Counted from the first letter of the stretch, positions 1-37,023 are shown. The stretch is DNA of 37,023 nucleotides from Methanoregulaceae archaeon (GCA_021371995.1 JAJFVA010000012.1:1-37023), one strand, 5' to 3'. Numbers and translations are program-made. Notes: generated from the letters alone by a model not told the origin.

Positions 1-1292
1 ATCCCGGCAAGGGGGGTATCATCAAGATCCATCCCCTTCTGGATCAGCCCGGTGCCAAACGCGACCGGATCAAGCCCGGTGATCCCTGCCAGGTATCCGA
101 CCGCTGTTTCATCGGCAGGGGTCGTGGTCGACATCTTCAGCACCAGGGTATCGGAGAGAATGCCGGCAAGAAGCATCCCTGCTGCCGGGAGGCTCGGGTT
201 CTTCCCTGCTTCGATGTACTTTGTCGTGATGATTGTTGAGGTGGAACCGACCGGCTCGTTCTGGAACCGTACCGGTTTTAAGGTCGTGATCACCCCGAGC
301 CGGTGATGGTCGATCACCTCGAGAATCTCGGCAGATTCGATCCCGTCCACCGCCTGCCCGTACTCATTGTGGTCAAGCAGGATGACCTGTTTTTGTATCT
401 CCCCAAGGAGGGTATTCCGCGAGATGGTGCCAAGGAGCATCCCGTCCGAATCCACAACGCAGGCAGTCCGGTACTTTGAGTCGGTGACCACCTTCTTTGC
501 ATACGCGAGCGTATCCTCGAGCCGGAGGACCGGGACATCGGTCGCAAGGACAGAGCCGGCAGGAAGTGAGAGGTGGACCATCCTCCCTACGGAAAAAGCA
601 TCCAGGGGACTTGCCAGGATACAGACCCCTTTTGCCGATGCAGCCTCAAGTGTCCGGCTCCCGACCGGAGCCCCCTCTGCAATCACGAGGGCTGCGATTC
701 CGGAGGAAATCAGGGCGAGCTGTACCGGCTCGTTGTCACCAACCACCGCGATATCCTCTTTCGTAAGCCGTGAAAGGGCGACATGGAGGGCATCGATCAC
801 GATCTCCACCTTCCCGCAGATCTCCTCCCTTCCTGCAGCACAGATACGGGCGTCAAGGATCCGGGCAAGCGTGGACAGCGCTATCGGGCCGATGGAGAGC
901 TGTGCCTCCCTGCGGGGTGTTACATATGCCTTAGCGAGCCCATGCTCGCTGACAAGTCCCAGGAGCTTCCCTTCATCATCGGTGATCGGGATATTCCTGA
1001 CCTCATACTCGTCCATCATCGCCGCAACATCGATAGTCGGCATATCAGCGGGTGCCTTCTGGGTATAGAAGAACGGGATGTCCCCGACATTCGGCTCAAC
1101 GGTGGATATTTCAAGCGGCGGTGCAATCCCGAAATGAGCCAGGGCAAACCTTGTCTCGGCATTCAGGTCACCGGTATACGCTGCAATATATCGTCCCGGT
1201 TCCCGGGAATTGAGAAGCTCGGTATACCCGAGCACGCTCCCGATGCTGTCAGTATCAGGCTGGCGGTGCCCGATCACGTAAACCTTCTGCAC
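1..1292 (-). CDS. ppaC: Manganese-dependent (family II) inorganic pyrophosphatase with CBS/DRTGG insert, 3'-truncated by the window
   Basis: Hydrolyses pyrophosphate to phosphate in the cytoplasm. About 430 residues are visible and the C-terminal DHHA2 part runs out of the window. The N-terminus has the DHH-family metal motif GHRQPDTDS at about residues 6-14. The insert follows: a CBS-like segment (about 75-130, with MMDEYEVRNIPITDDEGKLL), a DRTGG-like middle, and a second CBS segment near 245-300. The DHH core then resumes with LLDHNE and IDHHRLG (DHH near residue 328). CBS-bearing members of the family are known to be regulated by adenine nucleotides, so this one probably is too. I chose the GTG start at 1292 because GGGGAT lies about 8 bases upstream and the DHH motif begins five codons later. 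Family identity is secure; the regulatory ligand is inferred. Confidence 0.88.
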   Translation of the reverse strand, partial: MQKVYVIGHRQPDTDSIGSVLGYTELLNSREPGRYIAAYTGDLNAETRFALAHFGIAPPLEISTVEPNVGDIPFFYTQKAPADMPTIDVAAMMDEYEVRNIPITDDEGKLLGLVSEHGLAKAYVTPRREAQLSIGPIALSTLARILDARICAAGREEICGKVEIVIDALHVALSRLTKEDIAVVGDNEPVQLALISSGIAALVIAEGAPVGSRTLEAASAKGVCILASPLDAFSVGRMVHLSLPAGSVLATDVPVLRLEDTLAYAKKVVTDSKYRTACVVDSDGMLLGTISRNTLLGEIQKQVILLDHNEYGQAVDGIESAEILEVIDHHRLGVITTLKPVRFQNEPVGSTSTIITTKYIEAGKNPSLPAAGMLLAGILSDTLVLKMSTTTPADETAVGYLAGITGLDPVAFGTGLIQKGMDLDDTPLAG

Positions 1293-1443
1293 AACGTATC
1301 CCCTTTCGGCTTGTCCCAGAATAATGTGAAGTATTCAGGTTTAACTCTCACCATCAGGGCTATCATCCCTGGGTTTGATCCATCGTCCTTTTCCATGCAT
1401 GCGATGCTTTATGCAGGCCATCGAACATAGCTTCACCACGGGT

Positions 1444-2160
1444 ATGAAACGATATATCGTCCTCTCTGTATTGCTCATGACTGCTATCCTGCTTTGCGGG
1501 TGCACGGAGGATCCCGGTGTCTCCGCTCCCACGAATAAGGCGGCTTCCTGTCCGGACTGTTGTGGCGAAACCGTCCTCGCCATCGGTATAGCCCTGAATG
1601 ATTCGGAGGTCAGAACCTATCTCGCAGATTCATACTCCATCGCAGATGTGAATCCAAACGCAACAGTAACCCTGCTCCTGGATGGAACGTACACAACAAT
1701 CGATACTATTGACGTAATGATCGATTCACCCGGCAATCTTGTCCATGTATATGTCGATACGCCGAACTGCACCGTGGCATCAGTATGGCCCCAACCGAAA
1801 CGAGTGCCGCTTGAACCTCCTCTGAATAGTACAACAATCAACCCTGTTGCTGATCATCTGGTCGGGGATGTATTTACGGTCAGCGGGACCTCGCCCCTTC
1901 CTGCTGCAAACCTGCTATTTATCGAGATCATCCCGGTGGACTTCAAGCCACCCCCATGGGAAGAGCATCCCGGGCTGAAAACCACTCTCAGTGGCACGAC
2001 CCAGATGGTGGAATACCACAACGGGGTATCCCGCTGGTACTACGCCATCAATACCACATCGCTCCTGCCCAATCGGTATGAGATTTGGATCTGGTCCAGT
2101 CCCGTTGATCCTTATTGGGAGGGTGTATCGACTGAGTTCAACCTATCGGCCCGGACCTGA
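1444..2160 (+). CDS. Secreted lipoprotein with DUF3821-like C-terminal domain
   Basis: Probable surface lipoprotein of about 238 residues, function unknown. It opens with MKRYIVLSVLLMTAILLCGC, a signal peptide ending in a lipobox (LCGC) whose Cys would carry the lipid. A second Cys-rich stretch (SCPDCCGE) follows. The C-terminal half contains VGDVFTVSGTSPLP and a Tyr/Trp-rich beta region resembling the DUF3821-type modules of Methanomicrobiales surface proteins; that resemblance is from memory. Several N-x-S/T sites fit an exported protein. The reading frame is open from 1375, but the signal peptide argues for ATG 1444. It is divergent from the pyrophosphatase gene and has no visible functional partner. 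Confidence 0.7.
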   Translation: MKRYIVLSVLLMTAILLCGCTEDPGVSAPTNKAASCPDCCGETVLAIGIALNDSEVRTYLADSYSIADVNPNATVTLLLDGTYTTIDTIDVMIDSPGNLVHVYVDTPNCTVASVWPQPKRVPLEPPLNSTTINPVADHLVGDVFTVSGTSPLPAANLLFIEIIPVDFKPPPWEEHPGLKTTLSGTTQMVEYHNGVSRWYYAINTTSLLPNRYEIWIWSSPVDPYWEGVSTEFNLSART

Positions 2161-2379
2161 CCTGATTCATGCGGAAGGTGTAGCAAGACGATCTAAGGGC
2201 CAGGGGTTACCAGCACCAGGACATGGTTCCACCCTTCTTTCATGAACCCCACAGATCACCGGTTCAGGGAGATCTGACTGGATCTGTTCAAAAAGAGTTC
2301 CGGCAAAGAAGCACCGCCGGGGTTTACCGTGATGCGGATCTTATTATGCTTGCAAAAGAGAAGTGATCCCGCAGGAAGA

Positions 2380-5181
2380 ATGAAAAAGATCGTGATCCGG
2401 GGGGCACGACAGCATAACCTCAAGAATATCACTGTCGAACTCCCTAGGGACAAATTCATCGTCATCACCGGCCTCTCCGGCTCGGGCAAGTCCACCCTCG
2501 CGTTCGATACCATATACGCCGAGGGTCAGCGGCGATATGTCGAATCCCTCTCGGCATACGCGCGGCAGTTTCTCGGGCTCATGAGCAAGCCGGATGTGGA
2601 TGCCATTGAGGGACTCTCACCCGCAATTTCCATCGAGCAGAAAAGCACCAGCAAGAACCCGCGAAGTACGGTCGGGACCGTCACCGAGATCTATGATTAC
2701 CTCAGGCTTCTCTTCGCCAGGATCGGGGTGGCCCACTGCCCGGTCCACAATATCCGGATCGAAGCCCAGTCGCCGGAGCGTATTGCAGACAGGATCGGGG
2801 AAGAGATGAGCGGGACTATCACCATCCTCTCCCCTGTCGTGCGGCAGAAGAAAGGGACCTACCAGCAGCTGATCAGGGACCTGAACCGGGAAGGATACAT
2901 GCGGGTCCGGGTCAACGGGGAGATTCACCGGACTGACGAGGAGGTCGCGCTCGAGCGGTACAGGAAACATGATATCGAGGTCGTCATCGACCGGCTCGAC
3001 CCGTCAGACCGTGCACGGCTCGTGGAGGCCTGCGAAGTGGCACTCGCCAAGTCCGGTGGGCTGATGATCGTGGTGGACGAATCAGGAAAAGACACCCTTT
3101 TCTCGGCAACGATGGCCTGCCCGGTCTGCGGGATCACTTTCGAGGAGCTGCAGCCGCGGATGTTCTCATTCAACAGCCCGTTCGGAGCATGCGAGGAGTG
3201 CAACGGCCTCGGTATCCGGATGGAATTTGACCCCGACCTGATCATCCCGGACACCTCCCTCTCGATTGCGGACGGCGCAGTCGCCCTCTACAGGAACTTC
3301 CTTGACGGGTACAGGAGCCAGTACCTTGCAGCAGTAGCCCGCCATTACGGGTTCTCCATCTTCACCCCCGTCAAAGAGATAACAAAAGAGCAGTACAATG
3401 CCCTGATGTTCGGATCCGATGAAAAGATCAAGTTCTCCATGAGCATGAAGAATGGGGAGGCCCACTGGGCCCACACCGGTGCCTGGGAAGGCCTTGTCCC
3501 GCAGGCTGATCGTCTCTACCACCAGACCCAGTCCGAGTACCGGAAACGGGAGCTCGAACGCTTCATGCGGATCTCCCCCTGCCAGAAATGCCATGGAAAA
3601 AGGCTCAAGGAGAAGGTCCTTGCCGTCAGGGTGCACGGGCGATCCATCATTGATATCACCGATATGCCGGTCGGCAGCTGCATCCGGTTCTTCAGTGATC
3701 TCACTCTCACCGAAAAAGAAGCCGGGATTGCCAGGCAGATCTTAAAAGAGATCAACGCCCGGCTGGACTTCCTTGAGAAAGTCGGCCTCGGATACCTCAC
3801 CCTCTCCCGCAACGCGGGAACCCTTTCGGGGGGGGAGGCACAGCGGATCCGGCTGGCGACCCAGATCGGGTCAAACCTGATGGGCGTGCTGTACGTGCTC
3901 GACGAACCGTCAATAGGGCTCCACCAGAAAGACAACCAGAAACTGATCGATACGCTCAGGAGGCTCCGGGATCTCGGGAACACGCTTGTCGTGGTCGAAC
4001 ATGACGAAGATACCATACGGAGCGCGGATTACGTCGTGGATATGGGGCCGGGTGCCGGTTTGCATGGCGGGTACGTGGTTGCCGAAGGAACCCCTGCCCA
4101 GATCGAAAAGAGCAAACAATCTCTCACCGGTCAGTACCTGGCAGGAAAACTGAAGATAGAGACGCCTGCAAAGCGAAGGAAGAACTCCCGGTACCTGAAA
4201 ATTTCCGGATGCCGGGAGAACAACCTGAAGAACATCGATGTCAGGATTCCGCTCGGTGTATTCACCGTGATAACCGGGGTCTCCGGGAGCGGCAAATCCA
4301 CGCTCGTCTATGATACTCTCTACCAGGCACTCCAGAAAAAACTGTATCATTCCAGGGTCACTCCAGGGAAGTACAAAAAGATCGAATTTGATGCCGAAGT
4401 CGACAGGGTGATCGTGATAGACCAGAGCCCGATAGGAAAAACCCCGCGGAGCAACCCTGCAACGTATACCAAGGTCTTTGATGAGATCCGGCAGGCATTT
4501 GCCGGGACAAAGGAGGCGAAGGTCAGGGGCTACAAACCTGGTCGCTTCTCCTTCAATCTCAAGGGAGGCCGCTGCGAAGCCTGCGAAGGGGACGGCCTTA
4601 TCAAGATCGAGATGAACTTTCTTCCTGACGTGTATGTCGAATGCGAGGAGTGCCGGGGGAAGCGGTACAACCGCGAGACGCTCGAAGTGAAATTCAAGGG
4701 AAGGTCCATTGCCGAGGTCCTCGACATGACCGTCGAGGAAGCCCTCGCCCTCTTTGCCAATATCCCGGCAATCCGGCACAAGCTCGAGACCCTCTCTGCA
4801 GTCGGACTTGATTACATCAAGCTCGGGCAGAGTTCGACCACCCTTTCCGGAGGGGAGGCACAGCGGATCAAGCTCACCCGGGAGCTCTCGAAGAAAGCCA
4901 CCGGAAAAACCATCTACCTGCTCGACGAACCGACCACCGGGCTCCATTTCCACGACGTCAAGAAGCTGATCGCAGTGTTGAACGAACTCGTTATGAAGGG
5001 AAACACGGTGGTGGTGATCGAGCATAACCTCGATGTGATAAAATCCGCCGACCACATCATCGACCTCGGCCCGGACGGCGGTGACGGCGGGGGATACGTC
5101 GTCGCAACCGGAACCCCCGAAGAAGTGGCCGCAGACCCGGGGAGTTATACCGGGCAGTTCCTGAAAAAGATGTTCGCATGA
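2380..5181 (+). CDS. uvrA: Excinuclease ABC subunit A (UvrA)
   Basis: DNA damage recognition ATPase of nucleotide excision repair, loading UvrB onto lesions. About 933 residues, full length for the family. Visible in order: Walker [10 protein letters not shown] (31-39), first zinc module with CPVC near 247 and CEEC near 270, ABC signature [11 protein letters not shown] near 481 with Walker [11 protein letters not shown], second Walker [10 protein letters not shown] near 633, second zinc module with CEAC and CEEC from about 732, second signature [11 protein letters not shown] near 822, and [10 protein letters not shown]. The frame is open from 2329. I chose ATG 2380 because [17 protein letters not shown] matches the usual UvrA N-terminus and a TATA-like TCTTATTATG (2339-2348) would place transcription start downstream of 2329. 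An AGGAAG sits almost against this ATG, so the start is not certain. First gene of uvrA-uvrC-uvrB. Confidence 0.96.
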
Positions 5182-6728
5182 TCGAGATCTCCACCCTCCC
5201 CCATGAACCGGGCTGCTACCTTTTCAGGGACGCTCGGGGCGGGATCCTCTATGTCGGAAAAGCAAAGGACCTGAAAAAGAGGGTCAGCAGTTACTTCCGG
5301 AAACGGGATCCTGACGCAAAGACCCGGATGCTGGTTGAAACGGCAGACACCCTGGATTATATTGTCACGGGAAACGAGGTCGAGGCGTTAATCCTCGAAA
5401 ACAGCCTTATTAAAAAGCACCAGCCGCGGTTTAACATCGACCTGAAGGATTCGAAGGCTTACGCATATATCCAGCTGACCGATGAACCGTTCCCGGCCAT
5501 CCGGATCGCCCGGAACCCTGCCGGACCCGGCACCTTCTTTGGACCTTTTGTCTCGGCAGCGGAGCGGGACTATATCAGGGACGTCGTCAAACGGACGTTT
5601 TTCCTGCGGACGTGCAAAAAAATCCGGAAGAGGGGCTGCCTGCGCTACCATATCCATACCTGCAGTGCACCGTGCAGAGAGGCGATCAGCAGGGAGTCAT
5701 ATGCCGATCTCGTCAGGAATGCCACATTTGTTCTTCGCGGAAAGACCGGGGAGCTTCTCGGGAACCTGAAAAAAGAGATGGCAGAACGGGCCAAAGAGAA
5801 GGACTTCGAAGGAGCCCTCCTCATCCGTGACCAGATACGGGCCCTTGAGCACCTCTCTTCACGGCAGGATATTGCCCGGAGAAAGGAGGGAGACGAGGAT
5901 ATCATCAACTACCATGTTATGCAGGGGACCGTGCACCTCATGCTCTTCAATGTATACCGGGGGACGCTTGGCAACAAGAACGAGTTCTCTTTTGATTATC
6001 ATCCCGATTTTTTCGAGGAGTTCCTCGTGCAGTACTACTCAGACAACCCGATCCCCCAGGAGATCATCCTCCCTGAACCGGTCGGAGAACCAGTCAGCGA
6101 ATTCCTCTCGATCGCAAAGGGGAAGCAGGTAACGGTGACAGTACCACGGATCGGGGCAAAGAAACGGCTCCTCGACCTTATTGCAAAGAATATCGAGACC
6201 ATCCATTATGCCGGACAGGTCAGGGTACTTGAACTCCAGGAGGCGCTCGGCCTCGATTCACCCCCTGAGGTGATCGAGTGCTTCGACATCTCCCACCTTT
6301 CCGGTTCGTCGGTTGTCGGTTCCATGGTCCGGTTCAGGAATGGGAGACCCGAGAAGAAAAATTACCGGCGTTTCAGGATCAGGACGGTGGAGGGGATCGA
6401 TGATCCGCGGGCAATCGGCGAGGTGGTCAGGAGGAGATACACCCGCCTGATGAAAGAAGGATCCCCTCTGCCTGATCTCATTGTGGTTGACGGGGGGAAA
6501 ACCCAGCTTGCCGCCGCTCTTATGGTCCTGCGGGAGATCGGTGCCGGCATCCCGGTCATCGCCCTGGCCAAGAGAGAGGAGCAGGTGTACATCCCGGGCC
6601 GGACCACCCCGCTTCCCCTGTCAAAAAAAGAGCAGGGATCCCTCTATCTCCAGGAGATCAGGAATGAAGCGCACCGGTTTGCCATCGCGTACCACCATCT
6701 CCTCCGAAAGAAGGAGCTCATCGCATGA
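5178..6728 (+). CDS. uvrC: Excinuclease ABC subunit C (UvrC), short form
   Basis: Dual-incision nuclease of nucleotide excision repair. It has 516 residues. The N-terminal GIY-YIG nuclease is seen as PGCYLF and [14 protein letters not shown] (residues 11-36). A UVR motif lies near 196-230 ([18 protein letters not shown]) and binds UvrB. The C-terminal RNase H-like endonuclease is seen as [11 protein letters not shown] and [15 protein letters not shown]. The protein stops just after the RNEAHRFAI...H block. Bacterial UvrC usually continues there with a tandem helix-hairpin-helix domain, which is missing. The start overlaps the uvrA stop (ATGA), and the stop overlaps the uvrB start in the same way, so the three genes are translationally coupled. 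Confidence 0.95.
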
Positions 6729-8656
6729 CAGGATTCAGTCTTAATGCACCGTTCGGACCGGCAGGCTCGCAGCCGGAGGCCATCAGGCAGCTGGTCTCAG
6801 GCCTTGCTGACAGCGAGCGATTCCAGACCCTGCTTGGGGTAACCGGATCGGGAAAGACATTCACGATGGCGAATGTGATCCGGGAGGCGGGGAGACCGGC
6901 GCTTGTCATCGCTCATAACAAGACCCTTGCCGCCCAGCTCTGGAACGAGTTCCGGGAATTTTTCCCAAAAAACAGAGTGGAGTACTTCGTCTCGTACTAT
7001 GACTATTACCAGCCGGAATCCTACCTGCCGGCAAAAGACCAGTATATCGAGAAAGATGCCCAGATCAACCCGAAGATCGAGATGATGCGTCTCTCTGCAA
7101 CGGCATCGATCCTCTCAAGACAGGATGTGATCGTGGTAGCCTCGGTCTCCTGCATCTATGGTCTCGGCCGGCCTGAACATTACCGGAACATGGGGTTTGA
7201 GCTGAAAACCGGGGATACGATTTCCCGGAAGCAGATCATCGAGCACCTGGTTTCGAGTCTCTACGAGAGGAACGATATCGAGCTCTCGCCCGGCAGGTTC
7301 CGGGTAAAAGGGGATACGATCGACCTCATACCAGGGTATTTCAATAATATCATAAGGGTCGAACTCTTCGGAAACCAGATAGACCGTATCGCTGAGATCG
7401 ATAAAAATTCCGGTGCGATAAAGGAGAAGATGGGATACTTCTATGTCTTTCCCGCCCGGCATTACGTGATCCCGCAGGAGCTCCAGAAACTGGCGTTACA
7501 GTCAATCCAGCAGGAACTTGAAGAGCGCCTCCCTGAACTCGGGATGCTGGAAGCCCACCGGCTCTCCCAGAGGACCATGTATGACATCGAGATGATTGAA
7601 GAGACCGGGACCTGCAAAGGGATTGAGAACTACTCCCGCCACTTCGACTTCCGGAAACCCGGGGAAAAACCGTACTGTCTCCTCGACTATTTCCCGGATG
7701 ACTTCCTCCTCTTCATCGATGAGAGCCACCAGACGATTCCCCAGCTCAACGGCATGTACCGCGGTGACCGTTCACGGAAGCAGGCACTCGTGGACTATGG
7801 ATTCCGGCTGCCGAGCGCCTTTGACAACCGCCCCCTGATGTTCGGGGAATTTGAAAAGTACATGCGGAATGTTATCTTTGTCTCGGCAACACCGGGCCCC
7901 TATGAGATGTCTCACTCGGGTCAGCTTGTTGAGCAGATCATCCGTCCGACCGGCCTCGTGGACCCGGTTGTCGAGATACGAACAACAGCAGGCCAGACTG
8001 AGAATGTGATGGAGGAGATCCGGGCTGCTATCGCCCGGGGCGATCGTATCCTCCTCACCACCCTCACCAAACGGCTTGCAGAGGAACTGACGGAATACCT
8101 TGCAGGGAAAGGGATCAGGACCCGGTACCTCCATTCCGAGATCGATACGCTCCAGCGGACGGAGATAATCAGGGAACTCCGTCTCGGCAGATTCGATGTC
8201 CTGGTCGGGATAAACCTTCTTCGGGAAGGCCTTGATATCCCGGAGGTCGGATTCATCGGGATACTCGATGCCGACAAGGAAGGATTCCTCCGGGATGCAC
8301 GAAGCCTGATCCAGATCATCGGGAGAGCTGCCCGGAATGTGAACTCACGGGTCGTGCTGTACGCTGATTCGATCACCGACTCGATCCGGGCTGCAGTCAC
8401 CGAAACAGAACGGCGGAGGGCACTCCAGATGGAGTATAACCGGATCCACCATATCATGCCGATGACCATCAGGAAACCGGTCCCCGAAAAGGAAGTGGAC
8501 CTAAAAGAGATCAAACACATCCCGAAGAAGGATATCCCGAACCTGATCATCGAGCTGGAAGCACTGATGAACAGGGCTGCAGAGAACCTCGAATTTGAAG
8601 AAGCAATACGGTTGCGGGACCGGATCAGGGACCTTCGGGAGAGAGAAGAATCATAA
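6725..8656 (+). CDS. uvrB: Excinuclease ABC subunit B (UvrB)
   Basis: Helicase-like damage verification subunit that receives DNA from UvrA and recruits UvrC. It has 643 residues, normal for the family. Visible: Walker A GVTGSGKT (38-45), the aromatic beta-hairpin segment YFVSYYDYYQPE (87-98) that is inserted between DNA strands, the DEAD-type box FIDESH, the helicase motif VGINLLREGLDIPEV, IGRAARN, and a C-terminal UVR motif (about 606-640) that contacts UvrC. The ATG overlaps the uvrC stop by four bases. The uvrABC set is regarded as bacterial in origin in mesophilic archaea; that is known of the family, not shown here. Confidence 0.97.
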   Translation: MTGFSLNAPFGPAGSQPEAIRQLVSGLADSERFQTLLGVTGSGKTFTMANVIREAGRPALVIAHNKTLAAQLWNEFREFFPKNRVEYFVSYYDYYQPESYLPAKDQYIEKDAQINPKIEMMRLSATASILSRQDVIVVASVSCIYGLGRPEHYRNMGFELKTGDTISRKQIIEHLVSSLYERNDIELSPGRFRVKGDTIDLIPGYFNNIIRVELFGNQIDRIAEIDKNSGAIKEKMGYFYVFPARHYVIPQELQKLALQSIQQELEERLPELGMLEAHRLSQRTMYDIEMIEETGTCKGIENYSRHFDFRKPGEKPYCLLDYFPDDFLLFIDESHQTIPQLNGMYRGDRSRKQALVDYGFRLPSAFDNRPLMFGEFEKYMRNVIFVSATPGPYEMSHSGQLVEQIIRPTGLVDPVVEIRTTAGQTENVMEEIRAAIARGDRILLTTLTKRLAEELTEYLAGKGIRTRYLHSEIDTLQRTEIIRELRLGRFDVLVGINLLREGLDIPEVGFIGILDADKEGFLRDARSLIQIIGRAARNVNSRVVLYADSITDSIRAAVTETERRRALQMEYNRIHHIMPMTIRKPVPEKEVDLKEIKHIPKKDIPNLIIELEALMNRAAENLEFEEAIRLRDRIRDLREREES

Positions 8657-8817
8657 AACCCGGGAGCGGTTCGCCTGAAAAAATGCCGGATACAACCGTT
8701 TTTGCCCGATACCATATGGTTCAGCCGGACAACCGGATGATGCATCGTAACAGCGATACACCTGTAGTGGAGCGATACCTGCCATGAAATAACAGCGGGC
8801 AGGCGAATAAGGGTACA

Positions 8818-8837
8818 TTTTTTTGGTAGAAAAAAAA
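8818..8837. terminator. Back-to-back T-tract terminators between uvrB and the IPT/PKD gene
   Basis: A run of seven T on the + strand (8818-8824) follows uvrB by about 160 bases. A run of eight A (8830-8837), which is T8 on the - strand, follows the stop of the convergent IPT/PKD gene. Archaeal RNA polymerase terminates at such U-tracts without needing a hairpin. The gap 8657-8861 shows no gene. Confidence 0.5.
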
Positions 8838-8861
8838 GGATTGCTGTTTATTTCCGGTTCA

Positions 8862-11800
8862 TTATTCCGGGAAAGGTAAAACATTGATGTAGTCGGAGAT
8901 GCTCTTTACATCGGACTCCCCAAACGCATCCTTTACATCCAGCTCGACCGTGTAGAGGCCGGGTTCATTGATCGTGTAGATCTGTTCTTTCAGTCCGGGG
9001 TAAAGGATTACGAGGTTGCCCGAATCCCTGGAGATGACCCATGTCCGTTCGGTCGGTGTCCCGATGGAGATGTCAGTGAGCATCACCGTCAGGGGAGCAG
9101 AGCCGGTCGTGGGTTCTGCAACGAAATCAGCCTTCAGTGGAGATTTCACGGTGATGGTCTTTGTCATCGATTCACTTCCCGACAGCCCTGTGACTGACAG
9201 TGTCACATCATACGTACCCGGGAGAGGATAATTATGGATGGGGTTACGGTCATTTGAAATGTACCCGTCTCCGAATCTCCATGTCCATTTCAGTACCTTG
9301 CCGCTTGACCTGTCGGTGAACGCAACGCTGAGGGGAGCCGTGTTTTCAGGGTTGCTCGTGGTATATTCAAAGTCTGCATGCAGACCCTGCCCCACAACGA
9401 TATAGCCCTCTTTCGTCTCGGTACTGTTCCCCTCGGCATTGCTTACATTGAGCTGGACACTGTAGGTGCCGGAACTGGCAAACACGTGGACCGGGTTCTG
9501 TTCGGCAGAGGTGCCGCCGTCACCAAACTTCCACAGCCAGGCTGTCGGGGAACCTGTGGACGTATCCTTGAACTGGACCGCAAGCGGGCTTGACCCGGAG
9601 GTGATGTTTGCTGTGAACCCGGCTACCGGCAGCGATGTGACCTCGATCATATTCGTGATCGTTTCAGTGTCAGACCCTGCCTTGTTGGAAACCGTGAGGG
9701 TGACGGTATAGAGGCCGGGGTTCTTGTACAGGTGGTAGGGGTTTTTATCGAACGAGTACCCGCCGTCACCAAACTTCCAGAGCCATTTCACCGGATCTCC
9801 GTCAGAGGTATCGGTAAACTGGACAAGGAGCGGGGCAGGCCCGGACAGAGGCTTTGCGGTGAAGCTTGCGACAGGGGTGACAACGACCGTAATATAGGCA
9901 TTCTTCGTGATCTGGGCCTCGTCCCCCCATTCATTCCGGACGAGTAATGTGACATTATAGACCCCGGGTTTGTTATAGATGTGCACAGGATTCGTCTGAT
10001 TGAATCCGATTACCGATGAACCGTCTCCGAAGTTCCATGACCAGAGGTAGGGGGCATTTGCAGACAGATCGGTGAACTGTACCTTAAGGGGGGCTGTTCC
10101 AAAGACCGGGCTCGCAGTAAAGTTGGGTATCGGCGGCGGTGGAGTGATGGTGAATGCATTTGACAGGGTACCGGTCTTATTATCAGCATTCTTCACAACC
10201 ACGTTCCATTTCCCTGTAGCTTTGCCGGTCAGGTTCAGGGTACAGTTGATCTTCGTGGCACTCACGACACTGACACCGGTTGCAGGGATCGGGGCCTGCC
10301 CGTTTTTCGTCAGCTGAACGGTCGCTCCCGGGAGGAACCCGGTCCCGTTCAGGGCACTGATAAAGACCGTGCTGTCATTCGCTCCCCTGTTCGGGGTGAT
10401 TTTTGAGACGGATGGCGCAGGGTTCTCTACCGTGAAGATGTTTGTGGCAATTGCATACTGTCCGTCAGGATTCGTTACGACGAGGTTCCAGGGTCCCGCC
10501 GCTGCTCCCGCGAGAGCAAAGCTGCAGGTGATCTTCCCGGCATTCACAACCGCAACACTGCTACCCGGGATATCAGGCTCGCCAAGGCGGGTCAGTTTGA
10601 CGGTTGCAGGAGAACGGAAATACTCTCCTGAAAGATTGGTGATGGAAACAGGTCCGTTATTGATACCGATCAAAGGGGCAATGCCGGTAATCTGCGGGGC
10701 CGGGTAGGTGACCTCGAACCCTCCGGGAAGGATACCGGACTGGCCGTCATCGTTGATCACCACAATGTCCCAGGGCCCTTCTGCTGCGCCTGCCAGGTTA
10801 AACTCACAGGTAATCTGTGCCGGCGGGAAGACCATGACATTCGTTCCGGTAATATTGGCTTCACCGGTCTTTTTCAGGACAACTTCAGCACCGTTTTCAA
10901 ATCCTGTCCCGGTAAGACTGCTTATCCCAACCATCCCGGTATTCACTCCTGTGGCAGGGGTGATACTGGTGACCTGCGGGGCGGCAGGGTATGAAATAAA
11001 GAACCCGGCAGGCAATGTCCCTGACTGCAGATCTGTATTGGTTACCACAACGTCCCATGCACCTACCCCGGCATTCGTCAGGTCAAAAAAGCAGAAGATC
11101 GTAGTGTTGTTGACAACGACCGGAGCACCCATAGCTCCGATATCCGCCTCGCCTGCCTTTTTCAGGGTCACTGCAGCATCTTCCAAAAACCCGGTGCCTG
11201 ACAGTTCGATGACCCCGCTTATCCCGTTATTGAACCCGACAGATGGATTTGTCGAGGTGACTGATGGTGCAGGATTAATAACCTCAAATCCATTGACAAT
11301 CAGGGACTCTTTCCCGTCAGGATTGGTCACAACGACAGACCAGGGTCCGGAGATTGCATCGGAAAGGTCGAACGAGCAGGTAATTTTTGACGGGATAACC
11401 CCCAAAACCATTGCTGAGACATTCGATTCACCCGCTTTTATGAGGGTGACCGTTGCACCGGCAAGGAAGTTGTTTCCGGTGATATTTGCAGGGATAGTCT
11501 GGCCGGTGGTGCCTGACACGGGATTGATGGCATCTGCAGAGGGAGGAGGATATGCTACCGTGAATGAATTGGCAAGCACGGCAGACTGGGTATCGGGGTT
11601 TGTGATTACAACACTCCAGAGTCCTGTTTTTGCCCCGGAAAGATCAACCGAACAGCTGATCATCTGCGGTGTAATTACATTTACCATCGTTGCCGGGATA
11701 TCGGCCTCACCTGCTTTTATCAGAGCAACGGTTGCCCCGGGAATAAAACCGGTTCCGGAAAGGTTTGTGACAGCCACAGGGCCTGCATTGAAGCCATTAT

Positions 11801-13034
11801 CAGGTATGATGCCGTTCAGGGTCGGGGCAGGGTTCTGCACAGTGAACGCGGCCGGGAGGACCGCTGACTGTCCGTCATCGTTGGTGACCCTGACATCCCA
11901 TGCGCCGGTTGCTGCACCGGTAATGTCAAAGCTGCATCCGATCGACGTTGAGTTTGAAACAAGGATCCCTGTACCCTGGATATCCGTCTCCCCGCCCTTC
12001 AGAAGAGCAACCATTGAACCGGGCTGGAAACCCGTCCCGCTGATTGCGGTGATGTTGACCGGTCCATCGTTCTGGCCTGCTGCAGGAGCGATACCGGATA
12101 CTGTCGGACCCTGTGGATAGAAGATAGTGAACCCGTCCGGAAGCACTGCATACTGTCCGTCGGTATTGGTCACCACGACATCCCACGGTCCCACCGCTTT
12201 TGCGTTAAGGTCGAAGAAACAGAGTATCTTGGTCGCTTCAACAATCGGCCCGTTAATCGTTGTGATGTTGGTCTCGTTTTCTTTCACCAGCCGGACGGTT
12301 GCCCCGGCCATAAAGTTGGAACCGGCAAGGTTGGTAATCCCGACGACCTCATTGTTCTTCCCTGAAAGAGGCGAGATGCTACTCACCGAGGGAGGTGGAT
12401 AGGCGATCGAAAAACCGCCTGGCAGGGTATCAGACTGGCCGTCATAGTTGGTCACCACGACATCCCATGCTCCGGGAAGAGCCCCGTTGATATTGAACTG
12501 GCACTGGATCAGGTTTCCGCTGATAACATTCACGCTTGTCCCGGGAAGGGTAGAGATACCATTGGTGAGATTCACCTGGGCACCAGGCAAAAAATTACTT
12601 CCCGAAAGACCGGTAATGGTGATTATCCCGTTGTTGATCCCGGTAGAAGGCACAATACCTGTCACATCAGGAGCGGGATTGGCGATACTGAATCCCGCAA
12701 AAAGAACAGCTTCTGATGAATCAGTATTGTTCACAACGATAACATCCCAGTCACCCGCGAGTTTCTCCTCTATGTCAAACACACAGGTAATCCGGGCAGG
12801 ATCGACCCATGTGATGAACTGCCCCGTAATATTGGGCTGTCCCGCCAGCATAAGAGTCACACTGGCATCAACGGGAAGATCCGTCCCTGACAGGTTGGTG
12901 ACAAATACCGTCCCGGTATTGATCCCACTGTCAGGGGTAATGCCGGTCACTGCAAATGCACCCGAGACAGGGAGCACCAGCAGGGTGGCTGCCAGCATCA
13001 TCATTACAATATTGAGTACCCCTTTCATGTTCAT
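8862..13034 (-). CDS. Large secreted surface protein: signal peptide, ten IPT/TIG-like repeats, five PKD domains
   Basis: Probable extracellular adhesion or envelope protein of 1390 residues. A signal peptide (VLNIVMMMLAATLLVLPVSGAFA) is followed by ten IPT/TIG-like Ig-fold repeats of about 95 residues (about 28-985). Each starts with a motif like VTGIxPxxGxNxG and ends like WDVVVTNxDGQxxxLPxGFxI. Each repeat carries exactly one Cys in an I-x-C-x-F-D/N context. Five PKD domains follow, four with WxFGDG; the last is degenerate and lacks it. The protein ends at VLPFPE with no membrane anchor, sorting motif or PGF-CTERM signal, so it is either released or held non-covalently. ATG 13034 is preceded by GAGGTG at 5-base spacing. 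Many N-x-S/T sites suit glycosylation. Ligand unknown. It is transcribed alone. Confidence 0.9.
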   Translation of the reverse strand: MNMKGVLNIVMMMLAATLLVLPVSGAFAVTGITPDSGINTGTVFVTNLSGTDLPVDASVTLMLAGQPNITGQFITWVDPARITCVFDIEEKLAGDWDVIVVNNTDSSEAVLFAGFSIANPAPDVTGIVPSTGINNGIITITGLSGSNFLPGAQVNLTNGISTLPGTSVNVISGNLIQCQFNINGALPGAWDVVVTNYDGQSDTLPGGFSIAYPPPSVSSISPLSGKNNEVVGITNLAGSNFMAGATVRLVKENETNITTINGPIVEATKILCFFDLNAKAVGPWDVVVTNTDGQYAVLPDGFTIFYPQGPTVSGIAPAAGQNDGPVNITAISGTGFQPGSMVALLKGGETDIQGTGILVSNSTSIGCSFDITGAATGAWDVRVTNDDGQSAVLPAAFTVQNPAPTLNGIIPDNGFNAGPVAVTNLSGTGFIPGATVALIKAGEADIPATMVNVITPQMISCSVDLSGAKTGLWSVVITNPDTQSAVLANSFTVAYPPPSADAINPVSGTTGQTIPANITGNNFLAGATVTLIKAGESNVSAMVLGVIPSKITCSFDLSDAISGPWSVVVTNPDGKESLIVNGFEVINPAPSVTSTNPSVGFNNGISGVIELSGTGFLEDAAVTLKKAGEADIGAMGAPVVVNNTTIFCFFDLTNAGVGAWDVVVTNTDLQSGTLPAGFFISYPAAPQVTSITPATGVNTGMVGISSLTGTGFENGAEVVLKKTGEANITGTNVMVFPPAQITCEFNLAGAAEGPWDIVVINDDGQSGILPGGFEVTYPAPQITGIAPLIGINNGPVSITNLSGEYFRSPATVKLTRLGEPDIPGSSVAVVNAGKITCSFALAGAAAGPWNLVVTNPDGQYAIATNIFTVENPAPSVSKITPNRGANDSTVFISALNGTGFLPGATVQLTKNGQAPIPATGVSVVSATKINCTLNLTGKATGKWNVVVKNADNKTGTLSNAFTITPPPPIPNFTASPVFGTAPLKVQFTDLSANAPYLWSWNFGDGSSVIGFNQTNPVHIYNKPGVYNVTLLVRNEWGDEAQITKNAYITVVVTPVASFTAKPLSGPAPLLVQFTDTSDGDPVKWLWKFGDGGYSFDKNPYHLYKNPGLYTVTLTVSNKAGSDTETITNMIEVTSLPVAGFTANITSGSSPLAVQFKDTSTGSPTAWLWKFGDGGTSAEQNPVHVFASSGTYSVQLNVSNAEGNSTETKEGYIVVGQGLHADFEYTTSNPENTAPLSVAFTDRSSGKVLKWTWRFGDGYISNDRNPIHNYPLPGTYDVTLSVTGLSGSESMTKTITVKSPLKADFVAEPTTGSAPLTVMLTDISIGTPTERTWVISRDSGNLVILYPGLKEQIYTINEPGLYTVELDVKDAFGESDVKSISDYINVLPFPE

Positions 13035-13833
13035 ACGAACACCTCAGCATATATGATTTGTATACATCCTCCAATCATGAAACACGGTCTGTTTTGACGC
13101 TCGATTCCATGATATAAATGTATTCATCATATCCTCTCTCGTAAGATATATAAACCTTTCCCCGAAAATGGGGTCTGGAATGAGGTTATTTCATCATTAC
13201 AGACTTCAATAAAGCATGAAATTTTAATGTGAACAATATCACTGCGGCATCATAGGATTCCATGACCTATCAACAGACTGTTAAACATTTTCACTGTTCT
13301 GTACAATTCCCTGAATTATTATAACTATAGCTTAACCAGATAAACCGTTTCATTGAACAAGGTGAAAACTTCAATTCAGATTCAGGGCGTATTTTCATCA
13401 CCAATGCCGAAACCAGCCGGTTATTCGTAGTAAACCGGATTCTTGTTTTATAACGGTGTGATCCCTTTGAAAAGCCGGGAAATGGAATCTTCCGGCCAGG
13501 CAGAGTAGTAGAGGAATATGTATCAGCTTAACCTGCAGTATGAGTTATTGACAGGATGATCGTATCAGTTCACATCACCCTCAATTTTGTTTCCAGCAGC
13601 ATTCAGGGCATCCAAACACAGCACGAAGAAGAGTCTGGTTAATCTGAAATAATTACTTTCAAGTGAAATTTCACCCCAAAAAAAGGAGAGAAGAAGCCAA
13701 TGACTCCCCACCATGAATGAAAATTGTCTCCAGGCAGACGGAGTGATTTGTTCGTAACTATAACCATTCAGTCCGTGAATCCGGCTGAACCTGAAAATTT
13801 TCGAAAAAATGATGATTTCTGCGTTATGCGGAA
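13035..13833. other. AT-rich gap of about 800 bases without a convincing gene
   Basis: Stop codons are frequent in all frames and no open frame here looks like a protein. The right-hand part of the region upstream of the IPT/PKD gene is distinctly AT-rich. It holds the candidate promoter at 13147-13160, a perfect 12-base palindrome GTGAAATTTCAC at 13663-13674, and A-runs at 13678-13684 and 13805-13810. Those A-runs read as T-tracts on the - strand and could end the M42 peptidase operon. I see nothing else in it. Confidence 0.5.
13147..13160 (-). promoter_or_regulatory. Candidate BRE/TATA promoter of the IPT/PKD gene
   Basis: Read on the - strand, GAAAGG is followed directly by TTTATATA, a good archaeal BRE plus TATA box. 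It lies about 115 bases upstream of the ATG, giving a leader of roughly 90 bases. A second TATA-like ATTTATATC near 13111-13119 is the alternative. Confidence 0.45.
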
Positions 13834-14871
13834 TCAGAGTCTTGGTTTTGTCTTCAGTGCTTCAACAATCAGCTGCACACCCGCCTCGATGTCTTTTGGA
13901 TCCACCACTTCTACCGGTGAATGGATATACCGGGTGGTGATGGAAAGGGTAGTGCTCGGGATTCCGCCCCGCTCCAGATGGATAGCGGTGGCATCTGTCG
14001 TCCCTCCTGAACCCACCTCAACCTGGACAGGGATGTCGCAGGCCTTCGCAGTTTTCCTGAGCCACTGTACCATGGCCCTGCTTGCGATAAGACCCCTCCC
14101 GCTCGAATCGACAATCGTGATGACAGGACCTTTCCCCATCTCGATCGGCACATCATTCTTATCGATGCCGGGATGATCACCGGGAATGGTCACATCGGTT
14201 GCAATGGCACAGTCCGGGTCAAGGGTATAGGCGCTTGTTTTGGCCCCTTTCAGCCCGACCTCTTCCTGAACAGTAAAAACTCCATAGATGGTGAAGGGGG
14301 ACTTTACCTTCTGAAGCGCCGATACCAGCATCGCAACCCCTACCCGGTTGTCAAACGCCTTCCCGGTAAGCCGTCCGTTACCGAGTTCGGCGACCTCGCG
14401 ATCGATCGTGGCAGGGGTCCCGACCTCGATGCCGAGCGCTTCCGCATCCTCCCTGCTTGTCGCTCCGATATCGATGAACATATCATCAGTCTTCACCCCC
14501 TTCTTCCGTTCCTCCTCATCCATCTTGTGGGGAGGTTTTCCACCGAGAACCCCGGGTATTTTCCCGTTTGTACCATGGAGGATAACCCGCTGGTTGTACA
14601 GCGTGGGGGGGTACCATCCCCCGAGGGTAACGAAACGTATGAACCCCTTGTCATCGATGGATTTTACCATCAGTCCAATCTCGTCGGCATGGGCAGCAAT
14701 CATGATTTTGAAATCGTTCCCTTTTTTTACGGCAACGAGGTTTCCCATGGCGTCCTCGTGCAGTTCGTCGACATGATTTTTCAGTTCCTTCCTGACAATT
14801 CCAAGCACGCTTCCCTCGCTTCCTGAGAGGCCGTGTGCATTCGAGAGTTTGATAAGCAGTTCCCTGACCAT
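13834..14871 (-). CDS. M42 family (TET-type) metallo-aminopeptidase
   Basis: Cytoplasmic aminopeptidase that probably trims peptides released by the proteasome; the family forms tetrahedral dodecamers. It has 345 residues, typical length. The co-catalytic metal site is complete: AHADEIG with H61 and D63, KAFDNRVG with bridging D174, VQEEVG with the catalytic E203 and ligand E204, ATDVT with D226, and RYIHSP with H317. It starts 3 bases after the stop of the aminotransferase gene and is the last gene of the hxlB-aminotransferase-M42 operon. Family members differ in preferring Glu, Leu or Lys N-termini, and the sequence alone does not tell me which applies. An endoglucanase (CelM/FrvX) label is common in databases but doubtful. 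Confidence 0.92.
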   Translation of the reverse strand: MVRELLIKLSNAHGLSGSEGSVLGIVRKELKNHVDELHEDAMGNLVAVKKGNDFKIMIAAHADEIGLMVKSIDDKGFIRFVTLGGWYPPTLYNQRVILHGTNGKIPGVLGGKPPHKMDEEERKKGVKTDDMFIDIGATSREDAEALGIEVGTPATIDREVAELGNGRLTGKAFDNRVGVAMLVSALQKVKSPFTIYGVFTVQEEVGLKGAKTSAYTLDPDCAIATDVTIPGDHPGIDKNDVPIEMGKGPVITIVDSSGRGLIASRAMVQWLRKTAKACDIPVQVEVGSGGTTDATAIHLERGGIPSTTLSITTRYIHSPVEVVDPKDIEAGVQLIVEALKTKPRL

Positions 14872-14874
14872 GAT

Positions 14875-15984
14875 TCATTCACCAGCCGCTGCCCGGATTC
14901 GCTCCACTGCCGTCTTCAGGTTCTCCATCGAAGCGGCATAACTCATGCGGGCATATTCAGGCGCATTGCAGCCGAACGCATCGCCCGGCACGATGATCAC
15001 TCCTTTTTTCAGAATCTTTTCGAGAAGATTCCGCTTCATCGGAACGAACAGGTAAAAGGCACCTTCCGGCAGGGGGAATGAAAATCCCATCTTCCGGAGT
15101 TCTGCATACAGATAATCCCTTCTTTTCCTGTATTCGTCCCTCATCACCCCGACACATTTCTGGGGCCCCGTATACCCTGCCAGTGCCGCATACTGCGATA
15201 TCGAGGTCGCACAGGCCTGGCAGTACTGGTGCACTTTCAGGCACTGCTCGGTATATTCCCCCGGACCCGCGAGATACCCAAGACGCCACCCGGTCATCGC
15301 GTACGTCTTGCTTGCTGCATTTACCGTGATGACATCCTCGCCAAACAGGGCTGCACTGTGATGGGACGACCCATAGAGAAAGTGTTCGTAGACTTCGTCA
15401 CTCACGACAGTCACCCCGGTATCCTGTGCATACTCGACGAGAGCCCTGATCGATTCCCGGCTCTCCACAGCGCCGGTCGGGTTTCCGGGTGAGTTGATCA
15501 CGATCATCCTTGCCCCGTCCATCCTGGATTTGGCTGCCTCGATATTGATGCGTAACTTCGAATCCAGCGGGATGCCTTCAGGCCTCCCCCCGGCAAGGAC
15601 TGCGAGCGCCCCGTAAGAGACAAAACCGGGGTCAGCAAACACCACACGGTCTCCTTCTTCGATCAGGGCCTGCATGATGATATGGAGCGCTTCACTCGCG
15701 CCTGCAGTCACGATGATCTGCCCGGGATCATAGGAGAGCCCGTTCTCTTTTTTGAATTTGGAGGAGAGAGCCTCCCTGAGTTCAGGGATCCCCATGTTCG
15801 AGGTATACCCGGTCTTTCCTTCCCGGATGGCCCGGATAGCTCCTTCCTTTATGTGATCCGGCGTATCAAAATCGGGCTGGCCGAGCCCCATGTTGATCGA
15901 GTCCGGCCCGGCGGCCTCGAATAATTTCCGGATGCCCGATATCTCGATTCCCCGGCATCGTTGTGCACACACATACTCCTTCAT
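14875..15984 (-). CDS. Class I/II PLP-dependent aminotransferase
   Basis: Amino acid aminotransferase of the aspartate aminotransferase fold, cytoplasmic, 369 residues. Visible fold-type I features: MGLGQPDFDTP near the N-terminus, the NSPGNPTG loop with N168, D196 and Y199 in VSDEVYE, the PLP lysine K226 in NAASKTYAMTGWRLGY, and the C-terminal RMSYAAS with the Arg that binds the substrate carboxylate. It starts 9 bases after hxlB, whose stop region carries GAGGAG as ribosome binding site. The substrate is unknown; aspartate, aromatic or branched-chain keto acids are all possible. I see no operon partner that would settle it. Confidence 0.92.
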   Translation of the reverse strand: MKEYVCAQRCRGIEISGIRKLFEAAGPDSINMGLGQPDFDTPDHIKEGAIRAIREGKTGYTSNMGIPELREALSSKFKKENGLSYDPGQIIVTAGASEALHIIMQALIEEGDRVVFADPGFVSYGALAVLAGGRPEGIPLDSKLRINIEAAKSRMDGARMIVINSPGNPTGAVESRESIRALVEYAQDTGVTVVSDEVYEHFLYGSSHHSAALFGEDVITVNAASKTYAMTGWRLGYLAGPGEYTEQCLKVHQYCQACATSISQYAALAGYTGPQKCVGVMRDEYRKRRDYLYAELRKMGFSFPLPEGAFYLFVPMKRNLLEKILKKGVIIVPGDAFGCNAPEYARMSYAASMENLKTAVERIRAAAGE

Positions 15985-15993
15985 AACTGCTCC

Positions 15994-16596
15994 TCACTCG
16001 ATATTCGCATGACGGTTCTTCAGCTCTTTCTCATCAATCATCGAAATCTCCATCAGGCGCGATATGCAGGCATCGGCAAAAACCATCGCTGCCGTCTCGA
16101 ACAGTGTACCGAGGGGGGCGAACGATTTATGCTCTCCTGTCATCTGGCGAATCTCGAACTCTGCCGTCTCATCGCTGACCTCGTCCCGCTGGTTCTCGAT
16201 TATCACGATAGCATCAGCCATCCTGCCGATCTTCGAGTCGCGGTTGGAGGTTATCAGTGTGATGCGGCCGCCAATCTCCTTTGCGGTCTCTGCGATATCA
16301 GCAATCGTCTTCGTCCGGCCTGAACCGGAGAAGATAACCAGGAGATCTTTTTCACGCATCGCAGGAGTGATCGTCTCTCCGACAACGTACGCGATGAACC
16401 CGAGATGCATCAGCCGCATCGCAAATGCTTTTGCAACGAGCCCGGACCGTCCTGCCCCCATCACATAGATGCGTTCTGCATCAAGGATCTCTGATAAGAA
16501 CGCCTCAGTCTCGCTGTCGGAAAGACTTGCAGCGGTGTCCCTGATCTTGGATGCCATCAGCCGCATCATATCCTGCACTCTGTGCCTGGCTGCCAT
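15994..16596 (-). CDS. hxlB: 6-phospho-3-hexuloisomerase (SIS domain)
   Basis: Interconverts 3-hexulose 6-phosphate and fructose 6-phosphate. In methanogens it is thought to work in reverse with hexulose-phosphate synthase to make ribulose 5-phosphate for nucleotides, and in formaldehyde handling. The 200 residues form one SIS domain: VMGAGRSGLVAKAFAMRLMHLGF, the phosphosugar loop VIFSGSGRTKT, LITSNRDSKIGRMAD and FAPLGTLFE are characteristic. ATG 16596 has no clear ribosome binding site; ATG 16569, preceded by CAGGAT, is an alternative. It is first of a three-gene operon. No hexulose-phosphate synthase gene is in the window. Confidence 0.9.
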   Translation of the reverse strand: MAARHRVQDMMRLMASKIRDTAASLSDSETEAFLSEILDAERIYVMGAGRSGLVAKAFAMRLMHLGFIAYVVGETITPAMREKDLLVIFSGSGRTKTIADIAETAKEIGGRITLITSNRDSKIGRMADAIVIIENQRDEVSDETAEFEIRQMTGEHKSFAPLGTLFETAAMVFADACISRLMEISMIDEKELKNRHANIE

Positions 16597-16635
16597 TTTC
16601 AGATGAGGGTATCACTGCATACTACATACAATTTC

Positions 16636-16643
16636 TTATAGAG
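16636..16643 (-). promoter_or_regulatory. Candidate TATA box for the hxlB operon
   Basis: On the - strand CTCTATAA is preceded by a purine-rich GGGGGAGAC stretch that could serve as BRE. It lies about 43 bases from the hxlB ATG, implying a leader of about 15-20 bases. Confidence 0.4.
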
Positions 16644-16769
16644 GTCTCCCCCTTCGTACTGATAGTGATTTATGCCAATATCGGAATACTATCCTGTATT
16701 GGAAAGATTTGAGAGGCCGGAATACCGGATCATACGTAACAATCCGGACAGGAGAGATGTCCGTTCGTG

Positions 16770-17591
16770 ATGCCTGCACCGTATTACAGCAATGATGACT
16801 TTACCCTTTACCATGGGGACTGTGTCCCCCTCCTGCAGGAGCTGCCGGAAGATTCGGTCGACCTCATCTTTGCAGATCCCCCCTATAACCTCTCAAACGG
16901 GGGTTTTACCTGCCACTCCGGAAAGCGGGCCCCGGTCGACAAAGGAACCTGGGATGCGAGCAGCGGGATCGAAGAGGACTTCCGTTTCCACTGTATATGG
17001 ATTGGAGCGTGCCAACGGGTCCTCAAAAAGACCGGTTCCATCTGGATCAGCGGAACGTACCACTCGATCTACGCATGCGGATTTGCAATGCAGCGGCTCG
17101 GCTTCCACCTCCTGAATGATATCTGCTGGTTCAAACCAAATGCACCCCCTAACCTGAGTATACGGTATTTTACCGCCAGCCACGAGACGCTTATCTGGGC
17201 AAAAAAGAGCCGGGATACCCGGCACACCTTTAATTACCCCCTGCTGAAGAACAGTGAATGGCCCGGAGATCCCTTTAAAAAACCAGGCCGCCAGATGAGG
17301 ACCGTCTGGAGCATTCCCTCTCCCAAAGGTACTGAAAAAAAGTTCGGGAAGCATCCCACCCAGAAACCATACACTCTCCTGTCACGAATCATCCTTGGAT
17401 GCACAGCAGAAGCAGACCTTGTGCTCGATCCCTTTACCGGAAGTTCAACGACAGGGCTGGCTGCATGTGCAACAGGGAGAAAATTTATCGGTATCGACAA
17501 AGAACAGGAGTATCTCGATCTCTCGATTGCCCGGTACCAGGACTTGATTCGCGGACAATCCGGAGATGCATCACGGAACCAGGTGGGATGA
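16770..17591 (+). CDS. DNA adenine methyltransferase, class beta, MboII-like
   Basis: Site-specific DNA methyltransferase of about 273 residues. The catalytic motif IV DPPY is at 36-39 and the SAM-binding motif I (VLDPFTGSSTTGLAA) lies near the C-terminus, which is the class beta order. The blocks SNGGFTCHSGKRAPVDKGTW, IWISGTYHSIY, WFKPNAPPNLSIRYFTAS and FGKHPTQKP recall the M.MboII group of N6-adenine methyltransferases (recalled, not searched). No restriction endonuclease is adjacent, so it looks like an orphan enzyme or a relic of a restriction system. Start is ATG 16770 or the GTG just before it; AGGAGA lies at 16750-16755. Its stop overlaps in-frame ATGs of the M20 hydrolase gene. Confidence 0.88.
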   Translation: MPAPYYSNDDFTLYHGDCVPLLQELPEDSVDLIFADPPYNLSNGGFTCHSGKRAPVDKGTWDASSGIEEDFRFHCIWIGACQRVLKKTGSIWISGTYHSIYACGFAMQRLGFHLLNDICWFKPNAPPNLSIRYFTASHETLIWAKKSRDTRHTFNYPLLKNSEWPGDPFKKPGRQMRTVWSIPSPKGTEKKFGKHPTQKPYTLLSRIILGCTAEADLVLDPFTGSSTTGLAACATGRKFIGIDKEQEYLDLSIARYQDLIRGQSGDASRNQVG

Positions 17592-17593
17592 GG

Positions 17594-18853
17594 ATGATAA
17601 TGCCAGATGATTCTGTCTCAAGCCTTGTTGAACAGGAATACCCCTCTTTGCTCAGATTGTATCAAGACCTGCATGCCCACCCCGAGCTTTCCGGGCAGGA
17701 GGAATGGACTTCTGAGAGGCTCGCGTCAGAACTCGGTGCAGCCGGTTTTTCCGTTGCGCGAGGCATTGGCGGGCATGGGATTGTCGGTGTTCTTACCCGG
17801 GGAGACGGACCTGTCCTGATGATCAGGGCCGATATGGACGGTCTTCCCATCAGGGAAGAGACCGATCGTTCCTATCAGAGCAGGGTCAAAGCCCGGGACT
17901 CTTTTGGAAGAGAAGTTGACGTGATGCATGCCTGCGGGCATGATCTGCACATGGCTGCCTTCATTGGTGCTGCACGAGTCCTTTCAGGAAGCAGAAGCTT
18001 GTGGTCCGGGACGCTTGTCATGGTCGGACAGCCGTCAGAAGAGACGGTCTCCGGGGCCGCACGCATGATCGCTGACGGACTCTTTTCGCGGTTTCCACGG
18101 CCTGATGCAGCGATTGCCCTGCATGTTGCTCCTGACATTCCTGCAGGCAGTATCGGGTGCCGTGACGGGATCATCTCTGCCGGAGGAGAATCACTCGACA
18201 TCATAGTATCCGGCATAGGAGGCCATGCAGCCCATCCTGAACGGACCCGGGACCCGGTGGTGATCGCATCGCAGATCATCCTTGCGTTCCAGACCATCGT
18301 GAGCAGGGAAATCCCTCCTGGAGAACTGGGAATTATCACGGTGGCATCAGTCCATGGCGGCATAAAGCACAATGCGATTCCGGACGAAGTGACACTCCAG
18401 GTGAACATACGATATTTCAAAAAGGCCATCCGCGATCTGCTGCTCAACGCGATAAAAAGGGTGGCCGAAGGTATCGCACAGAGCGCAGGTCTTTCACCCC
18501 CCCTCTTTCCCCGGATCACGCTCCTCCCCCAGTCTGTCCCGCCCATGAAGAATGACCGCTCACTTACCGAAAAGGTCACTGATGCGTTCAAACAGGCATA
18601 TGGAGAAGGACATGTTATCCGGATTGACCCGGTCACCGGTAGCGAGGACTTTGGCGTTTTCGGTCTTGTTGAGCCCCGTATCCCGCTCTGCTATTTCCGG
18701 ATCGGGTGCGGAGACGGCAGCGGTTCCTGCGGATTTCTCCACAGCAGCCGCTTTGCACCTCCTCCGGAAGTGATACGGGATGCCGCAGGTGCCCTCATCG
18801 TGGCAGCGACAGCCATACTTGACCCATCCTCTCCCTATTCACAGGGGACGTAG
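17594..18853 (+). CDS. M20D family amidohydrolase (hippurate / N-acyl-amino-acid hydrolase type)
   Basis: Zinc amidohydrolase releasing amino acids from N-acyl or conjugated forms, cytoplasmic, about 419 residues. Visible: DLHAHPEL, RADMDGLPI, the metal motif HACGHDLHM, GQPSEE with the catalytic and ligand Glu pair, the dimerisation-domain GGHAAHPE, HGGIKHNAIPDE, TGSEDFG, and a C-terminal FLHSSRF. Three in-frame ATGs (17588, 17594, 17600) are possible. I chose 17594 because AGGTGGG lies about 8 bases upstream. It overlaps or abuts the methyltransferase stop, so the two are probably co-transcribed. The 3' end overlaps the convergent ACT-MBL gene by 19 bases. Natural substrate unknown. Confidence 0.9.
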   Translation: MIMPDDSVSSLVEQEYPSLLRLYQDLHAHPELSGQEEWTSERLASELGAAGFSVARGIGGHGIVGVLTRGDGPVLMIRADMDGLPIREETDRSYQSRVKARDSFGREVDVMHACGHDLHMAAFIGAARVLSGSRSLWSGTLVMVGQPSEETVSGAARMIADGLFSRFPRPDAAIALHVAPDIPAGSIGCRDGIISAGGESLDIIVSGIGGHAAHPERTRDPVVIASQIILAFQTIVSREIPPGELGIITVASVHGGIKHNAIPDEVTLQVNIRYFKKAIRDLLLNAIKRVAEGIAQSAGLSPPLFPRITLLPQSVPPMKNDRSLTEKVTDAFKQAYGEGHVIRIDPVTGSEDFGVFGLVEPRIPLCYFRIGCGDGSGSCGFLHSSRFAPPPEVIRDAAGALIVAATAILDPSSPYSQGT

Positions 18854-20343
18854 TGCTCCACCGCGCCGAAGGGGATTAATTCCTTTCCTTCGATCACAGA
18901 GACCGGGCCATGCCCGCAGCATAGCAGGCACCTGGTTCTGCCACCGGCAAACGAACCGGTTGCCTCCCGGGCAAGTTCGATGAGATTGTGTCGTTCGGTC
19001 TTTGCAGCCTCGCTGTCCACATTCACCGAGGTGACCAGGATAACGGCAAGTGTATTATATTCCGCTCGTTCGGGTGAGAGATAGCCGAAGTTGATCACGG
19101 TATCTGCGGTAAACAGCACCCCGAGCTCTTTGCAGAAAAGAAAGATCTGCCCGTGCGTATGCCCACCGAGCCCTTCGAGCACCTCAAAACGGTATCCCCC
19201 GACATCGATTGTTGAAAGGACAGGGAATCCTGCTCTCTTCACGCCAGTCCTGGTGTCAAAAAGGGAAACCTCTTTTGGGGGACTGAACTTTGAGAAGAAA
19301 TTGATCATAGTGGTGTAGATCTCTTCAAGGACCGATGCCTCACTCCTGGATCCGTATGCCCTGTTGGCTGCACGGATGATATCAAGGGTTCCCGGGTGCA
19401 TCGATGCCGGGATACCAAACTCTCCCCCTGCCCCGCAATGATCGGCGTCGGCATGAGTGACAATGATCTGACGGATGGCGTCCTTTCCTCCCGGGATGGC
19501 GTTCCGGATGATTGTCCCGATATCTCTCGCATAAATCCCGTATCCTGTATCGACCATCGTGCAACCTCCGGGAGTATCGATCAGGTAGACGTTTCCCCCG
19601 GCAGGAGGCTGGATACAGGTCAGGGTTATCTCCGGGCCAAGCGGAACTGACTGGATATCTGCATAAAAGCCATCCCCGGTTGTCCGGGTTAGTGTCCGCC
19701 CGGTCGCAAGAAAACTGTCAAAGATCTTTTTCGGATCCTGCCCGAGATTCATCAGCTCCTGGACAGCGTGGTTGATATCTCCCAGGAAAGAGAGGAGAAA
19801 CGGATCTTCCGATGCTCCGATTATCTCCCGGATCTCCTGTGCAAACCGGATGTAAAAGACCGTATCATCAAGCTTCTTCCCAGTGGTGTCATATTCGAGT
19901 ATCTCGATCCGGTACCGCGATTTCAGGGCATCGAGGAGGCGTTCTGCCGCACTGCTCTCCTCGGAGCTGACCGTGACCGTGAGACGGTCAGGGTGGCGGC
20001 CCCGGTCATCGAAGTCGATATAGGATATGTTGGCATTGTACCGGGTGGTATTATTCAGGAACTCGAAGAGAGCCCCGGGCTCGTGGGGAAGGAAGATGTA
20101 AAATTTTAGTATGTTCAGGGGCCGCAGGGTATCCTGAAGGTACCCCATTTTCGCAAGGCCTTCCTCTATCCTTCCATAAGCCTCTTCAGGGCATGAGACC
20201 TCAAAGAAGACAATATAAGGATCTATCCGCTGGTCAAACTGTATACGGTTGATATTTGCCTTCTCGCGCATCACCACACGGGCTGCGTTATGCAGGGCCC
20301 CGGGGTGGTTTGGCACCCGCGCGATGAATGTGTATTTCGGCAT
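18835..20343 (-). CDS. ACT-ACT-metallo-beta-lactamase fusion hydrolase
   Basis: Probable ligand-regulated metallohydrolase of 502 residues, substrate unknown. Two ACT-like modules come first: residues 1-75 (TFIARVPNHPGALHNAARVV) and 78-150 (LKFYIFLPHEPGALFEFLNN). ACT domains usually bind amino acids or other small molecules. A linker (150-235) follows, then a metallo-beta-lactamase domain with THADADH (H297, D299, D301, H302), GGHTHG (H395, H397), FTADT (D414) and CGHG (H478). The usual second His of HxHxDH is Asp here, as in ComEC-like members. The frame is open to 20394, but ATG 20343 begins exactly at the ACT fold. It has no operon partner, so the pathway is not evident. Confidence 0.82.
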   Translation of the reverse strand: MPKYTFIARVPNHPGALHNAARVVMREKANINRIQFDQRIDPYIVFFEVSCPEEAYGRIEEGLAKMGYLQDTLRPLNILKFYIFLPHEPGALFEFLNNTTRYNANISYIDFDDRGRHPDRLTVTVSSEESSAAERLLDALKSRYRIEILEYDTTGKKLDDTVFYIRFAQEIREIIGASEDPFLLSFLGDINHAVQELMNLGQDPKKIFDSFLATGRTLTRTTGDGFYADIQSVPLGPEITLTCIQPPAGGNVYLIDTPGGCTMVDTGYGIYARDIGTIIRNAIPGGKDAIRQIIVTHADADHCGAGGEFGIPASMHPGTLDIIRAANRAYGSRSEASVLEEIYTTMINFFSKFSPPKEVSLFDTRTGVKRAGFPVLSTIDVGGYRFEVLEGLGGHTHGQIFLFCKELGVLFTADTVINFGYLSPERAEYNTLAVILVTSVNVDSEAAKTERHNLIELAREATGSFAGGRTRCLLCCGHGPVSVIEGKELIPFGAVEHYVPCE

Positions 20344-20522
20344 TGTGCGATTCAGTCCCTGTGTGTGGCGTACCTGTTGGACACGGAAGAACATCTCTTT
20401 TACTGCTGGATACCACCAGACAGGTCAGCGGAAAAACCGATAAAAATAAAGGGTACGGTGGCATTTCAACCACCAATTTTTCCACCGAGTTCAGATCCCC
20501 CTCTCGATCAAGACGCTCCAGG

Positions 20523-20558
20523 GGGTTACGCGTTTTGGCTCACCCCCGCCGCTGTGGC
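20523..20558 (+). repeat. Copy 1 of a short dispersed element (peptide-like GLRVLAHPRRCG)
   Basis: Read in one + frame this stretch encodes GLRVLAHPRRCG. It closely matches the - strand copy at 24484-24519 (GLRFLVYPRHHG). The nine bases ACCCCCGCC and the flanking TTTTGG and GGGTT are shared at DNA level. Orientation is opposite to the other copies. Confidence 0.4.
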
Positions 20559-20657
20559 GTCCCCCATTATGCGATAGGTCGGTGTTATGCATCAGATTCT
20601 GTTCTTCATTCTTACGTATCCCTTGGTAACTTTTTTTATACCGGTTCAAGAAATGGC

Positions 20658-20682
20658 TTTACGACATATTTTTCGTCGTAAA
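20658..20682. repeat. Perfect 8-base inverted repeat
   Basis: TTTACGAC and GTCGTAAA flank a 9-base AT-rich spacer. It could form a hairpin or a protein-binding site. It lies about 315 bases from the ACT-MBL start and about 235 bases beyond the first secreted paralog, so no target gene is obvious. Confidence 0.4.
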
Positions 20683-20879
20683 TTAATTTGGATTTGGTGG
20701 TTAAATTAGTATTATACCCAAATAAAAAAGAATCATGGCCCAGTTTCCCATCCATTGGATGATGTCAACCCCTTTGCCACCTTCGATCATGATCGGGACA
20801 CCTGGAGAAGGGATGGTGAGACTGAGAGGATGGAACAATCTCCGGAATGACAGAACCTGCCTCTATCGCGAAAACGCAG

Positions 20880-20908
20880 AAAAAAGAACCAGGATTGGGG
20901 CCCTGGTT
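20880..20908 (-). terminator. Hairpin-plus-T terminator of secreted paralog A
   Basis: On the - strand, AACCAGG, an 8-base loop and CCTGGTT are followed at once by CTTTTTT. It starts 9 bases after the stop codon. Paralog B has a related terminator with the same ACCAGG/CCTGGT stem. Confidence 0.65.
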
Positions 20909-20916
20909 ATTCGATG

Positions 20917-21738
20917 TTACCTGACCATGCCGGATTCGTAGTGCATGAGCTTCTCGAAGCTGGTGATATCACCGGTGACGGTGGTCTCCTCAGAGAACTC
21001 AATACGCTCCATCAACATTTCGCTATAATAGATAGGATCATCAAAGAATTCGGCAGCTCCTTCCTGGATCAGTACCTCCATGTATGCAGAGGCGGTTCCC
21101 ATGGACGGGAGATCATCGACAAGCTCAGTGACAAGGAGGTCGTGGTTCAGCTCGACAGTGTTGTCGGAAGAGGGCATCACGAACCTGTCGGTCGAGGTGG
21201 TCCTGACGTTTGCCACAGTCATGTCGATAGTACTTCCTGCCTCTGCCCTGTTGCAGTAAGCAGGGAAATAATACGTGACCGCCTGAGCGAACGGACAGAT
21301 CACATGGTCTTCGGTGTAGTCGTAATCTGATGCCCCGTCTACAAAGATAGTGTCCGTTGATACGACACGGGCACCGTCAACACCGACGAATGCCAGCTCC
21401 TTTACGGCTTCAATATTCCACTGCCCGGTAATCTGACCGGAAGTCTCGATATCGAGTTCTTTGTCGTAAAGGATAAGGCCGATGCCATGGTTCTGGGTGT
21501 CCTCAGTGTACGTTGATTCGTAGATTCCCCAATCCATGGGAGGAATCCCATTAAGCCCGTCATCATCATCTGTGATTCTCCACTGTATCTCCGTTGCAGA
21601 GGCAAAGTTGCCTATCGCGTCGAGAGTGGTGGATGTGACTATCCCTTGCGTCTCAGGAACAGGGTCCATGCCACGATCAGCCATAGCATACCCGGTGATG
21701 AGTGCCAATGTGACCACAAGAATTACGAGTTTTTTCAT
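20917..21738 (-). CDS. Secreted protein of an unrecognised family, paralog A
   Basis: Exported protein of 273 residues that I cannot assign. A signal peptide (MKKLVILVVTLALITGYAMA) is followed by PETQGIVTSTT, a region rich in Asp/Glu and Thr, and two Cys in the blocks ICPFAQAV and YCNRAEAGS, which could form a disulfide. Several repeated-looking beta phrases (QWNIEAVKELAFVGVDGAR, RTTSTDRF, SAYMEVLIQEG) suggest an all-beta surface protein. No anchor is seen; the end is KLMHYESGMVR. GGGAG precedes ATG 21738 by about 7 bases. It is about as long as paralog B and identical over the last 30 residues, with a shared leader hairpin and upstream region. Acidic composition suggests an extracellular or S-layer-associated role; that is a guess. 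Confidence 0.78.
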   Translation of the reverse strand: MKKLVILVVTLALITGYAMADRGMDPVPETQGIVTSTTLDAIGNFASATEIQWRITDDDDGLNGIPPMDWGIYESTYTEDTQNHGIGLILYDKELDIETSGQITGQWNIEAVKELAFVGVDGARVVSTDTIFVDGASDYDYTEDHVICPFAQAVTYYFPAYCNRAEAGSTIDMTVANVRTTSTDRFVMPSSDNTVELNHDLLVTELVDDLPSMGTASAYMEVLIQEGAAEFFDDPIYYSEMLMERIEFSEETTVTGDITSFEKLMHYESGMVR

Positions 21739-21758
21739 TGTATACTCCCATTGTGCTA

Positions 21759-21777
21759 ATGCCGATACTATCAGCAT
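21759..21777 (-). promoter_or_regulatory. Leader hairpin of paralog A
   Basis: On the - strand, ATGCTGA-TAGTA-TCGGCAT can pair over 7 bases, with one G-U pair, just upstream of the ribosome binding site. The same element occurs before paralog B (23050-23069), where the stem pairs perfectly. It may be an RNA hairpin controlling translation or an operator. Confidence 0.5.
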
Positions 21778-21879
21778 CGATTCAATATTCCCCAATGAAC
21801 ATAAAAATGTAATGAGTATTATCTGATCGATAATGCTTGTAGTATTGAAGGGTATAGTGACAATAGCCATCGAACTTTT

Positions 21880-22140
21880 TTATCAAACGGGATGAATAAT
21901 CCAGGTACATGGGGCGGTGTTCCTTGCTGTTTTGAAAATTTCAGATAATGACTTCGTCCGTCAATTCCAATGTGAACTGGGAATGAACCGCCACCGGGGC
22001 GCCCTTTGGGACAGCGGGGTCTATAGCATAGGTGTTACGAGACAGACAAACAACACGTTTTCCAAGTCCAAATAGTAGTGACCGGATTTGACTGCATTTC
22101 TCGACATGGTTTATAAGCAGGACTGGTGGTGACACTCCCT
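21880..22140 (-). repeat. Duplicated upstream region, copy A
   Basis: This intergenic stretch upstream of paralog A aligns by eye with 23130-23390 upstream of paralog B. Shared blocks include ATCAAACGGGATGAATAATC, ATGACTTCGT, CAGGTGTTACGA-like and AGCAGGACTGGT. Copy A keeps a 64-codon open frame on the - strand (21941-22135), but copy B is frame-shifted there, so I treat both as non-coding. Confidence 0.65.
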
Positions 22141-22164
22141 GCCTTCATCAAAAAAACACTGAAT

Positions 22165-22194
22165 AAAAAAAAGGACCAGGATTGGTATCCTGGT
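22165..22194 (-). terminator. Hairpin-plus-T8 terminator of secreted paralog B
   Basis: On the - strand, ACCAGGAT-ACCA-ATCCTGGT is a perfect 8-base-pair stem with a 4-base loop. CC and eight T follow, starting 9 bases after the stop codon. It looks like a bacterial-style intrinsic terminator. Confidence 0.75.
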
Positions 22195-22203
22195 TAGTCG
22201 GAT

Positions 22204-23028
22204 TTACCTGACCATGCCGGATTCGTAGTGCATGAGCTTCTCGAAGCTGGTGATATCACCGGTGACGGTGGTCTCCTCAGAGAACTCAATGCGCTCCTTC
22301 AGTATCCTCCCTTCCCCGCGTTCGCCTCCACCTTCCTGGATCAGAACCTCCATGTAAGCAGAAGCGGTTCCCATGGACGGCAGATCATCGATAAGCTCGG
22401 TCACAACCAGATCATGGTTGAGCTCGACCGGATGATCTCCGGATCCCATGATGAACCGGTCTGTGGACGTTGTCCTGATGTTGGCGACGGTCATATCAAC
22501 GGTACTGCCTGCCTCAGCGCGGTTGCAGTAAGTGGGTATTGGTCCATCAACCGCTGATGCAAACGGGCAGATCAACTCCTCACCCTCATTTAAGATACAG
22601 TCTCTTGCTCCGTCAACAAAGATCACGTCGGACGAAACGACACGGGCACCATCAACACCGACAAAGGCAAGCTCCTTGGTCGCCTCGATGTTCCATTGGC
22701 CGGAGATCTGGTTGCTGGTCTCGACATCCAGTTCCTTGTCGTAAAGGATCAGGCCGATGCCATGGTTCAGGGTGTCCTCGGTGTATACCGATTCATAGAT
22801 ACCCGAACCAGAGCCATCGCCTTCAAGGGGCGGTACTGAAGGAAGTCCGTCAGCCACCGTTGTAATCCTCCACTGGATCTCAGACATTGATGCCAGGTTG
22901 CCCACGGCATCTACAGTTGTGGATGTAACGATGCCCTGGGTCTCCGGAACCTGGGGTATACCCATGTCAGCGAATGAGTAACCGGAAAGGAGTACAATAG
23001 CGATCACGAGTAGCAAAAATTTTTTCAC
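22204..23028 (-). CDS. Secreted protein of an unrecognised family, paralog B
   Basis: Close paralog of the gene at 20917-21738, 274 residues, function unknown. A signal peptide (VKKFLLLVIAIVLLSGYSFA) leads into PETQGIVTSTT. A Gly/Ser-rich insertion (GDGSGSG) sits near residue 75, and the two-Cys core ICPFASAV...YCNRAEAGS is kept, plus one extra Cys in GARDCIL. The last 30 residues are identical to paralog A. The frame is open to a TTG at 23043. I chose GTG 23028 because AGAGGA lies 5 bases upstream and the signal peptide begins there. A leader hairpin precedes it and a strong hairpin-T8 terminator follows, so it is probably a single-gene transcript. Confidence 0.78.
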   Translation of the reverse strand: MKKFLLLVIAIVLLSGYSFADMGIPQVPETQGIVTSTTVDAVGNLASMSEIQWRITTVADGLPSVPPLEGDGSGSGIYESVYTEDTLNHGIGLILYDKELDVETSNQISGQWNIEATKELAFVGVDGARVVSSDVIFVDGARDCILNEGEELICPFASAVDGPIPTYCNRAEAGSTVDMTVANIRTTSTDRFIMGSGDHPVELNHDLVVTELIDDLPSMGTASAYMEVLIQEGGGERGEGRILKERIEFSEETTVTGDITSFEKLMHYESGMVR

Positions 23029-23049
23029 GTTATTCCTCTTCAACTTTCA

Positions 23050-23069
23050 ATGCCGATACTATTCGGCAT
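23050..23069 (-). promoter_or_regulatory. Leader hairpin of paralog B
   Basis: On the - strand, ATGCCGA-ATAGTA-TCGGCAT forms a perfect 7-base-pair stem with a 6-base loop, 22 bases upstream of the GTG start. It matches the paralog A element, where one stem pair is G-U, which fits selection for RNA structure. A TATA-like TATATATT lies further upstream (about 23092-23099). Confidence 0.55.
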
Positions 23070-23129
23070 CATACTATCTTGCAAAACAAGGATAATATAT
23101 ACTTGGGTATAGTGACAATCAAGCCACCG

Positions 23130-23390
23130 CCTTTTTATCAAACGGGATGAATAATCCCGGTACTTTGAGGCGGTTTTTCTTGCTGCTTTATAAATTTCGG
23201 ATGATGACTTCGTTCATGAAGTCAAATGTGAAGAAGTATTGAATTGTTGCCGGGACGCCCTTCGGGGACAGCAGGGTCTTGTACAGGTGTTACGAAACCG
23301 ACAAACAGCACGTTTTCCACCCAAATGGTACTTTACTAAATTTTTCATGATGATTTGTCAGCAGGACTGGTTGTACCAATGACGCTATAG
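23130..23390 (-). repeat. Duplicated upstream region, copy B
   Basis: Counterpart of 21880-22140, at a similar distance upstream of paralog B. Indels disrupt any shared reading frame while blocks such as GCGCCC/GCGTCC and CGTAACACC remain. The duplication unit was therefore gene plus several hundred upstream bases. Confidence 0.65.
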
Positions 23391-23454
23391 CTTTTTTGAA
23401 TATTTTATTTCGAAAACAGGAATAGTGGAACCATCTCCACACTGTTGGACAAGA

Positions 23455-23910
23455 TTACGTTATATCCTTCAAATTCCGACTCGTTCTGAACGTGCCGAAA
23501 TTCGTGCCTGCACTACTGATGTCAGGAGTTTGATCTTCTCTGTCTTCCCGCATCAGAACTTCCATATAGGCCGATCCGGTGTCGACCTCGGTAACACGGG
23601 GATCGGGGGTGAATTCTACAGGCGGGACCCCGGGAGGCACTACCAGCCGATCGGTCAAAGTTGTGCGTTCCCTGTCAATGAGCACCAGGGTAATCCCATT
23701 GGAATATGTGTCCTCACTATAGACCAGGTTGTTTTGTGAGGGAGGGAGCATATCACTTGGGTGCCATTGCATTTCGGGTCGTAGAAGGATACTGGAGGAA
23801 GTGGCAAAGTTCCCTTTCGCATCGATGATGGTTGTTGATACAATACCCTGGGCCATTGCAGAACCGGTCAGAAGGAAAAGGGCAAGGATGAGCAATATTA
23901 TTTTGTTCAT
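23455..23910 (-). CDS. Secreted protein, shortened member of the same family (paralog C)
   Basis: Exported protein of 151 residues. A signal peptide (MNKIILLILALFLLTGSAMA) is followed by QGIVSTTIIDAKGNFATSSS, then YSEDTYSNGITLVLIDRE, then RTTLTDRLVV and TGSAYMEVLMRED. These correspond in order to QGIVTSTT, YTEDTxNHGIGLILYDKE, RTTSTDRF and TASAYMEVLIQEG of paralogs A and B. The roughly 84 residues between DKE and RTTSTDR, including both Cys, are absent, and the tail after MRED is different. ATG 23910 has a strong AGGAGGAG site. It is either a compact functional member or a deletion derivative; an intact frame and good ribosome binding site favour the former. No leader hairpin is seen. Confidence 0.72.
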   Translation of the reverse strand: MNKIILLILALFLLTGSAMAQGIVSTTIIDAKGNFATSSSILLRPEMQWHPSDMLPPSQNNLVYSEDTYSNGITLVLIDRERTTLTDRLVVPPGVPPVEFTPDPRVTEVDTGSAYMEVLMREDREDQTPDISSAGTNFGTFRTSRNLKDIT

Positions 23911-24207
23911 AGACTCCTCCTTATGTTCATACTGGAATTTTTAGACTTACCAAGAAACGTTAATAAATGTAAGGAAATATAAGTATCGATCTTACCAATT
24001 AAAAGAGATCTTTAAAATGAAATCTGCCCTTAATTCTGCGCAGGGCTTTGGCCGCGGCCTGGTTTTTTAAAGAGATTGAAGGGTCGGGTGCCATTCTTCT
24101 TTCTTAAGGTTTGAACGGCACAGCGCGTGATGATACTTCAGCCCTTGCCATGACCAGTATCGCTCCTGCTGCCAGCCTGACAGGAATGCTATCAACCCCG
24201 GCCGCTT

Positions 24208-24240
24208 CTGTTGCCTGTCATATACCCTGAAGCGGAGACC
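24208..24240 (-). repeat. Copy 3 of the short dispersed element (peptide-like GLRFRVYDRQQ)
   Basis: On the - strand this reads GLRFRVYDRQQ, matching GLRFLVYPRHH of copy 2. Several differences are synonymous (Leu TTA/CTC, Arg CGA/CGC, Phe TTT/TTC, Arg CGC/AGG), so the similarity is stronger as peptide than as DNA. Confidence 0.35.
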
Positions 24241-24483
24241 GGACGATACTGTGGAAAAGCTCGCGACAGGTGTCCGGACCCGGGTAACCATGTGTCATTT
24301 TAACGGATGGAGTGGGCTTTAAAAAATATTTTCAGGGTATAAGACCATTTTCTCCACTCCCCTTACCATTACGTTACATCTGAAAATAGTGGAGATGAGG
24401 AGGACCAAAATCAAAACAAATAAAGGAACACACCAGCCAGCCCTCACGAAGAAGGAATCATATGATTGATACGCCCGCATCGC

Positions 24484-24519
24484 ACCATGATGGCGGGGGT
24501 ATACCAAAAATCGTAAACC
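24484..24519 (-). repeat. Copy 2 of the short dispersed element (peptide-like GLRFLVYPRHHG)
   Basis: On the - strand this reads GLRFLVYPRHHG. It is flanked upstream by TTTCGTAACGCC, which resembles TTTCGTAACACC in the duplicated region before paralog B. See copies at 20523-20558 and 24208-24240. Confidence 0.4.
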
Positions 24520-24594
24520 CAGGGGGGCGTTACGAAAGACAGGGAACCTTGATGCAGTAAACAATGGTGGATGAAACACCACTATTCCCTTTTT

Positions 24595-24912
24595 TTATTC
24601 TGCATGGGAACCGAAAATATCCTCATGCTCCATCATCAATGAGCCAAAGATGATCTTCTCAAGGACCTGGGCGACATATTTTATCTTCTGTGCCTGTTCC
24701 ATATCCTCGTTCCGGTGGATATCGGAATGGATTTGTACCCTGAGCAGGGCAAAACGGAGGTGATCGAGGGTTTCATCGTCAAGGGTCATCGCAGTGCGAT
24801 AGATCTTTTCAATATAAAGGGGAAAAAGCTCGATATCATCGAGAACCACAGCGATATCCTCGTAGATTGGGAGGGATGACCCTCCCCTTTCGAGCATCTC
24901 CCGGAAATTCAT
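24595..24912 (-). CDS. Small hypothetical protein following the Mrp/NBP35 gene
   Basis: Soluble, acidic, probably all-helical protein of 105 residues that I do not recognise. It reads as a chain of predicted helices (IYEDIAVVLDDIELFPLYIEKIYRTAM, DDETLDHLRFALLRVQIHSDI, MEQAQKIKYVAQVLEKIIFGSLM) and ends in HEDIFGSHAE. There are no Cys and no signal peptide. Its ATG follows directly after the TAG of the Mrp gene, so the two are co-transcribed and coupled. The position suggests a partner or accessory of the Fe-S carrier, but nothing in the sequence proves that. Confidence 0.75.
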   Translation of the reverse strand: MNFREMLERGGSSLPIYEDIAVVLDDIELFPLYIEKIYRTAMTLDDETLDHLRFALLRVQIHSDIHRNEDMEQAQKIKYVAQVLEKIIFGSLMMEHEDIFGSHAE

Positions 24913-25797
24913 CTATTTCTCAACTACCTTCACGAGTTCTTCCATGACAGCGTCAACTCTCTTCCAGGTGGGGCTGTCCTTGCTCCTGATCACAAAGGGT
25001 TTTCCTTCGTCACCGGCCTTCCGCATTTCCGGGTCAAGCGGGATCGAGCCGAGGAAAGGAACTTTGAGTTCCTCTGCGATACGTTTTCCTCCTCCGGAGC
25101 CGAAAAGATCGATCTCTTCCCTGCAGTGCGGACAGACAAGCCCGCTCATGTTTTCGACAATTCCAAGCACGCGGATGTCAAGCCGCTCGACAAACTTCGC
25201 GGCCTTCATTGCGTCCATTGTGGCTACATCCTGTGGTGTCGTGACAATGATCGCACCGGTCACATTCGGCGCAAGCTGGATGATCGAGAGGGCTTCGTCC
25301 CCGGTCCCGGGGGGCAGGTCGACTACAAGGAAATCGAGGGGACCCCAATCGACATCAGACAGGAACTGGGAGATCGCACTCATCTTCATCGGGCCACGCC
25401 AGATGACAGGGGTACTGGTATCAGGAAGGAGGAACGCCATAGAGATGACCGCAAGGTTACCGGTCACCCTGACAGGCTCGATCTTATTCCCAAGCGTGGT
25501 GAGCTTCTGTTCCTCAATGCCGAGCATCTTCGGGACGTTCGGGCCATGGATATCGAGGTCCAGCAGACCTGTCCTGTATCCGTGTGCTGAAAGGGCAAAT
25601 GCAAGGTTCACGGAGACTGTGGACTTTCCGACACCCCCCTTGCCGCTCAGTACAAGAATCACGTGTTTTACATCGATTTTCGATTTTTCCGGGAGACCTT
25701 TTGCCTTACCCTGTGCAGTATCGCAGGTTGCTGCACTGGGGCAGCTCTCGCACTCCTTGTTGCATTCTTCTTCGTTTACCTTTTTCTTGTCCTTCAT
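24913..25797 (-). CDS. Mrp/NBP35-type P-loop ATPase, Fe-S cluster carrier
   Basis: Cytoplasmic ATPase thought to assemble and transfer 4Fe-4S clusters to apoproteins, 294 residues. The N-terminus has four Cys (C12, C16, C19, C25) in the NBP35-like pattern. The deviant Walker A GKGGVGKST at 52-60 is followed by LLDLDIHGPNVPKMLG, VVDLPPGTGDEAL, and the CPHC pair near residue 215 (MSGLVCPHC) that bridges a cluster in the dimer. GAGG precedes the ATG by about 10 bases, with a TATA-like stretch at 25823-25832. Methanogens depend on many Fe-S enzymes and this homolog class is universal in them. The downstream small gene is coupled to it. Confidence 0.94.
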   Translation of the reverse strand: MKDKKKVNEEECNKECESCPSAATCDTAQGKAKGLPEKSKIDVKHVILVLSGKGGVGKSTVSVNLAFALSAHGYRTGLLDLDIHGPNVPKMLGIEEQKLTTLGNKIEPVRVTGNLAVISMAFLLPDTSTPVIWRGPMKMSAISQFLSDVDWGPLDFLVVDLPPGTGDEALSIIQLAPNVTGAIIVTTPQDVATMDAMKAAKFVERLDIRVLGIVENMSGLVCPHCREEIDLFGSGGGKRIAEELKVPFLGSIPLDPEMRKAGDEGKPFVIRSKDSPTWKRVDAVMEELVKVVEK

Positions 25798-25822
25798 AAA
25801 AAACAGCCTCAGTATCTTCTGT

Positions 25823-25832
25823 CATATATTAT
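25823..25832 (-). promoter_or_regulatory. Candidate TATA box of the Mrp gene
   Basis: AATAATATATGA on the - strand, about 30 bases before the Mrp ATG, with GAGG between. The distance suggests a very short leader. Confidence 0.35.
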
Positions 25833-25882
25833 TGGGAAAAATGAAATAAAGAGATATACATGAGGGCAAAGAATTTCTCCCC

Positions 25883-26329
25883 CTACTTCTCAAGCTCATC
25901 CCGCTCCCTGTCAAGAACGGCATTGCAGAGCTGATCAGCCTTTGCAATAAACGGGTGAATCCTCGGAATGGAGTTAAATTCAACCTTCAGGAACCTTCCG
26001 GAAACTGATTTTGCCTCCCGGTAAAGGGGGATAAGACGGGGTGAAGCGACCCGGTATTTCCCGTTCATCTGCCGTATGACGAGTTCGCTGTCCGAAAAGA
26101 CAGAGAGCCGTGTGCCCCCCTGCCTGACCGCAGCTTTGAGACCTTCGATAAGGCCGCGATATTCAGCCTCGTTGTTCGTCCCTCTGCCGATACTTCCTGC
26201 ACGCTCTTCGATAAGATTCAGGCTCTCATCGAGCAGAAGATACGCCCACGCCGAGGGCCCGGGATTCCCCCGGGATGCCCCGTCCGTGTAGAGAAGAAGC
26301 GCCGTCTCTTCATATTCCCGTGGTCGCAT
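25883..26329 (-). CDS. rnhA: Ribonuclease HI family protein
   Basis: Cleaves RNA in RNA-DNA hybrids, 148 residues. The four acidic catalytic positions are visible: D16 in YTDGASRGNPG, E56 in TNNEAEYRGL, D80 in FSDSELVIRQMNG, and D132 in KADQLCN. The length matches the single-domain archaeal/bacterial-like RNase HI lacking the basic protrusion of E. coli. GGAG sits 5 bases before ATG 26329. No operon partner; the gene is separated from the Mrp gene by a promoter region. Archaea also use RNase HII, so this is an additional activity. Confidence 0.92.
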   Translation of the reverse strand: MRPREYEETALLLYTDGASRGNPGPSAWAYLLLDESLNLIEERAGSIGRGTNNEAEYRGLIEGLKAAVRQGGTRLSVFSDSELVIRQMNGKYRVASPRLIPLYREAKSVSGRFLKVEFNSIPRIHPFIAKADQLCNAVLDRERDELEK

Positions 26330-26463
26330 ACCTGCTCCAGAATATTCAGCTGCCAGGATATGGGTCTTTCCAATGAGTATTCAAGTCCTCTGAAATTATC
26401 CCGGTTTCATCCGGCCAGGTAAAAATCCGTCACCCATGAGTTCTATCCCGGCAGAGATCCTGC

Positions 26464-26469
26464 TTTATA
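26464..26469 (+). promoter_or_regulatory. TATA box of the PEBP-like gene, implying a leaderless transcript
   Basis: TTTATA centred at 26467 is 25 bases from ATG 26492. Archaeal transcription usually starts about 25 bases downstream of the TATA centre, so the message may begin at or next to the start codon. No ribosome binding site is visible before the ATG. Confidence 0.4.
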
Positions 26470-26491
26470 GGACCCTGCCGATATCCTTGTT

Positions 26492-26944
26492 ATGGACCCT
26501 ATTGTCGTCAGGCTCGACTTCCTGGAATTTCCCCCGACCCACACCTGTGACGGCGCTGACACCTCCCCTCGTATCAGGATCTCCGGCCTAAAGGCAGCAT
26601 CGGTTGCAGTGATGGCCGTAAACCCCTTCCAGCCGTCCTGCTGCTCCTTCTGCCCCTGGCTCATCTGGAACCTCCCTGCAAAGGATGAGATTCCTGCCGG
26701 GATTCCTCCTCATGAGGTGGTGTCAGCTCCTGTCACTGCAGTGCAGGGAAGAAACGATTTTGGGAAAATTGGGTATAAAGGCCCCTGCCCACCTCCGGGT
26801 GCCACCCATCGCTACACCTTCAAGGTATACGGTCTCGATGCTGTGCTCAGCCTTTTCCCTGGTGCGACAAAAGCTGAGCTGATCGGAGCGATGCAGGGGC
26901 ATGTGCTCCAGTACGGGGAGACTGTTGCACTGTACACGCGATAA
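26492..26944 (+). CDS. PEBP/YbhB-like protein with altered ligand pocket
   Basis: Phosphatidylethanolamine-binding-protein family (YbhB/YbcL, Raf-kinase-inhibitor-like), 150 residues, cytoplasmic. Family marks: HTCDGADTSPRIRISG (residues 17-32), WLIWNLPA near 56-63, GKIGYKGPCPPPG near 91-103, HRYTFKVYGLD and a C-terminal GHVLQYGE. The usual pocket motif DPDAPxGxFxHW is replaced by NPFQPSCCSFCPW, so the conserved Asp and His are lost and three Cys are gained. This may mean a changed ligand or a redox or metal role. No signal peptide. It stands alone, convergent with the aIF5A gene. Family call is sure; function is not known even for typical members. Confidence 0.85.
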   Translation: MDPIVVRLDFLEFPPTHTCDGADTSPRIRISGLKAASVAVMAVNPFQPSCCSFCPWLIWNLPAKDEIPAGIPPHEVVSAPVTAVQGRNDFGKIGYKGPCPPPGATHRYTFKVYGLDAVLSLFPGATKAELIGAMQGHVLQYGETVALYTR

Positions 26945-26991
26945 TTCAGGAATGAAAAGGAGAGTAATGTGCCTGAAAAAGAAAGCATCAG

Positions 26992-26997
26992 AAAAAA
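26992..26997 (-). terminator. T-tract terminator after the aIF5A gene
   Basis: Six T on the - strand about 20 bases after the aIF5A stop, with a second T-rich stretch following. No stable hairpin is needed in archaea. Confidence 0.35.
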
Positions 26998-27017
26998 TAT
27001 TGTTCCAAGTGAGTGTT

Positions 27018-27401
27018 TCAATCGAGATCGAGCTTTTTCTTCCCAAGTGACTCGATGTAGGTGATCTCTTTTCCTACCTCAACCTGCCCTGCCTTGTCAG
27101 GAGGGATCTCAATTTCGAAGTTTGTGTACTCCTTCATGTCCATAAGCGTGGCGGTCGTCCCGGCGATAGTAATCACCTGGCCGCTTTTCCGCTCCACGAT
27201 AGGAACATACGTCTTTGCGGAGACCGGCTGGACAATCGAGCGCTTGACACCATCAAAGATACCTACGGCATCGATACGTGCCTTTGCCGCGCCATGTTTC
27301 CCTGGTTTTGAGACTGAGATGCCGAGGATCTTGCATGGCTCCTCATCGATAACGACATAGCGCCCCTCCTTTAATTTTCCAACTTCTGTCTGTTCTTTCA
27401 T
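27018..27401 (-). CDS. eif5A: Translation factor aIF5A (hypusine-containing)
   Basis: Ribosome-binding factor that relieves stalling at difficult peptide bonds; 127 residues. The N-terminal SH3-like barrel carries the modification loop SKPGKHGAAK, where K35 becomes deoxyhypusine/hypusine. The C-terminal OB fold ends in EVGKEITYIESLGKKKLDLD. The frame extends to a TTG at 27404, but the ATG at 27401 with GTGA a few bases upstream is the better start. It is divergent from the IMPase gene across 83 bases that must hold both promoters; TATA-like GTATTTATTTC lies near 27456-27467 on the - strand. Confidence 0.97.
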   Translation of the reverse strand: MKEQTEVGKLKEGRYVVIDEEPCKILGISVSKPGKHGAAKARIDAVGIFDGVKRSIVQPVSAKTYVPIVERKSGQVITIAGTTATLMDMKEYTNFEIEIPPDKAGQVEVGKEITYIESLGKKKLDLD

Positions 27402-27484
27402 CAATTCACACTCGCTTGAGCGTATGCGCTACTTAATTTATCTATACATGATGAAATAAATACACCCTAAAGAACCCTGATTCC

Positions 27485-28261
27485 ATGGACTTCCAGGCTG
27501 TATGTGAACTTATCGCCAGTGCTGTTGCCGATGCGATCGGCCCTCTGATCGGTACCCAAGATGCCGGCAGGAACATCAGGATGGGAGCAGACGGAACTCC
27601 TACGAAATATATCGATCTTGTTGCCGAAGAGTGCATCCTTGAGCACCTGGTCAGGTACCCCCTCTGCAGGACCCTGATTTCAGAGGAGGCGGGGAAAGTT
27701 GCCATGGAGGGGGAAGACGGGACGATCTTCCTTGATCCTGTCGACGGGACCTATAACGCGATAGCCGGAATCCCTTTTTATGCCCTCTCAATTGCATACG
27801 CTGAAAAAGGAATCGTAAAAGAGGCATTTGTCCGGAACCTGGCAGGGACAGAGACGTTCACCGCGAAGGCTGGAAAGGGGGCATTTCTTGATGGAAAACC
27901 GGTTTTTGTCTCAAAGATCTCCTCCCTTGACGAGAGCGCGCTCTCGGTGTATGGCAGAAAATTCAATCCCGGCAGGGCAATGCAGCTCGGCCAGAAAATC
28001 CGCAGGTGGCGGCTCCTCGGGGCATCCGCGCTTGAGCTCTCATATGTCGGGTGCGGCAGGATCGACGGATTCATTGACCTTCGCGGGACACTCAGAGTAA
28101 CCGATGCAGCCGCCGGGATGCTGATATGCACCGAGGCCGGAGGAAGAGTGAGTGATCTCGATGGAAAACCTCTCAGGTTTCCCGATGAGGTTACCATCGG
28201 ACGGTGTATGGTTGCAACAAACGGCGTAATGCACCGGAAAGTAATCGAATACCTGCGGTGA
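27485..28261 (+). CDS. Inositol monophosphatase-family phosphatase (FBPase/IMPase, possible NADP phosphatase)
   Basis: Mg-dependent sugar phosphatase of 258 residues; archaeal members dephosphorylate inositol 1-phosphate, fructose 1,6-bisphosphate or NADP. Metal motifs: ISEEAG (65-70), LDPVDGTYN (83-91), and RVTDAAAG near 203-210 with the third Asp. NAD kinase follows 4 bases downstream. In Methanocaldococcus jannaschii an IMPase-like NADP phosphatase is fused to NAD kinase, so here the same pair may occur as separate genes. ATG 27485 has no clear ribosome binding site; a TATA-like CTTAATTTATC lies at about 27432-27442. Confidence 0.9.
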
Positions 28262-28265
28262 TTTC

Positions 28266-29078
28266 ATGAAGTGCATGATGGTGTCCCGGATCGATGACAA
28301 AAAAGCCCTCCTCTACACGGCTTCACTCGGTGATGCTCTTAAAAAATCAGGGAACGAAGTCCTGTTCGAAACAGAGACTGCCCATGCACTCCAGCGCCCG
28401 GGTTCCACATTCACCGAAGCACGCCCGGATATTGCCATTATCATCGGGGGTGACGGAACAATCCTCCGCACCGTGCAGAATATGGCTCTGCAGGTCCCAG
28501 TCATCGGGATTAACTGGGGGGAGGTCGGGTTCCTCACCGACCTTGAGCCGGAAGAGGCTGAGGATGTTCTTACCACCATCTCAGACGGATTTTTAGTGGA
28601 GCCGAGAATGCGGCTTTCCTTCTTTGTCGGAGACAGCTATATCGGGGATGCCCTCAATGAAGTCCTGATCGTCACCAGCCGGCCGGCCAAGATGCTCAAA
28701 TTCGGGGTGATCGTTGACGGAATCCTCTCGGAACGGTTCAGGTCAGACGGTCTTCTTGTCAGCACCCCAACCGGTTCCACCGCATATGCGATGAGTGCCG
28801 GGGGTCCGATCATCGATCCCCGAATCGAGGGAGCGCTCCTTGTTCCTCTTGCACCGTACATGCTCTCATCACGACCTCACTTCATCAGTAGCGACCGCTC
28901 CCTTGAGATCAGGCTCGAGAGCGCAAAACCCGCCAGCCTCGTTATTGACGGGCAGAAGAGTATGGACCTTGGGTGCGAAGCCAGCATCACGGTAAAAAAA
29001 TCTGAAATTCCTGCCCTTTTTGTCGACGTGGGAAGGAACTTTTTTGAGAAGGTTGACCAGAAGCTTCGCCGGCTCTAA
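28266..29078 (+). CDS. nadK: NAD kinase
   Basis: Phosphorylates NAD to NADP, 270 residues. The ATP/polyphosphate loop GGDGT is at 61-65, followed by [46 protein letters not shown] and VIDGQKS, all characteristic of the family. It begins 4 bases after the IMPase-family gene and is certainly in one transcript with it. Together they could set the NAD/NADP balance if the upstream enzyme acts on NADP(H). Confidence 0.95.
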
Positions 29079-29092
29079 GGTCACTTTCCACA

Positions 29093-29100
29093 TTTTTATC
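29093..29100 (+). promoter_or_regulatory. Candidate TATA box of the DUF169 gene
   Basis: TTTTTATC about 45 bases before ATG 29144, with GGAG at 29132-29135 between them. This predicts a leader of about 22 bases. Confidence 0.4.
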
Positions 29101-29143
29101 AGCTCATACTGCGAGCATACGGTATCACGATGGAGAATGTTCT

Positions 29144-29845
29144 ATGCAGATCACTGAGTATCCCAAAGCTTCAGAAGCCCTGAAAAAGGCGCTCGGCCTG
29201 ACCACGTCACCGGTCGCGATTCGCCTTGTACACAGCAAGGATGAGATCCCTTCCGGTACAGAAAAACTGGATAAGACGGTGAGGCACTGTTACATGGTCT
29301 CCCTTGCCCGCAAGGAAGGAAAGGTGTTCTATTCGACCGCTGACAACCATGAATGCGTGGGTGGCGCCTGGTCTCTCGGGCTTCGCGAGATCTCGGAAAG
29401 CCTGAAGACAGGAGACTTTTACTTCAAACTGGGAAAATTTGAAACCCCTGCGGCCTGCAAGCGGACGATCGACCAGATCCCGCACCTTGAATCAGGGGCT
29501 ACGTTTGCAACCCTGTATGCGCCCCTTGAAAAGGCGCAGTTTATTCCGCACGTCATTCTTATCGTTGCACAGCCCCGGATTATGCTCAAGCTTGCCCAGG
29601 CAAACCTGTACCAGTTGGGGGGGAGGTTGCACTCACAGTTTTCCGGTATCCAGTCAATTTGTGCAGATACGACCGCCCAGACCTATCTCACCGGTTCGGT
29701 CAACTTCTCGCTCGGATGCGACGGCTCACGGAAATTTTCCGGGATCGAGGATGGCGAGATGGTCATGGGGTTCCCTGCCGAGATACTCCCCCGGATGGTG
29801 CATGCCGTTGAAATCGTCACTGCCGCACCCGGATCAAAAAAATAA
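29144..29845 (+). CDS. DUF169 family protein
   Basis: Uncharacterised cytoplasmic protein of 233 residues belonging to DUF169, a family frequent in methanogens and other anaerobes. Recognisable: SPVAIRLVHSKDEIP, RHCYMVSLARKEGKVFYSTADNHECVGGAWSLGL, SIQSICADTTAQTYLTGSVNFSLGCDGSRKF (with Cys at both ends) and MVMGFPAEILPRMV. Conserved Cys and His in the middle suggest cofactor or metal binding, but no activity is established. GGAG is 8 bases before the ATG. Convergent with the PP2C gene, 12 bases apart. Confidence 0.85.
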   Translation: MQITEYPKASEALKKALGLTTSPVAIRLVHSKDEIPSGTEKLDKTVRHCYMVSLARKEGKVFYSTADNHECVGGAWSLGLREISESLKTGDFYFKLGKFETPAACKRTIDQIPHLESGATFATLYAPLEKAQFIPHVILIVAQPRIMLKLAQANLYQLGGRLHSQFSGIQSICADTTAQTYLTGSVNFSLGCDGSRKFSGIEDGEMVMGFPAEILPRMVHAVEIVTAAPGSKK

Positions 29846-29857
29846 CCTTCCCTCTTT

Positions 29858-30622
29858 TTACCGGTTGTTCCTTCCGGCCCATTCTGCGACGACGACCGTG
29901 ATATTGTCCCGGCTCCTCTCCCGTGCCTTCTCAACAAGCGTACCGCAGATCCCGGGTATCCCCATGCCACGCATGATGGCAAGGATATCCGGCTCGCACA
30001 TACCGTCCACCAGGCCGTCCGTGCAGAGAAGCAGTCGCGATTCCCCGAGATTGCAGGTAAAAATGTCCGGCTGATCCCCCCTTCTCCCGATGATGCGGGT
30101 GACAATATGCTTCATGGGATGGCGTTCTGCCTCGGCAGGTGTGAGAACGCCCTCTTCGACAAGCTCCTGGACACGGGAATGATCCCGGGTGATCCGATGC
30201 ATCCGCTGGGCCACAAGGTACGCCCGCGAATCTCCTATGCTCCCGATAATGCATTCATCCGATTCAGTGACCATTGCCGCAACCAGTGTGGTCCCAAGCC
30301 CCTGACATTTCTCGTCATGTTCACCGGTTGCAATGACTACGTTGTTGGCCTCCATGAATCCAAACTCCATCAGCCTTCTCATCTGATCAGTACCGAGATC
30401 CTGCAGAAGGGGAAGCTGATCGCCGGTCACCTTCATGATGGTATCCACGGCAAGAGCGCTTGCCACCTCGCCGGCCGGGTGGCCCCCCAGCCCGTCGGCA
30501 ACAGCGAGCAGGGTTACCGTGCCAAGCGGGTGATCATACCACCGTACACCGCACGCATCCTCATTTCCTATCCGTATCCCGGCATCGGACCGACTACAGA
30601 TACGAAGGGTGCTTTTTTCCAT
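29858..30622 (-). CDS. PP2C-family Ser/Thr protein phosphatase
   Basis: Mg/Mn-dependent phosphatase (PPM/Stp type), 254 residues, cytoplasmic. Motifs: SDAGIRIGNEDA, the metal motif VADGLGGHPAGEVAS, GLGTTLVAAMV, CIIGSIGDSRAYL, ITRDHS, LLLCTDGL and RDNITVVVAEW, so all metal Asp are present. No membrane segment and no adjacent kinase or FHA gene, unlike many bacterial Stp loci, so its partners are unknown. It is transcribed on the same strand as the downstream-lying tRNA methyltransferase gene but separated from it by about 160 bases. Confidence 0.93.
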   Translation of the reverse strand: MEKSTLRICSRSDAGIRIGNEDACGVRWYDHPLGTVTLLAVADGLGGHPAGEVASALAVDTIMKVTGDQLPLLQDLGTDQMRRLMEFGFMEANNVVIATGEHDEKCQGLGTTLVAAMVTESDECIIGSIGDSRAYLVAQRMHRITRDHSRVQELVEEGVLTPAEAERHPMKHIVTRIIGRRGDQPDIFTCNLGESRLLLCTDGLVDGMCEPDILAIMRGMGIPGICGTLVEKARERSRDNITVVVAEWAGRNNR

Positions 30623-30780
30623 AAGATGTCTCTTTCCGGCAGTATCTTTTTATTATGAAAACGTCTTCGTCATTTCCATGATGGCATACAGGGAGCGTTT
30701 AACCGGTTTCATGTAGTTATTAAAAGATCTTATCCGGCCCCGGATTTATCTTTTATCGGGAAACGGAATCCCTGACCCTC

Positions 30781-31737
30781 TCATCGTTCAAGGACCATGA
30801 TTCTTCTCGTGAGGCTTTTATGGACCCGCTGGGTATAGCATGCCCGGACCGACATCACCAGAGCGGCTTCGGATGAGATATCCCGGTGCGTGACCACCAC
30901 CGCCCTTTTTCCAGGCGCGAGAACCCGTCTGATCTCGGAAAGGGCATCACGATACAACCCTTCGAGGCTTCCCGCAATAATCGAGACCGACTGTCCGTAC
31001 GGGAGATCCGTGACCACGGCATCAAAACTCGCATCCCTGTATGGCAGGCAGGCAGTATCAGCACGCACGAATGCTGCTCCAGGCACATTTTTCCGGCTGC
31101 CGGAAACCATGAAAGGATCAATATCACTCCCCAGAGCTCCGGCTCCGACCAGTGATGCCTCAAGGACAATCCCCCCGGTTCCACAGAAGGGATCGAGCAG
31201 CCTCTCTCCTGGAGAGACCAGCGAGATATTTACAAGCGCCCTCGCCATCCGGGGCATCATCACCCCCGGGTGGAAGAACGCCCTGGAGCCCGGTCTCCTC
31301 TGGTCATAGGCTGACCGGTCAATATGCCGTATCACCCTCCCAAAATAGCAACGGTCTCCGGACAGGATTGCCCGGTACTCGCAGGAAGGATGTAAAAGAC
31401 TGACCTCTCCCCGGATAATCGACCCGATCGTTCTTTCGAGATCAGGAACGGTCACATCCATGGCAGATCCTGCAATCTTCTTTACCCGCGCAGCAAAGGG
31501 AGCCTCTGCCGTAATCCCAAGATCCCGCACCATCTCATAAAAGGATTTGAAATCTGCAGCAGATTCACCGAGATATTCAAGAACGGTATGGGCCAGCGCA
31601 AGCCTCCCGGCAGTCCGGGAAGACTGGCACTCTACTACTGCAACCTGGGGCCGGAAGTCAGTGATTGTGCCAATCATTTCAAGCTCTGCAAAGGGAAGAT
31701 CCGGGTGCTCTCCTGAGAGCTCTACAATCAGTTTCAC
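30781..31737 (-). CDS. tRNA (guanine-10-N2)-methyltransferase, Trm-G10 type
   Basis: Probable dimethylation of G10 in tRNA. An N-terminal THUMP-like region (about 1-150, including FAARVKKIAGS) is followed by RAFFHPGVMMPRMARALVNIS and a Rossmann methyltransferase domain with motif I DPFCGTGGIVLEA and the catalytic motif IV TDLPYG, which favours amino-nitrogen methylation. The frame is open to GTG 31779, preceded by AGGT. I chose GTG 31737 because the protein then begins KLIVELSGEHPDLP, where family members usually begin; the longer start adds 14 residues. It follows dnaJ on the same strand and may be read from the chaperone operon. Confidence 0.86.
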   Translation of the reverse strand: MKLIVELSGEHPDLPFAELEMIGTITDFRPQVAVVECQSSRTAGRLALAHTVLEYLGESAADFKSFYEMVRDLGITAEAPFAARVKKIAGSAMDVTVPDLERTIGSIIRGEVSLLHPSCEYRAILSGDRCYFGRVIRHIDRSAYDQRRPGSRAFFHPGVMMPRMARALVNISLVSPGERLLDPFCGTGGIVLEASLVGAGALGSDIDPFMVSGSRKNVPGAAFVRADTACLPYRDASFDAVVTDLPYGQSVSIIAGSLEGLYRDALSEIRRVLAPGKRAVVVTHRDISSEAALVMSVRACYTQRVHKSLTRRIMVLER

Positions 31738-31837
31738 GTCCCAGTACAGTGGCAATCCGTGCGAATAAACCTGTGCCACCGGATACCTGGCATGGATCAG
31801 GAAAAGAGCGGATCACAGGCAGGCACGGACCAGGAAA

Positions 31838-32959
31838 TTATCCTTTCCCCATGAATCCTGAAAAAAACCCTTTTTTCTGACCGGTCCTGGAACCTTCCAT
31901 CTCGAGGATCTTTTCGTAGAGATCCTTCACTTCAGGGGTAATCTGCCTCGGGATCCGGACCTTCACGCGGACCAGAAGATCGCCTGGCCTGCCACGCCGG
32001 CGCACCCCTTCACCAGGGATTTTGAGGGCAGTATCATGCTGGATTCCTGAAGGGATGGTCAGAACCACCTTCTTCTTCTCGAGAGTCTCAATCTCAATTT
32101 CAGATCCCATCACAGCCTGGGCTGGTGTGATTTCTGCAACGGTCTCGAGATTGTCACCATGGCGTGCAAACCGGTCATGCGGCCTTACCGAGACTTCAAT
32201 GAAGAGGTCCCCATTCGGGGCACCGATATCTCCCGCTTCACCGTATCCTTCAAGCCGGAGGCGCATCCCGGTGTCGATGCCGGCAGGGATCCTGACGGTG
32301 ACCTTTCGCTTCACCTGGGAAATCCCGGCACCCCGGCAGTCGGGACAGCGGGTCTCGGGAATCTTTCCAAGTCCCCTGCATTCGGGGCAGGTGGTCATCC
32401 TGACAAACTGGCCAAAAACGCTCTGGCTCATCTGCCGGAGCTGCCCGCTCCCTCCGCAGCGGGGACAGGAAACCCGTTTTTTTGTGCTGCTCCCCGTCCC
32501 CTCGCATGTCTGGCATGGTTCAGAATGAGAGACCTCAATCTCCCGCTCAGATCCAAAGACAGCATCCTCAAGGGTGATCCAGAGGTTCATCAGCAGATCT
32601 GAGCCGGGACGGGGCCCTGCCTGCCTCTGCCCTCCGAATCCTCCTCCGAAGAAGTCAAAGATATCGCCAAACCCGGAAAAATCGGCTGAGAACCCCCCGT
32701 ATCCCCCACCTCCGGAATAAGAGCCCTTCGAAGCACTGGTGTAACTTTCATGCCCAAGATGGTCATACTGCGCCCGTTTCTGGGCATCCGAAAGGATGCT
32801 GTATGCCTCGTTGATATTCTTGAACCGCTCTTCTGCCCCTGCTTCCTTGCAGACATCGGGGTGATACTTCCGGGCAAGATTACGGTACGCTTTTTTTATC
32901 TCCTTCTCATCAGCGGTTCTCGGAATACCCAGGATCTCGTAATAATCCCCCGCTGCCAT
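31838..32959 (-). CDS. dnaJ: Chaperone DnaJ (Hsp40)
   Basis: Co-chaperone that stimulates DnaK ATPase and binds unfolded protein, 373 residues. J domain at 1-70 with the HPD motif in [12 protein letters not shown], a Gly/Phe-rich linker ([19 protein letters not shown]), four CxxCxGxG zinc repeats ([32 protein letters not shown]), and the two C-terminal beta-sandwich domains. It starts 4 bases after the dnaK stop. Full-length type I DnaJ. Confidence 0.97.
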
Positions 32960-32963
32960 GGAC

Positions 32964-34802
32964 TCACTCGTCTTTCATGGTATAATCAGCATCGACCACG
33001 GTATCGTCTTTCTTCGGACTCTCCTTCCCGCCACCTGCTCCTTCTGCAGCCTGCCGCTCGGCCTGCACCTTCTGGTAGATCTTGGTGGTTACCGCGTACA
33101 CCGCTTCAGTAAGTACTTCCATCTGTTTTTTGATCTCTTCCGTGTTGTCGGCCTGGAGAGCGGACCTGACCGATTCGATCCCTGCCTGGATCTTCTCACG
33201 ATCAGCGGGTTCCATCGATTCGCCGCTGTCCTTGATCATCTTCTCGGCATTGAACACAGCGCTGTCCGCCAGGTTCCGGAGTTCGATCTCCTCCCTCTTC
33301 TTCCTGTCGTCCTCTTCGAATGCCTTGGATTCGTTTACCATCCGCTTGATCTCGTCTTCGGAGAGCTTCCGGTCACCTTTGATGGTGATGGCCTGCTCAT
33401 TTCCGCTCCCCAGATCTTTTGCCGATACATGGATGATGCCATTGGCGTCGATATCGAAGGTGACCTCGATCTGGGGGATTCCCCTTGGCGCCGGAGGAAT
33501 ACCGGAGAGCTGGAACCGGCCCAGCGTGAAATTGTCCTTTGCAAGGGCACGTTCACCCTGGACAACATGGATCTCGACGCTGGTCTGCCCATCAGCAGCC
33601 GTGGAGAAGATCTGGCCTTTCCTTGTCGGGATCGTAGTATTCCGTTCGATCAGTTTTGTGGCAATGCCCCCGAGGGTCTCGATCCCGAGAGTAAGCGGGG
33701 TCACATCAAGAAGAACTATGTCCTTCGTCTCTCCGGTGAGTACTGCCCCCTGGATGGCAGCCCCGACTGCTACGCATTCATCAGGATTGATCCCCTTGTC
33801 CGGTTCCTTGTGCAGGATCTTCTTGATCGTCTCCTGCACAAGGGGCACACGGGTCGACCCTCCGACGAGCAGGACATGGTGGATATCTTCCGGCTTCATC
33901 TTCGCATCGGTGAGGGCCTGCCTGACAGGCGGGACCGTGGATTCGACAAGATCTCCAATCAGCTGCTCGAGCTTCGCCCTTGACAGATCCATATCAAGGA
34001 ATTTCGGACCGGTCGGGCCGGTGGTGATATAGGGAAGATTGATATTGGTCTTCAGTTTCTGGGAGAGCTCGATCTTGGCGTTTTCCGATGCATCCCGCAA
34101 CCTCTGCATGGCGATCGGGTCTGTCCGGAGATCAACTCCCTCCTTCTTTTTGAACTCATCGACAAGGTAGTCCATGATCCTCTTGTCGAAGTCATCTCCA
34201 CCGAGGAAATTGTTCCCCGATGTCGCCTTTACCTCAAAAACCCCGTCACCCAGCGTCAGGATCGATACATCAAATGTCCCGCCGCCAAGATCATAGACAA
34301 GCACGGTCACATCCTTCTCTTTATCGATACCGTATGCAAGGGCACTTGCAGTCGGCTCGTTGATGATGCGGAGTACGTCAAGTCCCGCGATCTTTCCAGC
34401 ATCCTTTGTAGCCTGGCGCTGGGCGTCATTGAAATAAGCAGGGACCGTGATGACTGCCTTTGTAATCTTCTCTCCGAGATACGCCTCGGCATCGACCTTC
34501 AGCTTCTGCAGGATCATTGCCGAGATTTCCTGGGGGGTATAGGACTTGTCATCAATTGTAATCTTCTCGGTTGAACCCATCTTTCTCTTGATGGACTGGA
34601 TAGTCCTCGTGGGGTTCGTGATAGCCTGTCTCCTGGCAAGGCTGCCGACGATTCGTTCGCCGTCTTTTGTAAATGCGACAACTGAGGGGAGCGTACGCCC
34701 GCCTTCCGCGTTTGGGATCACAACAGGGGTCCCTGCCTCCATGATAGCCATGCAGGAGAATGTCGTACCAAGATCGATACCCAGAACCTTTTCCTTTGCC
34801 AT
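32964..34802 (-). CDS. dnaK: Molecular chaperone DnaK (Hsp70)
   Basis: ATP-dependent chaperone, about 612 residues. Visible: [13 protein letters not shown] at the N-terminus (Phe where bacteria mostly have Asn), [44 protein letters not shown], the linker [17 protein letters not shown], and a C-terminal [11 protein letters not shown]. The frame extends to 34835, but [10 protein letters not shown] at 34802 is the normal start and lies 1 base after the grpE stop. Archaea lacking heat-shock-adapted life often carry this bacterial-type operon, probably by old transfer. No HrcA gene is present. Confidence 0.97.
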
Positions 34803-34803
34803 A

Positions 34804-35325
34804 TCAGACACCTTCCTTTCCTTTTGATACTGCAACTTTCGCGCAGCGTATCACCCGGTCATGCATGCGATAGCCGCACGTGAACTCTTCCATAACGGTC
34901 CCTTCCTCGCAGGACGAGGGGAGGGAGACCACCGCTTCATGACATGCGGGGTCAAACTTTTTTCCGACGGATTCAATGGGCTGTATGCCGTGCCGTTCGA
35001 GAACCGTCCTGAAGAGTTTCTGGATCTGTTCCAGACCCTCCCGGGCTTTTGCGTCCTCTGATTTCAATGCCCGTTCGAAATTGTCGGCCACTTCAAGGAG
35101 TTCAACCGCGAATCCCTCGATAGCGAATCTGACCTGTGCATCCATCTCCCGGGCCGTTCTCTTCCTGAAATTATCGAAGTCGGCCGCAAGCCGCAGGAAC
35201 CGTTCATTCAGGTCGCGGTAGTCACGCTGCAGATCCTCAGGGGAGGGGGGTGTTGAATCAGGGGCTGAAATTTCTTTTTTTTCCTGATCCAACCCATTAA
35301 ATTCCTCCTCTGTATCATGAACCAT
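34804..35325 (-). CDS. grpE: Nucleotide exchange factor GrpE
   Basis: Exchanges ADP for ATP on DnaK. About 173 residues with an acidic, disordered N-terminus, a long coiled coil ([20 protein letters not shown]) and the beta-wing domain ending in the family signature [18 protein letters not shown]. The frame is open to 35454, but that would run through the promoter: TTTTATAG at 35358-35365 lies 37 bases upstream of ATG 35325 and fixes the start there. First gene of grpE-dnaK-dnaJ, divergent from purH. Confidence 0.94.
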
Positions 35326-35357
35326 AGGACGATCAGGATAACTATTGCATTGTAGTT

Positions 35358-35365
35358 CTATAAAA
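35358..35365 (-). promoter_or_regulatory. TATA box of the grpE-dnaK-dnaJ operon, possibly shared with purH
   Basis: TTTTATAG on the - strand, 37 bases before the grpE ATG, predicts a leader of about 11 bases. On the + strand the same bases read CTATAAAA, so the site could also serve purH, with a leader of about 95 bases. Confidence 0.45.
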
Positions 35366-35481
35366 TCATTTTTATTAATGCAACGTCTGAACCGGATCGA
35401 CAGCATTTCGTCCAGGGGTTCCCCCTTGCCCGTTCGAAGCTCCATCACACTCATATGAGATCATTTCATAATACCCTGACC

Positions 35482-36966
35482 ATGAAGTGGGCACTCCTTT
35501 CTGTGTGGGACAAGCGCGGGATCATCGATCTTGCAAAAACACTCGATGCATCCGGGGTGAAGATCCTCTCCTCGGGTGGAACCGGCAGAGTCCTGGAAGA
35601 AGCAGGAATCAGTTTTACCGAAGTCTCGGCATATACAGGGTCAACCGAGATGATGAACGGGCGGGTGAAAACCCTCCACCCGAAGGTGCATGGAGGGCTG
35701 CTCGGGAGGAGGGGTATCGATGATGCAACTATGGCGGAGCATGGGATTTCCCCTATCGACCTTCTTGTCACGAACCTCTACCCGTTCGAGGAGATGGCAC
35801 TAACGGTACCGGAACTCGATAAACTCGTCGAGTATATCGATGTGGGAGGCCCTGCAATGATCCGTGCAGCAGCGAAGAATCACCGTGATGTTGCCGTGAT
35901 CACGGATCCGGCTGATTACCCGCTTGTCATTGATGCCCTTTCAAGAGGAGGCTTTTCTCCGGATCAGCGGTTTATGCTCGCAAAAAAAGCCTTTGCCCGG
36001 ACAGCAGCCTACGATGCCGCCATCAGCAATTATTTCCAGTCCGCAGGAACGGAAATCGCACCGATCGTTACGCTCCAGTTCAGGAACGGAAGAATGCTCC
36101 GCTATGGTGAGAATCCTCACCAGAAAGGTGCAGTGTACGGCGAGGCAGGAATAGCCGCTGTTGTACCGCTCCAGGGAAAGCCGATGTCATACAATAACTA
36201 CCTTGATCTGAATGCTGCCGCGGGTCTTGTCCGGGAGTTTGAGGAGCCGGCTGCTGTTATCGTAAAGCACAACAATCCGTGCGGAGTCTCTCTCGGAGAA
36301 ACGGTAACCGAGGCCTATCTTGGCGCCCGGGGCGTGGACCCTGTATCAGCTTACGGGGGTGTTGTTGCCCTGAACGGTGAGGCCGGGCTGCCACTTGCCG
36401 AGGAAATCTGTTCGACCTTTGTTGAAGTGGCTGCTGCCCCCTCTTTCACCCCAGATGCACGTATTGCCATGCGGAAGAAAGAGAATATGCGGGTGGTGAT
36501 CCTGCCCCGGCCTGCAGGAGGCCCCGAGCTCCGCACCATCGATGGAGGGATTCTTCTGCAGGAGACCCCGCCATACCGGGAGCACTGGCAGGTCGTCACC
36601 GACCGGGACGCAACCCCTGCCGAGCTGCGGGCGTTACAGCTCGGCTGGAAGGTCTGCAAGCACACGAGAAGCAATGCAATCGTCTTTGCCAGCCAGAAAA
36701 GGATACTGGGTATAGGTGCCGGGCAGATGAGCCGGGTGGACTCTGCAAAGATCGCAATTGACAAATCTCTCTTTTCCCTGGAGGGATCGGTTGTCGCTTC
36801 CGATGCATTTCTTCCTTTCCCGGACACTCTCGAGATTGCGGCAGCAGCGGGCGCCACCGCGCTCGTTCAGCCGGGGGGTTCGATTCGAGATGCCGAAGTG
36901 ATCGCGGCAGCAAACAACCTGAACATGGCGATGGTCTTTACAGGAGTCCGTTATTTCAGGCATTAG
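35482..36966 (+). CDS. purH: Bifunctional AICAR formyltransferase / IMP cyclohydrolase (PurH)
   Basis: Last two steps of IMP synthesis, about 494 residues. The N-terminal IMP cyclohydrolase domain shows ALLSVWDKRGIIDLAKTL, SSGGTGRVLEEAGI, MMNGRVKTLHPKVHGGLL and VGGPAMIRAAAKN. The C-terminal formyltransferase shows LRYGENPHQKG, YNNYLDLNAA, the catalytic KHNNPCG, SNAIVFAS, GIGAGQMSRVDSAKIA and SDAFLPFPDTLEIAA. Both activities look intact. Many archaea use PurP/PurO instead, so a bacterial-type PurH is worth noting. ATG 35482 begins the conserved region; ATG 35455 is an in-frame alternative. Neither has a clear ribosome binding site. Confidence 0.96.
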   Translation: MKWALLSVWDKRGIIDLAKTLDASGVKILSSGGTGRVLEEAGISFTEVSAYTGSTEMMNGRVKTLHPKVHGGLLGRRGIDDATMAEHGISPIDLLVTNLYPFEEMALTVPELDKLVEYIDVGGPAMIRAAAKNHRDVAVITDPADYPLVIDALSRGGFSPDQRFMLAKKAFARTAAYDAAISNYFQSAGTEIAPIVTLQFRNGRMLRYGENPHQKGAVYGEAGIAAVVPLQGKPMSYNNYLDLNAAAGLVREFEEPAAVIVKHNNPCGVSLGETVTEAYLGARGVDPVSAYGGVVALNGEAGLPLAEEICSTFVEVAAAPSFTPDARIAMRKKENMRVVILPRPAGGPELRTIDGGILLQETPPYREHWQVVTDRDATPAELRALQLGWKVCKHTRSNAIVFASQKRILGIGAGQMSRVDSAKIAIDKSLFSLEGSVVASDAFLPFPDTLEIAAAAGATALVQPGGSIRDAEVIAAANNLNMAMVFTGVRYFRH

Positions 36967-36996
36967 GAATGCCGGGCACCAGTTAAACACGATATC

Positions 36997-37003
36997 TTTT
37001 TTT
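36997..37003 (+). terminator. T-tract terminator after purH
   Basis: Seven T on the + strand about 30 bases after the purH stop, within an AT-rich end of the window. Confidence 0.45.
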
Positions 37004-37023
37004 ATCATTTAACTCGAATTAAT

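Follow-up and report, generated by a model that had tools for sequence, protein, structure and literature searches.

Genes A and B of the analysed DNA are members of the SH family (formerly MspA), whose amyloid-like proteins build the archaeal cell sheath, one of the largest known protein polymers. They lie in a window of 37,023 nucleotides, the whole stretch of DNA that was analysed, from a Methanoregulaceae archaeon (GCA_021371995.1 JAJFVA010000012.1:1-37023). The host is a metagenome-assembled relative, and the assignment rests on homology to an experimentally identified sheath protein. The family is already known and the protein result is ordinary once named, A and B being new SH family members; it does name a family left blank by current protein-family libraries. 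It is very probable that A and B are co-assembling sheath subunits, each expressed from its own TATA promoter with a hairpin at the 5' end of the mRNA, and that the third gene of the cluster, C, is degenerate.

Organisation of the gene cluster

The three genes and their flanking signals are as follows (positions count from the first letter of the window).

20917-21738, minus strand: gene A, SH protein, 273 aa, signal peptide at about residues 1-20, two cysteines (CPFA, YCNRAEAGS)
22204-23028, minus strand: gene B, SH protein, 274 aa, GTG start, third cysteine
23455-23910, minus strand: gene C, SH relative shortened internally and C-terminally, 151 aa, no cysteines, no leader hairpin
21801-21807, minus strand: TATA-like box of A (TTTTTAT), centre 27 nt before the hairpin
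23093-23101, minus strand: TATA-like box of B (TATATATTA), centre 28 nt before the hairpin
20880-20908, minus strand: terminator-like hairpin and T-run after A (AACCAGG...CCTGGTTCTTTTTT)
22165-22195, minus strand: terminator-like hairpin and T-run after B (AACCAGGA...TCCTGGTCCTTTTTTTT)

The original prediction had described three secreted proteins encoded on one strand, each with a signal peptide and a set of shared blocks, and this description was confirmed by the reading frames and the sequence. The QGIV-STT, YxEDT, RTTxTDR and SAYMEVL blocks are present in A, B and C, and all three N-termini, judged by eye, resemble signal peptides, with positive residues, a hydrophobic stretch and an AxA-type end. 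The two cysteines said to be common to A and B are indeed shared, with the addition of the third in B, and the acidic character ascribed to both holds for mature A (pI 4.05). A leader and a terminator for each gene, also predicted, were found for A and B in the form of a TATA-like box, a leader and a hairpin with T-run, but not for C, where the leader hairpin is absent and no clear terminator was seen. A and B are 74-76% identical, and direct repeats with a spacing of about 1.27 kb span both genes and reach into the DNA upstream of each; A and B therefore arose by tandem duplication.

No link to the sheath was seen among the neighbours in the window (a metallo-beta-lactamase/ACT protein, a ParA-type NTPase, M20 and M42 peptidases, an N4/N6 methylase and an RNase H-like protein). 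Both A and B are preceded by an intergenic repeat of some 240 bp (21850-22077 and 23105-23345, minus strand), a dispersed element that occurs at 11 places in the genome (twice on contig C5 and on C15, C34, C19, C8, C23, C32, C3, C38 and C37) with 74-79% identity. It contains hairpins, its folding shows no net covariation and it has no Rfam match; it is possibly a decayed non-autonomous mobile element. As a part of the sheath system it was rejected, since eight further unrelated sites carry it.

Homology to the sheath protein of Methanospirillum hungatei

A family profile built from 62 rows matched a 377-aa protein (G165:C1:2536906-2537502, E=1.1e-53) in a Methanospirillum-like genome, G165, a single contig of 3.5 Mb. 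This protein, of 40.5 kDa and with C257, C271, D43 and K363 present, agrees with every testable published value (length, mass and these four residues) of the M. hungatei sheath protein WP_011449234.1, Mhun_2271 (PMC6242892, PMC10593813). From these matching sequence facts we infer that G165 is M. hungatei. Aligned end to end, A and the G165 protein share 29% identity, and both cysteines are matched. C257 and C271, proposed to link sheath rings by disulfides, are the positions to which the two shared cysteines of A and B align; these are conserved in more than 90% of the family. A signal peptide and an all-beta fold are further features in common, whereas A and B, in which the helical cap insertion is absent, are for that reason some 100 residues shorter; they also carry T at the K363 position and so do not retain the D43-K363 salt bridge known from M. 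hungatei.

Sequence searches of Pfam, NCBIfam and PDB gave no match to the family, nor did PHROGs (E>0.03), and a close-relative scan of IMG/VR returned no viral relatives of A. Because no Pfam, NCBIfam or PDB entry covers SH, the family could not be recognised in the original prediction, where it was called unrecognised; the profile search has now provided a clear match to a characterised family.

For mature A, AlphaFold with the family alignment produced a confident all-beta model (pLDDT 93.3, pTM 0.89) containing roughly 12 long strands and a single short helix. In the published SH core, beta-arches connect two antiparallel beta sheets of six strands each; the model of A would be in keeping with an SH core whose cap is small where that of M. 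hungatei is helical. A Foldseek search with this model against PDB and BFVD yielded only low-TM matches to pore-forming sheets, which are not meaningful; no relative was found because these libraries contain no SH structure. For C the predicted model was poor (pLDDT 54, pTM 0.32).

Copy number and distribution

The host genome (1.85 Mb, 43 contigs, 98.6% complete) gave 18 family matches. Fifteen are full-length copies with 63-79% identity (E from about 1e-132 to 1e-98) on contigs C5, C6, C7, C8, C10 and C15; the other three are partial, gene C among them. Relatives of the same genus have up to 36 matches per genome, and family members occur in the named relatives Methanolinea sp. UBA277 and Methanomicrobiales MAG MM4. 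A survey of Methanomicrobiales, as had been proposed, covered 199 genomes of the order and found SH profile matches confined to one family, f1, plus one weak match. Across the phylum the profile also matches family f10, probably ANME-1, with full-length matches down to 7e-40, and it has no match in genus g5, probably Methanoregula. This genus distribution agrees with the published one, in which Methanospirillum and Methanolinea have multi-copy clusters and Methanoregula has none (Medvedeva et al. 2024, PMC11576556); SH copies in Methanolinea had been reported earlier (PMC11576556, PMC6242892). The host shares lineage and multi-copy habit with the Methanolinea described there, where the SH cap is a five-strand sheet, but its copies are spread over at least six contigs in place of a single cluster. 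It also differs from M. hungatei, which has one dominant gene as against 15 full-length copies.

A hairpin leader specific to SH genes

Upstream of both A and B a 7-bp hairpin is located just before the ribosome-binding site and about 28 nt below the TATA box.

21744-21781, minus strand: leader of A, ATGCTGA-TAGTA-TCGGCAT, followed by a weak Shine-Dalgarno sequence GGGAG; R1 E=5.2e-5; -9.2 kcal/mol
23035-23073, minus strand: leader of B, ATGCCGA-ATAGTA-TCGGCAT, followed by GAAGAGG; R1 E=4.8e-5; -11.1 kcal/mol

The consensus, [A/G]TGC[T/C]GA, a five-base loop (GAGTA) and TC[A/G]GCAT, followed by 6-10 bases, (GTA)GGAGG and the start codon, hardly differs between genera, with a nearly fixed spacing between stem and Shine-Dalgarno sequence. 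An identical leader with its ribosome-binding site precedes the proven M. hungatei-type SH gene, which like B starts with GTG. Single leaders are predicted to fold with -8.5 to -16.7 kcal/mol, and a search of the window against Rfam at gathering score gave no match to the element.

R1, a covariance model made from the leaders, was run over the entire host genome. At E<=0.003 it returned 14 matches, all of them immediately in front of full-length SH genes (14 of the 15); weaker matches were the opposite strand of the same sites. In G165, with 11 SH profile matches, the only leader match stands before the proven SH gene, whose transcription far exceeds that of any other SH gene in M. hungatei (PMC11576556); the same study found no conserved context of SH genes. 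Genomes of the G177 type carry seven leaders for some 22 SH genes. Across eight genomes all 60 leader matches (E<=0.01) precede SH genes, one of them truncated by the end of its contig, with an SH-type signal peptide in the part that remains. In the scan of 199 genomes of the order, 32 of the 37 SH-positive genomes of f1 have the leader and the SH-negative genomes of f1 do not; sheath-less relatives lack it, as do nine ANME-1-like genomes of f10. The leader may have arisen after transfer of the SH gene to Methanomicrobiales, the f10 homologs (e.g. L118, L119) being without it.

Five genomes outside f1 gave R1 matches (E 4e-6 to 9e-4) that were taken as chance, four of the five having no plausible downstream gene start. 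One match, G040:C21:147149-147183 (L179, E=3.8e-6), the only one that might resemble a leader, is situated before a ribosome-binding site and start codon that open a 107-aa coiled-coil frame.

An AT-rich box at -34 to -26 before the stem, with a purine-rich stretch ahead of it, and a TG just before the stem were seen in the set of 73 leaders. Given the distance of 19-22 nt from box to start site mapped in another methanogen (PMC5378194), the position of the box would put the transcription start only a few bases from the stem, so that the mRNA would open with the hairpin.

Probable role of A and B in the sheath

What the analysis shows is homology to a proven sheath protein, the cysteine alignment, the all-beta model and the conservation and specificity of the leader; assembly, co-assembly, the transcription start and the action of the hairpin are inferred. 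A and B would be secreted through their signal peptides, fold as cross-beta arch proteins and polymerise side by side with the other SH copies into closed beta-rings, which would stack into a tube around the cell, held from ring to ring by disulfides of the two conserved cysteines. Most likely the 15 full-length paralogs co-assemble in one sheath, because their edge strands are near-identical and only the loops differ. Each sheath-building copy would have its own TATA promoter and transcript, beginning with the 7-bp hairpin followed by the ribosome-binding site, and the hairpin would protect these abundant mRNAs or tune their translation.

The chance that A and B are minor or specialised copies, acting at ring edges, in plugs or as a reserve and not as main subunits, is somewhat short of even. 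Both have comparatively weak leaders (about 31 bits, against 53 for the best copies), B has a GTG start and the extra cysteine, the Shine-Dalgarno sequence of A is poor, and most SH copies of M. hungatei are hardly transcribed (PMC11576556). However, a compensatory C-G pair keeps the pairing of the B leader perfect, both reading frames are intact with a complete core, and B has been kept in another species as the ortholog of the UBA277 copy L051:6939-7760, with which it has the GTG start, the extra cysteine and the loops in common. At positions fixed differently between genomes, B nevertheless carries the residues of its own genome, for example D40 and D257, which are N and A in UBA277 and MM4; D40 is the equivalent of D43, which lies in the subunit interface described in the literature. 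The pattern would be explained either by exchange between the paralogs or by their adapting in parallel to co-assembly.

RNA element or DNA operator

Pairing in the stem was assessed on an alignment of 54 leaders gathered by a pattern that fixed the TGC and GCA arms; those pairs are consequently no evidence, and the covariation support comes from three of the seven pairs (columns 5-24, 9-20 and 11-18). Of the cells in this alignment 97.9% are paired. On four of five measures none of 500 shuffles reaches the observed covariation, and a strand shift of one to three columns abolishes pairing. An alternative 9-bp pairing (columns 1-9 with 14-22) was rejected, with 74.5% of cells paired and covariation not above shuffles.

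These observations favour an RNA hairpin. A near-perfect palindrome adjoining the inferred transcription start, with a consensus almost unchanged between genera, could alternatively be a DNA operator bound by a dimeric regulator of a sheath regulon, a reading that we regard as unlikely but worth keeping in view. The stem tolerates compensatory departures from the consensus when they are symmetric (C-G for U-A, G-C, U-A), as in columns 9-20 with 40 UA, 8 UG, 6 CG and no CA, and the distance to the Shine-Dalgarno sequence hardly varies. The operator is less likely above all because G-U outnumbers A-C by 19 to 3 cells over the whole stem, an asymmetry that a DNA palindrome would not show.

The RNA hairpin would likely act in mRNA stability against 5' attack or in the setting of translation, the latter because the leader abuts the ribosome-binding site; a regulator protein that binds it is possible. 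The sheath papers examined, the study of Methanolinea SH (PMC11576556) among them, make no mention of a promoter, leader or stem-loop; the element thus seems undescribed so far. The fuller proposal, that the sheath genes of Methanospirillum and Methanolinea have a cis-acting RNA element of their own, not described before, which marks the sheath-building copies among the many SH paralogs and controls mRNA lifetime or translation, possibly with feedback by the sheath protein or a dedicated binder, we consider evenly poised.

Bacterial mRNAs of the ompA type have stabilising stem-loops at their 5' ends. The likeness is that a surface-protein gene of very high abundance has a short hairpin at, or close to, the 5' end of its mRNA; the putative archaeal counterpart differs in that it would face archaeal decay enzymes and in that its sequence is conserved and associated with a single gene family. 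An SH-specific leader offers a way to predict sheath-building copies from sequence only, and a handle on the regulator.

Gene C

Gene C is probably a remnant, a shrunken and degenerate SH copy. It matches the family in parts only (E=9e-7), its sequence skips from the YDKE region to RTTxTDR, and it ends ahead of the conserved C-terminus; both the central part and the ERIEF...KLMHYESG block at the C-terminal end are missing. Since the signal peptide is intact, the 151-aa frame open and the Shine-Dalgarno sequence good, and other short SH relatives are known elsewhere, C could be a functional cap-less protein like the short viral and archaeal SH variants. We find this distinctly unlikely in view of the loss of the cysteines, of several core strands and of the C-terminus, the low-confidence model, the missing leader, and the failure to find a relative of like shape in 30 genomes.

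Variation among SH copies

Differences between the paralogs are concentrated in the signal peptide and in loops at about 51-70, 131-160 and 224-241, and the strands near both chain ends are almost invariant. The predicted origin of secreted surface proteins by local duplication is supported. Separate regulation stands insofar as A and B appear to be separate transcripts, and misleads in that both have the same kind of leader element. As to selection for variation or dosage, antigenic-type variation is a poorer fit than dosage with interchangeable subunits: the predicted subunit-edge strands hardly vary, the loops do, and 14 of the 15 full-length copies share the leader. A truly unrecognised variable surface-protein family, unrelated to known systems and kept for antigenic-type or phage-escape variation, would suit the blank library searches and the three loop regions that hold most paralog differences, but it is highly improbable given that the homology to the proven sheath protein of M. 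hungatei extends over the full length, with matched cysteines, and that the distribution matches, its family part being already refuted at sequence level by the profile match and the features of the G165 protein.

Several unusual SH relatives were noted. Half-size relatives (L016, G000:C6:34176-34529; L112; L107; and short profile matches from the phylum-wide search), in Methanospirillum-like and Methanolinea-like genomes, combine an N-terminus of their own with the C-terminal half (profile positions of about 150-273) and could be ring-end or linker subunits. In UBA277 the SH frame is broken near the N-terminus in three copies (L048:2836-3555, L054:4272-5015, L058:6959-7780), with leader matches at most 130 nt from some of them; pseudogenes, assembly errors and on/off copy switching are the alternatives. 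Finally, a subclass in three species (L006, L013, L051:8983-9849, L050:7886-8764, L057:6001-6876) has a variable tail in place of GMVR after KLMHYES, possibly the mark of a specialised subunit.
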